Shown: positions 1-52,582 of the stretch, one piece after another
Numbering within the stretch: the stretch's first letter is position 1
How the letters are laid out: every line of letters starts with the position of its first letter
From: Candidatus Saccharimonadota bacterium
Lineage (GTDB): Bacteria; Patescibacteriota; Saccharimonadia; Saccharimonadales; JAQGHD01
Length of the DNA stretch: 52,582 nucleotides
Direction of reading: 5' to 3'
Assembly (NCBI GenBank): GCA_028288965.1
Contig: JAQGHD010000027.1
Coordinates: 1 to 52,582 of the forward strand
Notes under the pieces: generated by a model
The model's database searches: none
What the model was told of the DNA's origin: nothing
The model's input: only the letters and a program-made list of their open reading frames with translations
Program-made: the position numbers and the translations under genes

Positions 1-1
1 C

Positions 2-595
2 TACAGTGACTCGGCTTTCAAGCAAAAGCGTCAACTGGTCCAGGAACTTCTAAAAAAGGTAAAGCCAAAACCAGGAGTAGTTTGGGACATAGGCGCCAAT
101 AACGGTGAGTTTAGTGAAGTGGCGGCAGAATTAGGCTATTACACCGTGGCTTTTGATATAGATGAGGTAGCCGTGGCGCGTAACTTTATGGCCAAGCGGA
201 TTCCTGATGTGGCTCGCCAGCTTTTACCGCTGGTACAAGATCTGACTAATCCCAGTCCGGCCCTGGGCTGGGCACACCATGAGCGCCAGTCATTAATGGA
301 GCGCGGTCCGGCAGATGTGGTGTTGGCACTGGCCTTGATTCATCACCTAGCCATAGGCAATAATGTGCCGCTACCCCAGGTTGCCGAGTTTTTAAGCCAA
401 ATCGGTAAGCATGTAATTATAGAATTTGTGCCCAAAGAAGATTCCAAAGTGCAGCATCTGTTGGCCTCTCGTAAGGATATATTTGACACCTACGATGCCA
501 AACATTTTGAGCTAGCTATGGAGCAATATTTTACACTGGTAGACAAAAAACCGGTCAAAGACTCAAAACGGAGCATATACTTATACCAGGCATGA
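2..595 (+). CDS. SAM-dependent methyltransferase-like protein, 5' partial
   Basis: Frame open from window start (YSDSAFKQKRQLVQELLKKVKPKPGVVWDIGANNGEF...), with a WDIGANNGEF motif I-like glycine loop. Confidence 0.7.
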   Translation, partial: YSDSAFKQKRQLVQELLKKVKPKPGVVWDIGANNGEFSEVAAELGYYTVAFDIDEVAVARNFMAKRIPDVARQLLPLVQDLTNPSPALGWAHHERQSLMERGPADVVLALALIHHLAIGNNVPLPQVAEFLSQIGKHVIIEFVPKEDSKVQHLLASRKDIFDTYDAKHFELAMEQYFTLVDKKPVKDSKRSIYLYQA

Positions 596-2340
596 AAAAC
601 CTAAAGGCGCGTACTCAAAAACTAAAAGTAGTACTGACAAAACTTGGGCGGTGGGTAAGTCACTCCAGTTTGCCAGAAGTTTTCCTGATTAGCTCGTTTT
701 TAATTGATCGCTGGGTTGTGAATTCGGATATCACCTATCCGCATGACATGTATCTGCCCCTACTGTTATTTGCCGCTCTAGTAAGCGGCGTGTACTACCT
801 GTATCTATTGGTGTTAAGAAGAAACTTTGCTGCCCATATAGCCAGTTTGCTGCTTAGCTACGTGGGCATATATGCCTACCAGCCTTTGCTGGTTAACAGG
901 GTAGGGAAGCTGCTGGTCCGGTTGCCACACGGCTCCTCACCGTTTACGCAAAGTGTAGTTGTGGTGCTAGTTCTGGCCCTAATTTTTGGTCTGATTGGCT
1001 TGAGTATTGACCAGCTGATTGCCCGCATTAAGCAGCTCCAACATTTACAGCTACATAAAATTTTGATGTTTGTGATTGTGTTTATTTTTGTCTGGGAAGG
1101 GGCGCAGGCTGCTGATCGGTTATGGGATATTCGCCACGAACTCAGTTATCGCTACCCTGCTCCAACAGTCCAAAAAAGCGCAGCAACCACCAGCAAACCA
1201 GACATTTACTTCCTGATGTATGAAGATTACGCTGATGCCACCACGCTCCAACGGGTCAACAACTACGATAATTCCCCGCTGTTTAGTTACTTGGCTAGCC
1301 AGGGTTTTGCTAATCGGCAAACCGGAGCCTACTCTAATTATCCATTTACTACGTCTTCGCTGTCTTCGATGCTGGCCATGAATTACTTTCCGGATTTGCA
1401 GGCTCAGTTTGGCAAGGACGGACCCTGGCAAACCACCTTTCCTTACCGCAGCATAATTAATAATCCGCCATTTGCCCAAATTGTGAAGCAAAATGGCTAT
1501 ACCTATAATCAAGTCAGTTCGTGGTGGGAGAACAGCCGCATTCACATTCAGGCCGATAATCAACCTACCATGGGCTATCGCTTTAACTTCTTAAAATGGC
1601 ATTTTTACTTGGGTGATCTAAGCCGAGATATTATCAATAAAAGTGTATTATCACCTTGGCTTAAAAAAGGTATAACTCTGGGCCACACTACGCTCATAAA
1701 ATATGATCGTGACTACAACCCTATGGAAAATCTGCAAGTTCAAACCAACGCTCTAAAAGCAATTGCTAACCAGGCAGACGCCGCTGGGCCACAGTTTACC
1801 TTTGGCCACATTATGGTGCCACACACGCCGTATATCTTTAAGCCGGACGGCAGCTTGGCTGACTACGACGGAGAGCACAATGATGACGGGATACCTGAGA
1901 CCGAGAAATATGCTAATCAAGCCGCTTACGTGAACCAAAACATCCAAGAAGTGGTTGGCTATATTCGTCAGCATGATCCCAAGGCCGTGGTAATCTTGCA
2001 GTCAGACGAAGGCTCTTATCCGCCGCAATTTCGGTATGTACAGCAACCAGGTCATTATTTTAACCCCCTTGATTTGCCGGTGCCAGACATGCAGCAAAAG
2101 TTTGGCATCCTAGCCAGTTACTACCTGCCGGGGTTGGACGCCAAAACAGTTAGTAATCAACTCAGTAGTCCGGTTAATGTGTTGCCGTTTGTGCTGAATA
2201 ATTACCTTGGTTACACCATTCCTAGGCTGCCCGAATGTCACTTTGCTACCGGTAACAAATTCAATCTGTATAATTATACGTTGGTGACGCAGCAACTTAC
2301 CGGCCAAGCCGCCTCCGCAGCGTGCAATCAGTATAAATAA
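592..2340 (+). CDS. Multi-TM membrane protein with sulfatase/LTA-synthase-like extracytoplasmic domain
   Basis: N-terminal TM segments, then PDIYFLMYEDYADATTLQ and FTFGHIMVPHTPYIF motifs resembling the alkaline phosphatase/sulfatase superfamily. Confidence 0.65.
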   Translation: MKNLKARTQKLKVVLTKLGRWVSHSSLPEVFLISSFLIDRWVVNSDITYPHDMYLPLLLFAALVSGVYYLYLLVLRRNFAAHIASLLLSYVGIYAYQPLLVNRVGKLLVRLPHGSSPFTQSVVVVLVLALIFGLIGLSIDQLIARIKQLQHLQLHKILMFVIVFIFVWEGAQAADRLWDIRHELSYRYPAPTVQKSAATTSKPDIYFLMYEDYADATTLQRVNNYDNSPLFSYLASQGFANRQTGAYSNYPFTTSSLSSMLAMNYFPDLQAQFGKDGPWQTTFPYRSIINNPPFAQIVKQNGYTYNQVSSWWENSRIHIQADNQPTMGYRFNFLKWHFYLGDLSRDIINKSVLSPWLKKGITLGHTTLIKYDRDYNPMENLQVQTNALKAIANQADAAGPQFTFGHIMVPHTPYIFKPDGSLADYDGEHNDDGIPETEKYANQAAYVNQNIQEVVGYIRQHDPKAVVILQSDEGSYPPQFRYVQQPGHYFNPLDLPVPDMQQKFGILASYYLPGLDAKTVSNQLSSPVNVLPFVLNNYLGYTIPRLPECHFATGNKFNLYNYTLVTQQLTGQAASAACNQYK

Positions 2341-2342
2341 TT

Positions 2343-3185
2343 ATGAAATGGATATCTAAAAACCAAAAACCCTTCCCCGTTTACAGAGGCTATAACTATA
2401 CAATGCAAGACGAAACCAACCTGCCTGGTGCGCCGAAGCACCGGGCTCGGAGAATCCTAATTGGGCTGATTGTACTGGGGCTGCTAGGCGTTGGTGGCTA
2501 TGTTTTAACTCACCAGTCCAAAAAGGGCCCTCACCAGCCGGCCACCGCCAGCACCACGCCGCCAGCTTTTAATAAAAAACAGTACTCTTTAGATAAATCC
2601 TCTAGTATCTGGGTGGTAGTCAACAAAGGCCGAGCGCTTGCTCCGATCGATTATGCTCCAACCAACTTAATGGCTCCAAATGTCCCGCTCCGATTACCTA
2701 AGACTGACCCAGAAATGCAAATGAATGCCGATGCTGCCCATGCACTAGAGAGCTTATTTGCGGCTGCTCAAGCTGACGGTCTAAAATTTAAGCTATCTAG
2801 TGGCTATCGTTCTTACAAAGAGCAAATAGCTCTGTTTAGTCAGTATGCAGCCCAGCAAGGCCAAGCCTCAGCCAATCGCGAAAGTGCTCACGCTGGGCAT
2901 AGCGAGCACCAAACTGGCTTGGCTGCCGACGTCGCGCCAGCGGATGGGCGCTGCGTCGTTCAGCAGTGCTTTGCCAATACTGCCGAAGGTAAATGGTTGG
3001 TGATTAATGCGGCCACCTTTGGCTTTGTTATTCGCTATCAAGCGGGCAAGGAGAACGTCACTGGGTATGAATATGAGCCCTGGCATATTCGCTTTGTTGG
3101 CCAAGCCCTAGCCTCCGAGTTGAAAAAGACGGGTCAGACTATGGAAGAATTCTTTAGCTTGCCCGCTATTCCTCTCGACTCATAA
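2343..3185 (+). CDS. VanY-family D-alanyl-D-alanine carboxypeptidase
   Basis: SSGYRSYKEQ, SAHAGHSEHQTGLAADV and EPWHIRFV motifs; N-terminal TM. Confidence 0.88.
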   Translation: MKWISKNQKPFPVYRGYNYTMQDETNLPGAPKHRARRILIGLIVLGLLGVGGYVLTHQSKKGPHQPATASTTPPAFNKKQYSLDKSSSIWVVVNKGRALAPIDYAPTNLMAPNVPLRLPKTDPEMQMNADAAHALESLFAAAQADGLKFKLSSGYRSYKEQIALFSQYAAQQGQASANRESAHAGHSEHQTGLAADVAPADGRCVVQQCFANTAEGKWLVINAATFGFVIRYQAGKENVTGYEYEPWHIRFVGQALASELKKTGQTMEEFFSLPAIPLDS

Positions 3186-3200
3186 GCTCACTCCGGGTGA

Positions 3201-3327
3201 CTATTTCAAAATCTATTAAAAATGGGGTGACAACTGGCGGGGCGGCCCCATTAAATTTTGTATCGTGAAAATTTAATAGGGGCGGACCAGTTGGCAGGAC
3301 CCCAGTCCTTTGGAGATTTTGAAATAG
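3201..3327 (+). repeat. Stop-proximal long hairpin containing repeat copy A with a nested 40-bp insertion
   Basis: Flanking arms CTATTTCAAAATCT (3201-3214)/AGATTTTGAAATAG (3314-3327); core matches 32178-32234 (rc) at 56/57 positions after removing 3246-3285. Confidence 0.8.
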
Positions 3328-3412
3328 CAGCCTGCGATTGTGAATTAAGTCATAGCAATTGATGGCCGGTTGAGGTAAAAATTGATCTGCTGATTAAACA
3401 AAGGGGGAAAGT

Positions 3413-3778
3413 GTGAAATACCGTGAATTGATTAAAAAGATACAGGACTACTCTGGATTTTCGGATAACGAGTCCGAGGATGCCCTGGATTTGGTGGTAG
3501 AAACCATTGCTACTCGGTTGGCGCCGGGCCAACGCAAAGATTTTGCCAGCCAATTGCCAGAGGAACTGGAGGATATCGCCATGCGTCCAACTATTGCGCA
3601 GCAATTTTCAGCTGACGATATGCTGGAGGAGTTGTGCGAGCTTGAGGATATTGATCGCGGCCGGGCCAAAAAGCAAGTCATGGCCGTCTGGCGAGCGCTT
3701 AAAGACGCCATCAGCCCACGCAAAATTGAAAATATTCGTTCGCAATTGCCCGAAGATCTTATTCAAGCGCTGCACTAA
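3413..3778 (+). CDS. DUF2267 domain protein
   Basis: RELIKKIQDYSGFSDNESEDALDLVVETIATRLAPGQRKDFASQLPEEL; SD-like AAAGGGGGAAA before a GTG start. Confidence 0.75.
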   Translation: MKYRELIKKIQDYSGFSDNESEDALDLVVETIATRLAPGQRKDFASQLPEELEDIAMRPTIAQQFSADDMLEELCELEDIDRGRAKKQVMAVWRALKDAISPRKIENIRSQLPEDLIQALH

Positions 3779-3823
3779 AAGTTCCTCCTTGACGGTTATG
3801 CTCATAGTCTCTAGTCTGAAGAT

Positions 3824-5101
3824 ATGTTAGATAAAGCCATCAACGCGGCTCGCGTAGCCAAGAATTTAGTTTTGCTCAATAAATCAGGTCATGTTTCCCC
3901 GGAAGAGGTTAAAAAGGCTCGCCAATATATTGCTGAGTACTGGCCTAAATTGGAGCGGTATCATCCTAAGGATGACGACACTTTAGTTGGCCTACCAAAA
4001 CCGTTTTTGGTGCCAGCCTACGAAAAAGGTCATGAGTTTGACTTTAATGAGATGTATTACTGGGATAGCTATTTTATGATGCTCGGGATCCTCGATGACA
4101 AGCACAAAGCGCTGAATCTGGGTGTGTTAGAGGATCTAGAGGCGCTCATGAAACGCTTTAAGATTATCCCCAACGCTTCCCGAACGTATCTGACTGGCCA
4201 CTCGCAGCCACCGGTGTTAACCAGCATTATTTTTGACCTATACGAGACGTATAAGCTTGATGGGGAATGGCTAAAAACGCATATCGAGCACGCTAAAGAC
4301 GAATATCACATTGTGTGGATGGGTACCACCAAGCCCAATGCTCGTCAGGTGTACCGTGGTTTGTCGCGCTACTATGACTTTAACTACATTCACGACCTGG
4401 CCGAGACCGAGAGCGGTTGGGATATGAACCCGCGCTTTAACCGTAAGGCACTCAACTACCTGCCGGTGGATCTCAATGCCTTGCTGTACAAATACGAAAT
4501 GGACTTTGCGAAAGCAGCCCGAATTTTTAATGATGCCCGTGACGCCGCACGTTGGGAAAATGCTGCCATGCACCGCAAACACACCATGGATGAGCTCATG
4601 TGGGACAAATTACGCGGCTTTTACTACGACTATAATTATGTCAAAGAAAAGCGCGGCAATGTCAGCTCCCTGGCTGGCTACTATCCGCTATGGGTGGGCA
4701 TGGTCAGTGACCAGCAGGCCAAACAGATGGTTCGCACGCTTAAGCGGTTTGAGGTTAAAGGTGGCTTAACCACCACCGATGCCCAACCGCTCAACCAATT
4801 TATGCCTGGGACTGTCCCCACTCAATGGGCCTATCCAAATGGCTGGGCGCCGCTGCACTACATTGTGGTCAAGGGGTTGGAGCGCTATGGCTACTCTGAT
4901 GATGCTCGGCGCATTGTTGGTAAATGGCTCAAAACCAATCTGGATTGGTTCAACAAGCACCATGTGTTTCTAGAAAAATATAATGTCCTGCAACCTGGCA
5001 AACCACCCGGTAAGGGACTGTATCCCTCTCAAACCGGCTTTGGTTGGACCAATTCTGTCTTTGAGCGCTTTTGCCAAGACTACGTCGACGCTGACAAATG
5101 A
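3824..5101 (+). CDS. GH37 trehalase-family protein
   Basis: KGHEFDFNEMYYWDSYF, ESGWDMNPRF, QWAYPNGWAPLHY and GFGWTNSVF signatures. Confidence 0.82.
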   Translation: MLDKAINAARVAKNLVLLNKSGHVSPEEVKKARQYIAEYWPKLERYHPKDDDTLVGLPKPFLVPAYEKGHEFDFNEMYYWDSYFMMLGILDDKHKALNLGVLEDLEALMKRFKIIPNASRTYLTGHSQPPVLTSIIFDLYETYKLDGEWLKTHIEHAKDEYHIVWMGTTKPNARQVYRGLSRYYDFNYIHDLAETESGWDMNPRFNRKALNYLPVDLNALLYKYEMDFAKAARIFNDARDAARWENAAMHRKHTMDELMWDKLRGFYYDYNYVKEKRGNVSSLAGYYPLWVGMVSDQQAKQMVRTLKRFEVKGGLTTTDAQPLNQFMPGTVPTQWAYPNGWAPLHYIVVKGLERYGYSDDARRIVGKWLKTNLDWFNKHHVFLEKYNVLQPGKPPGKGLYPSQTGFGWTNSVFERFCQDYVDADK

Positions 5102-6123
5102 GCAAAGCCGACACGCTGCCGCGGATCTATGGCCTGGCCACAGTCCTCACCGTAGCGCTACTGGCCGTTGTGCTTATTTGGGGAACCGGCGCAGATTTAA
5201 TTAAAGTTTTGATACTGGCCGGTCTAGAAATAACCTTTAGTTTTGATAACGCCGTGGTTAACGCTCGCATACTGCAGCGGCTCAACCGCTTTTGGCAGCA
5301 ACTGTTTATGACGGTTGGTATTGCCATTGCCGTCTTTGGTGTCCGGGTGCTTTTGCCGCTGTTGCTGGTGTCGTTGACGGCGCACATTAGTATTGGTGAG
5401 GTTTGGAGCCTGGCGCTCAAGCAGCCCACCACCTATGCTGACAAATTACTGACGGCTCACCCCATGATCGCCGCTTTTGGTGGTATATTTTTGCTGATGA
5501 TTTTCCTCGATTTTGTGTTTGAAGAGCGTGAAACTAAGTGGCTCAAGCCGCTGGAGCGTACCTTGGCGGCTATGGGCAAGCTGGAGAGTTTAAGCACCAT
5601 CACCGCTCTTAGTGTGCTGCTGATAGCTTCGGGCACGCTCGTGCCCAGTCATGAACGTTTGCAAGTGCTCACCGCTGCCTTGCTGGGACTGCTGGTGTAT
5701 CTGGCTATTAATGCTCTGGATTCATTCTTCTCGCACGATAAATTGCTAACCAAAAACGCCGCCGGCACGGCTGCCAAAATGGGACTGGTGGGGTTTATTT
5801 ATCTGGAACTCATAGACGCCAGCTTTAGCTTAGACGGCGTCATAGGCGCCTTTGCCATAACTTCTAAAGTGCTGCTGATTGCCGCCGGCTTGGGTATCGG
5901 CGCGCTATACGTGCGGGCCATGACTGTCCACCTGCTGCGCCGCGGCACGCTAGCCAAGTACCGCTACATGGAACACGGCGCCCACTACGCCATCGGCATC
6001 CTAGCTGTGCTAATGCTCCTGACTCTAAAGTACGACGTCCCCGAAGCGGTTACCGGCCTGAGCGGCGTGATTGTTATCGTTACCGCTATTATTCATTCGC
6101 ATACCGAGGCCAAGCACACCTAA
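5098..6123 (+). CDS. DUF475 / TerC-like integral membrane protein
   Basis: LEITFSFDNAVVNARIL...FLDFVFEERETKWLKPLE and LELIDASFSLDGVIGAFAI; multiple TM segments. Confidence 0.82.
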   Translation: MSKADTLPRIYGLATVLTVALLAVVLIWGTGADLIKVLILAGLEITFSFDNAVVNARILQRLNRFWQQLFMTVGIAIAVFGVRVLLPLLLVSLTAHISIGEVWSLALKQPTTYADKLLTAHPMIAAFGGIFLLMIFLDFVFEERETKWLKPLERTLAAMGKLESLSTITALSVLLIASGTLVPSHERLQVLTAALLGLLVYLAINALDSFFSHDKLLTKNAAGTAAKMGLVGFIYLELIDASFSLDGVIGAFAITSKVLLIAAGLGIGALYVRAMTVHLLRRGTLAKYRYMEHGAHYAIGILAVLMLLTLKYDVPEAVTGLSGVIVIVTAIIHSHTEAKHT

Positions 6124-6268
6124 ACAATAACTCACACGTCATAGAAAATGGTTATGCTTGCGTAATAGTGAATTTGCCATAACAATTGACGCTATGACAG
6201 ACTCACCTGATCCAGCAGAAGATGTTAAAGACCTAAAATATCAGCCCGAAGTATAGGCTTGCATATCA

Positions 6269-7045
6269 ATGCTTAATTTAGCTACGGCCAACCTTTCACC
6301 CGAGCAAAGCATTGCTTTGGCACTAGATACCACTGATCTGCATCAAGCCGAACTGTGGATTCGCAGCGCTAAAGCAGCTGGACTAATTATTGTTAAAAAT
6401 GGCATAGAACTTGATTATGGGCATAACCCAAAAGATTTGTCAGAGCTGGCTGCTGATTATGGCATGGAGTGGATTGCCGATCTAAAAACTTTAGGTATAG
6501 CTAAAACAGTCGGCATTGCTTTGCCAGAAATTGTAAATCTGCCGCATCAACCAGTAGGCATTACCATGAGCACGCAATCAGGAGTAGAATCGTTAAAATT
6601 AGCTCAAGCAATTGCCGGCGAGCGGGGCATTACTATTTTTGGAGTAGCCCTCTTGTCCTCAATAGACCAGGACGAAACGCTCAAGTACAACAAAGCCTTG
6701 CCCAGAACCGTTATGTGGCGAGAAACTCAGCGGGCGGTTGATGCCGGAGTATGGGGTCTGGTTAGTTCGGGTGAGGAAATCGCTCGAGTTAAACGGTTCA
6801 AAAAAACCAGAGGGCTGACAACGCTGGTGGTTGGCACCAGATCCGAAGGCGTCGTGATTGAGGGCGATGACCAGCGCCGCGTTACCAGTATTTTTGAGGC
6901 CGCTAACGCCGGTGCTGACCTGATTGAGATCGGTCGCCAGGCCACGGCCAAAGGTAGTGTTGCGGAAACTGCTTTAAGGCAGGTTGGTCGTGAAATTGCC
7001 AAAGGTAGAATTGCTATGAAGCAGCCGAATCACCGAGTAAGTTGA
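6269..7045 (+). CDS. pyrF: Orotidine 5'-phosphate decarboxylase-family protein
   Basis: LALDTTDLHQAELWI...WIADLKTLGIA...GVWGLVSS...IEIGRQAT TIM-barrel pattern. Confidence 0.7.
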   Translation: MLNLATANLSPEQSIALALDTTDLHQAELWIRSAKAAGLIIVKNGIELDYGHNPKDLSELAADYGMEWIADLKTLGIAKTVGIALPEIVNLPHQPVGITMSTQSGVESLKLAQAIAGERGITIFGVALLSSIDQDETLKYNKALPRTVMWRETQRAVDAGVWGLVSSGEEIARVKRFKKTRGLTTLVVGTRSEGVVIEGDDQRRVTSIFEAANAGADLIEIGRQATAKGSVAETALRQVGREIAKGRIAMKQPNHRVS

Positions 7046-7703
7046 CGTATTTTATGTCTTGATTAGGGTGTTTTTTGCGGTAAGCATAGCCATGGCCCAA
7101 GGGCTTATCAACGACTATAGGCATGCCCTTGGCACAAGGGCCATTACGCAAGCAATCCTCTTTGTCCCAGGCTTCATAATAAGCTTTGCTTAGCTTGCGA
7201 AACTTTGGAACACCCAGACTCTTTTGATTGACTCCTAGGTTTGCGGCGATAGCCGTCATGCCCACCACTTCACAGTCGGCCTCCATGGCTATGCCGAGCA
7301 GTTGCTGGTAGGTGAACTGCGTGTTCACCATGCCATCAAGAATCAAAACCCGTCGGCCTACCAGCGCCTCAAAGAATCCATTGCGACTAAGTTCCTGGCC
7401 TTCTGGCTCCTTTTTATCGGCAAACACAGAGGTTACATCAATGCCGGTGGTGTCTATTAATTGCTCAGTAGCTAACGTTCCAAGGGGGATTGCTCCCACG
7501 GCAGCGTGTAAAACCGCTTCTACACCTTCGTCAGCAAACGGCTCTACCATCATCCAGGTAATTTCCTGCAAACGGCGAATATGGGGCAGCAAGGGATCAA
7601 CATTGCAGTAACCGGTTAAGTGCATACCGCTATTACCAATAAACTGGTTGCCAGTATTTAAAAATAGGCAGCCTTTGTCAACAAGTTCGCGCTGAACGTC
7701 CAT
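7014..7703 (-). CDS. Orotate phosphoribosyltransferase-like protein with degenerate PRPP loop
   Basis: Translation resembles OPRT; VLILDGMVNTQFT is where VVDDxxTTGxS is expected. Start placed at the ATG (7703) preceded by GAGGG. Confidence 0.6.
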   Translation of the reverse strand: MDVQRELVDKGCLFLNTGNQFIGNSGMHLTGYCNVDPLLPHIRRLQEITWMMVEPFADEGVEAVLHAAVGAIPLGTLATEQLIDTTGIDVTSVFADKKEPEGQELSRNGFFEALVGRRVLILDGMVNTQFTYQQLLGIAMEADCEVVGMTAIAANLGVNQKSLGVPKFRKLSKAYYEAWDKEDCLRNGPCAKGMPIVVDKPLGHGYAYRKKHPNQDIKYVNLLGDSAAS

Positions 7704-7782
7704 AGCCAATCCCTCTGCTTTTTACTCGCTAAAGTATACCAGCTTGTTTGTCATGCCAGGCAATAGTTGTTAAAATATATGT

Positions 7783-7827
7783 ATGACCACGTACGTACAA
7801 TCAGTTGTAATGCGTATGATGCCCTAG
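7783..7827 (+). CDS. Candidate Met-rich leader peptide MTTYVQSVVMRMMP upstream of metG
   Basis: ATG 6 nt after a TAAAAT -10 box; 14 codons ending ATG CGT ATG ATG CCC TAG, followed by TAGCC-GCGG-GGCTA hairpin. Confidence 0.45.
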   Translation: MTTYVQSVVMRMMP

Positions 7828-7891
7828 CCGCGGGGCTACTCTCTTAATTTTGATTTTAACCATATTAACTTTAGACTAGAACGAGACACTT

Positions 7892-9337
7892 ATGAATTAT
7901 TTTGTTACTACCTCCATACCGTATGTAAACGGTGAACCGCACGTTGGCTTTGCCCTTGAATTACTGCAAGCCGATGTGTTGGCCCGCTACGCTCGTGCTC
8001 AAAAAATGCCAACCTTATTTAGCACCGGTACCGATGAACACGGCGGCAAAATTGCCGAGAAAGCTAAAGAGCTGAAAATTACTCCCAAGCAGTATGTCGA
8101 TCAGATGAGCAAAAAATTTCGTGACCTAGAGAAACTGCTCAATGTCAGCAACGATCGGTTTATTCGCACCACCGATCCCGGGCATGAGCAGCGCGCCCAA
8201 ATTATCTGGAAGGCCATTGCTAAAGATATTTACAAAGGCAAATATTCTGGTTGGTACTGTACCGGCTGTGAAAGCTTTGTCACCGAGGCGGTGGCTAAGG
8301 CCAACAAAGGCATTTGTCCGCTCCATAACCGTCCGTACGAGAAGTTAGAAGAAGAAAATTACTTCTTTAAACTCAGTGCCTACAACGAGCAAATCACCAG
8401 GGCCATTACTGATGGCAAGTTGCGAATTATTCCAGATAGTCGTAAACACGAGATCTTAAATGTACTAAAGAGCGGCATAGAAGATATTAGTATTTCTCGG
8501 CCCAAAGAAAAAATCTCGTGGGGCATACCAGTGCCCGATGACCCAACCCAGGTTATGTACGTCTGGTTCGAGGCGCTGATGAACTATATTACGGTGCTCG
8601 GCTATCCAGAGCATCAGGACTTTAAGAAGTTCTGGCCAGCTAATGTGCAGCTAATAGGCAAAGACATTTTGCGGTTTCATGCCGCCATTTGGCCCGGCAT
8701 ATTACTGAGTTTGGGTCTTCCCTTGCCCCACACCCTGTACGTGCACGGCTTTATCACTATTGAAGGCAAAAAAATCAGTAAAAGTACCGGCAATTTTGTG
8801 ACACCAGAAGAAGTTATCAAGAAATATAATGTCGACACGCTGCGCTACTACCTGTTGCGCCATATTCCTAGTTATGAGGATGGTGACTTCAGTTGGGACC
8901 GCATAGAGCAGGCCTACAACAACGAGCTAGCCAATGAGCTTGGCAACGGCTTACAGCGCACGGTAGCTATGATTAGTAAGTATCAAAACGGTATTATCGG
9001 TGACATTCCGCCCTCTCGGCACGATACTGCTCAGTACACGCAGGCTCTGGCCAACTGTCGGTTTGATCAGGCACTGGACGAGGTTTGGGAAATTGTCCGC
9101 GGATTAAATCAATATATCGAAGAAGAAAAACCTTGGGCTTTAGCTAAAGCTAACGAAGCGGAGCATTTACAAGAAGTGTTAGCTAATCAGGCCAGTGATT
9201 TGTTGCAAATCGCTGACTTGCTGGAGCCGTTTATTCCCGACACGGCCGTAAAAATTCGCCACTCCTTAGGGGAAGGGGTGGTCCGCCCCCTCAAGGAAAC
9301 ACTGTTCCCTAAGCACGAGACAGCCGCCCCGGCTTAA
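7892..9337 (+). CDS. metG: Methionyl-tRNA synthetase (short form)
   Basis: TSIPYVNGEPHVGFA, GTDEHG and KISKSTGN (KMSKS-type) motifs; CTGC/CPLH zinc knuckle. Confidence 0.95.
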   Translation: MNYFVTTSIPYVNGEPHVGFALELLQADVLARYARAQKMPTLFSTGTDEHGGKIAEKAKELKITPKQYVDQMSKKFRDLEKLLNVSNDRFIRTTDPGHEQRAQIIWKAIAKDIYKGKYSGWYCTGCESFVTEAVAKANKGICPLHNRPYEKLEEENYFFKLSAYNEQITRAITDGKLRIIPDSRKHEILNVLKSGIEDISISRPKEKISWGIPVPDDPTQVMYVWFEALMNYITVLGYPEHQDFKKFWPANVQLIGKDILRFHAAIWPGILLSLGLPLPHTLYVHGFITIEGKKISKSTGNFVTPEEVIKKYNVDTLRYYLLRHIPSYEDGDFSWDRIEQAYNNELANELGNGLQRTVAMISKYQNGIIGDIPPSRHDTAQYTQALANCRFDQALDEVWEIVRGLNQYIEEEKPWALAKANEAEHLQEVLANQASDLLQIADLLEPFIPDTAVKIRHSLGEGVVRPLKETLFPKHETAAPA

Positions 9338-9362
9338 ATTCAGATTCTCTTAACTATGCAGC

Positions 9363-10151
9363 TTATGGCCCGAGGGCTAGCTGTATAAGCACGCGGTGCG
9401 AACCAAAGAGGAGCCCATCTAGGCTGTCTGTCGAGAACCAACTCACAGCTTCTACTTCTGGGTTTTCCGGGGTTTCGCTATACATTTCAAACTGTTGAGC
9501 CCGAACCGTCTCATTATCTAACTCAAAGCGTACAGCTGTTGTTTCCGGCCAGGCATTGGCCGTAGCCCGTAAATCAGCCACCGGGCCTTGATAAATGGTC
9601 TGAACGCTGGGTTCAAGCTGCTCAAGATCGAGGTTAGCTTCTTCACGCGCTTCACGCATAGCAGCCCGCAGGCCATTCTCCCCAGGATCAACAAAACCAC
9701 CAGGCAAGGCCCACGCCCCAGTATCGCGACGCTTAATAAGTAACACGTGTGGCACCTCAAGATCGCGGCGGATAATAATTGGATCGCCAGTGTAGTTTGG
9801 CCCCCAGTTCCGGTAAAAGCCTTTGCCGGTAACAACTCCAATGTTGGGATTGCTTACCATATCATCGAACCATGGATGCAAGGGGCGCCCATAACTATCA
9901 AAACGTAAGTTATGATTGGCGAGTGCTAATTGTTCGGGAATGGTTGGAACTTGTCCACCCGATGTTTCCCAAAGTCCTAAGGGTAACACGGGCGGCTCCC
10001 AATCTGGCGCGTCTGTGAATAGGCGTTCGTTAAAGCCTGGGTAGCCTGGATAGGTCTTTACCGGGAGGTTTTGAGCTAACAGCTCTAGGTTACTGCGCAT
10101 AAACAGTTCTCGATTTACCGGTAAGTGGTCAGTGTTTTGTAGAGTTTCCAT
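9363..10151 (-). CDS. Nudix hydrolase resembling NUDT9-type ADP-ribose pyrophosphatase
   Basis: GKGFYRNWGPNYTGDPIIIRR and Nudix box GGFVDPGENGLRAAMREAREEANL. Confidence 0.75.
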   Translation of the reverse strand: METLQNTDHLPVNRELFMRSNLELLAQNLPVKTYPGYPGFNERLFTDAPDWEPPVLPLGLWETSGGQVPTIPEQLALANHNLRFDSYGRPLHPWFDDMVSNPNIGVVTGKGFYRNWGPNYTGDPIIIRRDLEVPHVLLIKRRDTGAWALPGGFVDPGENGLRAAMREAREEANLDLEQLEPSVQTIYQGPVADLRATANAWPETTAVRFELDNETVRAQQFEMYSETPENPEVEAVSWFSTDSLDGLLFGSHRVLIQLALGP

Positions 10152-10153
10152 AA

Positions 10154-11431
10154 TTATTGCTCCTTGACGGCAAAGATCTGCTGGTAGCGTTCAACTAATT
10201 CGTTGTTGCCGGTGTGTTTACTGCTATCATCGCTTAATTTTACTGTATCAGCTCCTTTATTTACTTCAGGTACGTAGACATGCGTAGCTTTCATAACTTG
10301 GTTTATGGCTTTCAGCCCCAGATCGTTGCTTAAATCTGTGCCAACACCAAAATTCTTATTAATCTGGTCCTTGAATTCTTGTTTTATGTTGTCAACGCTG
10401 TCCGGCAAATGTAAGCCATCGCTAAAGGTTATGGACTTGTCGAGAGGATTAAGACCCATGTTGGTGTAAAACTTGAGAACTTTTTCGCCGTATTTTATAG
10501 GGTCACCCGAATCCTGGCGGGTAGCCTGGTATTTTTCGGCTCGCTCCAACGTAAAATCTTCAAAAAAGAAATCAGTCCCAAAGGTATCGCTTAAGGCGAT
10601 AGCCAGCTCGTCACCGTAAAAATCATACCAATCGTCTAGCATCTTACCATGAGAGGCGCGAATATCCTCACCCTTGGCATCGGCTATGGCAGCATAGACC
10701 ATAGGGTTCTCGTGCGCAAAGGTTCCGATGGCTTTTAAGCCCAGTTCTTTAGCGAGCGCAACGCAGCTGGTGCCCACAAAGTTCTCTGGACATTCGTTTT
10801 TTAGTCGCTCATCAACGTGACGCTGCCAGCGCAGGCTAAAGCGGCGCCTGGTACCAAAATCAGCTAACTTAACATCCGGATTGGCTTGTAAGTAGGCAAT
10901 TTTTTCACTTAATCGGTGGTCTCCTTCGGCGTATACATCAAAGATGTCTAGACCTTGTGCGCTTACGCAGTTTTCAAAGTACATTTCGCTGACCTGGCTC
11001 ATAACAATGGTTTCCCAGAAGGTGACTAGTGGCCACTTACCGGTAGATTCTATAGCCAAGTCATCGGTGCTCCGGTCGTGTCTGACGGTGATCTCCGGCA
11101 GGGAATTGTGTTGGAGGTAATCCAGATATTCATCAGCAAACATCCGCTCGCCTTTGGCGCTATGCAAACTTCTAAAGTACTCAATTTCTTCCTGGGCAAA
11201 GCCGTTTTGCCGGATGGTTTCCAGACGATCCTGCAAATCCTCAGCTGCCACGTAGTCGGCCAGGCGCTGATTGCCACGATTTTTAAAGGTAAAAGTCACT
11301 TCGGCATCTGGTTGATATTCATGCTGGAATTGGCTCATGGTTGGCTTGTAGTAGTCCAGCCCTGCTGACAGCATAGTTTCTTCTTTAAAGGGACCATATT
11401 CGATGGGGGAGGTCAGTGTTTGGTGTGTCAT
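10154..11431 (-). CDS. pncB: Nicotinate phosphoribosyltransferase
   Basis: MLSAGLDYYKPTMSQFQHEYQPDAEVTFTFKNR; FGTRRRFS; IGTFAHENPM. Confidence 0.9.
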   Translation of the reverse strand: MTHQTLTSPIEYGPFKEETMLSAGLDYYKPTMSQFQHEYQPDAEVTFTFKNRGNQRLADYVAAEDLQDRLETIRQNGFAQEEIEYFRSLHSAKGERMFADEYLDYLQHNSLPEITVRHDRSTDDLAIESTGKWPLVTFWETIVMSQVSEMYFENCVSAQGLDIFDVYAEGDHRLSEKIAYLQANPDVKLADFGTRRRFSLRWQRHVDERLKNECPENFVGTSCVALAKELGLKAIGTFAHENPMVYAAIADAKGEDIRASHGKMLDDWYDFYGDELAIALSDTFGTDFFFEDFTLERAEKYQATRQDSGDPIKYGEKVLKFYTNMGLNPLDKSITFSDGLHLPDSVDNIKQEFKDQINKNFGVGTDLSNDLGLKAINQVMKATHVYVPEVNKGADTVKLSDDSSKHTGNNELVERYQQIFAVKEQ

Positions 11432-11442
11432 TTCATGCCTCC

Positions 11443-12114
11443 TTAGACGGCCAGCGCTTCTAATTTACGTAAGTACTCATCAGTGGTCACAAAGTGTACG
11501 CCGGCAGCTTCTAGCTCATCTATGGCCTTGAGGCCGGTAGGTTGGGCGACTGATTCGGTAGCGTCAACCGCAATGGTGACGTCTAAGCCCAGCTTGGTTC
11601 TTAGATCCAAGGCTGTAGCTTTCACGCAGTAATCCAGTGCTAGGCCCCCCAGCAAAACAGCTCGGGTGCCGCGTTGGCGCAGCCAGTGCTCTAGGTTTTG
11701 ACCGCGTTCGTTGACACCGTTCAGGCCGGTGTAGCTGGTGTCTAGAGCCCCATCAGTTAGCTCTTCTTGACCTTTTTTAAAAGCGACAGCTAGCTTAGGC
11801 ACAATGATTTCTGGGTGCAATTCAGCACCTGGTGTATTGGCACGGCAGTGTGGCGGCCAAGTGGTCATAAAGTTCGGCTCGTTGCCATCCAATGCAAAAT
11901 GCGCGGTGCGCTCTGGGTGCCAGTCTTGGGTAGTAAAGATATCCATACCCCGTAAACTAAAGGCTCCGAGTAATGTATTCAGGTACGGAACAATGTGCTC
12001 ACCTTCCATAATGGGCAGCTCGCCAAAGCCAGGCACGTCTAAACGTTCGCCTTCACTGGCGGGCATAAAGCCGCGCTGAGCATCGATAATTCCTAGTGCG
12101 GTTGGGTGGTTCAT
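11443..12114 (-). CDS. pncA: Nicotinamidase (isochorismatase-fold)
   Basis: GIIDAQRGFMP, TTQDWHPERTAHFA and GGLALDYCVKATALD; strong SD (AAGGAG). Confidence 0.88.
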   Translation of the reverse strand: MNHPTALGIIDAQRGFMPASEGERLDVPGFGELPIMEGEHIVPYLNTLLGAFSLRGMDIFTTQDWHPERTAHFALDGNEPNFMTTWPPHCRANTPGAELHPEIIVPKLAVAFKKGQEELTDGALDTSYTGLNGVNERGQNLEHWLRQRGTRAVLLGGLALDYCVKATALDLRTKLGLDVTIAVDATESVAQPTGLKAIDELEAAGVHFVTTDEYLRKLEALAV

Positions 12115-12139
12115 GATTGTCTCCTTCTCTGTTACATAG

Positions 12140-12160
12140 TAAGTGTAGAATCAACACTAT
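12140..12160. promoter_or_regulatory. Candidate NrtR operator
   Basis: TAAGTGT-AGAATCA-ACACTAT inverted repeat in the pncA/ADP-ribosylglycohydrolase divergent intergenic region. Confidence 0.6.
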
Positions 12161-12181
12161 TTAGTGTTAGTTACAGACTAC
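12161..12181. promoter_or_regulatory. Degenerate candidate NrtR operator
   Basis: TTAGTGT-TAGTTAC-AGACTAC, exactly 21 bp from the previous site. Confidence 0.4.
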
Positions 12182-12188
12182 TCCATAG

Positions 12189-12209
12189 TTAGTGTCTTGT
12201 CAACACTTA
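12189..12209. promoter_or_regulatory. Candidate NrtR operator
   Basis: TTAGTGT-CTTGTCA-ACACTTA. Confidence 0.6.
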
Positions 12210-12263
12210 TTTTATTTGATTTAATGTTGTAAGGAGTAATAAACTTAATGAAAGGGGGGGATC

Positions 12264-13223
12264 ATGGCTATAGATAAGCTAGGAGCAGTAGGAGAAAATT
12301 TATTAGTGGCTGTTGGCTACGGTGACTCAGCTGGCTTGCCGGCAGAAACACTAACGCCGGAGCAAATCCAGGATAAGTTTGGACGGCTGAGTGGGCTTAT
12401 TCCGATTGATAATAAATTTATGGGTAAACACCCAATTGGTAGATGGAGCGATGATACAAAGCTGTCATTGGCCATAGCCGAAGCCTTAATAGACAGCGAA
12501 GGTTTTAACATGAAGGCAATTGCCACAAACCATGTCGGGGCATTGCGCGACCCCGTCAATCGGGGCTGGGGTAGCAGTACTCGTAAAAGCATTAAGCGGT
12601 TGCGTAAAGACGGCAGCTGGCGTACTAGTGGAAGCCAGGAAGGTGAGGGTAACGGGGTGCTTATGAAGTTGAGCCCCTTGGCGCTCTGGCAGACAGTAAA
12701 ACAACCCGTCGCCGCTGATAATCAAGTCGAAGCCATAGCCCGCATGACGCATGCCAATACACTCAGTGTAGTCACGGCTCTGGTTCACAGAGATATTTTA
12801 GGAGCCTTATTGATGGGTTATTTAGAGCCGGCAGATGTGCCCCAAGCTGGCGCCGCGCAGGCCGAAATGTACGAGCAGCACTTAGGTGAACCCAGCCAGG
12901 TAACGTCTGGACTGCTTGGCCGGCTGGCCTTAGACAGGCGTATTACAGACAGGACTATTGCTGATCTAACGCCAAAGGCCGGTTTTTGGTCACCAGAGAC
13001 GCTGGTTATGGCTTACGGAGCCTTTGCCCGCACCCCACACTACCCAGATAACATCTATGACGTGATTAATTTAGGGGGCGATACCGATAGTACTGGTTCA
13101 ATTGTAGGAGCTATGTCGGCCATGCACCAAGGTGATCTAGAACATCCAGCCGATGTGGCTCAACTTGAGCAAGTAGACTACTTACGCAAAGTCGGCCAGG
13201 AACTAGTAGCCATGTTGAGCTGA
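12264..13223 (+). CDS. ADP-ribosylglycohydrolase family protein
   Basis: GYGDSAGLPAE, IGRWSDDTKLSLAIAEALI and NLGGDTDSTGSIVGAM metal-binding motifs. Confidence 0.85.
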   Translation: MAIDKLGAVGENLLVAVGYGDSAGLPAETLTPEQIQDKFGRLSGLIPIDNKFMGKHPIGRWSDDTKLSLAIAEALIDSEGFNMKAIATNHVGALRDPVNRGWGSSTRKSIKRLRKDGSWRTSGSQEGEGNGVLMKLSPLALWQTVKQPVAADNQVEAIARMTHANTLSVVTALVHRDILGALLMGYLEPADVPQAGAAQAEMYEQHLGEPSQVTSGLLGRLALDRRITDRTIADLTPKAGFWSPETLVMAYGAFARTPHYPDNIYDVINLGGDTDSTGSIVGAMSAMHQGDLEHPADVAQLEQVDYLRKVGQELVAMLS

Positions 13224-13226
13224 GTT

Positions 13227-13529
13227 TTACTGCTCCAAACGAGTTTCAATTTCAAAAAAGCTAGTAATTTCACCAACAGTTTTGCCACATGGCAGGACAT
13301 CAACGGTGTGATAATCATGAGCGCCACTAAGCACAAAGTGCAGCCAATCTTCATCTGGCTCCCCAAATGATAGAACCTGCACGCCGCTTTCATTAGTAAA
13401 TCCTTCGGTATCAACCAGTTCATGCCGTGCTGCAATAACTCCACCTAACACAGCGCGCAATACACTGCTGCATGCACTCTGGCATCTGTCCTGCTCTTGG
13501 CAGGTCGGACGCAAATATTCACTACCCAT
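13227..13529 (-). CDS. Hypothetical protein
   Basis: 100-aa ORF filling a gap between conserved genes; no recognised motif. Confidence 0.45.
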   Translation of the reverse strand: MGSEYLRPTCQEQDRCQSACSSVLRAVLGGVIAARHELVDTEGFTNESGVQVLSFGEPDEDWLHFVLSGAHDYHTVDVLPCGKTVGEITSFFEIETRLEQ

Positions 13530-13613
13530 AGCTCACTCCCTTTTAGCTTGTACTGACCAATTTTAGTCTCGTGCTTGCAGCCCAGATAGGAAAAAATTCG
13601 CCCTCACGAGCGG

Positions 13614-14315
13614 CTAATCAAAACTGCGTGAGAGCGTTTCTAGGTGCTGTTTGTTGAACTTGTAGAGCTTAGCAGGACGGTGAGCACCTTCACGGAATAA
13701 ATCACCGGTGGGCGCAATGAGATTGAGGTCTAAGAATTTCTTTCGGAAATTGCGTTTATCTAGTTCGCGGCCAAAAACGGCTTCGTAGGCTTTTTGCAGT
13801 TGGGTAAGGGTAAAGAACTTGGGCAACAGCGCGTAGATGGCGTTGGTATAGGTGATTTTGGCACTGAGGCGATCATGGGCGTACTTGATAATGTCGGCAT
13901 GATCATATGCCAAGTTTTTAGGGAGATGGCTGATTGGGAAGAATTGCGGATTTTGGGTGGTTTTGCTGGTTTTTGGGGCTAAATTGTGGCCCAAACAAGT
14001 ATAGGTCACCGAAACAGCATGACCGCGAGGGTCACGGGCCACCGTGTCAAAGGTATACAGTTGCTCCACTAGGGCAAAGTCCTTGACCGAAAAGCCGGCT
14101 TTGGCTCGCAAAATACGATTAAGAGCCTGCGTGGTGGTTTCGCCTTGGGCGTTGTAACCGCCGGGTAGGGCCCAATAATCCTTAAAGGGCTCTTCTGGCC
14201 GACGGATTAAAAGCACATTTAATTGGTTGTTGATAAGCTGCAGAACTACCCCGTCAACTGTCAGGATGGGGGGTACGTATTCTCCGCTATATTTGGCAGT
14301 CATAATGTCTATCAT
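13614..14315 (-). CDS. nrtR: NrtR-like transcriptional regulator (Nudix-like domain plus C-terminal winged helix)
   Basis: VDGVVLQLINNQLNVLLIRRPEEPFKDYWALPGGY with degenerate Nudix box, then FTLTQLQKAYEAVFGRELDKRNFRKKFL wHTH; adjacent to nadE. Confidence 0.85.
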   Translation of the reverse strand: MIDIMTAKYSGEYVPPILTVDGVVLQLINNQLNVLLIRRPEEPFKDYWALPGGYNAQGETTTQALNRILRAKAGFSVKDFALVEQLYTFDTVARDPRGHAVSVTYTCLGHNLAPKTSKTTQNPQFFPISHLPKNLAYDHADIIKYAHDRLSAKITYTNAIYALLPKFFTLTQLQKAYEAVFGRELDKRNFRKKFLDLNLIAPTGDLFREGAHRPAKLYKFNKQHLETLSRSFD

Positions 14316-14318
14316 ACA

Positions 14319-16244
14319 CTATTCCCAAATAGCGGTATTATACAGATCAGAAGGCATGCGCCAATCGCCCCGCGGGCTGAGCGCCACACTGCCAACTTTG
14401 GCACCATCGGGCAGGCTTGAGCGCTTAAATTGACTGAAGGCAAAGCGCTTATAAAATACCATTAACCACTTATTGATTTCCTCTGGCTGGTACACTCCTT
14501 CAAAGGCTTGGTTGGCCAAAAAACGTATTTTAGCCGGCTCATCGCCCCAACGAATAAGATAGTACAAAAAAAAGTCGTGCAGCTCGTACGGGCCAATAAT
14601 ATCCTCAGTTTTTTGATCAATCTCGCCTTTGGCTGCCCGGGTAAGTTCCGGTGAAACGGGTGTATCGAGTATATCGAGCAGTATGTCTCGGGCTTCGGCA
14701 CCAGCTTGATTATCGGTAATATGCCGGACCAAGTGCCGGACCAGTGTTTTAGGCACCCCGGCATTCACGTGGTAGTGACTCATATGGTCGGCGTTAAAGG
14801 TACACCAGCCCAGCGCAATTTCGCTTAAATCACCAGTCCCCAAGTTGATCCCTTGCAGCTGGTTGCCCTTGTTAAAGAGAATTTCGGTTCGTATGCGGGC
14901 CTGGACGTTTTCGTAGGTAACATCTTGGGTTTGGCCATCATGACCAATGGCCTTGTGCATCTGATGAGCCAGTTGATCGATAGGCACGACTTGGTTTGGG
15001 ACGTTGTACAGCTGGGCTAACTTTACCGCGTTATTTTGGGTACGGTCAGAGCTAGCCACACCTGGCATGGTGTAGGTGCGGATTAAGTCTTTGGGTGGCA
15101 CGCCGATGATTTCTGCTGAACGACAGGCGACTAAAAAGGCCAAAGTAGAATCCAGCCCACCGGACAAACCAAGATGTACATACGGCGTTTTGGTGGCTTG
15201 TAGCCGCCCGGCCAAGCCATGAGCTTGAATGTCGATAATCGATTGTAAACGCTCGGCGCGCTCGGTTTCATTTTCCCAGGTGGGCAAGAAGGGGTGGGGA
15301 TTAATATGAGGACTTGGCACAAACTCAGGGGTGCCTACAACCGTTTTGACCACTTGCCAGCCAACTTTATTTACAAAGTTAGTATCGCGCAGCCGATCAT
15401 GTTTTAGGTGGTCAATATCTATGTCTGCTACTCGCAGCCGCTCATCTTTTGTAAATGGTTTACGTTCGGCTAGTAGGCGGCCATTTTCGGCAATTAACTG
15501 GTGCCCACCCATAACCACGTCCATGGTTGATTCGGTCCAATCACTGCCAGCGTAGACGTAGCCGGCCATAAGCTTGGCGGATTGCATAGCCACCAATTGG
15601 CGACGGTAGGCGGCTTTGCCAACCAGCTCGGGTGAGGCTGATAAATTAGCAATTACTAACGCTCCGTGCTGGGCTTGCTGGATGCTGGGGGCTTCGGCTA
15701 CCCAGAGGTCCTCACAGGTTTCGACGCCAATTTTTGCGCCACCAATGTCAAATAGCAATTCCGTGCCAAAGGGCACGTCTTGCTGGCCAACCCTCACCGC
15801 GGTATTAGGCTGCTGCCAGGTTTGGTACCACCGCTTTTCGTAAAATTCACCATAGGTAGGTAGGTTTTGCTTTGGCACAAGGCCTTTTATGTCGCCATCG
15901 GCTAGCACGGCACTACAGTTGTATAATGCGTTGTCCACCTGCAGAGGCAAGCCAACTACCATGGTCGTTTCGCTACCCCGTGTTTGTTCGGCCAACTGTT
16001 GCAGCCCTGTGCGGGCTTGCTTAAGCAAGCTTTGTTGCTGTACAAGATCACCAATGGAATAGCCGGTCAGACTCAGCTCCGGAAAGACTACCAGGGCCAC
16101 GCCTTGAGCGGTAGCCTCTTTATACAACTCGGTGATTCGAGTAGTGTTAGTGGCTACGTCGGCGATGTTAACTTCAGGGCAGGCAGTAGCCACCCGCAGA
16201 TAACTTTCATATGGCTGGAATTCCAATTGTGATAGCGTTTCCAT
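14319..16244 (-). CDS. nadE: Glutamine-dependent NAD+ synthetase (nitrilase plus synthetase domains)
   Basis: VVFPELSLTGYSIGDL, GVETCEDLWV, HLGLSGGLDSTLAFLVA and GTGDLSEIALGWCTFNADHMSHYHVNAGVPKTLV. Confidence 0.95.
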   Translation of the reverse strand: METLSQLEFQPYESYLRVATACPEVNIADVATNTTRITELYKEATAQGVALVVFPELSLTGYSIGDLVQQQSLLKQARTGLQQLAEQTRGSETTMVVGLPLQVDNALYNCSAVLADGDIKGLVPKQNLPTYGEFYEKRWYQTWQQPNTAVRVGQQDVPFGTELLFDIGGAKIGVETCEDLWVAEAPSIQQAQHGALVIANLSASPELVGKAAYRRQLVAMQSAKLMAGYVYAGSDWTESTMDVVMGGHQLIAENGRLLAERKPFTKDERLRVADIDIDHLKHDRLRDTNFVNKVGWQVVKTVVGTPEFVPSPHINPHPFLPTWENETERAERLQSIIDIQAHGLAGRLQATKTPYVHLGLSGGLDSTLAFLVACRSAEIIGVPPKDLIRTYTMPGVASSDRTQNNAVKLAQLYNVPNQVVPIDQLAHQMHKAIGHDGQTQDVTYENVQARIRTEILFNKGNQLQGINLGTGDLSEIALGWCTFNADHMSHYHVNAGVPKTLVRHLVRHITDNQAGAEARDILLDILDTPVSPELTRAAKGEIDQKTEDIIGPYELHDFFLYYLIRWGDEPAKIRFLANQAFEGVYQPEEINKWLMVFYKRFAFSQFKRSSLPDGAKVGSVALSPRGDWRMPSDLYNTAIWE

Positions 16245-16255
16245 GATAGTTCTCC

Positions 16256-16276
16256 TTAGTGTAAAAAATACATTTA
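16256..16276. promoter_or_regulatory. Candidate NrtR operator upstream of nadE-nrtR
   Basis: TTAGTGT-AAAAAAT-ACATTTA (second half-site 5/7). Confidence 0.45.
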
Positions 16277-16303
16277 CTTATTCTAAAGTAGCAGGTACAA
16301 TAA

Positions 16304-16324
16304 TTAGTGTCAATACCACACTAA
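16304..16324. promoter_or_regulatory. Candidate NrtR operator upstream of nadD
   Basis: Perfect inverted repeat TTAGTGT-CAATACC-ACACTAA just downstream of TACAAT -10. Confidence 0.7.
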
Positions 16325-16337
16325 CAGGAGATTTGAC

Positions 16338-16946
16338 ATGGAAATAGCAATATTTGGCGGCAGTTTCAACCCACCGACTCGAGCCCACGAGGCCGGTGTT
16401 CAGGCCTGTCTTGATCGGCAGGATATTGATGAGGTGTGGCTGATGCCATCTGGCTATCGGGCTGATAAGCCAGGCTTAGTCGATGATCAAGCGCGGCTGG
16501 AAATGCTACAAATTGTTAAGCGCCAGGAGTTTTATGATAATCCTCGGGTAGTCATCTCGGACTTTGAGCTTAGCCTGCCGCGGCCAACCCAAACTTATAA
16601 AACCATGGGGGCGCTGGCCAGGGCCTACCCTGAGCATAGATTTTGGTTTGTCAGTGGGGCTGATACCTATGCCACCATGCAAAACTGGGAAGGTGGCCAC
16701 CAACTAAAGGCCAGCTTGCCTATGTTGCTCATCCCTCGCATTGGTTATGAGTTACCCGAGCCGACCCAGCAGTTGCGCCAACTGGAAGTACTAGAAGATA
16801 TGGTCGATGGCATATCCTCTAGTCAAGTGCGTGAGCGTTTGGCCTTAGGCGGCCCCATTGAGTTCTTGGTCTGCGACGCCATAGCGCGCTACATTGCTGA
16901 AAAAGGTTTATACCTAGCCAAAGGCTCAAAATATGTAAGCATTTAG
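16338..16946 (+). CDS. nadD: Nicotinate-nucleotide adenylyltransferase
   Basis: IFGGSFNPPTRAHEAGVQ and DGISSSQVRERLALGGPIEFLVCDAIARYI. Confidence 0.9.
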   Translation: MEIAIFGGSFNPPTRAHEAGVQACLDRQDIDEVWLMPSGYRADKPGLVDDQARLEMLQIVKRQEFYDNPRVVISDFELSLPRPTQTYKTMGALARAYPEHRFWFVSGADTYATMQNWEGGHQLKASLPMLLIPRIGYELPEPTQQLRQLEVLEDMVDGISSSQVRERLALGGPIEFLVCDAIARYIAEKGLYLAKGSKYVSI

Positions 16947-17008
16947 GTAACTGGGGAATGGATGCGATTGCCTATCCGATGAGCATAGCTACCCCTATTC
17001 CGGTAGCT

Positions 17009-17037
17009 TTGGCTAATTTGATCAAGTTCGGCATACT
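17009..17037 (+). promoter_or_regulatory. Sigma70-type promoter for tatD (leaderless)
   Basis: TTGGCT-17 bp-CATACT, 7 nt to ATG at 17045. Confidence 0.5.
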
Positions 17038-17044
17038 TAATGGC

Positions 17045-17839
17045 ATGGAACTTGTTGACACTCACTGCCATATTCAATTTCCGGACTATGGCCAAAAAGA
17101 AGGTTTTGATGCCAGTGATGCGATAACCGCTGCTCAAGCCGAGGCTGTAACGCGTTTGTTGTGTGTTGGCACCGATCTGCCAGACAGCCGCCGGGCCATT
17201 GATTTTGTGCAGCAGCGTGATAATTGTTGGGCTACCATTGGGCTGCATCCCCACGAAGGTGCTAGTTATGCGCATGACAATAAGGCCTTAGAGGAGTTTG
17301 CCGCTCTGGTATCGCAGCCAAAAGTAGTGGCGATTGGCGAGTGCGGCTTGGACTATTACTATCATCATTCGCCAAAAGCCGATCAAGAAAAAATACTACG
17401 CTGGCAGCTTGAACTAGCTACCACATACAAATTGCCCTGTGTCTTCCATGTGCGTGACGCTTTTGATGACTTTTGGAAGATAGTTGACAACTATCCAGGC
17501 ATTACTGGTGTCATCCATAGTTTTACGGCCGATAAAAAAGTACTTTTACAAACGCTCCAGCGGGGGTATTATGTTGGCTTGAATGGGATAATGACATTTA
17601 CTCGCACTGAGGCCCAACTCGAGGCGGCAAAAGCCGTGCCGCTTGACAAATTACTCCTTGAAACAGATGCCCCGTTCTTGACTCCTGTGCCATTTCGTGG
17701 TAAAATCTGCCAGCCTAAACATGTGCGCCTAACCGCCCAGTTTTTGGCCAATCTCCGGGGAGAAACTTTATCAGAACTGGCTTCAGCCACTACCGCCAAC
17801 GCCCTATCCCTTTTCAATCTTTCAAACGTTTATGAATAA
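17045..17839 (+). CDS. tatD: TatD-family metal-dependent hydrolase
   Basis: ELVDTHCHI, IGECGLDYYYH and LLLETDAPFLTP; start trimmed from ORF-track 16958 to the ATG after CATACT. Confidence 0.9.
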   Translation: MELVDTHCHIQFPDYGQKEGFDASDAITAAQAEAVTRLLCVGTDLPDSRRAIDFVQQRDNCWATIGLHPHEGASYAHDNKALEEFAALVSQPKVVAIGECGLDYYYHHSPKADQEKILRWQLELATTYKLPCVFHVRDAFDDFWKIVDNYPGITGVIHSFTADKKVLLQTLQRGYYVGLNGIMTFTRTEAQLEAAKAVPLDKLLLETDAPFLTPVPFRGKICQPKHVRLTAQFLANLRGETLSELASATTANALSLFNLSNVYE

Positions 17840-18116
17840 TCAATTACAATCACGAGAACAATATCAAGACGTGCCCGAACCAGTTAAGAGACGGGCTCAA
17901 GTTGAGCGCACCGCTGCCCGGCTAGTTGAAGAAGCTTTGGCTATTGACAGGGTAGTGCACGCCATTATTGAACGCTCACGTAACCCTGCCCCAGCTCAAT
18001 CCGAGTCTCAGCCACCGCAATCCGAAACTCCTACAGATACAACGCCTCCAACTACCCAAGATCCCGAGGTCCTCAGGGCATACATCGATATGATAGGAAA
18101 CCAGCATGATTCGTAA
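17832..18116 (+). CDS. Hypothetical protein
   Basis: Overlapping reading frames in an operon-like run; low-complexity C-terminus. Confidence 0.5.
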   Translation: MNNQLQSREQYQDVPEPVKRRAQVERTAARLVEEALAIDRVVHAIIERSRNPAPAQSESQPPQSETPTDTTPPTTQDPEVLRAYIDMIGNQHDS

Positions 18117-18474
18117 AATCTTGAGTACTCTACTAGCTGGTCAAAAAGAAGAGCGCGAAGCCGAGTTGTACCGCAATCTTATTCGTCACGAAGCCAAGAT
18201 TGGCGGCCAATTATTTGGCCCCGTATCAAAAGATGGTCGTCGTGAATTCTTTTGCCTAGACGAAAAAACCTGGATTTGGCATGAAGAATGGGTAGATAAC
18301 ACCGGCCAACGTCAAATTCGCACGACGCGTTACGATGTCCGACCTAACGGACTATTAAAAGCCCAAGACGGACAGTATTATCAGAGCGTTTCGCCTAATG
18401 AGGCTGCTCGGTTCCTGCAAGCTGTTCGTTTGTATCACCAGCGCGTTAACGACGAGCTGTACGCCAACGTTTAG
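18106..18474 (+). CDS. DUF4178-like/hypothetical protein
   Basis: Intact 122-aa ORF (GRREFFCLDEKTWIWHEEWVD...RTTRYDVRPNGLLKAQDGQYY); DUF assignment uncertain. Confidence 0.55.
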   Translation: MIRKILSTLLAGQKEEREAELYRNLIRHEAKIGGQLFGPVSKDGRREFFCLDEKTWIWHEEWVDNTGQRQIRTTRYDVRPNGLLKAQDGQYYQSVSPNEAARFLQAVRLYHQRVNDELYANV

Positions 18475-18484
18475 CTCCGGCGCC

Positions 18485-19627
18485 ATGAAGCAAATATATC
18501 TTGATTACGCGGCAGCTTCGCCGATGGATCCCAGCGTGCTTGCGGTCATGCAACCCTATTTTGCCAGAGCGTTTTATAACCCCTCGGCCACCTACCTCGC
18601 AGCCCGCCAGGTCAAGGCGAATATTGCTGAGGCCCGGGCGCGTGTAGCCCATTGGTTTGGCGCCAAACCAGCTGAAATTATTTTTACGGCTGGCGGTACA
18701 GAGGCTAACAATTTAGCCATTCACGGCATTATGCAGCAATATCCTCAGGCCAATGTGGTGGTCAGTAGCATTGAGCATGAATCAGTCTTAGCGCCGGCTA
18801 AGCAATATGCCTGCAAGGAAGTGGGGGTGGAGCCAGACGGAAGACTAAATCGCGCTGAGCTAAAGACCGTCATTGATGACAAAACGGTGCTGGTAAGTAT
18901 TATGTATGCCAATAACGAGGTGGGCACCATCCAACCCCTAAAAGAAGTTGCCACGTTAGTGGCTGAAATTCGCAACGGCCGCCAAAAATCTGGAAATAGC
19001 CTGCCACTGTTTTTGCACACCGACGCTTGCCAAGCGCCAGCCTACCTAGCTATTCATGCTGCCCGTCTGGGTGTGGACCTTATGACGATCAATGCTGGCA
19101 AAATCTATGGCCCCAAGCAATGCGGGGCGCTGTACGCCAGCGCTCGGGTCCGGCTGCAGCCCCAAATTTTGGGTGGTGGCCAGGAGCGCGGACTGCGCAG
19201 TGGCACGGAAAATGTGGCCAACATTACGGGATTGGCTACAGCTTTAGACTTGGTGCAAAATCGCCGCCAGCAAGAAACGCCTCGCTTGCAGACGTTGCAG
19301 GCATATTTTATTAAGCAGCTCCAAAAGGCTTTGCCGCAAGTTATTATTAACGGTTCCCTAAAACACCGTTTGCCAAATAATGTGCACCTTACAATTCCTG
19401 GCGCCGATAACGAACGCCTCATTATGGAGCTGGATGAGCGGGGCATACTCTGCGCGGCCGGCTCAGCCTGTAGCGCCAGTGATGAAGAGCCTTCGCATGT
19501 ACTAAAAGCCATGGGTCTGCCCGACGCTGATACCCAAGCCAGTCTGCGTTTTAGTTTTGGCCATCAAACCACTAAGGCTGACATCGAAAAAACAGTCCGC
19601 GTTTTACACCAACTAACTCGGAGATGA
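18485..19627 (+). CDS. Cysteine desulfurase (NifS/IscS family)
   Basis: IYLDYAAASPMDPSV, FTAGGTEANNLAI, SIEHESVL and CAAGSACSASDEEPSHVL; start trimmed to ATG 18485. Confidence 0.93.
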   Translation: MKQIYLDYAAASPMDPSVLAVMQPYFARAFYNPSATYLAARQVKANIAEARARVAHWFGAKPAEIIFTAGGTEANNLAIHGIMQQYPQANVVVSSIEHESVLAPAKQYACKEVGVEPDGRLNRAELKTVIDDKTVLVSIMYANNEVGTIQPLKEVATLVAEIRNGRQKSGNSLPLFLHTDACQAPAYLAIHAARLGVDLMTINAGKIYGPKQCGALYASARVRLQPQILGGGQERGLRSGTENVANITGLATALDLVQNRRQQETPRLQTLQAYFIKQLQKALPQVIINGSLKHRLPNNVHLTIPGADNERLIMELDERGILCAAGSACSASDEEPSHVLKAMGLPDADTQASLRFSFGHQTTKADIEKTVRVLHQLTRR

Positions 19628-19745
19628 CTGTTACTTTCTGTCTCTTCAGAGCGTTTCACGCGGGTTTGCCTAAATCCCAATGGCTTAGGCAAACACCGGT
19701 TGCACTTGGCTGACTCTTGCGATCCAAAAAGTAATAGTCATCTCC
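19620..19745 (+). repeat. Long nested hairpin at the cysteine desulfurase stop codon
   Basis: GGAGATGACTGTTACTTT (19620-19637) pairs with AAAGTAATAGTCATCTCC (19728-19745); inner GTTTGCCTAA/TTAGGCAAAC (19664-19673/19685-19694). Confidence 0.8.
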
Positions 19746-19784
19746 AGCTCAGTGATAAAACGCGGTATACTACGAGTGTTTATT

Positions 19785-20621
19785 ATGAACAAAACAAAAA
19801 TCATGACATTTAGACGAGTCAGCGCCTTGCTGGGCCTGGCTTTACTGGTGGCTTTAAGCATTTGGAGGGTGGGATTGGCGCAGTCGGTGGTGCAGAGCTA
19901 TAAAGCTGGTGGCACATTAGAGCGCGGCATGATTATCGGCCTGGACGCTAAAGATCCTACTAAGGTTGCGGCGCTTACCAATGACACCATTAACCGTATG
20001 CATGGGGTTATTGTTGATCCTAACGACGCCCCGGTAGCCTTATCTCAAGCCGGACAAGATGTCTTTGTGGCAACCACTGGGAAGTATGACGTACTGGTGT
20101 CCGATCAAAACGGTGGTCTAAAAGCCGGAGATTATGTCAGTATTTCGAGTGTTGCAGGCATTGGCCAAAAGGCTAATGACCAACAAAATTACGTCATTGG
20201 CAAAGCACTGACTGGCTTTAATGGCAAGACTGGTGTGGTCAGCGTAACACAAGTTAAAAATGGGCAGGGAACCAGCGATGTCTCCATCGGGCGCGTAACG
20301 GTAGATATTGGCGTGTCCAGAAATCCCACTGCCCGTCCCCTTGATCAGAATATACCGACCTTTTTGCGACGAGCCAGTGAAGCGGTGTCTCAAAAACCAG
20401 TTACCGCCCTTAAAATGTACAGCGCTGCCACCATACTGGCCATCACTGTGGCCATCACGGCCAGCATGCTATTTGCCGGTACCCGGAGCAGCATTCTAGC
20501 CATTGGCCGTAACCCTTTAGGCAAGGGTTCTATCATGCGGGGCCTACTAGAGGTCATTATAGGCAGCATTATCATATTTATCGTCGGCCTCTTCATCGCC
20601 TTCCTGCTCTTAAGGCATTAA
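19785..20621 (+). CDS. Membrane protein: signal anchor, extracytoplasmic domain, then C-terminal two-TM hairpin resembling ATP synthase subunit c
   Basis: C-terminus YSAATILAITVAITASMLFAGTRSSILAIGRNPLGKGSIMRGLLEVIIGSIIIFIVGLFIAFLLL with subunit-c-like AIGRNP loop. Confidence 0.65.
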   Translation: MNKTKIMTFRRVSALLGLALLVALSIWRVGLAQSVVQSYKAGGTLERGMIIGLDAKDPTKVAALTNDTINRMHGVIVDPNDAPVALSQAGQDVFVATTGKYDVLVSDQNGGLKAGDYVSISSVAGIGQKANDQQNYVIGKALTGFNGKTGVVSVTQVKNGQGTSDVSIGRVTVDIGVSRNPTARPLDQNIPTFLRRASEAVSQKPVTALKMYSAATILAITVAITASMLFAGTRSSILAIGRNPLGKGSIMRGLLEVIIGSIIIFIVGLFIAFLLLRH

Positions 20622-20651
20622 GGCTGAGTTTAAGGCGCTATATCGTTAATT

Positions 20652-20695
20652 AAAATGGGGTGACAGTCGGCGGGGAAATCAGTTGACAGGACCCC
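20652..20695 (+). repeat. Dispersed hairpin repeat, copy B
   Basis: AAAATGGGGTGACAGTCGGCGGGGAAATCAGTTGACAGGACCCC; shares GGGGTGACA...GGCGGGG...CAGTTGrCAGGACCCC with the copies at 3219 and 32178. Confidence 0.65.
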
Positions 20696-20769
20696 TTCAT
20701 TTTTGCGATTCAGAGCGTGATTTCATGGTATAGTACTACTGATAAACATAAGCAGGTCAAAGAACAAAC

Positions 20770-21390
20770 ATGCAGTGGTGGGAACTGGCTTTAATCCTCG
20801 GAACTATCTTTGCAGCAACGGCGGCGTTTATTTGGGTCGCTATCAGTCATAGCCATAATCCGGCAAAGCAAAAAAATAACGCTCAGGCCCTTACTGGGGC
20901 CGCCGAAAAAGACGTTGAGCACATCTTTAACGAAGAGTTCCGTGAGGAGTTGCGTAATCGTGGGCGTCTGCACTTTGAAAAAATTATTGGCGAGAATGCC
21001 ATGTTCTTGCAACAAGACTTGCGCCTGACTACTTCGCAATTAAACGACTACATGAAGCAGGAAATTACCCATACGCTACAAGAGGAGTTTGCCAAGTACG
21101 AAGAGTCTATCAGTGATGCCAAGCAACTAGCGCAGCAGGCCATTGAAAAAACTACTACGGCGCTTGACCAGCAGCGCCAGCTGATGAGCCACCAGTTAGA
21201 CCAGCAACTCCAAGACCAAAAGGCCCAAATGTTGGCTCGTTTTGAAGCCAACATGGCCGATATCGTCAACCATTACGTACTGGCGGCGATTGGTAATCAA
21301 ATTGATCTAAGTGATCAGCTGGAATACATCCTAGGCGATCTCGAAACCAATAAGCAAGCCATGATTGAGGACTTACGCCGTGGCGCCTGA
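20770..21390 (+). CDS. F-type ATPase b-like subunit
   Basis: N-terminal TM (WWELALILGTIFAATAAFIWVAI) followed by a long coiled coil; first gene of F1 operon. Confidence 0.65.
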   Translation: MQWWELALILGTIFAATAAFIWVAISHSHNPAKQKNNAQALTGAAEKDVEHIFNEEFREELRNRGRLHFEKIIGENAMFLQQDLRLTTSQLNDYMKQEITHTLQEEFAKYEESISDAKQLAQQAIEKTTTALDQQRQLMSHQLDQQLQDQKAQMLARFEANMADIVNHYVLAAIGNQIDLSDQLEYILGDLETNKQAMIEDLRRGA

Positions 21391-21877
21391 GGCAAGTCAA
21401 ATCCAATTGCCGATTAACCTGATAGATACTACTGACATTAATCGGGCCAAGCGGGAAGTAGAAGCCCTGGCTGAATTTTTAGATCAAGCTAGCATTCGCG
21501 AGCCCGGTAAGCAGCCGGCTATGCCGCGGACGAGTAAAACCTTAGAAGAACTGGCTCGGATCAACAAGCTTAACTTACTTATTGCCGATCAACGCCAGCA
21601 GGTACTCTCTTTTTTAGAGTATTTACAGCAAAAAGCTCCCAATATTCACATTAGTTTTGCTACCGATCCATCGGCAGCATTCTTGGGTAAAATTGTCCAG
21701 TGGTTTAGGGCTGAGGTTCACCCCCACACGCTTGTGCACGTTGGCTTGCAGCCCAGCATAGCTGCCGGTTGTATTGTCCGCACGCCCAATAAATATTTTG
21801 ATTTAAGCTTGCGGCAGCATTTCAACCAAAATCGTCAGTCATTACTGGATAGTCTGGAAGGCTTAAAGAGTGAGTGA
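21380..21877 (+). CDS. F-type ATPase delta-like (OSCP) subunit
   Basis: C-terminal [29 protein letters not shown] resembles delta/OSCP C-terminus; position before alpha; GTG start chosen. Confidence 0.6.
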
Positions 21878-23293
21878 TAATCGCCACTTTGACCAGTTAG
21901 TAAAAAGCGGCCGGCCGGTGGGTGAGGTCGTGAGCGTCGATCGCTTCATTGTCCGGCTTAAGGGACTTCAGCCGATTAACACCCACTCCTTAATTATGTT
22001 TGAAGATGGCAGCAAGGGTTTTGTGCGCTATATTCAGGAAGATTTTGTGGTGGTGTTGCACCTTGGTAGCAAACCGTTGCCGATTGGCATGCTGGCGGTC
22101 TTACAGCACAGTGAACTGGTTAGCAAAGTGGGCAAGGATTTTATAGGCCGAGTAATTTCGGTTACCGGTGAGCCGCTTGATGGCAAGGGCCCGATTGCTG
22201 CCGATGATGTCTGGCCGGTGTTTAATCCGGCGCCAAATTTATACGAGCGCGAACAGCTAAATGATCAGCTGGAAACGGGCATTGCGGTCATTGATTCACT
22301 CTTCCCGATTGTCCGCGGCCAGCGTATAGCTATTTTAGGCGACAGTAAGTCCGGTAAAAGCACTATGGCTACCCAACTAGCTATGAATCAAACCAAGGGC
22401 GATATGGTGGTGGTTTACGCCTTAATTGCCAAGCGCCGTAGTGATGTTGACGCACTTCTGAATAACCTAGAAGAAAGTGGGGCTATTAAAAACTCAATTG
22501 TCGTGGTGGCGACCATGTTTGAGTCATTAGTTATGAGCTATTTGGCACCGTACGTGGCCTGCTCGCTGGCTGAGTATTTGTGGCAAAAGCACGATCAAGA
22601 TACGACCATTATTTATGACGATTTGACCAGCCACGCTCACGTATACCGAGAAATATCACTCCTTACCGGCAGTAGCCCGGGGCGCGATTCATACCCAGGC
22701 GATATGTTTTACGCACACTCTTCGTTACTCGAGCGAGCTGGCCGGTTGAGCCGCAATCACAAGACCTTGACCAGCTTGCCTCTAGTTTTGGCCAGTGGCG
22801 GCGATATTACGGCTTATTTGCCGACCAACATCATGTCTATTACCGACGGGCAATGGATCCTGGATATGGAAGTCTTTCGTAACGGTTTGCGACCGGCCCT
22901 CAATATTGGGTTGAGTGTGACTCGTGTTGGTGGACGGGGACATAACGATCGCCAGAAAAAGCTCAATGGCCAAGCGTTTAAGGTGTACGGTGCCTATCAG
23001 CAAGCCCAAGAGTTTGCTCACTTTGGTTCGGAGCTGGCTTTGGCGGCGCGCAAAGATCTAGAAACTGGTAAGCGCATGAATGAGTTATTTAATCAGCCGG
23101 CTACCGAACGCTTTTCAGTGTTTGACCAGCAGCTAATGCTCGACATTGTGCTGAACGTGGCCGATGGTGAGAGCCTGGACATGCAAGCCATGAAAACAGC
23201 CGTGAAAGATCTGGCTGCCCAAGCCAAAAGCGATGATGATTTTGATAAAATTCGCGATGCCTTAAAGGGCAAAAGCCTTATGGAGCTCAAGAA

Positions 23294-23297
<4 letters not shown>
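21870..23297 (+). CDS. atpA: F-type ATPase subunit alpha
   Basis: [16 protein letters not shown]-loop; [33 protein letters not shown] arginine-finger region. Confidence 0.9.
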
Positions 23298-25454
<2,157 letters not shown>

Positions 25455-25455
<1 letters not shown>

Positions 25456-25775
25456 TGGCTGCGCACCAAGATGCCAGTACGGGGGCAATTTCGGCCGAGT
25501 CGGTGGCTGCCAAACCGGCCGATGCCCGGCATCCGGTTATGCACGTTAAGGTCTACTCGCCGTTTAAAACCTATTTTGATGAGTCAGCTGACAGTATTTC
25601 GGCAGTTAACGCTACAGGCCCGTTTGACATATTACCTAGGCACCACAACTTTATGACGCTGTTAAGCGCCGGAGAGTTGATTATTCGCCAGGGCACTGTC
25701 CAGCACAAGATTCGCATCTCGCGCGGGGTCATGCACGTCAAAGCTAACCAGGTTATCGTTTTCCTCGACGTTTGA
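25455..25775 (+). CDS. atpC: F-type ATPase subunit epsilon, beta-sandwich domain only
   Basis: MHVKVYSPFKTYFDESADSISAVNATGPFDILPRHHNFMTLL...; ends before the usual C-terminal helical domain. Confidence 0.8.
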
Positions 25776-25788
25776 TACTAAAGGGCTT

Positions 25789-25879
25789 GTCCTTATTTTC
25801 GCTCCAGCAGTGCACTATACGAGTGGACCTGTGGTCCAGCTCGTGGCGCTAGCAACCCTGCCGGATCAAAAACAAGGAC
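25789..25879 (+). repeat. Nested hairpin downstream of atpC
   Basis: GTCCTTATTTT / AAAACAAGGAC outer arms; inner ACGAGTGGACC-TGT-GGTCCAgCTCGT. Confidence 0.65.
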
Positions 25880-25930
25880 CCGCCAGTTATGTGTCGATGC
25901 ACAATGATGCCTCTTTGCTGTCAAACGTAT

Positions 25931-26035
25931 TTGGCGGGCAGGTCTTTTGGTAAACGAGTGGGTAAGCTAGCGCCACAGGCTTCGCGCTAGCGAACCTGTA
26001 AAGCGCCCACGAGAGACCAAAAGCCTGCCCGCCAA
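25931..26035 (-). repeat. Long nested hairpin at the 3' end of the minus-strand surface gene
   Basis: TTGGCGGGCAGGtCTTTTGGT / ACCAAAAGCCTGCCCGCCAA outer stem (20 bp, 1 bulge); inner GCTAGCGC/GCGCTAGC. Confidence 0.78.
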
Positions 26036-26042
26036 GAACACC

Positions 26043-27050
26043 TTAGTCGAGGACGACGTAGTCGAAGACGTAGTTGGTGCCGGCGGCTGGGTTAGTGGCG
26101 CAGACGCTAAAGTTGGTGACAGAGCGATTGGTGTAGTAACTGAGGCTGCCGGTATTGCTATTGACCGGACTAATGATAACGTGCGGCGTGCCATTAAACT
26201 TTTGCGTAAAGTTGACGGTAATAAAACAGCCGGCCGCGGGACTACTGCCAGTGTTAATACTAACAGTGCCGGCCGTATCGGTGCCACTGACGCCGGCCGT
26301 GCCTCCGCCACCTAGTGCCGAGCCGCCGGAGCTGCTTGGTGAGGCACCCGTAGGATCTATGTGGTGACCCAGCTGCAAATCACCAGTTAGCTGCAATACG
26401 CCGACCGTAATTTGCGGGGCCGACAACGGGCCGGTGAATGAACCGCCACTGCTTACAGATAGACTTTTTTGAACTGTGAGCGTGCCTTGCACCGAAGCGT
26501 TGCCAGCAATCGCCAGGCTGTTTATTTGTACTTGGTCGAAACTACTTTTTCCAGATACGGTGATGCCGGGCAGGCTCAAAGCGCCACCTACGCGAATAGT
26601 ACCGGCTACGTCAAGGCTGTCACGCACCAGGACCGTACCGGCAAAGACCGCGTTTGATTCAATATTAAGCGTTTGCTTGGGGTCGCCTACCTTGGATGTG
26701 CTGCTTTTTAAATCTTTTAAAGCTTTATCGGTGAGCGTTTGATCGGATGCGGTGGTAGCAGTTTTTCGGTTATAAAGTACGGCTACACTAATAGCAACTC
26801 CGGCTATGACAATGAGCAAAATAAAGGCCAAGAAGTAAATATTTAATTTACCAAAAAAGTGTTTGACGCCATCTTTACGTGATTTTTTGCTGGGTTTCTG
26901 GTCCTTGTCGGTTTTTTCGGTGGTCAGGTTAGTGTCGGCCGTGGCGTCAAGTGACAGTCCAGACTCTAGCGATCCAGAATGGGGGGCTTCAGCTGGCTGA
27001 TCTGGCTTTTTGTCGGCGGCTGGCTCGGCAGTTTTATTAGAAGAATCCAT
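26043..27050 (-). CDS. TM-anchored surface protein with beta-helix-like repeats and C-terminal fibre/lectin-like domain
   Basis: One TM (IYFLAFILLIVIAGVAISVAVL), periodic VxVxGxLxVxG repeats, C-terminal FNGTPHVIISPVNSNTG. Confidence 0.6.
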   Translation of the reverse strand: MDSSNKTAEPAADKKPDQPAEAPHSGSLESGLSLDATADTNLTTEKTDKDQKPSKKSRKDGVKHFFGKLNIYFLAFILLIVIAGVAISVAVLYNRKTATTASDQTLTDKALKDLKSSTSKVGDPKQTLNIESNAVFAGTVLVRDSLDVAGTIRVGGALSLPGITVSGKSSFDQVQINSLAIAGNASVQGTLTVQKSLSVSSGGSFTGPLSAPQITVGVLQLTGDLQLGHHIDPTGASPSSSGGSALGGGGTAGVSGTDTAGTVSINTGSSPAAGCFITVNFTQKFNGTPHVIISPVNSNTGSLSYYTNRSVTNFSVCATNPAAGTNYVFDYVVLD

Positions 27051-27179
27051 TACGTCCTAGGGGTCTGCACCTACTCTTATATTTCTCTTATCATACTATG
27101 CATTAGCCGTAAGCGTAAACGCCTATAAGCATAGGCATATTTGCGGTTTTATGGGCCTTTGAGGCAGAATATATAGATA

Positions 27180-27914
27180 ATGAGGCTACCAAAACACAAA
27201 CTCAGATCAGTAAGCTACGTGTTGTCAGCGTTGTTATTCGTACTGGCCTCGCCAGTATTTGCTCAATCGAGCTCCTCAAATTACTCCACGAATGAGTATT
27301 ATTTTGGTACCGGTGGTGGAGATAGTTCTTCGGCTAATTATTCGGGTTGTCAATCATCCGGAGCAGCAGGTGTCGGTAGCACCAACAGTAGTAATTTTTC
27401 AGCCCAAGGCGGCTTTTGTACGTCCGACGCACCCTATTTAGAAATGTCCGTCACTAACTCTAACGTCGATCTTGGCTACTTAAGTAAGATTGCCGCCACT
27501 ACCAGTACTGGAACATTCACCGTTAAGGCTTATTTGGCCTCCGGCTACGTGGTTACCAATGCCTCTGACCCGCCGTCCAACGGGTCGCATAACCTTACCG
27601 GACTGACTTCACCCTCGGCATCGAGCGTGGGTGCCGAGCAGTTTGGCATCAATCTAGTGCACAATACCAGCCCGGCTACCTTTGGCACGAACCCGGTACA
27701 AGTACCGGATTCGACCTTTAGCTTTGGTGCCGCTTCCACCGGCTATGACACGGCTAATCTGTATAAATATGTTAAGGGCGACATTGTTGCTAGCTCTACC
27801 AAGAGCTCCGGCGAAACAGATTATACCATTGCCTATTTATTTAATATCAGCAGCCTGACGCCGGCTGGGCAGTATACGTTTAACCATACGATTGTGGTAA
27901 CGGCTACGTACTGA
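27180..27914 (+). CDS. Secreted surface protein, Ser/Thr/Gly-rich
   Basis: Signal peptide ending SPVFAQ; EQFGINLVHN; C-terminal AGQYTFNHTIVVTATY module. Confidence 0.65.
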   Translation: MRLPKHKLRSVSYVLSALLFVLASPVFAQSSSSNYSTNEYYFGTGGGDSSSANYSGCQSSGAAGVGSTNSSNFSAQGGFCTSDAPYLEMSVTNSNVDLGYLSKIAATTSTGTFTVKAYLASGYVVTNASDPPSNGSHNLTGLTSPSASSVGAEQFGINLVHNTSPATFGTNPVQVPDSTFSFGAASTGYDTANLYKYVKGDIVASSTKSSGETDYTIAYLFNISSLTPAGQYTFNHTIVVTATY

Positions 27915-28037
27915 TAAAAAGTTTATCCACACCCTGTCTACTAGATAATTGGCAAAATTGCGTGAAATATTGCACTTAAGCTTTGCCCTATGCTACACTC
28001 CTCTCATATAGCATAAGCACATCGGTGCGCTTGAAAT

Positions 28038-29144
28038 GTGAGACAAAGAGTGCGGCAACGCCACAAAACACTACGTTTTAGACTAGGATTAATGATTGCC
28101 GGCTTGTTGGTGGCCAACATTCTGGCGGTACTTGTAAGTGTTTCTAAAGCCCAGGCTTACACCTTAATAACCAGTCGTAGTATTAAAATGAGTAACTCGG
28201 CTATCGGCGGCGTAGCGATCCATCACGTTGCTTTCACAACAGCCGCTACGTACAACGTGGCCTCCGTTGAAATTCAGTATTGTACTGACCCATTCATTGG
28301 CGCCGCGTGTACAGCGCCGACGGGATTAGATGTTAATGAAGCCACCCCGCTGACCATTAACAACCAGGTCGGTATTACTGGCATGACGCTTCATGCCATC
28401 ACCTCCACCAACCGGGTGGTCTTAACTCGCTCCACAAGCAGTATTACCTCTGCCACAGCCGTATCGTTTGACCTAGGAACTGGCGTCGGCAACGATGGCA
28501 TCAAGAACCCCACGACGCTCGGAACTTTTTACGCCCGGATTGGCACCTTCGCGTCCACCGATGGAACGGGCGCCCAACAGGATGCCGGTGGCGTGGCCCT
28601 GAGTACCGCCAACCAGTTGACCATTACTGCTAAAGTTCAGGAAACCTTGACTTTCTGTGTCTATGTTACGGGTGTAAACTGCGCCGGTGGTACCGGTACA
28701 GCCTTGGCGCTTGGTGACGTTAACGGCGTGCTCAGTAGCACCACCACCGATTACACCGGTTCTGCCAAGTTTGGCCTAGCTTCTAATGCCCCAGCGGTGG
28801 TTGTGCGCATGAAGGGCGCTACACTTACGGCCGGGACGTTTACGATAACCCAGCAAGGCACCACTTGTACGGCCGATTCGACCACGTCCTCGGTTGAACA
28901 ATTTGGAGTGCGAGTAACACCAGGCACCAATGTTACAGCCGATCCGGTCTATGCTTGCGGCAGTGGACTGCATGCTTTTGACGGCGCTAACACGGTTGGC
29001 ACCTATGGAGATGATATTGCCAGCACTGCGGTCCCCCTGGATGAAGTACAGAGCACCATGGAATTCAACGCCAAAGCGGCTACTACTACCGAAGCTTCGG
29101 TTTACACAACCACGCTAACGTTTATTGCCACAGGTACATTCTAA
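28038..29144 (+). CDS. Secreted surface protein, paralogue of 29164-30207
   Basis: GTG start; NPTTLGTFYARIGTFASTDGTGAQQDAGGVALSTANQLTITAKVQETLTFC shared with the next gene. Confidence 0.68.
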   Translation: MRQRVRQRHKTLRFRLGLMIAGLLVANILAVLVSVSKAQAYTLITSRSIKMSNSAIGGVAIHHVAFTTAATYNVASVEIQYCTDPFIGAACTAPTGLDVNEATPLTINNQVGITGMTLHAITSTNRVVLTRSTSSITSATAVSFDLGTGVGNDGIKNPTTLGTFYARIGTFASTDGTGAQQDAGGVALSTANQLTITAKVQETLTFCVYVTGVNCAGGTGTALALGDVNGVLSSTTTDYTGSAKFGLASNAPAVVVRMKGATLTAGTFTITQQGTTCTADSTTSSVEQFGVRVTPGTNVTADPVYACGSGLHAFDGANTVGTYGDDIASTAVPLDEVQSTMEFNAKAATTTEASVYTTTLTFIATGTF

Positions 29145-29163
29145 CTCTAGAATATAAGCAGTT

Positions 29164-30207
29164 ATGAAAGCTCGCACACGCGGCCGTCTTTGCCTCATCG
29201 CCCTGATACTTTTGGTAGTGATCAGTTGGATGGCGCGCCCAAGTGCGGCTCTCAGGCTCGATAATCGCCGCATAGAAATCACCTCCAGCGCGGTGGGGCA
29301 AACAAACGTCAATTACGATGTCTTTTTTGACTTGACTACCGCTGGCACAATGGGGTCCGTAATGATTGAGTTTTGTAGCAATGATCCATATCCCAACACG
29401 CCCTGTACCCCGCCAACCAATTTTGATGATTCAGCGGCAATCTTAGTGCAACAGACAGGTGAAACGGGCTTTACTATCCACTCAAGTTCCACCAGCAATA
29501 AACTGGTGTTGAGCCGTATCCCAGTCGCAGCTGTTGCGGGTTCGGTATCCTATGCATTCAATGGCATTACCAACCCAACTACGCTTGGCACCTACTACGT
29601 TCGCTTGCTAACGTTCGCTAGCAACGATGCCACGGGCCCACCTATAGATATTGGCGGTATTGCTATGACAACCGTCCAGCAGCTCAATATCAGTGCCGAG
29701 GTGCCGCCGTATTTAGAGTTTTGTTCGGCAGTCATTATTAGCAGCCAAGATTGTAGCAATACCAGTGGCAATTTTACCGATCTTGGTAATTTAGTGCCCA
29801 GTAACACCGGTACCATGACTTCGCAATTTTTAGGGGCCACTAATGCTATTTTTGGCTACAATGTCTATATAAATGGCACCACCTTGACCGCTGGAAATAA
29901 TGTGATTCCGGCGTTGAGTACGCCAGCTCCTTCACAAAAAGGCAATAGTCAGTTTGGCATAAATCTACACGCCAATTCTGCTCCGCCAATCGGTCAGGCA
30001 CTAAGCGGCAGTGGCAACGCCTCCGCCGACGCGAGCTATAATTTAGCCAATTTGTTTACGTTCAACGATGGTGATACGCTGGCCTCTACCAGCGGGGCTA
30101 GTGATTTTAATAAATTTACCGTCAGTTATATTGTTAACGTTAACACCAAGCAGCCACCGGGACAGTACGTCACCACACTGACTTATATTTGTCTAGCCAG
30201 CTTCTAG
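29164..30207 (+). CDS. Secreted surface protein, paralogue of 28038-29144
   Basis: NPTTLGTYYVRLLTFASNDATGPPIDIGGIAMTTVQQLNISAEVPPYLEFC; C-terminal PPGQYVTTLTYICLASF. Confidence 0.68.
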   Translation: MKARTRGRLCLIALILLVVISWMARPSAALRLDNRRIEITSSAVGQTNVNYDVFFDLTTAGTMGSVMIEFCSNDPYPNTPCTPPTNFDDSAAILVQQTGETGFTIHSSSTSNKLVLSRIPVAAVAGSVSYAFNGITNPTTLGTYYVRLLTFASNDATGPPIDIGGIAMTTVQQLNISAEVPPYLEFCSAVIISSQDCSNTSGNFTDLGNLVPSNTGTMTSQFLGATNAIFGYNVYINGTTLTAGNNVIPALSTPAPSQKGNSQFGINLHANSAPPIGQALSGSGNASADASYNLANLFTFNDGDTLASTSGASDFNKFTVSYIVNVNTKQPPGQYVTTLTYICLASF

Positions 30208-30282
30208 TGGACGCCTAAGCTTGTCACGGCTTGCAATAATCTGTTACGATACACGGAGCATTTACGGGTGCAACAGAGTTTT

Positions 30283-31257
30283 ATGAAAAAACGCATACTG
30301 GCAACCATTGCCCTCCTTACGCTCATCATAGTGAGCGCTCAACGTCTCAGTTTGGCCCAATCGGCCCCAAGCGGCAGCGGTTTTAGAATCTCGCCCGTTC
30401 GCCAAGAGCTCAGCCTTGCGCCAGGTACTAGTCGAACCGTTGAGATCGCTGTCGAAAACATCACCAGCGCACCAATTACTGCTCACGCCATTGTTAATGA
30501 CTTTGTGGCTGACAGCAGCGAAAAAGGTGAGCCAAAACTAGTGCTTGACACCTCTACACCACCAGGCAGCACAAGTTTTCGTGGACTAGTTAAAAGTATT
30601 CCAGACCTTACCTTAGCCGTTAAAGAACGCAAAATTATCAAGGTATCTCTTACCGTGCCACCAAATGGCGCCTCCGGCGGCTACTACGGAGCGATTCGCT
30701 TTGCCCCGGTGAGTACCGACAATCAAAATCAAGTTTCATTGTCAGCCAGCGTGGGCACACTGTATCTTATTACCGTGCCTGGCAACATTACAGAAAAATT
30801 GGGCATAGAGAGTTTGAGCGTCAGCCGTCATGGCAAGGCGGGCTCGTTCTTTTTGACCTCGCCGGACAATGTATCGGTTCGCTTAAAAAACACCGGTAAC
30901 ATTCATGTAAAGCCATTTGGCAAAATTGCCATCAAGAATAGTCAGGGCAAGTCCGTAAGTGATGTAGAGGTGAATCCAGCCCCCACGCAAGATGCCCGGG
31001 GTAATGTTTTACCCAACAGCATTCGGCGTTTTGACACAGCCGTGAAATCTCATTTTGGCCTTGGCCATTACAGCGTAACTGCCAACATTGCATATGGCAG
31101 CAGCGGCTCAGCGCTCCTGAGCGCTAAAACCAGTTTTTGGATTGTGCCTTTGTGGCTCATAATAACGGTGGGCGTATTGCTCGTGCTTATAATCCTAGTG
31201 ATTGTCTTCTTACTGTTTCGACGTAAAAAGCGGCGCTACAAGCAACGAACCCTTTAA
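30283..31257 (+). CDS. DUF916/WxL-interacting-protein-like membrane-anchored protein
   Basis: Signal peptide, FRISPVRQELSLAPGTSRTVEIAVENITSAPITAHAIVNDF domain, C-terminal TM plus KKRRYK tail. Confidence 0.62.
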   Translation: MKKRILATIALLTLIIVSAQRLSLAQSAPSGSGFRISPVRQELSLAPGTSRTVEIAVENITSAPITAHAIVNDFVADSSEKGEPKLVLDTSTPPGSTSFRGLVKSIPDLTLAVKERKIIKVSLTVPPNGASGGYYGAIRFAPVSTDNQNQVSLSASVGTLYLITVPGNITEKLGIESLSVSRHGKAGSFFLTSPDNVSVRLKNTGNIHVKPFGKIAIKNSQGKSVSDVEVNPAPTQDARGNVLPNSIRRFDTAVKSHFGLGHYSVTANIAYGSSGSALLSAKTSFWIVPLWLIITVGVLLVLIILVIVFLLFRRKKRRYKQRTL

Positions 31258-31276
31258 AATAAAACTATAAATTTGT

Positions 31277-32152
31277 ATGAATCGTTTTAGACTATCAAAA
31301 TCAGTCTGGTTGCTGAGCGTGTTACTGGGGTTACTGCTCAGCTTGTCGGCCACGCCAGTGCTGGCCGTAACCAATCCTCAATCTGGGCCAATTGGTTTAC
31401 AGGGCACGGTTGCTTCGCCACCGCCAACGCAGGCTGCCGTCATTAGTTTGCCCAGGGCCGGACAGGTCTTTACGGCTATTCCTATAACTGTCAGTGGCCT
31501 ATGCCCTAAAGGCACTGTAGTTAAAATTTTTAAGAATGGTGTATTTGCTGGTTCGGCTGACTGTGCCAATGGCAGCTTTTCGTTGCAGATAGATTTATTC
31601 AGCGGCCAGAATGATCTGATAGCTCGGGTCTACGACTCTTTGGATCAAGCTGGTCCTGATTCGACCGTAGTAACGGTTACCTTCCAAGATGCCACCTATG
31701 GTACTTTTGGCAATCATGTAAGTTTAACCAGTAGTTACGCCAAAAGAGGCGCCAATCCTGGCCAAACACTCAGTTGGCCAATAATTTTAAGTGGCGGCAC
31801 GGCACCGTATGCCATTAGTGTCGATTGGGGCGATGGCAAGGCACCGGATCTTATTAGCCTGGCAGCGCCTGGTACTTTTACGCCAACGCACGTCTACGCC
31901 GCTGCCGGCGTTTATAACGTTATTGTTAAGGCCACTGATAAAAACGGCGTTGCCGCCTTTCTGCAGCTGGTGGCTATTGCTAATGGCGCTGTTGGCCAAA
32001 CCTCCTCCCAGGCTGGATCCACCAATGCGGCGACTAAGGCCAATAAGTTTCTGTGGGGGCCGGCCATACTGCTGGTGCCACTTACGGTCACGGCCTATTT
32101 CCTAGGTCGTCGCTCCCAACTCCAAACACTCAAAAAACGCTTCAATCAGTAG
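31277..32152 (+). CDS. PKD-like domain surface protein with C-terminal TM
   Basis: GGTAPYAISVDWGDGKAPDLISLAAPGTFTPTHVYAAAGVYNVIVKATDKNG PKD signature. Confidence 0.72.
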   Translation: MNRFRLSKSVWLLSVLLGLLLSLSATPVLAVTNPQSGPIGLQGTVASPPPTQAAVISLPRAGQVFTAIPITVSGLCPKGTVVKIFKNGVFAGSADCANGSFSLQIDLFSGQNDLIARVYDSLDQAGPDSTVVTVTFQDATYGTFGNHVSLTSSYAKRGANPGQTLSWPIILSGGTAPYAISVDWGDGKAPDLISLAAPGTFTPTHVYAAAGVYNVIVKATDKNGVAAFLQLVAIANGAVGQTSSQAGSTNAATKANKFLWGPAILLVPLTVTAYFLGRRSQLQTLKKRFNQ

Positions 32153-32264
32153 TTTCTAGCCAGCCGCCCGGGTGAGGCTCCAAAGGACTGGGGTCCTGCC
32201 AACTGGTCCGCCCCGCCAGTTGGCACCCCATTTTATATGGCCCTTGCCAATGACTGGCTAGAAA
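32153..32264 (+). repeat. Stop-proximal long hairpin containing repeat copy C
   Basis: Flanking arms TTTCTAGCCAG (32153-32163)/CTGGCTAGAAA (32254-32264); core 32178-32234 is the reverse complement of repeat A. Confidence 0.8.
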
Positions 32265-32296
32265 AACAGAGGTGAAAATGCTATACTTCACCGACT

Positions 32297-33337
32297 ATGG
32301 CCAAAAAAGTCTATGTTGGGATGAGTGGCGGCGTTGATAGCTCCGTTACGGCAGCTTTGCTTAAAGAGCAGGGATACATCGTCACGGGCGTCTACATGAA
32401 AAACTGGACCCAAGACTTTCCGGGTTTTGAGTGCCCTTGGAAGCAAGACTACCAAGATGCCAAGCGAGTAGCCGTGCGCCTAGGCATCGATTTTAAGGTG
32501 TTTGATTTTCAAAAAGAGTACAAACAGAAAGTGGTGGATTACATGATTGCCGAGTATCAGGCCGGCCGCACGCCCAACCCGGACATTATGTGTAATCAAG
32601 AGGTCAAGTTTAAGCTGTTTTTAGAGACGGCCCTAGCTGAAGGTGCCGAGTTGATAGCCACCGGCCATTACGCTCGCACCCGTGACGGCCAGCTGCTGAC
32701 GGCTCGTAATGCTGCCAAAGACCAAACCTACTTTCTGTACCGGGTTACCGAGGCGGCCTTGCAAAAAACGCTGTTCCCAATTGGTGAATTCAAAACTAAA
32801 GCCGAAGTTCGCGCTCTAGCTAAAAAGTTTGGCCTGTCTACCGCCGCCAAAAAGGATAGTCAGGGTATCTGTTTTGTCGGCGAAATCGGCATAAAAGAGT
32901 TTTTGCAAAACTACGTTACGACTGAACCCGGCGCCATTATTGATCAACAGGGCAAAGTAATTGGCGAGCATGAAGGAGCCATTTTCTACACCATTGGCCA
33001 GCGCCATGGCCTCAATGTGGGCGGCGGACTGCCCTACTACGTGGTTGGCAAGGATATGAAAAAGAATGAAGTCTACGTGACCACTGATCTGAATGACGCC
33101 AAGTTGTGGCACACCGAAATTCCGGTAACCGATATTCACTGGATCAATGGGCCGCCCATCAACCAACCGCTCCAAGTCCGCACTCGTTACCGCGGCCCGC
33201 TGCTGGATTGCAGCATCGACCGGCAGGGCAAGGCTTGGGTCATAAAGACAAAAGACGAAGTTCGGGCCATTGCTCCCGGACAATCAGCTGTAATTTATAG
33301 CGGCCAACAGGTCTTAGGCGGCGGGGTTATCACCTGA
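32297..33337 (+). CDS. mnmA: tRNA-specific 2-thiouridylase
   Basis: VYVGMSGGVDSSVTAALL PP-loop; TPNPDIMCNQEVKF; DSQGICFVGE. Confidence 0.95.
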   Translation: MAKKVYVGMSGGVDSSVTAALLKEQGYIVTGVYMKNWTQDFPGFECPWKQDYQDAKRVAVRLGIDFKVFDFQKEYKQKVVDYMIAEYQAGRTPNPDIMCNQEVKFKLFLETALAEGAELIATGHYARTRDGQLLTARNAAKDQTYFLYRVTEAALQKTLFPIGEFKTKAEVRALAKKFGLSTAAKKDSQGICFVGEIGIKEFLQNYVTTEPGAIIDQQGKVIGEHEGAIFYTIGQRHGLNVGGGLPYYVVGKDMKKNEVYVTTDLNDAKLWHTEIPVTDIHWINGPPINQPLQVRTRYRGPLLDCSIDRQGKAWVIKTKDEVRAIAPGQSAVIYSGQQVLGGGVIT

Positions 33338-33796
33338 AGCATTGCCCAAAAAATCGCGGCACAGTGCTGCATAACCTTGGTCAAGCTCTCCAGTCGCTTT
33401 CTCGACCACCTCGTCTTCTATGTTGTGTAGGACCCGACTAAAAGACTTGAACGTTTCTGACATTTCAATAGCAGTCCGGCCTAATTCCATTTGGGGGAAG
33501 CTCCCTTTGTCTGCTTCAACTAGTGGCCGCTGGATTTCAGCTTCTTTGGCTATCATTTTTCCAATTTCAGTTGCTGATTCATCTAAATGAAAAGTATGAA
33601 AAATCGACCGCTCTTTAGGCCCTGACACTGCCATATCTTTTATCAAGCTCTCCATATATGGAGGTACTTCTAGATTACTCCTTCGGTGCTTCACTAGGGC
33701 TCTACTTACAGCACACTTCATCGCGGTTCGTTCATAAAGGCCTTCAAGCTCAAGGCATACAGCAGCTGGGTTTGATTCGTCACTACCTAATTTCAT
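33314..33796 (-). CDS. Hypothetical protein
   Basis: 160-aa ORF with strong SD (GGAGGTAAAACATG) upstream; overlaps the mnmA 3' end by 24 bp. Confidence 0.6.
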   Translation of the reverse strand: MKLGSDESNPAAVCLELEGLYERTAMKCAVSRALVKHRRSNLEVPPYMESLIKDMAVSGPKERSIFHTFHLDESATEIGKMIAKEAEIQRPLVEADKGSFPQMELGRTAIEMSETFKSFSRVLHNIEDEVVEKATGELDQGYAALCRDFLGNASGDNPAA

Positions 33797-33885
33797 GTTT
33801 TACCTCCTCCCCAGAAGGGGTGAATTCGAAATTATAATACCAACTAATTACTGATCTGTCAATAGTCTGATAAACTGTAACGGAT

Positions 33886-35763
33886 ATGAACGCACAGCAA
33901 ATTCGGCAGGCTTACTTAGAGTTTTACAAAAAACGCGGGCACAAAGTGATCCCGCGGGCCCGGATTGTGCCGGAAAACGACCCCACCACACTGTTTACCG
34001 GCTCTGGTATGCAGCCGCTGATTCCGTATTTACTGGGCCAAAAGCACCCCGACGGCACCCGCTTAACCGATTCTCAAACTTGCTTCCGGGCTGAGGATAT
34101 CGATGAAGTTGGCGATAACCGTCACACCACCTTTTTTGAGATGCTGGGCAACTGGAGTCTGGGCGATTATTTCAAACAAGAACAGCTGCCCTGGTTTTTT
34201 GAGTTTCTAACTGACGTGGTTGGTTTGGATCCCGAAAAGCTGTATGTGACGGTCTTTATTGGCGACTCCAAAAACAAGGTGCCCAAAGACACCGAGTCGG
34301 CCGAAATTTGGCAAAAACTGTTTACATCTAAGAACATAGAAGCCAAGGTGGTAGAAATTGGCAGTGAGGCCGATGGCTATAGCAAGGGCATGAACGACGG
34401 CCGGATTTTTTACTATGACGCCAGCAAAAACTGGTGGAGCCGGGCCGGCAAGCCGGAAAACATGCCAGCCGGTGAGCCCGGCGGCCCAGATAGTGAAGTA
34501 TTTTATGACTTTGGTACCCCACATGACACTGCCTGGGGCGAGCACTGTCACCCCAACTGTGATTGCGGCCGGTTCTTAGAAATTGGCAACTCCGTCTTTA
34601 TGCAGTACATCAAAACTGAGGACGGCGGCTTTAAAGAGCTGCCCCAAAAGAATGTGGATTTTGGCGGTGGCTTAGAACGCATTGCGGCGGCTGCCATGCA
34701 CAGCCCTGACGTTTTTAAGATTGATCTGCTGTGGCCCATTATCACTAAAATTCAGGAGCTATCTGGCAAGCAATACCAGGACAATGTCCAGTCCATGCGC
34801 ATCATTGCCGACCATATGCGCAGCGCCGTGTTTATGGCAGCTGATGGCGTGACGCCCAGCAATAAAACCCAAGGCTACATATTGCGCCGCTTGCTACGCC
34901 GGGCCATTCGCCAAGGGCACGAACTGGGTATAGAAAACGGCTTGTTCACGGCTATTGCGCCCCTAGTGATTGATATGTACCGCGAACCGTTCCCAGAAAC
35001 TACCAAACATGAAAAAACAGTGGTAGAAGTCCTAGAAAAAGAAGAAAAACTGTTCCGCCAAACCCTGCGCAAAGGCCTGCGGGAGTTTGAAAAACTGGCT
35101 AAGGCTAAACTAGACGGACGCACCATTTTTACTTTGTTTGATACCTACGGTTTTCCGCCGGAACTGAGCGTGGAAGAAGCCAAGAAACAAAAGATCCAGA
35201 TTCCGGATAACTGGCAGGATCAATTTAACGCGGAACTAGAAAAGCAGCGGGAGCGCTCCCGTAGTGCCACAGCTGGTATGTTTAAGGGCGGATTAGCCGA
35301 GCACTCCGAGCAAACTATTAAGTACCACACGGCGACGCACCTGATGTACAAGGCCCTGCGTTTAGTGCTGGGCGACCACGTGGAGCAGCGGGGCAGTAAC
35401 ATTACCAACGAGCGCCTACGTTTTGACTTTAACCACCCTAGTAAAATGACGCCGGAAGAGATCAAAAAGGTAGAAGATATTGTAAACGAGCAAATAGATA
35501 AAGACCTGCCGGTGACCTGGAAAGAAATGCCCACCAAAGAGGGCCTGGCCACTGGCGCCCGCGGTCACTTTGGTGAAAAATACGGTGAGACTGTCAAGGT
35601 TTACATCATGGGCCCAGAAGATAACCCGTACACCATGGAACTCTGCGGCGGCCCGCACGTGGAACACACTGGCACGCTTGGCGAAGGCGGCAAACGGTTT
35701 AAGATCATCAAAGAAGAATCCAGTGCCGCTGGTATTCGTCGCATTAAGGCCGTCTTGCAGTAA
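33886..35763 (+). CDS. alaS: Alanyl-tRNA synthetase, short form lacking the C-Ala domain
   Basis: Class II catalytic core; editing motifs HTATH and CGGPHVEHTG; ends at SSAAGIRRIKAVLQ. Confidence 0.93.
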   Translation: MNAQQIRQAYLEFYKKRGHKVIPRARIVPENDPTTLFTGSGMQPLIPYLLGQKHPDGTRLTDSQTCFRAEDIDEVGDNRHTTFFEMLGNWSLGDYFKQEQLPWFFEFLTDVVGLDPEKLYVTVFIGDSKNKVPKDTESAEIWQKLFTSKNIEAKVVEIGSEADGYSKGMNDGRIFYYDASKNWWSRAGKPENMPAGEPGGPDSEVFYDFGTPHDTAWGEHCHPNCDCGRFLEIGNSVFMQYIKTEDGGFKELPQKNVDFGGGLERIAAAAMHSPDVFKIDLLWPIITKIQELSGKQYQDNVQSMRIIADHMRSAVFMAADGVTPSNKTQGYILRRLLRRAIRQGHELGIENGLFTAIAPLVIDMYREPFPETTKHEKTVVEVLEKEEKLFRQTLRKGLREFEKLAKAKLDGRTIFTLFDTYGFPPELSVEEAKKQKIQIPDNWQDQFNAELEKQRERSRSATAGMFKGGLAEHSEQTIKYHTATHLMYKALRLVLGDHVEQRGSNITNERLRFDFNHPSKMTPEEIKKVEDIVNEQIDKDLPVTWKEMPTKEGLATGARGHFGEKYGETVKVYIMGPEDNPYTMELCGGPHVEHTGTLGEGGKRFKIIKEESSAAGIRRIKAVLQ

Positions 35764-35796
35764 GTAAAAACTTATTAGACAATACGGTAATCAATT

Positions 35797-36141
35797 ATGA
35801 GATTTCGGAAAAGTACTCCACAACGAGAAGTTTTTGATCCACATCCGGCTGTAAATTTCAGTCAGGTATGTACCAGCGTAGCAGAGTCGTATGAACTCAA
35901 AGGTGACTACGAATGGGCAACAGCTATGAGAAAACTGGGGTTTAATCTACTTGTCGCCTACAAAGCAGGTGAATTTAACAAACTTACTGCTAATGAAACA
36001 ATGACAAAATTTGCGGCAGTTATATTCGATTCTGCCGTAGCTGTTGCGGAACTTCACCCGGAATGCGCAGATAAAATGACAGTATTAGCCGGGTCAGTGG
36101 AAGCGGTTGGTGTCGAAGAACTTCTTGCGCCAACTTTGTAG
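35797..36141 (+). CDS. Hypothetical protein
   Basis: 114-aa ORF between conserved genes. Confidence 0.5.
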   Translation: MRFRKSTPQREVFDPHPAVNFSQVCTSVAESYELKGDYEWATAMRKLGFNLLVAYKAGEFNKLTANETMTKFAAVIFDSAVAVAELHPECADKMTVLAGSVEAVGVEELLAPTL

Positions 36142-36186
36142 ACCGGTTGGGCATCGCCTTGCCGGAATGGTATAATTAAAGAAGTT

Positions 36187-37485
36187 ATGCTTGATAAAAT
36201 AAAGAATCTTGGCCAAGTTGCGGCCGCCAAAACTAAGTATCGGAAAAAGAATGGCGAGCACTATTTGGTGGCGCTAGATATTGGCACTGAAAACGTTAAA
36301 GCTTTGATTGGCCGGATAGTTGAAGATGGCATAGAGATTGTGGGGGCCGGCCGGGCCCACCAAGAGTTAAGTGATATGCAAGCCGGGGCGATTGCCGACA
36401 TCGCCGCCGTGGTTGGTAATTGTGACAAGGCTCTGGCCGCCGCCGAACAGCAGGCCGGTATTAGTGCCAGGACAGCGGTAATTGGTATTGCTGGAGAGTT
36501 GGTCAAAGGCACCACTACAACCGTGCGCGCTCAGCGTAAAGACCCTGAAAAAGCCCTCGATACTGATGAAGTAGAACGGATTGTTAACGCTGTACAACAA
36601 CGGGCCCAAGCTCGAGCCAAACAAGAACTTATTTGGGAGCTGGGTGGCAAAGAAGTTGATGTGCGTTTAGTTAACAGTGCTGTGGTGAACATGAACATCG
36701 ACGGCTACACGGTCAGTAATCCGATTGGCTTTCAGGGTAAAGAAGTTCAAATCGAACTGTATACCGCTTACGCGCCGCTGATTCACATTGGCGCTCTAGA
36801 GCGCACCGCTAAAGAACTCGACCTGGATTTGTTAGCCGTCGCCGCCGAACCATTTGCCGTTGCTCGATCGGTGATCGGCAATGACCCCAACGCCAGCATG
36901 AGCGCTATATTAATGGATGTGGGTGGCGGTACAACGGACATTGCGGTTATTAACGATGGTGGCGTTCAGGGTACTAAGATGTTTGGCATTGGCGGCCGGG
37001 CTTTTACTAAATCTGTCGAGCGCGATCTTGGTGTGGAGTTTACTCAAGCAGAAGAGTTTAAATTAGGTTTATCAGATAATCATACGCCGCGGGCAAAAGT
37101 TCCGGCTGTAGAAGCGGCCCTTAAAAAGACCCTCGATGTCTGGACCAGCGGCGTGGAACTGGCCCTGGCTGAATTTACCAAGCTTGATCACTTGCCGCAT
37201 CAGTTGCTGCTTTGCGGCGGCGGTTCAAGCCTGGACATGCTTATGGAAAAACTAGAAGAAAGCAAGTGGTACGCCAGCTTACCGTTCACCAAGCGCCCGG
37301 TTGTTAAGCATATTCAGCCCAAGCAAGTGGTCGGTATTATTGACAAAAGCGGGCAGGTTGCCGATCATACATTCATAACCGCAATGGGTCTATTACGAGT
37401 CGGCTTAGACACGCTTATGCAAGATAGCCAAACGGCGGCCACCGGTACCATCAAAGAAAGATTGAACAGGATACTCAAAGTTTAA
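36187..37485 (+). CDS. FtsA/PilM-like actin-fold ATPase
   Basis: YLVALDIGTENVKALIG, MDVGGGTTDIAVINDGG, GIGGRAFTKSV and LCGGGSSL. Confidence 0.85.
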   Translation: MLDKIKNLGQVAAAKTKYRKKNGEHYLVALDIGTENVKALIGRIVEDGIEIVGAGRAHQELSDMQAGAIADIAAVVGNCDKALAAAEQQAGISARTAVIGIAGELVKGTTTTVRAQRKDPEKALDTDEVERIVNAVQQRAQARAKQELIWELGGKEVDVRLVNSAVVNMNIDGYTVSNPIGFQGKEVQIELYTAYAPLIHIGALERTAKELDLDLLAVAAEPFAVARSVIGNDPNASMSAILMDVGGGTTDIAVINDGGVQGTKMFGIGGRAFTKSVERDLGVEFTQAEEFKLGLSDNHTPRAKVPAVEAALKKTLDVWTSGVELALAEFTKLDHLPHQLLLCGGGSSLDMLMEKLEESKWYASLPFTKRPVVKHIQPKQVVGIIDKSGQVADHTFITAMGLLRVGLDTLMQDSQTAATGTIKERLNRILKV

Positions 37486-37501
37486 TGAACTCATTTCTAT
37501 T

Positions 37502-39184
37502 ATGACTGCAGCTCAAAAAGATACTATTTATATAGATGTAGACGACGAGATTACAACGATTGTTGAGAAAGTTAGTAGCAGCGATCACAAGATTCTCGCT
37601 CTGGTACTGCCCAAACGTGCCGCCATGCTCCAAAGCATTGTCAATATGAAATTACTGAAGCGCACCGCTGACTCCGAGCATAAAAAAGTGGTTCTGATCA
37701 CCTCAGAAGCCGGGCTTATTCCACTCGCTGGAGCTGTGGGACTGTATGTGGCAAAAAATCTCCAAAGTAAGCCCTTGGTGCCCAGTGGTCCCAGTATTTC
37801 AGATAAGATTGAGACAATTGCTGCTGAGGAGCCAGAACTCGATGCCTCAACTGATGATGCTCCGCTCGATCCTAAACGCAGTGTGGGTGATTTAGCTGGT
37901 TTGTCAGCCGCAGATGCCGCGGATGATGAGGTTATTGAGATTGACGATCAGCCAGATGAAGCCGAGGCCACAATCCCAAAGTCCAAAAAATCAAAGACTA
38001 AGAAGCCAAAAGTGCCCAACTTTAATCAGTTTCGCCTGCGGCTTATCTTGGGCATAGCGGCCTTTATTATTTTAGTTGTGGGCTGGTACCTTGCCTTTTT
38101 TGTTATGCCTAAAGCCCACATAGTCCTTCAAACCAACACCAGTAATGTCAACAGCAGTCTGTCTTTTACGGCGAGCCCTACCGCGACCGCTTTAGATGAA
38201 ACTAAACTCATTTTGCCAGCCAAACTCGATCAACTCAAAAAAGATAACAGCCAAAAAGCCACTGCCACCGGCCAAAAAGACGTTGGCACTAAGGCTACCG
38301 GGACAGCTACCTTTGCGACCCAAACAAATTGCGTGACTCCAGTAGGAACTGTTCCGTCTGGAACGACTATTTCGGCGACTAATTTAAGCTTTGTAACTCA
38401 AGAAACGGCTAGTTTTAGTCCATCTGGGTTTCAGGGTGGTAAATGTGTCTTTACGAGCGGAGCTGTGCCGGTAGTTGCCCAGAATGCGGGCGAAAAATAT
38501 AATCTTGGCACTCAAAGCTATACAGTAAATGGTTATTCAAGCATTAGTGGGACTGGTAGTGATATGACAGGTGGAACCAGTAAAGTAGTCACTGTAGTAA
38601 GCCAGCAAGATATCGATAGCGCCAAGCAAAAGATTGTCGATCAAGGTAACTCTGGGGCCATGCAAGATCTGAAAAACACGCTCAAAACCGAGGGCTATAT
38701 GAGCATAGAAGATAGCTTTACCTCCAGCGATCCGGCAGTGACGGCTACGCCAAAAGTTGGCGAGCAAGCTGCTGAAGTTACCGTTACAGCTACCACTACC
38801 TATACGCTACTCGGAATTAAGCAGGCTGACCTCAAGAAAATCATCGATAACGACGCTAAGAAACAGATTGATAGCAGTAAACAGACCATCCTTGATGAAG
38901 GACTGAGTGCGGCCGTGATTCAGGTGCAGGATAAAAAGGGTGCCGATACTAAATTGTCGGTGCAGACCGTTGTGGTGGCCGGGCCCGAACTTAATGCTGA
39001 TGTTGTGCGCAAATCCGTGGCTGGCAAGAAAAAAGGTGATGCTAAGGCAACTCTAGAAGCACGTCCGGGTATCAAGCAGGCAACAGTTACTTATAGCCCA
39101 TTCTGGGTGAGTAAGACACCGAAGAAAACCAGTAAAATAAGCGTCATTTTTGAGCAATCAAGTACCAATGCCACCAAAAAGTAA
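37502..39184 (+). CDS. Baseplate J/gp47-like domain membrane protein
   Basis: Cytoplasmic N-terminus, TM (LILGIAAFIILVVGWYLAFFV), then KATGTATFATQTNC...VPSGTTISATNLSFVTQETASF beta-rich domain. Confidence 0.6.
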   Translation: MTAAQKDTIYIDVDDEITTIVEKVSSSDHKILALVLPKRAAMLQSIVNMKLLKRTADSEHKKVVLITSEAGLIPLAGAVGLYVAKNLQSKPLVPSGPSISDKIETIAAEEPELDASTDDAPLDPKRSVGDLAGLSAADAADDEVIEIDDQPDEAEATIPKSKKSKTKKPKVPNFNQFRLRLILGIAAFIILVVGWYLAFFVMPKAHIVLQTNTSNVNSSLSFTASPTATALDETKLILPAKLDQLKKDNSQKATATGQKDVGTKATGTATFATQTNCVTPVGTVPSGTTISATNLSFVTQETASFSPSGFQGGKCVFTSGAVPVVAQNAGEKYNLGTQSYTVNGYSSISGTGSDMTGGTSKVVTVVSQQDIDSAKQKIVDQGNSGAMQDLKNTLKTEGYMSIEDSFTSSDPAVTATPKVGEQAAEVTVTATTTYTLLGIKQADLKKIIDNDAKKQIDSSKQTILDEGLSAAVIQVQDKKGADTKLSVQTVVVAGPELNADVVRKSVAGKKKGDAKATLEARPGIKQATVTYSPFWVSKTPKKTSKISVIFEQSSTNATKK

Positions 39185-39593
39185 TGTGAGTTCATCCATC
39201 ATTGCCCTAGACGTCGGTGAACGACGGATTGGGGTGGCGCGAGCCTCGCTCATTGCTAGGTTACCTGAGCCTCTGACTACACTTGAGCGGGGTGAAAGCA
39301 GCCTGCAAGATATTAAACGTTTGGTTGATGAGCAAGCTGCCGAGGCAGTAGTGGTGGGCTTGCCGCGTGGCTTGCAAGGGCAGGATACTCAACAGACCAT
39401 GACCACTCAGGCATTTATAGCTATGCTGATTGCTACCTTAGCAGTTCCCGTCCATACACAGGATGAGGCAGTAACTTCTGTAAAAGCTGAGGCTGAACTG
39501 GTTGGGCGCAAAGTGCCGTATAATAAAGGGGATGTGGATGCCCTGGCTGCCACGTATATTTTGGAAGATTATCTAAGCACACATCACTCATAA
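39168..39593 (+). CDS. ruvX: RuvX/YqgF Holliday junction resolvase-like
   Basis: IIALDVGERRIGVARA, VVVGLPRGLQG and KGDVDALAATYILEDYL. Confidence 0.85.
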   Translation: MPPKSNVSSSIIALDVGERRIGVARASLIARLPEPLTTLERGESSLQDIKRLVDEQAAEAVVVGLPRGLQGQDTQQTMTTQAFIAMLIATLAVPVHTQDEAVTSVKAEAELVGRKVPYNKGDVDALAATYILEDYLSTHHS

Positions 39594-39596
39594 ATT

Positions 39597-40649
39597 ATGG
39601 AAGTAAAGAATATTATGCAGCGCCATGCCAAGTGGCAAAAAATCTTTGTCGGGACTCTAGCGACTGTACTTATTCTGGGTATTGGCAGTATTTTAGTGGT
39701 CAGAAAGGTGTATCACCAGAACTTGCAACCAGCTAGCGCCTCACAACATTCGCGCATTGTCAGCGTGCCGCTTGGTTCATCGCCACACACTATTGCAGTC
39801 TTGCTGCAGCAAAAGGGGATTATCCGCAGTAGTTGGGCCTTTGAGTGGTATATCCGTAGCCACGAAGTCCAAGATCAACTCAAGGCTGGCAGTTATGAAT
39901 TGCGGCCCAGCCAGGCCGTGGCCGATATCGTCAACGTTTTGACCAACGGCAAGATCGCCACTAACTTAGTTACCATTTTGCCGGCCCAGCGAATTGATCA
40001 AATTCAGAGGTCTCTGGTAAACGCTGGTTTTTCAGAAGCCGACGTCACTGCCGCCCTCAACCCAGCCAATTATCCAGATCATCCGGCCTTGGTTGATAAA
40101 CCTGCCGGTGCTAGCTTAGAAGGTTATTTATATCCCGAATCTTTCCAGAAAACTGCTGCCACCAGCCCCAAAGAAATTGTGCATAAAAGCTTAGACGAAA
40201 TGCAAAAGCGCTTGACTCCGGATATTCGCAATGCTTTTACCAGGAACGGTTTATCAGTTCATCAAGGCATTATTCTGGCCTCAATTGTCGAGCAAGAAGT
40301 CTCCACGACCGGTGACCGCGGCCGAGTCGCCCAAGTATTTTATAGCCGGATGCGTCAAAACATGCCGCTCCAGTCTGATGTGACGGCCTTTTATGGTGCA
40401 CATGTCAATGGCCAACCCAACTCCACTAGTTATGACTCACCGTATAACACCTATTTGCATCCAGGTCTTCCAGCCGGCCCCATAAGTAATGTCAGCCAAA
40501 GTTCACTACAAGCGGTGGCCTTTCCGGCTGCCACCGATTTCTTATACTTTGTAGCCGGTGATGATGGTGTCACGCACTTCTCACATACCCAAGCCGAGCA
40601 CGAGGCTCTGGTCAAGCAATACTGCCACAAACTCTGTAGCGGCCAGTAA
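39597..40649 (+). CDS. mltG: Endolytic transglycosylase MltG
   Basis: LEGYLYPESF, ILASIVEQEVS and PYNTYLHPGLPAGPISN. Confidence 0.92.
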   Translation: MEVKNIMQRHAKWQKIFVGTLATVLILGIGSILVVRKVYHQNLQPASASQHSRIVSVPLGSSPHTIAVLLQQKGIIRSSWAFEWYIRSHEVQDQLKAGSYELRPSQAVADIVNVLTNGKIATNLVTILPAQRIDQIQRSLVNAGFSEADVTAALNPANYPDHPALVDKPAGASLEGYLYPESFQKTAATSPKEIVHKSLDEMQKRLTPDIRNAFTRNGLSVHQGIILASIVEQEVSTTGDRGRVAQVFYSRMRQNMPLQSDVTAFYGAHVNGQPNSTSYDSPYNTYLHPGLPAGPISNVSQSSLQAVAFPAATDFLYFVAGDDGVTHFSHTQAEHEALVKQYCHKLCSGQ

Positions 40650-40667
40650 CAGGGGTTACCTCTGTTA
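40647..40667 (+). repeat. Hairpin whose 5' arm includes the mltG stop codon
   Basis: TAACAGGGG-TTA-CCTCTGTTA (one G.U). Confidence 0.6.
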
Positions 40668-40674
40668 TGACGGG

Positions 40675-40703
40675 TTGTTTTGGGTAGGGGTGGGTGGTAA
40701 AAT
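40675..40703 (+). promoter_or_regulatory. Promoter with G-rich spacer upstream of LysM-CHAP gene
   Basis: TTGTTT-17 bp (TGGGTAGGGGTGGGTGG)-TAAAAT. Confidence 0.5.
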
Positions 40704-40796
40704 GTGGATTGCAACCCGTTGTTATTTTGCGGCTTCAACAGGTTGTGACCTCAGGGAGCAGTCTATTAGATAGTTAGGCAAGATTGGTCGACTTTC

Positions 40797-42005
40797 TTGC
40801 GAGATATAAATGTAATTAATTGCTTCCCTTGTTTGTGTTCAAAAACACACGGAGTAGATATTCGTACCCAAACTCAAGTGCTTGATCGAACTGATCCTTC
40901 CAGATTGAGCACCATTCAAGCAAGTTCAATTTATAAGCGTACATTCGGGCGCCTGTACAAACGCTCCCGACGACGACTTGTTCGTTACGGTATTTTAACT
41001 GCCAACTTGGTGGTTGTAGCTGTGGTGATTGGCTTTGTCGTCAATACTCCCAGCAGTTCGCCAACGGCCAGCAAGAGTCCATTAGCTTTAACGGCGCCTG
41101 CTGAAGCGGCTGCTAGCCCGGTGGATCAAATCTCCTCAGCTGATATTGCTGTAAACGTGGCCCGTATGGCTCGATTAGATGAGGCTACGTCTGTAGCCAA
41201 CAAAGCCGATACGGTTAATGCCCAATTGGCTATTGCCCCAGCCGAGAGCAGTATTCTGGCCAAGCCAGAAATTATTACTACCAGCCTTAAATCGCGGAAA
41301 GATATTAAGCATTATGTAACTGTGGCTGGCGACACGGTGAGTAGCTTGGCCACCAAGTTTGGTATCACCTCCGATACTATTCGTTGGTCAAATGGTTTGT
41401 CTGGCGACACCATACAGGCCGGCAAGGACATTCTTATTTCGCCCATTAACGGGGTGGTCTACTTAGTAAAACCAGGCGATACTGCCGATAGCGTAGCTGC
41501 CAAGTATCATGCTGACAAAGCCCATCTGGTAGCTTTTAATGACGTTGAGCTATCTGGCTTGCCGGTTGGCGAACTTGTTGTGGTTCCGAATGGTGTGCAA
41601 GTTACTACCACAGCTCGGGCTTCCAGTTTTAGTGGTAGTGGGGGCTTTGCCTGGGGCGGTTTTTCCCCGGTCTACGGTGGCAACGGTTATGATTATGGCT
41701 ACTGCACCTGGTGGGCCGCTGTTCGGCGGGCTCAAATTGGGCGCCCCGTTCCCAGCAACTTAGGTAATGCCAGTACCTGGAAGGTACTGTCTCAGCGTGC
41801 CGGACTTGGTGTTGGCACCAAACCAGCCGCCGGTGCAATTATCTGGTATCCACCTCGTGATTTTTACGGTCACGTGGGCTTTGTTGAATCAGTTGATCCC
41901 GATGGCACTGTTCATACTTCAGAAATGAATGTTAATGGTTGGGCCCGAGTTAGTTATCGAACCATCGGCCCCGCCGAAGCCGGCAACTACTGGTACATTT
42001 ATTAG
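40797..42005 (+). CDS. LysM and CHAP domain peptidoglycan hydrolase (start uncertain)
   Basis: Two LysM-like repeats (HYVTVAGDTVSSLATKFGI; VYLVKPGDTADSVAAKY) and CHAP YGYCTWWAAVRR...YGHVGFVE. Confidence 0.82.
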   Translation: MRDINVINCFPCLCSKTHGVDIRTQTQVLDRTDPSRLSTIQASSIYKRTFGRLYKRSRRRLVRYGILTANLVVVAVVIGFVVNTPSSSPTASKSPLALTAPAEAAASPVDQISSADIAVNVARMARLDEATSVANKADTVNAQLAIAPAESSILAKPEIITTSLKSRKDIKHYVTVAGDTVSSLATKFGITSDTIRWSNGLSGDTIQAGKDILISPINGVVYLVKPGDTADSVAAKYHADKAHLVAFNDVELSGLPVGELVVVPNGVQVTTTARASSFSGSGGFAWGGFSPVYGGNGYDYGYCTWWAAVRRAQIGRPVPSNLGNASTWKVLSQRAGLGVGTKPAAGAIIWYPPRDFYGHVGFVESVDPDGTVHTSEMNVNGWARVSYRTIGPAEAGNYWYIY

Positions 42006-42008
42006 CCT

Positions 42009-42146
42009 CTAACTCGCATCTTGTTTGTAAGAACTTGGCCGAAGTGGAGCCGGGTCGGTAGATCTGCGGAGATGCTACTCTTTGGAGCAGCTCAGGCAGG
42101 CTACCGTCCGCGCGTGAACGGTTCTTACAGGCAAGATGCGAGTTAG
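42009..42146 (+). ncRNA. Candidate structured RNA: rod-like hairpin between LysM-CHAP gene and obg
   Basis: 26-bp uninterrupted stem (two G.U) CTAACTCGCATCTTGTTTGTAAGAAC/GTTCTTACAGGCAAGATGCGAGTTAG plus inner CGGTAG/CTACCG and CTGC-GAG-TGCT/AGCA-CTC-GCAG. Confidence 0.55.
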
Positions 42147-42187
42147 CGGTAGCCTTTCACCTCTGTTTGCGGTAGACTAGTGTTGTA

Positions 42188-43462
42188 ATGTTTGTAGATA
42201 AGGCCAAGGTTGAGGTTTGTGGTGGTGATGGCGGCAATGGTGCCGTCAGTTTTCGTCATGAGAAATTTGTGGACCGGGGTGGCCCTGATGGGGGAGATGG
42301 CGGCAATGGTGGTGACGTGGTGTTTGAGGCTAGCCGGAACGAAAACACGCTAGCTAACTTTCGCTACCAACGTTCACTTGAAGCTCCGCCCGGCAAGCCT
42401 GGGCTTAAGAGCCACAAGCACGGCCGAAGTGGTAAAGACCTGGTTGTAAAAGTGCCGATTGGCACAGTGGTGCTTGATAGTGAAGAAAACATCTTGGCCG
42501 ATTTAGTTGATGATGACCAACAAGCGATTATTGCCAAGGGCGGAAAAGGCGGGTTTGGCAATGCTCACTTTATATCCTCTGTTCGTCAGGCGCCGCGAGT
42601 AGCCGAAAAGGGAGAACTAGGTGATCGACTAGATGTTAACTTAGAACTTAAGATGATTGCCGATGTGGGGTTGGTGGGGCAGCCCAATGCGGGCAAATCT
42701 ACGCTCCTAGCCACCCTCAGCAACGCCCGGCCAGAAATTGCCGATTATCCGTTTACAACCTTGCGGCCCAACCTGGGCGTGGTCGAGGTAGACAAGCACA
42801 CCAGCTTATTGTTTGCCGACATCCCTGGCCTTATAGCGGGCGCTAGCGAAGGCAAGGGTCTGGGTGATGATTTTTTGCGTCATGTAGAGCGCACCAATGT
42901 GTTAATTCATTTAATTGATATTTACCAGGACGATGTAGTTGACACCTATAAGACCATTCAAAAAGAATTGGCCTCATACAAAATTAATTTGTCTAAACGC
43001 CCGCAAATCGTGGTGATTAACAAAGTAGAAGGGCTGGATCAAGATATTGTTGATGACAAAATCAGCAGCTTACGAAAAGTGGTGCCAAAAACTACTAAAA
43101 TTATGGCTATCTCGGCCCAAAGCAAGCAGGGCGTTCAAGAATTGCTATACGTCGTAAAAAAACTGGTAGAAAAAACGCGCCAGGCCGAAGCTAAAAAGAC
43201 AGCCAAAAACTCGCTACCGGTTATTCGTCTGACCGAAACCGATGATGCCTGGCAGGTGAGCCAAGCCGACGACGGCTTTAAGGTTACCGGCAAGAAGATT
43301 GAGCGCTTTGCAATGCGGACGGATTTTGCCAGCCCTTTTGCTATAGAACGCTTGCGTGACATCATGCGTAAGATGGGCATACTCAACCAGCTCGAGCGCC
43401 AAGGCATCAACCCTGGCCAAAAGATCACCATCGGCAATTCCATCGGCAATATCGAGTACTAA
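42188..43462 (+). CDS. obg: GTPase Obg/CgtA
   Basis: MFVDKAKVEVCGGDGGNGAVSFRHEKFVDRGGPDGGDGGNGG; GQPNAGKSTLLATLSNARPEIADYPFTTL. Confidence 0.95.
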   Translation: MFVDKAKVEVCGGDGGNGAVSFRHEKFVDRGGPDGGDGGNGGDVVFEASRNENTLANFRYQRSLEAPPGKPGLKSHKHGRSGKDLVVKVPIGTVVLDSEENILADLVDDDQQAIIAKGGKGGFGNAHFISSVRQAPRVAEKGELGDRLDVNLELKMIADVGLVGQPNAGKSTLLATLSNARPEIADYPFTTLRPNLGVVEVDKHTSLLFADIPGLIAGASEGKGLGDDFLRHVERTNVLIHLIDIYQDDVVDTYKTIQKELASYKINLSKRPQIVVINKVEGLDQDIVDDKISSLRKVVPKTTKIMAISAQSKQGVQELLYVVKKLVEKTRQAEAKKTAKNSLPVIRLTETDDAWQVSQADDGFKVTGKKIERFAMRTDFASPFAIERLRDIMRKMGILNQLERQGINPGQKITIGNSIGNIEY

Positions 43463-43495
43463 TTCAGGTTACGGGCCACCTGTTACACTATTATT

Positions 43496-44935
43496 ATGGC
43501 CAACACGTTTTATTTTTATGACTTAGAAACCTCGGGAGTGAGCCCCAAAGAGGCTCGGATTATGCAATTTGCTGGCCAAAGGACAGACATGGAACTTAAC
43601 CCAATTGGGCCACCGCATAATTTTTATATAAAATTCCCTCGTGACTCGTTGCCGGAGCCCGTTGCCATATTCATAACCGGCATTACGCCTCAGAAGGCCA
43701 TAGCCGACGGCATAACCGAAGCCGAGTTTCTAAAGATATTCGATAGCCAAATCGCTACCCCAGAGACCATCATGGTGGGATTTAATACGCTGCGCTTTGA
43801 CGACGAGTTTATGCGCTACTTACGCTACCGCAACTTTTACGATGCCTATGAGTGGGGATGGAAAGATGGCCGATCCCGCTGGGATTTGCTGGATATGGTT
43901 CGTATGGTCCGCGCGCTCAGGCCAAGTGATATTAAGTGGCCATTTAATAGTGACGGTCAACCGACCAATCGCCTGGAGCTGCTAACGGCCCTCAATAAGC
44001 TCTCGCACGATAACGCGCACGATGCCTTAAACGATGTCTATGCCTCTATCGCGGTGGCTAAACTCATGAAGGATAAGCAGCCCAAGCTGTTCGATTTTTT
44101 GCTAAACATGCGCACTAAACAAGCGGTCGCAAAGCTGGTTCACGCCGGTCAGCCGTATCTGTACACTTCGGGCCGCTACGCCAATGAATTTGAAAAAACT
44201 ACCGTAGTGGCCACCTTGGCCGATCATCCGGACAAGCAAGCGGCATTTGTGTTTGACTTGCGCTATGATCCAACCCCATTTGCTAAACTCAAACCGGATG
44301 CCATGGTAGAAGCCTGGCGTCGAAAAAAGGGAGAGACTGGTCCACGCTTGCCCGTTAAAACAATTACCTTTAATCGCTGTCCGGCAATTGCTCCGCTGTC
44401 AGTGCTGGATGAGGCCAGCCAAAAACGGCTTAAGCTCAATCCCCAAACTATTGCCAAAAACTTTAAGGCCCTACAGGAAGTTAAGGATGAGTTGGTACCA
44501 AACATGCTAGCGGCCCTGAGACTGATCACCAAAAAGCAGCAACTTAAATTTATGCAGGATGATCAAGTTGTCGATAATTTACTGTACGACGGTTTTTTTG
44601 AACCAGCCGATCAAAAGCGGATGGCCGAAGTGAGATCGGCCGATCCGCAAAAGCTAAAAGAACTGACGCTCGACTTTGAAGATTCCCGGCTGCAAGCCCT
44701 GCTGCCATTGTATAAAGCTCGCAATTTCCCACAATCGTTAACCAATGCCGAGCAAAAGATTTGGGAGAACTACCGGACCCAAAAGTTACTCCAGGGTAAG
44801 CGCAGTAATCGTCTAGTGCGCTTTTATAAGCAGTTGGATGATATGAAAAAGAAGGGCCAGCTCACCGATCACCAAAAGTACTTGCTAGAAGAGTTACGTC
44901 TGTTTGCCGAAAGCATTATGCCGGTTGAGGCTTAA
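43496..44935 (+). CDS. sbcB: Exodeoxyribonuclease I
   Basis: FYFYDLETSGVSPKEARIMQFAGQRTDMELNPIGPPHNFYIK; NTLRFDDEFMRYLRYRNFYDAYEW. Confidence 0.9.
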   Translation: MANTFYFYDLETSGVSPKEARIMQFAGQRTDMELNPIGPPHNFYIKFPRDSLPEPVAIFITGITPQKAIADGITEAEFLKIFDSQIATPETIMVGFNTLRFDDEFMRYLRYRNFYDAYEWGWKDGRSRWDLLDMVRMVRALRPSDIKWPFNSDGQPTNRLELLTALNKLSHDNAHDALNDVYASIAVAKLMKDKQPKLFDFLLNMRTKQAVAKLVHAGQPYLYTSGRYANEFEKTTVVATLADHPDKQAAFVFDLRYDPTPFAKLKPDAMVEAWRRKKGETGPRLPVKTITFNRCPAIAPLSVLDEASQKRLKLNPQTIAKNFKALQEVKDELVPNMLAALRLITKKQQLKFMQDDQVVDNLLYDGFFEPADQKRMAEVRSADPQKLKELTLDFEDSRLQALLPLYKARNFPQSLTNAEQKIWENYRTQKLLQGKRSNRLVRFYKQLDDMKKKGQLTDHQKYLLEELRLFAESIMPVEA

Positions 44936-44985
44936 TCTCTACGCTCGTTTTACTTCATTTACCCATTCACGTACAGTATCGTCGT

Positions 44986-45585
44986 ATGAAGGAACAGAAA
45001 TTTAGTGACCAATTAGAGCAATGGCTCCACGGTAAATCGCCCAAGACGCTCGATTCCTTAGAACAAGTGTTTCGTGAGCGTAGCTTTGCCATAATTATTT
45101 TGCTACTGATGTTCTTGCCGTCACTGCCGCTGCCTACTGGCGGTATTACCCATGTTTTTGAAATTATTTCTATGTTACTGGCCCTAGAAATGATTGCTGG
45201 CCGAACAACGCTCTGGGTCCCTAAGCGCTGGCGTCATCGAAAGTTAGGGCAGCGAACCGTGAATAAGGCCTTGCCATTTATTATGCGTAGGATTCGCTGG
45301 TTTGAGAAATTTTCACGTCCCAGACTGAAAGGAATGTTAGACAATCATAACTTTTTGCGTCTGGCTGGGCTGCTGCTATTTGTATTTAGCCTGGCGGCTT
45401 TTTTGTCGCCGCCATTTTCTGGGCTGGATACGCTGCCCTCGCTGGGCGCGGTAGTCATTGCCTTGTCTTTGATATTGGGTGACACAATACTTTTTATTGC
45501 CGGGTGCATTGTTGGACTTGGCGGCATTGCGCTCATTATTGGCCTGGGCACAGCCGTTACTAGTGTTTTTAAACACATTTTTTAA
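44986..45585 (+). CDS. ExoD-family exopolysaccharide synthesis membrane protein
   Basis: LLMFLPSLPLPTGGITHVFEIISMLLALEMIAGRTTLWVPKRWRHRKL. Confidence 0.78.
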   Translation: MKEQKFSDQLEQWLHGKSPKTLDSLEQVFRERSFAIIILLLMFLPSLPLPTGGITHVFEIISMLLALEMIAGRTTLWVPKRWRHRKLGQRTVNKALPFIMRRIRWFEKFSRPRLKGMLDNHNFLRLAGLLLFVFSLAAFLSPPFSGLDTLPSLGAVVIALSLILGDTILFIAGCIVGLGGIALIIGLGTAVTSVFKHIF

Positions 45586-45718
45586 GCAGCCTAGGCTTTT
45601 TTGCCTACGTTTTCTCTATAAAAAACCTCGTCTAAAGCACAACAGACAGCTTTTATCATAACTGCTAATGTAAAAGTATTAGAATTCTCACAAAGAGTGT
45701 AAGAACACAGGAGGGACT

Positions 45719-46483
45719 ATGCCAAGAAGAGGGAATATTATGCCACGAGGCTCCCTTCCTCCCAGCATTTCCTCACGCACGCCCGGCCTTGGTGCTTTTC
45801 ACGCCCTAGATTTCGAAAGCCAAGAGGATAGTAACGTCGATTTCTCAGCGGTGATGGCCAGTCTGGAAGCTAACCTAGAAGATGCCCATGGTTTTAAGAC
45901 CCACCAACACAATCAAGTAGCGGCTACTGACCCAAAACCGCCAGCCGCTACTCATGGTCACCAACCCCGGGCCAAGCTGCCTGTAAAACTCTATCATCCG
46001 GAACATATGCGTTTAAAAGTTTTGGAGCGGCGCTTATCTAAAGATTATGCCCAGCAACACCGCTTGTACTGGAATAAAAATGACATGGGCCAAATACGTG
46101 GCGAGATCGCCAACTCCCTAGCTCGGCTGGAAATGAGCCATGGTCCGTTCGAGGTAGTATTTACTGGCATTGCCCGGGTTGGTGATGCTGAGAAAAATGA
46201 ATATGGCGGCCGCAAACTGGCTTTTGTGCCTGAGGTTACGAGTGCTGCCGCTGAGTTTTTATGTGACGAGCACGAAATCTGCGTCGACGGTTTATCTAAA
46301 CGGCTCAGTCGGTTTCGCTATCCATATGATGAGTACATGGCTAAACAAATGTTTGCTCGGGTTGATAGGCGCGAACCAGAGTCGGTGGTTCGCGACGTGA
46401 TTGATGCAGCCCATGCACTTTTACCGGTTACGGTTACCTATCTACCGCTTGAGTTCTATGCCAACCAGTCGTTTAGAGCCTAG
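45719..46483 (+). CDS. Hypothetical protein
   Basis: 254-aa ORF with SD AGGAGGG before ATG; no confident domain. Confidence 0.6.
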   Translation: MPRRGNIMPRGSLPPSISSRTPGLGAFHALDFESQEDSNVDFSAVMASLEANLEDAHGFKTHQHNQVAATDPKPPAATHGHQPRAKLPVKLYHPEHMRLKVLERRLSKDYAQQHRLYWNKNDMGQIRGEIANSLARLEMSHGPFEVVFTGIARVGDAEKNEYGGRKLAFVPEVTSAAAEFLCDEHEICVDGLSKRLSRFRYPYDEYMAKQMFARVDRREPESVVRDVIDAAHALLPVTVTYLPLEFYANQSFRA

Positions 46484-46527
46484 ACACTGGATTTTATCTC
46501 TGTTTTCATGTATAATTCTTGGACTTT

Positions 46528-49359
46528 ATGCATGACGAAATTGTAGTCAAGGGAGCTCGGGAGCACAACCTCAAAAACGTGGACGTGACTATCCCGCGAG
46601 GCAAGCTGGTAGTGATTACCGGTCTATCCGGGTCGGGTAAATCCAGCTTAGCCTTTGATACTATTTATGCCGAAGGCCAACGCCGCTACGTAGAAAGTCT
46701 GAGTTCTTATGCCCGCCAATTCTTGGGCCTGATGGAAAAGCCTGACGTTGACCAAATTGATGGCCTGAGCCCGGCAATTAGTATTGATCAAAAATCTACC
46801 AGCCGGAATCCCCGCTCGACGGTGGCCACGGTGACCGAAATTTACGATTATTTGCGTTTGTTATTTGCGCGCGTTGGCGTGCCGCACTGTCCGGTGTGTG
46901 GCAAACCAGTGGTTCGCCAAACTTCCACGGCCATTGTTGATCAAGTGGTGGCTCTGGCACCCGGTGCTCGCTTGATGATCTTGGCCCCAGTGGTCATTGA
47001 TAAAAAGGGTGCCTTTGAGCATATTCCCGAGCAATTTATGCGGGCTGGTTTTGCTCGTGCCCGAGTAGATGGCGTGGTCTACTCTCTTGATGAATTTCCG
47101 ACGCTTGATAAAAACTACAAGCACAATATTGAAATTGTAGTCGACCGGTTGGTGAACGATAAAGAAAGCCTTGGCCGGCTGAGCCAATCGTTGGAGCAAG
47201 CGCTGGATATCGCCGAAGGCCGAGCCAAAGTCCTCAATGCCGACAGCAACCAAGAGCATACTTACAGCCTCATGTACGCCTGTGTTGATCATCCCGATGT
47301 GTCTATTCCAGAGCTCGAGCCTCGAACCTTTAGCTTTAACAGTCCACATGGCGCCTGTCCGGTCTGTACCGGCCTAGGCAGCCGATTAGAGGTTGATCCA
47401 GAACTCGTAATTCCCAATGGCCGGCTGACCATAGCCGAGGGCGCCATTCGTCCGTTTAACCGCATTAACACCGATGCTTGGTACACTAAAAAGATTCAGG
47501 CGGTGGCCGATCGCTACGGCTTTAGTTTGCATGTGCCGACCAGCGAGCTTAAGAACGAAGACTTAGACAGGCTGATGTACGGCACTGGCAGTGAGAAATA
47601 CCGGGTCAGTTTAGGCCTGGGCCGTTCGTTTGAAACGACCTACGAGGGTGTGGTGCCTAACTTAGAGCGTCGGCATAAAGAAACCGAGAGTGATTTTATC
47701 CGTCGAGACATTGAGCGCTTTATGCAGGAACGTCCCTGTCATGCCTGTAACGGACTGCGCCTCAAGCCCGAAGTTTTAGCGGTAACGGTTGCCGACAAAT
47801 CTATTATGGATCTGTGTCAACTTAGTATCGACGAGGCGCTGACTTTCTTTAGCCAGCTAAAACTCAATGCCAAGGATGCCCACATTGCGGAGCTTATCTT
47901 AAAAGAAATTTGTGCCCGTCTGCAGTTCTTACAAGACGTGGGCCTAAACTACCTTAACTTGCTGCGCAGTGCCGTGACGCTGTCTGGCGGGGAAGCCCAG
48001 CGCATCCGCCTAGCTACTCAAATTGGATCGGGATTAATGGGTGTTCTGTACGTGCTGGATGAACCAAGCATTGGCTTGCACCAGCGCGATAACGCCAAGC
48101 TCATTGCCACCCTTAAGCACCTGCGCGATTTAGGTAATACCGTCATTGTGGTGGAACACGACGAAGAAACGATTCGGACAGCTGACTTTTTACTCGACAT
48201 TGGCCCAGGAGCCGGTATCCACGGCGGTGAGATTGTAGCTGTCGGCAAACCCAGCGAGGTAGCCAGGGTGGAAAAAAGTATTACCGGCCAATACCTACTC
48301 GGCAAAAAAGTCATTGCCACACCCAAAAAACGACGTGAAGGTAATGGCAAAAAGTTGCTCATTCGCGGTGCCCGCGAAAACAATTTACGCAATATTAATG
48401 TGGAGCTGCCTCTAGGAAAAATGGTGGTAGTCAGTGGAGTATCTGGTTCTGGAAAATCCAGCCTCATCAATGACATTTTAGCTAAAGAGCTTTCAGCCCG
48501 CTTGCATCGGGCTAACACTGTACCAGGCCGGCATGACGACATAGAAGGCATAGAGCATTTAGATAAAGCCATTATTATTGATCAATCACCAATTGGCCGC
48601 ACGCCACGTTCCAACCCAGCCACTTACACTGGTTTATTTACGCCAATTCGCGAGCTGTTTGCCAGTACCCCAGAAGCCAAGTTGCGTGGCTACAGCCCAG
48701 GCCGCTTTAGCTTTAACGTGCGCGGCGGTCGCTGTGAAAACTGTGCCGGGGATGGCATTATCAAAATAGAAATGCATTTCTTGCCTGACGTTTACGTCCC
48801 CTGTGAAGTCTGTCACGGTAAGCGCTATAACCGCGAAGCTTTAGAGATTCATTACAAGGGCAAGACTATCAGTGACGTTCTGGAAATGACCTGCGAGACA
48901 GCGCTGGCCTTCTTTGAAAACGTACCATCAATAGCCCGCAAGCTCCAAACTCTGGTGGATGTGGGCCTGGGCTACATAGCGCTCGGTCAACCAGCCACCA
49001 CCTTATCTGGTGGTGAAGCTCAGCGTATTAAGCTAGCCACCGAGCTATCACGCCGCCCCACTGGCCGCACATTGTATATCCTAGATGAGCCAACCACTGG
49101 CCTGCACATGGCCGATGTGGAAAAACTCCTGCAAGTTTTGCATGCTTTAGTTGAGGCTGGCAACAGCATGATTGTTATTGAACATAACTTAGACGTCATT
49201 AAGTCGGCCGATCATATTATTGATATGGGCCCAGAAGGCGGCAATGGTGGCGGCCTGGTGGTGGCCGAAGGTACTCCCGAGCAAGTTGCTAAGGCAGCCC
49301 ATTCTTATACTGGCCAATACCTAAAGAAGACCTTAAATAAGGCCCAAAAAAGGGACTAA
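46528..49359 (+). CDS. uvrA: Excinuclease ABC subunit A
   Basis: [36 protein letters not shown] and [10 protein letters not shown] zinc motifs, LSGGEAQRI twice. Confidence 0.96.
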
Positions 49360-49361
49360 TT

Positions 49362-49985
49362 TTATTTCTTGCCTGAAAAGCGGGCGAACAATCTGCGTCT
49401 AATTTTGGGATCAGCTACCAAATGGTACACTGTTGGGCCAAACGACAGCACCATAACCAGCAAAATTATCGGCAATAAATAGCGGTCAATGTTGGGAATT
49501 TTGCTGCCCAGCCAGTAGCCCAGCAGGGTTACGCCAATGGTCCAGGTCGCGCCACCAGCAATGTTAAAGGCAGTAAATTTCTTTTGGGGCATATTACCAA
49601 TGCCGGCGACAATCGGCGCAAAGGTGCGGACAATGGGCACAAAGCGCGACAGCAAAATGGTTTTGCCGCCATGACGCTTATAAAAATCTTCGGATTTGAG
49701 CAGGTATTCCTGCCTAAACACCAGACCGTCTTGCTTACGAAACAAGCGTTTGCCAAAACGTTTGCCAATGTAATAACCACTTTCATAGCCAGCAATGGCC
49801 GCCACTAACACCAGAATTAATAGCCAACCAAGAGGCAATTTGCCTTGGGCGGCAAAAAAGCCGGCCGAAAACAACAGCGTGTCTCCAGGTAAAAAGAAAC
49901 CAACAAGTAATCCAGATTCGGCAAAAATGATTGCGGTAATGAGGAGTAAACCGCCACTTTCTATAATTGAGGCAACGCTTGGCAT
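49362..49985 (-). CDS. DedA-family membrane protein
   Basis: FAESGLLVGFFLPGDTLLFSAGF; GGKTILLSRFVPIVRTFAPIVAGIGNM. Confidence 0.88.
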   Translation of the reverse strand: MPSVASIIESGGLLLITAIIFAESGLLVGFFLPGDTLLFSAGFFAAQGKLPLGWLLILVLVAAIAGYESGYYIGKRFGKRLFRKQDGLVFRQEYLLKSEDFYKRHGGKTILLSRFVPIVRTFAPIVAGIGNMPQKKFTAFNIAGGATWTIGVTLLGYWLGSKIPNIDRYLLPIILLVMVLSFGPTVYHLVADPKIRRRLFARFSGKK

Positions 49986-50076
49986 GCTGTTTACTAGACT
50001 ACAAGCATAATCTAGTCTCGTCCAGTGGACATATTTCTGTTAAAATGTATACGCATACAAGATAGTTGAGGAGCTT

Positions 50077-50799
50077 ATGCAGAACATCTCGTTAAAGTTA
50101 GAAGAACGTACGGTTGTGGGCAAAGGAATTAAAGAGCTACGTCGCCAAGGTTTGGTGCCGGCGGTTATTCATGATCACGGCAAAGAATCGGTGGTGGTTA
50201 TGGGCCCGCAAATCTCGTTACTAAAAGCCTATGGCGAGGCTGGTAAGCACCATCCGTTAAATCTAGACGTCGCTGGTAAAAAATACCTGGCGCTTATTAA
50301 AGAGACAGATTTTGAACCCAAAAAACACCAACTGCGCCACCTGGTATTCAACGCCATTAAGCAGAACGAAAAAGTTGAAGCTGAGATTCCAATTGAAATG
50401 CAGCTTGATGAAGGCAACGAAGCTACTCCAGCCGAACGCACCGGCTTAATTGTGTTGCAAGCCATGGAAGCTATTGAAGTGAAAGCTTTGCCAAACAATT
50501 TACCAGATGCACTGAAGTTTAATGGTGAGAAGTTGGTAGAAGTAGGTGATCACGCAACGGTGGCTGACTTAATTGTGCCCGAAGGTGTGGAAATAGACAG
50601 CGATCCTAACCAAACAATAGCCAGTGTTTATGAACCAAGTGCGCTGCAAGCCGCCAACGATGCTGCTGGTGGCGATGCCACAGACGATACTGCAGCTACA
50701 GCTACTGATGAAGAAGCTGTTGAAGGCGAAGAAGGCGAGACTCCTGCCGAAGGCGGCGCAGAACCTACGACAGAAGCTAGCAACTCCGACAAACCTTAA
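50077..50799 (+). CDS. rplY: 50S ribosomal protein L25/CTC
   Basis: GKGIKELRRQGLVPAVIHDHG; HHPLNLDVAGKKYLALIKETDF; acidic C-terminal tail; SD GAGGAG. Confidence 0.85.
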   Translation: MQNISLKLEERTVVGKGIKELRRQGLVPAVIHDHGKESVVVMGPQISLLKAYGEAGKHHPLNLDVAGKKYLALIKETDFEPKKHQLRHLVFNAIKQNEKVEAEIPIEMQLDEGNEATPAERTGLIVLQAMEAIEVKALPNNLPDALKFNGEKLVEVGDHATVADLIVPEGVEIDSDPNQTIASVYEPSALQAANDAAGGDATDDTAATATDEEAVEGEEGETPAEGGAEPTTEASNSDKP

Positions 50800-50838
50800 A
50801 GAGTAATCGGCACCGATTACTTATAGGGGATTACTCTT
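50799..50838 (+). terminator. Stop-adjacent hairpin with two alternative foldings
   Basis: AAGAGTAATC (50799-50808)/GATTACTCTT (50829-50838), or GTAATCGG-CA-CCGATTAC. Confidence 0.5.
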
Positions 50839-50943
50839 CTAAAAAGCCGCCCGATTGGTGACTGGCTTTCCTATATTTGTAAATATTGCTACAATATCGT
50901 ACCTGTTGGGCAATCATGTTAACACTTTAGTATAATGAGTCCA

Positions 50944-51807
50944 ATGCAAAAGATAATTCTATTTTATACCTTCGTGCCGGTGCCGGATCCTCAGACGGTG
51001 ATGTTTTGGCAGCGGAACTTATGCGAGCGCCTCAATCTGCGGGGCCGGATTATTATCTCCACTCAGGGTATTAACGGTACACTGGGCGGTGACATGGACG
51101 ATGTGAAACGCTACATCCGCGACATGAACAAGCATCCCTTGTTTAAAGGTACTCAGTACAAATGGAGCGATGGCGTGCGCGAGGATTTCCCGCGCTTGTC
51201 CGTAAAAGTTCGTGACGAGTTGGTGACGCTGGCACCTGGCGAGCAGTTTGACGTGTTCAACAGTACCCGCGGACTCAAGCCTAAAGCCTGGCATAAATAC
51301 CTAGAAGACCATCCCGACGCCATTGTGCTTGATGCTCGTAACGATTACGAGAGTGACATTGGCGCCTTTAAGGCCAAGAACGTTATTAAGCCGCGTATCA
51401 AAAACTTTCGGGACATCAAGCCGGAACTAGACAAGCTCCCCAAGGACCAACCAGTTTTAACCTACTGTACTGGTGACATTCGCTGCGAATACCTGAGTGC
51501 CTACATGAAGCATAAAGGCTTTGACGAGGTCTACCACCTGGACGGCGGTATTGTAAAATACGGCCAAGAATTTGGCGACGATGGCCTATGGGAAGGCAAG
51601 TGTTTTGTATTTGATGACCGGCTCAATCTGGCCTTTAGTGATCAGGCCAAGGACATTGGCGAGTGTGTGCACTGTGGCGGCCCCACCAGTAACCACGAAA
51701 ACTGTGCCAATAAGGCATGCAATCGACTGGTGCTCATCTGTAAAGACTGTATTGATTCCGAAGTTGGCCAATATTGCGAACTAGAGGTTGAGCTGCATGA
51801 AGCTTAG
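50944..51807 (+). CDS. trhO: Rhodanese-domain tRNA hydroxylation-type protein (TrhO/YceA family)
   Basis: GRIIISTQGINGTLGG, YCTGDIRCEYLSAYMKHKGFDEVYHLDGGI; ORF-track ATG 50935 overlaps TATAAT, so ATG 50944 chosen. Confidence 0.87.
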   Translation: MQKIILFYTFVPVPDPQTVMFWQRNLCERLNLRGRIIISTQGINGTLGGDMDDVKRYIRDMNKHPLFKGTQYKWSDGVREDFPRLSVKVRDELVTLAPGEQFDVFNSTRGLKPKAWHKYLEDHPDAIVLDARNDYESDIGAFKAKNVIKPRIKNFRDIKPELDKLPKDQPVLTYCTGDIRCEYLSAYMKHKGFDEVYHLDGGIVKYGQEFGDDGLWEGKCFVFDDRLNLAFSDQAKDIGECVHCGGPTSNHENCANKACNRLVLICKDCIDSEVGQYCELEVELHEA

Positions 51808-52048
51808 CAAACAAATCGGGCCTGATATTGAGCAAATACCAGGCGGTGTTGGTCCCGGTTTGCGAGAACAGTGGCGCCAGGAAAAAGAAGTCATTGGTAT
51901 GGCGGCTTTAGCTATTGGTACGTTCGCTGTAGCAGCAGCTTCGATGCATGTTGATACGTTTTTCATTAACTTAGCCGCAGAGCCTATAATACAAGTAGCC
52001 CGCAGCGTCTCCGAAACTATTCATATCAGCCCGTCGCCGTCATATTGA
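51797..52048 (+). CDS. Hypothetical small membrane protein
   Basis: MKLSKQIGPDIEQIPGG...; overlaps the trhO 3' end. Confidence 0.4.
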   Translation: MKLSKQIGPDIEQIPGGVGPGLREQWRQEKEVIGMAALAIGTFAVAAASMHVDTFFINLAAEPIIQVARSVSETIHISPSPSY

Positions 52049-52081
52049 GGGTGACGAGGGACTATCTGTCATAATATAGGC

Positions 52082-52582
52082 ATGACGGAAAAGTTGGAAA
52101 AAAAGTTGCAAGACCTGCCTAAACAGCCCGGCGTTTATTTTCATAAGAATAAACGTGGCAAGATTATTTACGTAGGCAAAGCGGCGGTGCTGCGCAACCG
52201 GGTGCGGCAGTATTTTCAAGCTAGCCGCGGGCGTGATGCCAAAACCGAAGCCCTGGTGGCCGAGATTGCCGACGTGGATTGGATTACGGTAGAGAGCGAA
52301 CTCGACGCTCTGTTTTTAGAAGCCGAGATGATCCGGCGCTACATGCCACCCTACAACATTTTGCTGCGCGATGATAAATCGATGAGTTATATTCGGATTA
52401 GTTACGATAGCGATTATCCCACCGTTACCACCACTCGCCGCCCGTTGGACGACGGCGCTAAATATTTTGGCCCGTACCTTTCAACCATGAGCGTGCGCCA
52501 AGCGCTAAAATTACTGCGGCGAATTTTTCCGTACGCCACCACTCGCACGCCAAATCAAAAACGTGCCACACTCTATTATCAT
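52082..52582 (+). CDS. uvrC: Excinuclease ABC subunit C, 3' partial at window edge
   Basis: LQDLPKQPGVYFHKNKRGKIIYVGKAAVLRNRVRQYF GIY-YIG domain; CATAAT 6 nt before ATG. Confidence 0.93.
   Translation, partial: MTEKLEKKLQDLPKQPGVYFHKNKRGKIIYVGKAAVLRNRVRQYFQASRGRDAKTEALVAEIADVDWITVESELDALFLEAEMIRRYMPPYNILLRDDKSMSYIRISYDSDYPTVTTTRRPLDDGAKYFGPYLSTMSVRQALKLLRRIFPYATTRTPNQKRATLYYH

Follow-up and report, generated by a model that had tools for sequence, protein, structure and literature searches.

A predicted NrtR-controlled NAD-recycling regulon with a putative ADP-ribose-cleaving Nudix enzyme in Saccharibacteria

NAD salvage genes and their regulator

Here, we describe an NAD salvage cluster of a tiny, probably host-dependent bacterium. 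Its genome (916 kb, completeness 94%) groups with Saccharibacteria. The cluster occupies positions 9363-16946 of the window, i.e., the whole analysed stretch of 52,582 nucleotides, and comprises eight open reading frames (ORFs), all at the positions given by a first-pass annotation. A related-locus search returned a single saccharibacterial relative, a Candidatus Saccharibacteria MAG whose NrtR is 69% identical. The genes form two divergent arrangements. Around 16245-16337, nadE (14319-16244) and nrtR (13614-14315) lie 3 bp apart on the minus strand and nadD (16338-16946) is on the plus strand; the place of nrtR as second gene of a nadE-nrtR operon was absent from the first-pass annotation. 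Around 12115-12263, pncA (11443-12114), pncB (10154-11431) and a gene for a NUDT9-type Nudix hydrolase, predicted to be an ADP-ribose pyrophosphatase (9363-10151), follow each other on the minus strand with spacings of 2-11 bp, and draG (12264-13223), encoding a DraG/ARH-family ADP-ribosylhydrolase, is on the plus strand.

Comparison with Pfam, NCBIfam and solved structures bore out the reading of this locus as a PncA/PncB/NadE/NadD cluster with an NrtR-like protein, and all four enzymes for salvage from nicotinamide to NAD are encoded. Nicotinate phosphoribosyltransferase PncB (TIGR01514, 278 bits versus a cut-off of 269.6), nicotinate-nucleotide adenylyltransferase NadD (TIGR00482, 117 versus 112.5 bits) and glutamine-dependent NAD synthase NadE (NF002730, 750 versus 473 bits) exceeded their family cut-offs. 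Nicotinamidase PncA (PF00857) scored under its equivalog cut-off, and its best solved relative is the PncA pyrazinamidase/nicotinamidase 3pl1 (E 3e-25). The regulator combines an N-terminal Nudix domain (PF00293) with a C-terminal NrtR winged helix (PF21906), both above cut-offs, the latter with 87 bits versus 27. The remaining ORF (13227-13529, minus strand; 100 aa), absent from the first-pass reading of the cluster, sits between draG, towards which it is transcribed, and nrtR, which lies upstream of it. It had no Pfam or NCBIfam match and no tblastn match in the relatives' loci; it is an orphan or not coding.

Candidate operators and DNA-reading residues of NrtR

Both divergent intergenic regions, between nadE and nadD and between pncA and draG, contain the palindrome TTAGTGT-N7-ACACTAA, which was first spotted by eye and had been missed in the first-pass annotation. 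Motif search gave four candidate NrtR operators: a perfect palindrome, TTAGTGT-CAATACC-ACACTAA (16304-16324), and a site with two mismatches (16256-16276) between nadE and nadD, and a pair between pncA and draG, of which the pncA-proximal member (12140-12160) has two mismatches and the other (12189-12209) one. A middle match at 12161-12181 is probably a by-product of its flanking sites. The 12189-12209 site covers -35-like hexamers of both pncA (TTGACA, minus strand) and draG (TTGTCA, plus strand), which fits the expectation for a shared repressor site. By consensus, promoter elements are weak; a scan gave one 9/12 match at nadD and no match at pncA/draG.

At up to two mismatches, the genome holds six matches, five of them within the two intergenic regions (242 bp in total). 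Random sequence with the dinucleotide make-up of the window yields about 1-4 matches per whole genome, so that the clustering of the sites, not their number, is the operator signal. The sixth site (L073, G000:C6:34182), which is within this chance expectation, precedes a histidine phosphatase gene whose product is distantly similar (28%) to the one preceded by NrtR sites in nine relatives' loci.

Among 393 genomes of the class, 27 carry a true NrtR (match with E <1e-50). The motif, at no more than one mismatch, occurs in 25 of these 27 (85 sites) versus 33 of the other 366 genomes (34 sites; Fisher p 2e-21), and on this co-occurrence we rejected a chance motif. These and the other co-occurrence counts ignore phylogeny, and the NrtR carriers span at least eight families. 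Around nrtR in the relatives, most sites come in pairs with a spacing of 39-50 bp; they precede pncA (18 loci), nadD (10), either type of nadE (13), pnuC (4), a histidine phosphatase gene (9) and nrtR itself (7).

The protein side of this predicted interaction can be compared with the crystal structure of the NrtR-family regulator BtAraR in complex with its operator GTGT-N7-ACAC, in which Lys179, Asn181, Lys184 and Arg205 contact bases, Arg180 intercalates, and Asp178 and Arg183 make van der Waals contacts (PMC4666351). The window NrtR has the corresponding residues D186, K187, R188, N189, R191, K192 and R213, each shared by 18 or 19 of the 19 proteins in the alignment. Since this match was noticed after the operator had been called, it lends the operator independent support. 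The main DNA-reading residues and the GTGT-N7-ACAC operator core are common to both systems, whereas BtAraR responds to arabinose, targets sugar genes, differs in its pocket residues and has Lys204 where the window NrtR has His. Taken together, the sites and the residues that would read them support the view that NrtR represses this cluster via palindromic operators at the NAD genes.

Some relatives depart from this layout. In three genomes (G244, G327 and G185; loci L055, L056 and L062), nrtR has metRS and tatD as its neighbours, and its surroundings lack NAD salvage genes; operator-like sites precede the next small ORF, G327 and G185 share a homologous 55-59-aa ORF (E 4e-12), and genome-wide searches gave no convincing match to an NAD synthase. 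The same negative result was obtained for G111 (L044; 98% complete, single contig), which has pncA, pncB and nadD with nrtR. Genome G192 (L064) contains 18 operator matches at no more than one mismatch, some preceding a PRPP-synthetase-like gene beside a NAPRTase-family gene, others the gene of an isochorismatase-like protein, behind which PP2C and kinase genes lie.

Predicted ADP-ribose enzymes and the likely effector of NrtR

The product of draG had been annotated as an ADP-ribosylglycohydrolase, and this family assignment holds: it matches PF03747 with 146 bits, its AlphaFold model (pLDDT 81) has the ADP_ribosyl_GH fold of Lmo0067, MJ1187, DraG and ARH3, and the metal-site motifs SDDT and GGD.DS are intact and invariant in five relatives. 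DraG is thus likely to free ADP-ribose from some modified molecule. Close homologues (E <1e-25) occur in six of the 393 genomes, five among the 27 NrtR carriers versus one among the other 366 (p 6e-6). In all five NrtR carriers draG lies inside the nrtR cluster, where it either shares operators directly with pncA or pnuC or follows a histidine phosphatase gene that shares them; DraG is absent from the other 22. It is plausible that DraG makes the effector of NrtR, as an optional part of the system.

DraG could be an orphan antidote that strips from cell components the ADP-ribose attached by foreign transferases (toxins of phages or neighbouring cells) and that shares the operator so that the freed ADP-ribose would boost both the antidote and NAD synthesis. 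Consistent with this, its top structural match belongs to a toxin-immunity pair of Listeria whose toxin is an ADP-ribosyltransferase, and family searches of the window genome found no sirtuin (SIR2), Macro or DarT; this search, however, covered only those three families. Systems composed of an ADP-ribosylhydrolase, a Nudix regulator and a phosphatase have been predicted (PMC9503650), and relatives of the present cluster have a histidine phosphatase gene in place of draG or next to it. However, none of the cluster's eight ORFs, one of which has no family match, was identified as a chaperone or nuclease gene of the kind typical of these anti-phage systems, and the partners of draG are NAD salvage genes. 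We regard a role as antidote as a serious possibility that falls short of being probable.

Behind the same operators, the slot divergent from pncA looks like a module of variable content. In some relatives (L043 8397-9254, L053 3844-4884, L059, L060 and L063) its gene encodes a radical SAM protein or one that contains a methyltransferase and begins with an NMNAT-like part.

The 262-aa Nudix protein had been described as NUDT9-like from its WGPN...DPI and REAREEA motifs. Both are present, the protein matches PF00293, and its best solved relative is indeed the NUDT9-type ADP-ribose pyrophosphatase 1q33 (E 2.8e-14; 4.8e-28 with a family profile). NUDT9 and TRPM2 (NUDT9-H) proteins fill the top ten structure matches, the Nudix box REAREE is intact, and G117, N119, D123, R195 and W201 are invariant in 14 aligned proteins; the AlphaFold model is poor (pLDDT 53.5) and was set aside. 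With NUDT9 and the NUDT9-H domain of TRPM2, the system shares the GPN...D, Nudix-box and DpR.T..aW.eT motifs and the pairing of a live enzyme box with a dead RIL box in a sensor. It differs in that the window enzyme is bacterial, its N-terminal part is unlike theirs, and in relatives an APH-like kinase is often joined to it or encoded next door. The fusions, in either order, lie in the NAD operon (L044 13218-14654, L047, L049, L051, L059, L060 and L063), the two genes are adjacent but split in L045 and L048, and a search of the window's own genome gave no match to APH.

Comparison of synteny showed that the NUDT9-like gene closes the pncA-pncB operon in many relatives, while DraG is a minority partner. 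A NUDT9-like enzyme is found in 17 of the 27 NrtR genomes versus 6 of the other 366 (p 3e-18). That the regulon includes a gene whose product should cleave, and so destroy, the presumed effector ADP-ribose is well supported by these sequence comparisons. Alternatively, the cluster could be an ordinary NrtR salvage regulon in which the Nudix protein does housekeeping, DraG does not feed the signal and any feedback is negligible. Control of salvage genes by NrtR is well established, and the core exists without the NUDT9-like enzyme in 10 of the 27 carriers and without DraG in 22. A housekeeping enzyme, however, need not track NrtR as strongly as this one does, nor close an operator-driven pncA-pncB operon in so many relatives; we consider this reading possible, though on the doubtful side.

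Both enzymes would matter to the regulator if NrtR binds ADP-ribose, a known anti-repressor in NrtR regulons (PMC6800001, PMC12735969). In SoNrtR, Arg41, Asn43, Lys76 and Arg98 contact ADP-ribose, whereas AraR has Phe, Leu and Gly instead of the last three, and its nucleotide site is occupied (PMC4666351). Of these, Arg41 is kept as R39 in the window NrtR (19/19 aligned proteins) and Arg98 as R97 (18/19; AraR Gly89). K72 (19/19) aligns with AraR Leu67, the structural place of SoNrtR Lys76, a correspondence that depends on the alignment, and Asn43 is not conserved. Arginine and lysine instead of AraR Gly89 and Leu67 are expected if the phosphate site is open. These pocket residues favour ADP-ribose over a sugar as the likelier effector and, together with gene content, led us to reject a sugar regulator. 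That NrtR senses another ligand (sugar, NAD or another nucleotide), so that neither enzyme acts on the effector, is improbable: the arabinose-responsive AraR scores highest among its solved relatives, its relatives may respond to arabinose or NAD and Corynebacterium NdnR does respond to NAD (PMC4666351), but the pocket residues are those expected of an open phosphate site and the recurrent regulated genes belong to NAD metabolism.

The Nudix box of NrtR reads RILRAK instead of REUXEE, and its first Glu is absent in 19/19 aligned proteins. RIL-type boxes are inactive in human TRPM2 (RILRQE) and mutant NUDT9 (RILGEE) (PMC6461439); hence NrtR should bind ADP-ribose and not cleave it, and we rejected NrtR itself as an ADP-ribose hydrolase.

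Proposed circuit and its relation to known systems

The analysis shows by computation what the genes are, where operators lie, which DNA-reading and ligand residues are conserved and what co-occurs; from this we infer binding, ligand, enzyme activities and the sign and strength of feedback. We consider it probable that the cluster is an NrtR-controlled NAD-recycling regulon with induction by ADP-ribose, removal of the inducer by the Nudix enzyme and optional input from DraG. Briefly, without ADP-ribose an NrtR dimer would sit on the paired TTAGTGT-N7-ACACTAA operators that bracket the two divergent promoter regions and repress nadE-nrtR and nadD on one side, and pncA-pncB-NUDT and draG on the other. 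Faster NAD breakdown would raise ADP-ribose, and its binding in the Nudix pocket of NrtR, which should be without catalytic activity, would release the DNA. Derepressed PncA, PncB, NadD and NadE could then rebuild NAD from nicotinamide, while the NUDT9-type enzyme would convert ADP-ribose to AMP and ribose-5-phosphate and so clear the inducer (negative feedback); ribose-5-phosphate could conceivably return its pentose to PRPP for PncB, and the gene pair behind such operators in G192 includes a PRPP-synthetase-like gene. Derepression would also produce more NrtR (autoregulation). Where present, DraG would take ADP-ribose off modified molecules and supply extra inducer (positive feedback). The feedback circuit proposed in the first-pass annotation is thereby upheld in part: NrtR control of the cluster, ADP-ribose as likelier effector and an ADP-ribose-cleaving gene in the regulon are supported, whereas DraG as the source of the effector is weakened by its presence in only 5 of the 27 NrtR genomes, the lack of SIR2, Macro and DarT matches and its structural match to a toxin-immunity protein.

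Each element has a known relative. As far as citing papers describe their content, NrtR regulons of NAD metabolism are known from Shewanella, Pseudomonas, Streptococcus and Mycobacterium, and P. aeruginosa has the same salvage set pncA-pncB-nadE-nadD (PMC6363681). The present system shares with NrtR regulons the Nudix and winged-helix repressor, the degenerate Nudix box and a palindromic operator with a 7-bp centre (PMC6800001). Compared with these accounts, it differs in its AraR-like operator TTAGTGT-N7-ACACTAA, in the NUDT9-type hydrolase within an operon, in the DraG or histidine phosphatase that shares operators in the window or in relatives, and in its saccharibacterial lineage. Positive feedback by an ADP-ribosylhydrolase and a Nudix regulator with ADP-ribose induction has already been proposed for ARG-centred systems whose regulators are of the Nudix or WYL type (PMC9503650, section 3.8). 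As in these systems, an ADP-ribosylhydrolase stands beside a Nudix-domain repressor without a coupled transferase, phosphatases are nearby in relatives, and ADP-ribose is the proposed inducer. Unlike in these systems, the hydrolase is optional and has NAD salvage genes and a predicted ADP-ribose-cleaving enzyme as its partners. What looks new is the combination, along with the operator and the lineage, and a limited literature search found no paper on NrtR in Saccharibacteria.

To our knowledge, few regulators have been described in Saccharibacteria. In the present case, sequences from many species are enough to recognize one regulator together with its operator and targets, and the model can be tested with purified parts. 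As a tentative generalization, which we hold with more doubt than conviction, ADP-ribose might serve Saccharibacteria as a general signal that NAD is being consumed, with the NUDT9-type enzyme as built-in eraser and interchangeable modules (DraG, histidine phosphatase, radical SAM, NMNAT-like) in the slot that shares the pncA operators, forming a self-resetting circuit for NAD recycling and defence. The eraser in the regulon offers a concrete model for switching off an ADP-ribose signal and ties NAD salvage to the handling of ADP-ribosylation; with a predicted signal-destroying and possibly a signal-releasing enzyme under the same control, the circuit may both reset and amplify itself.
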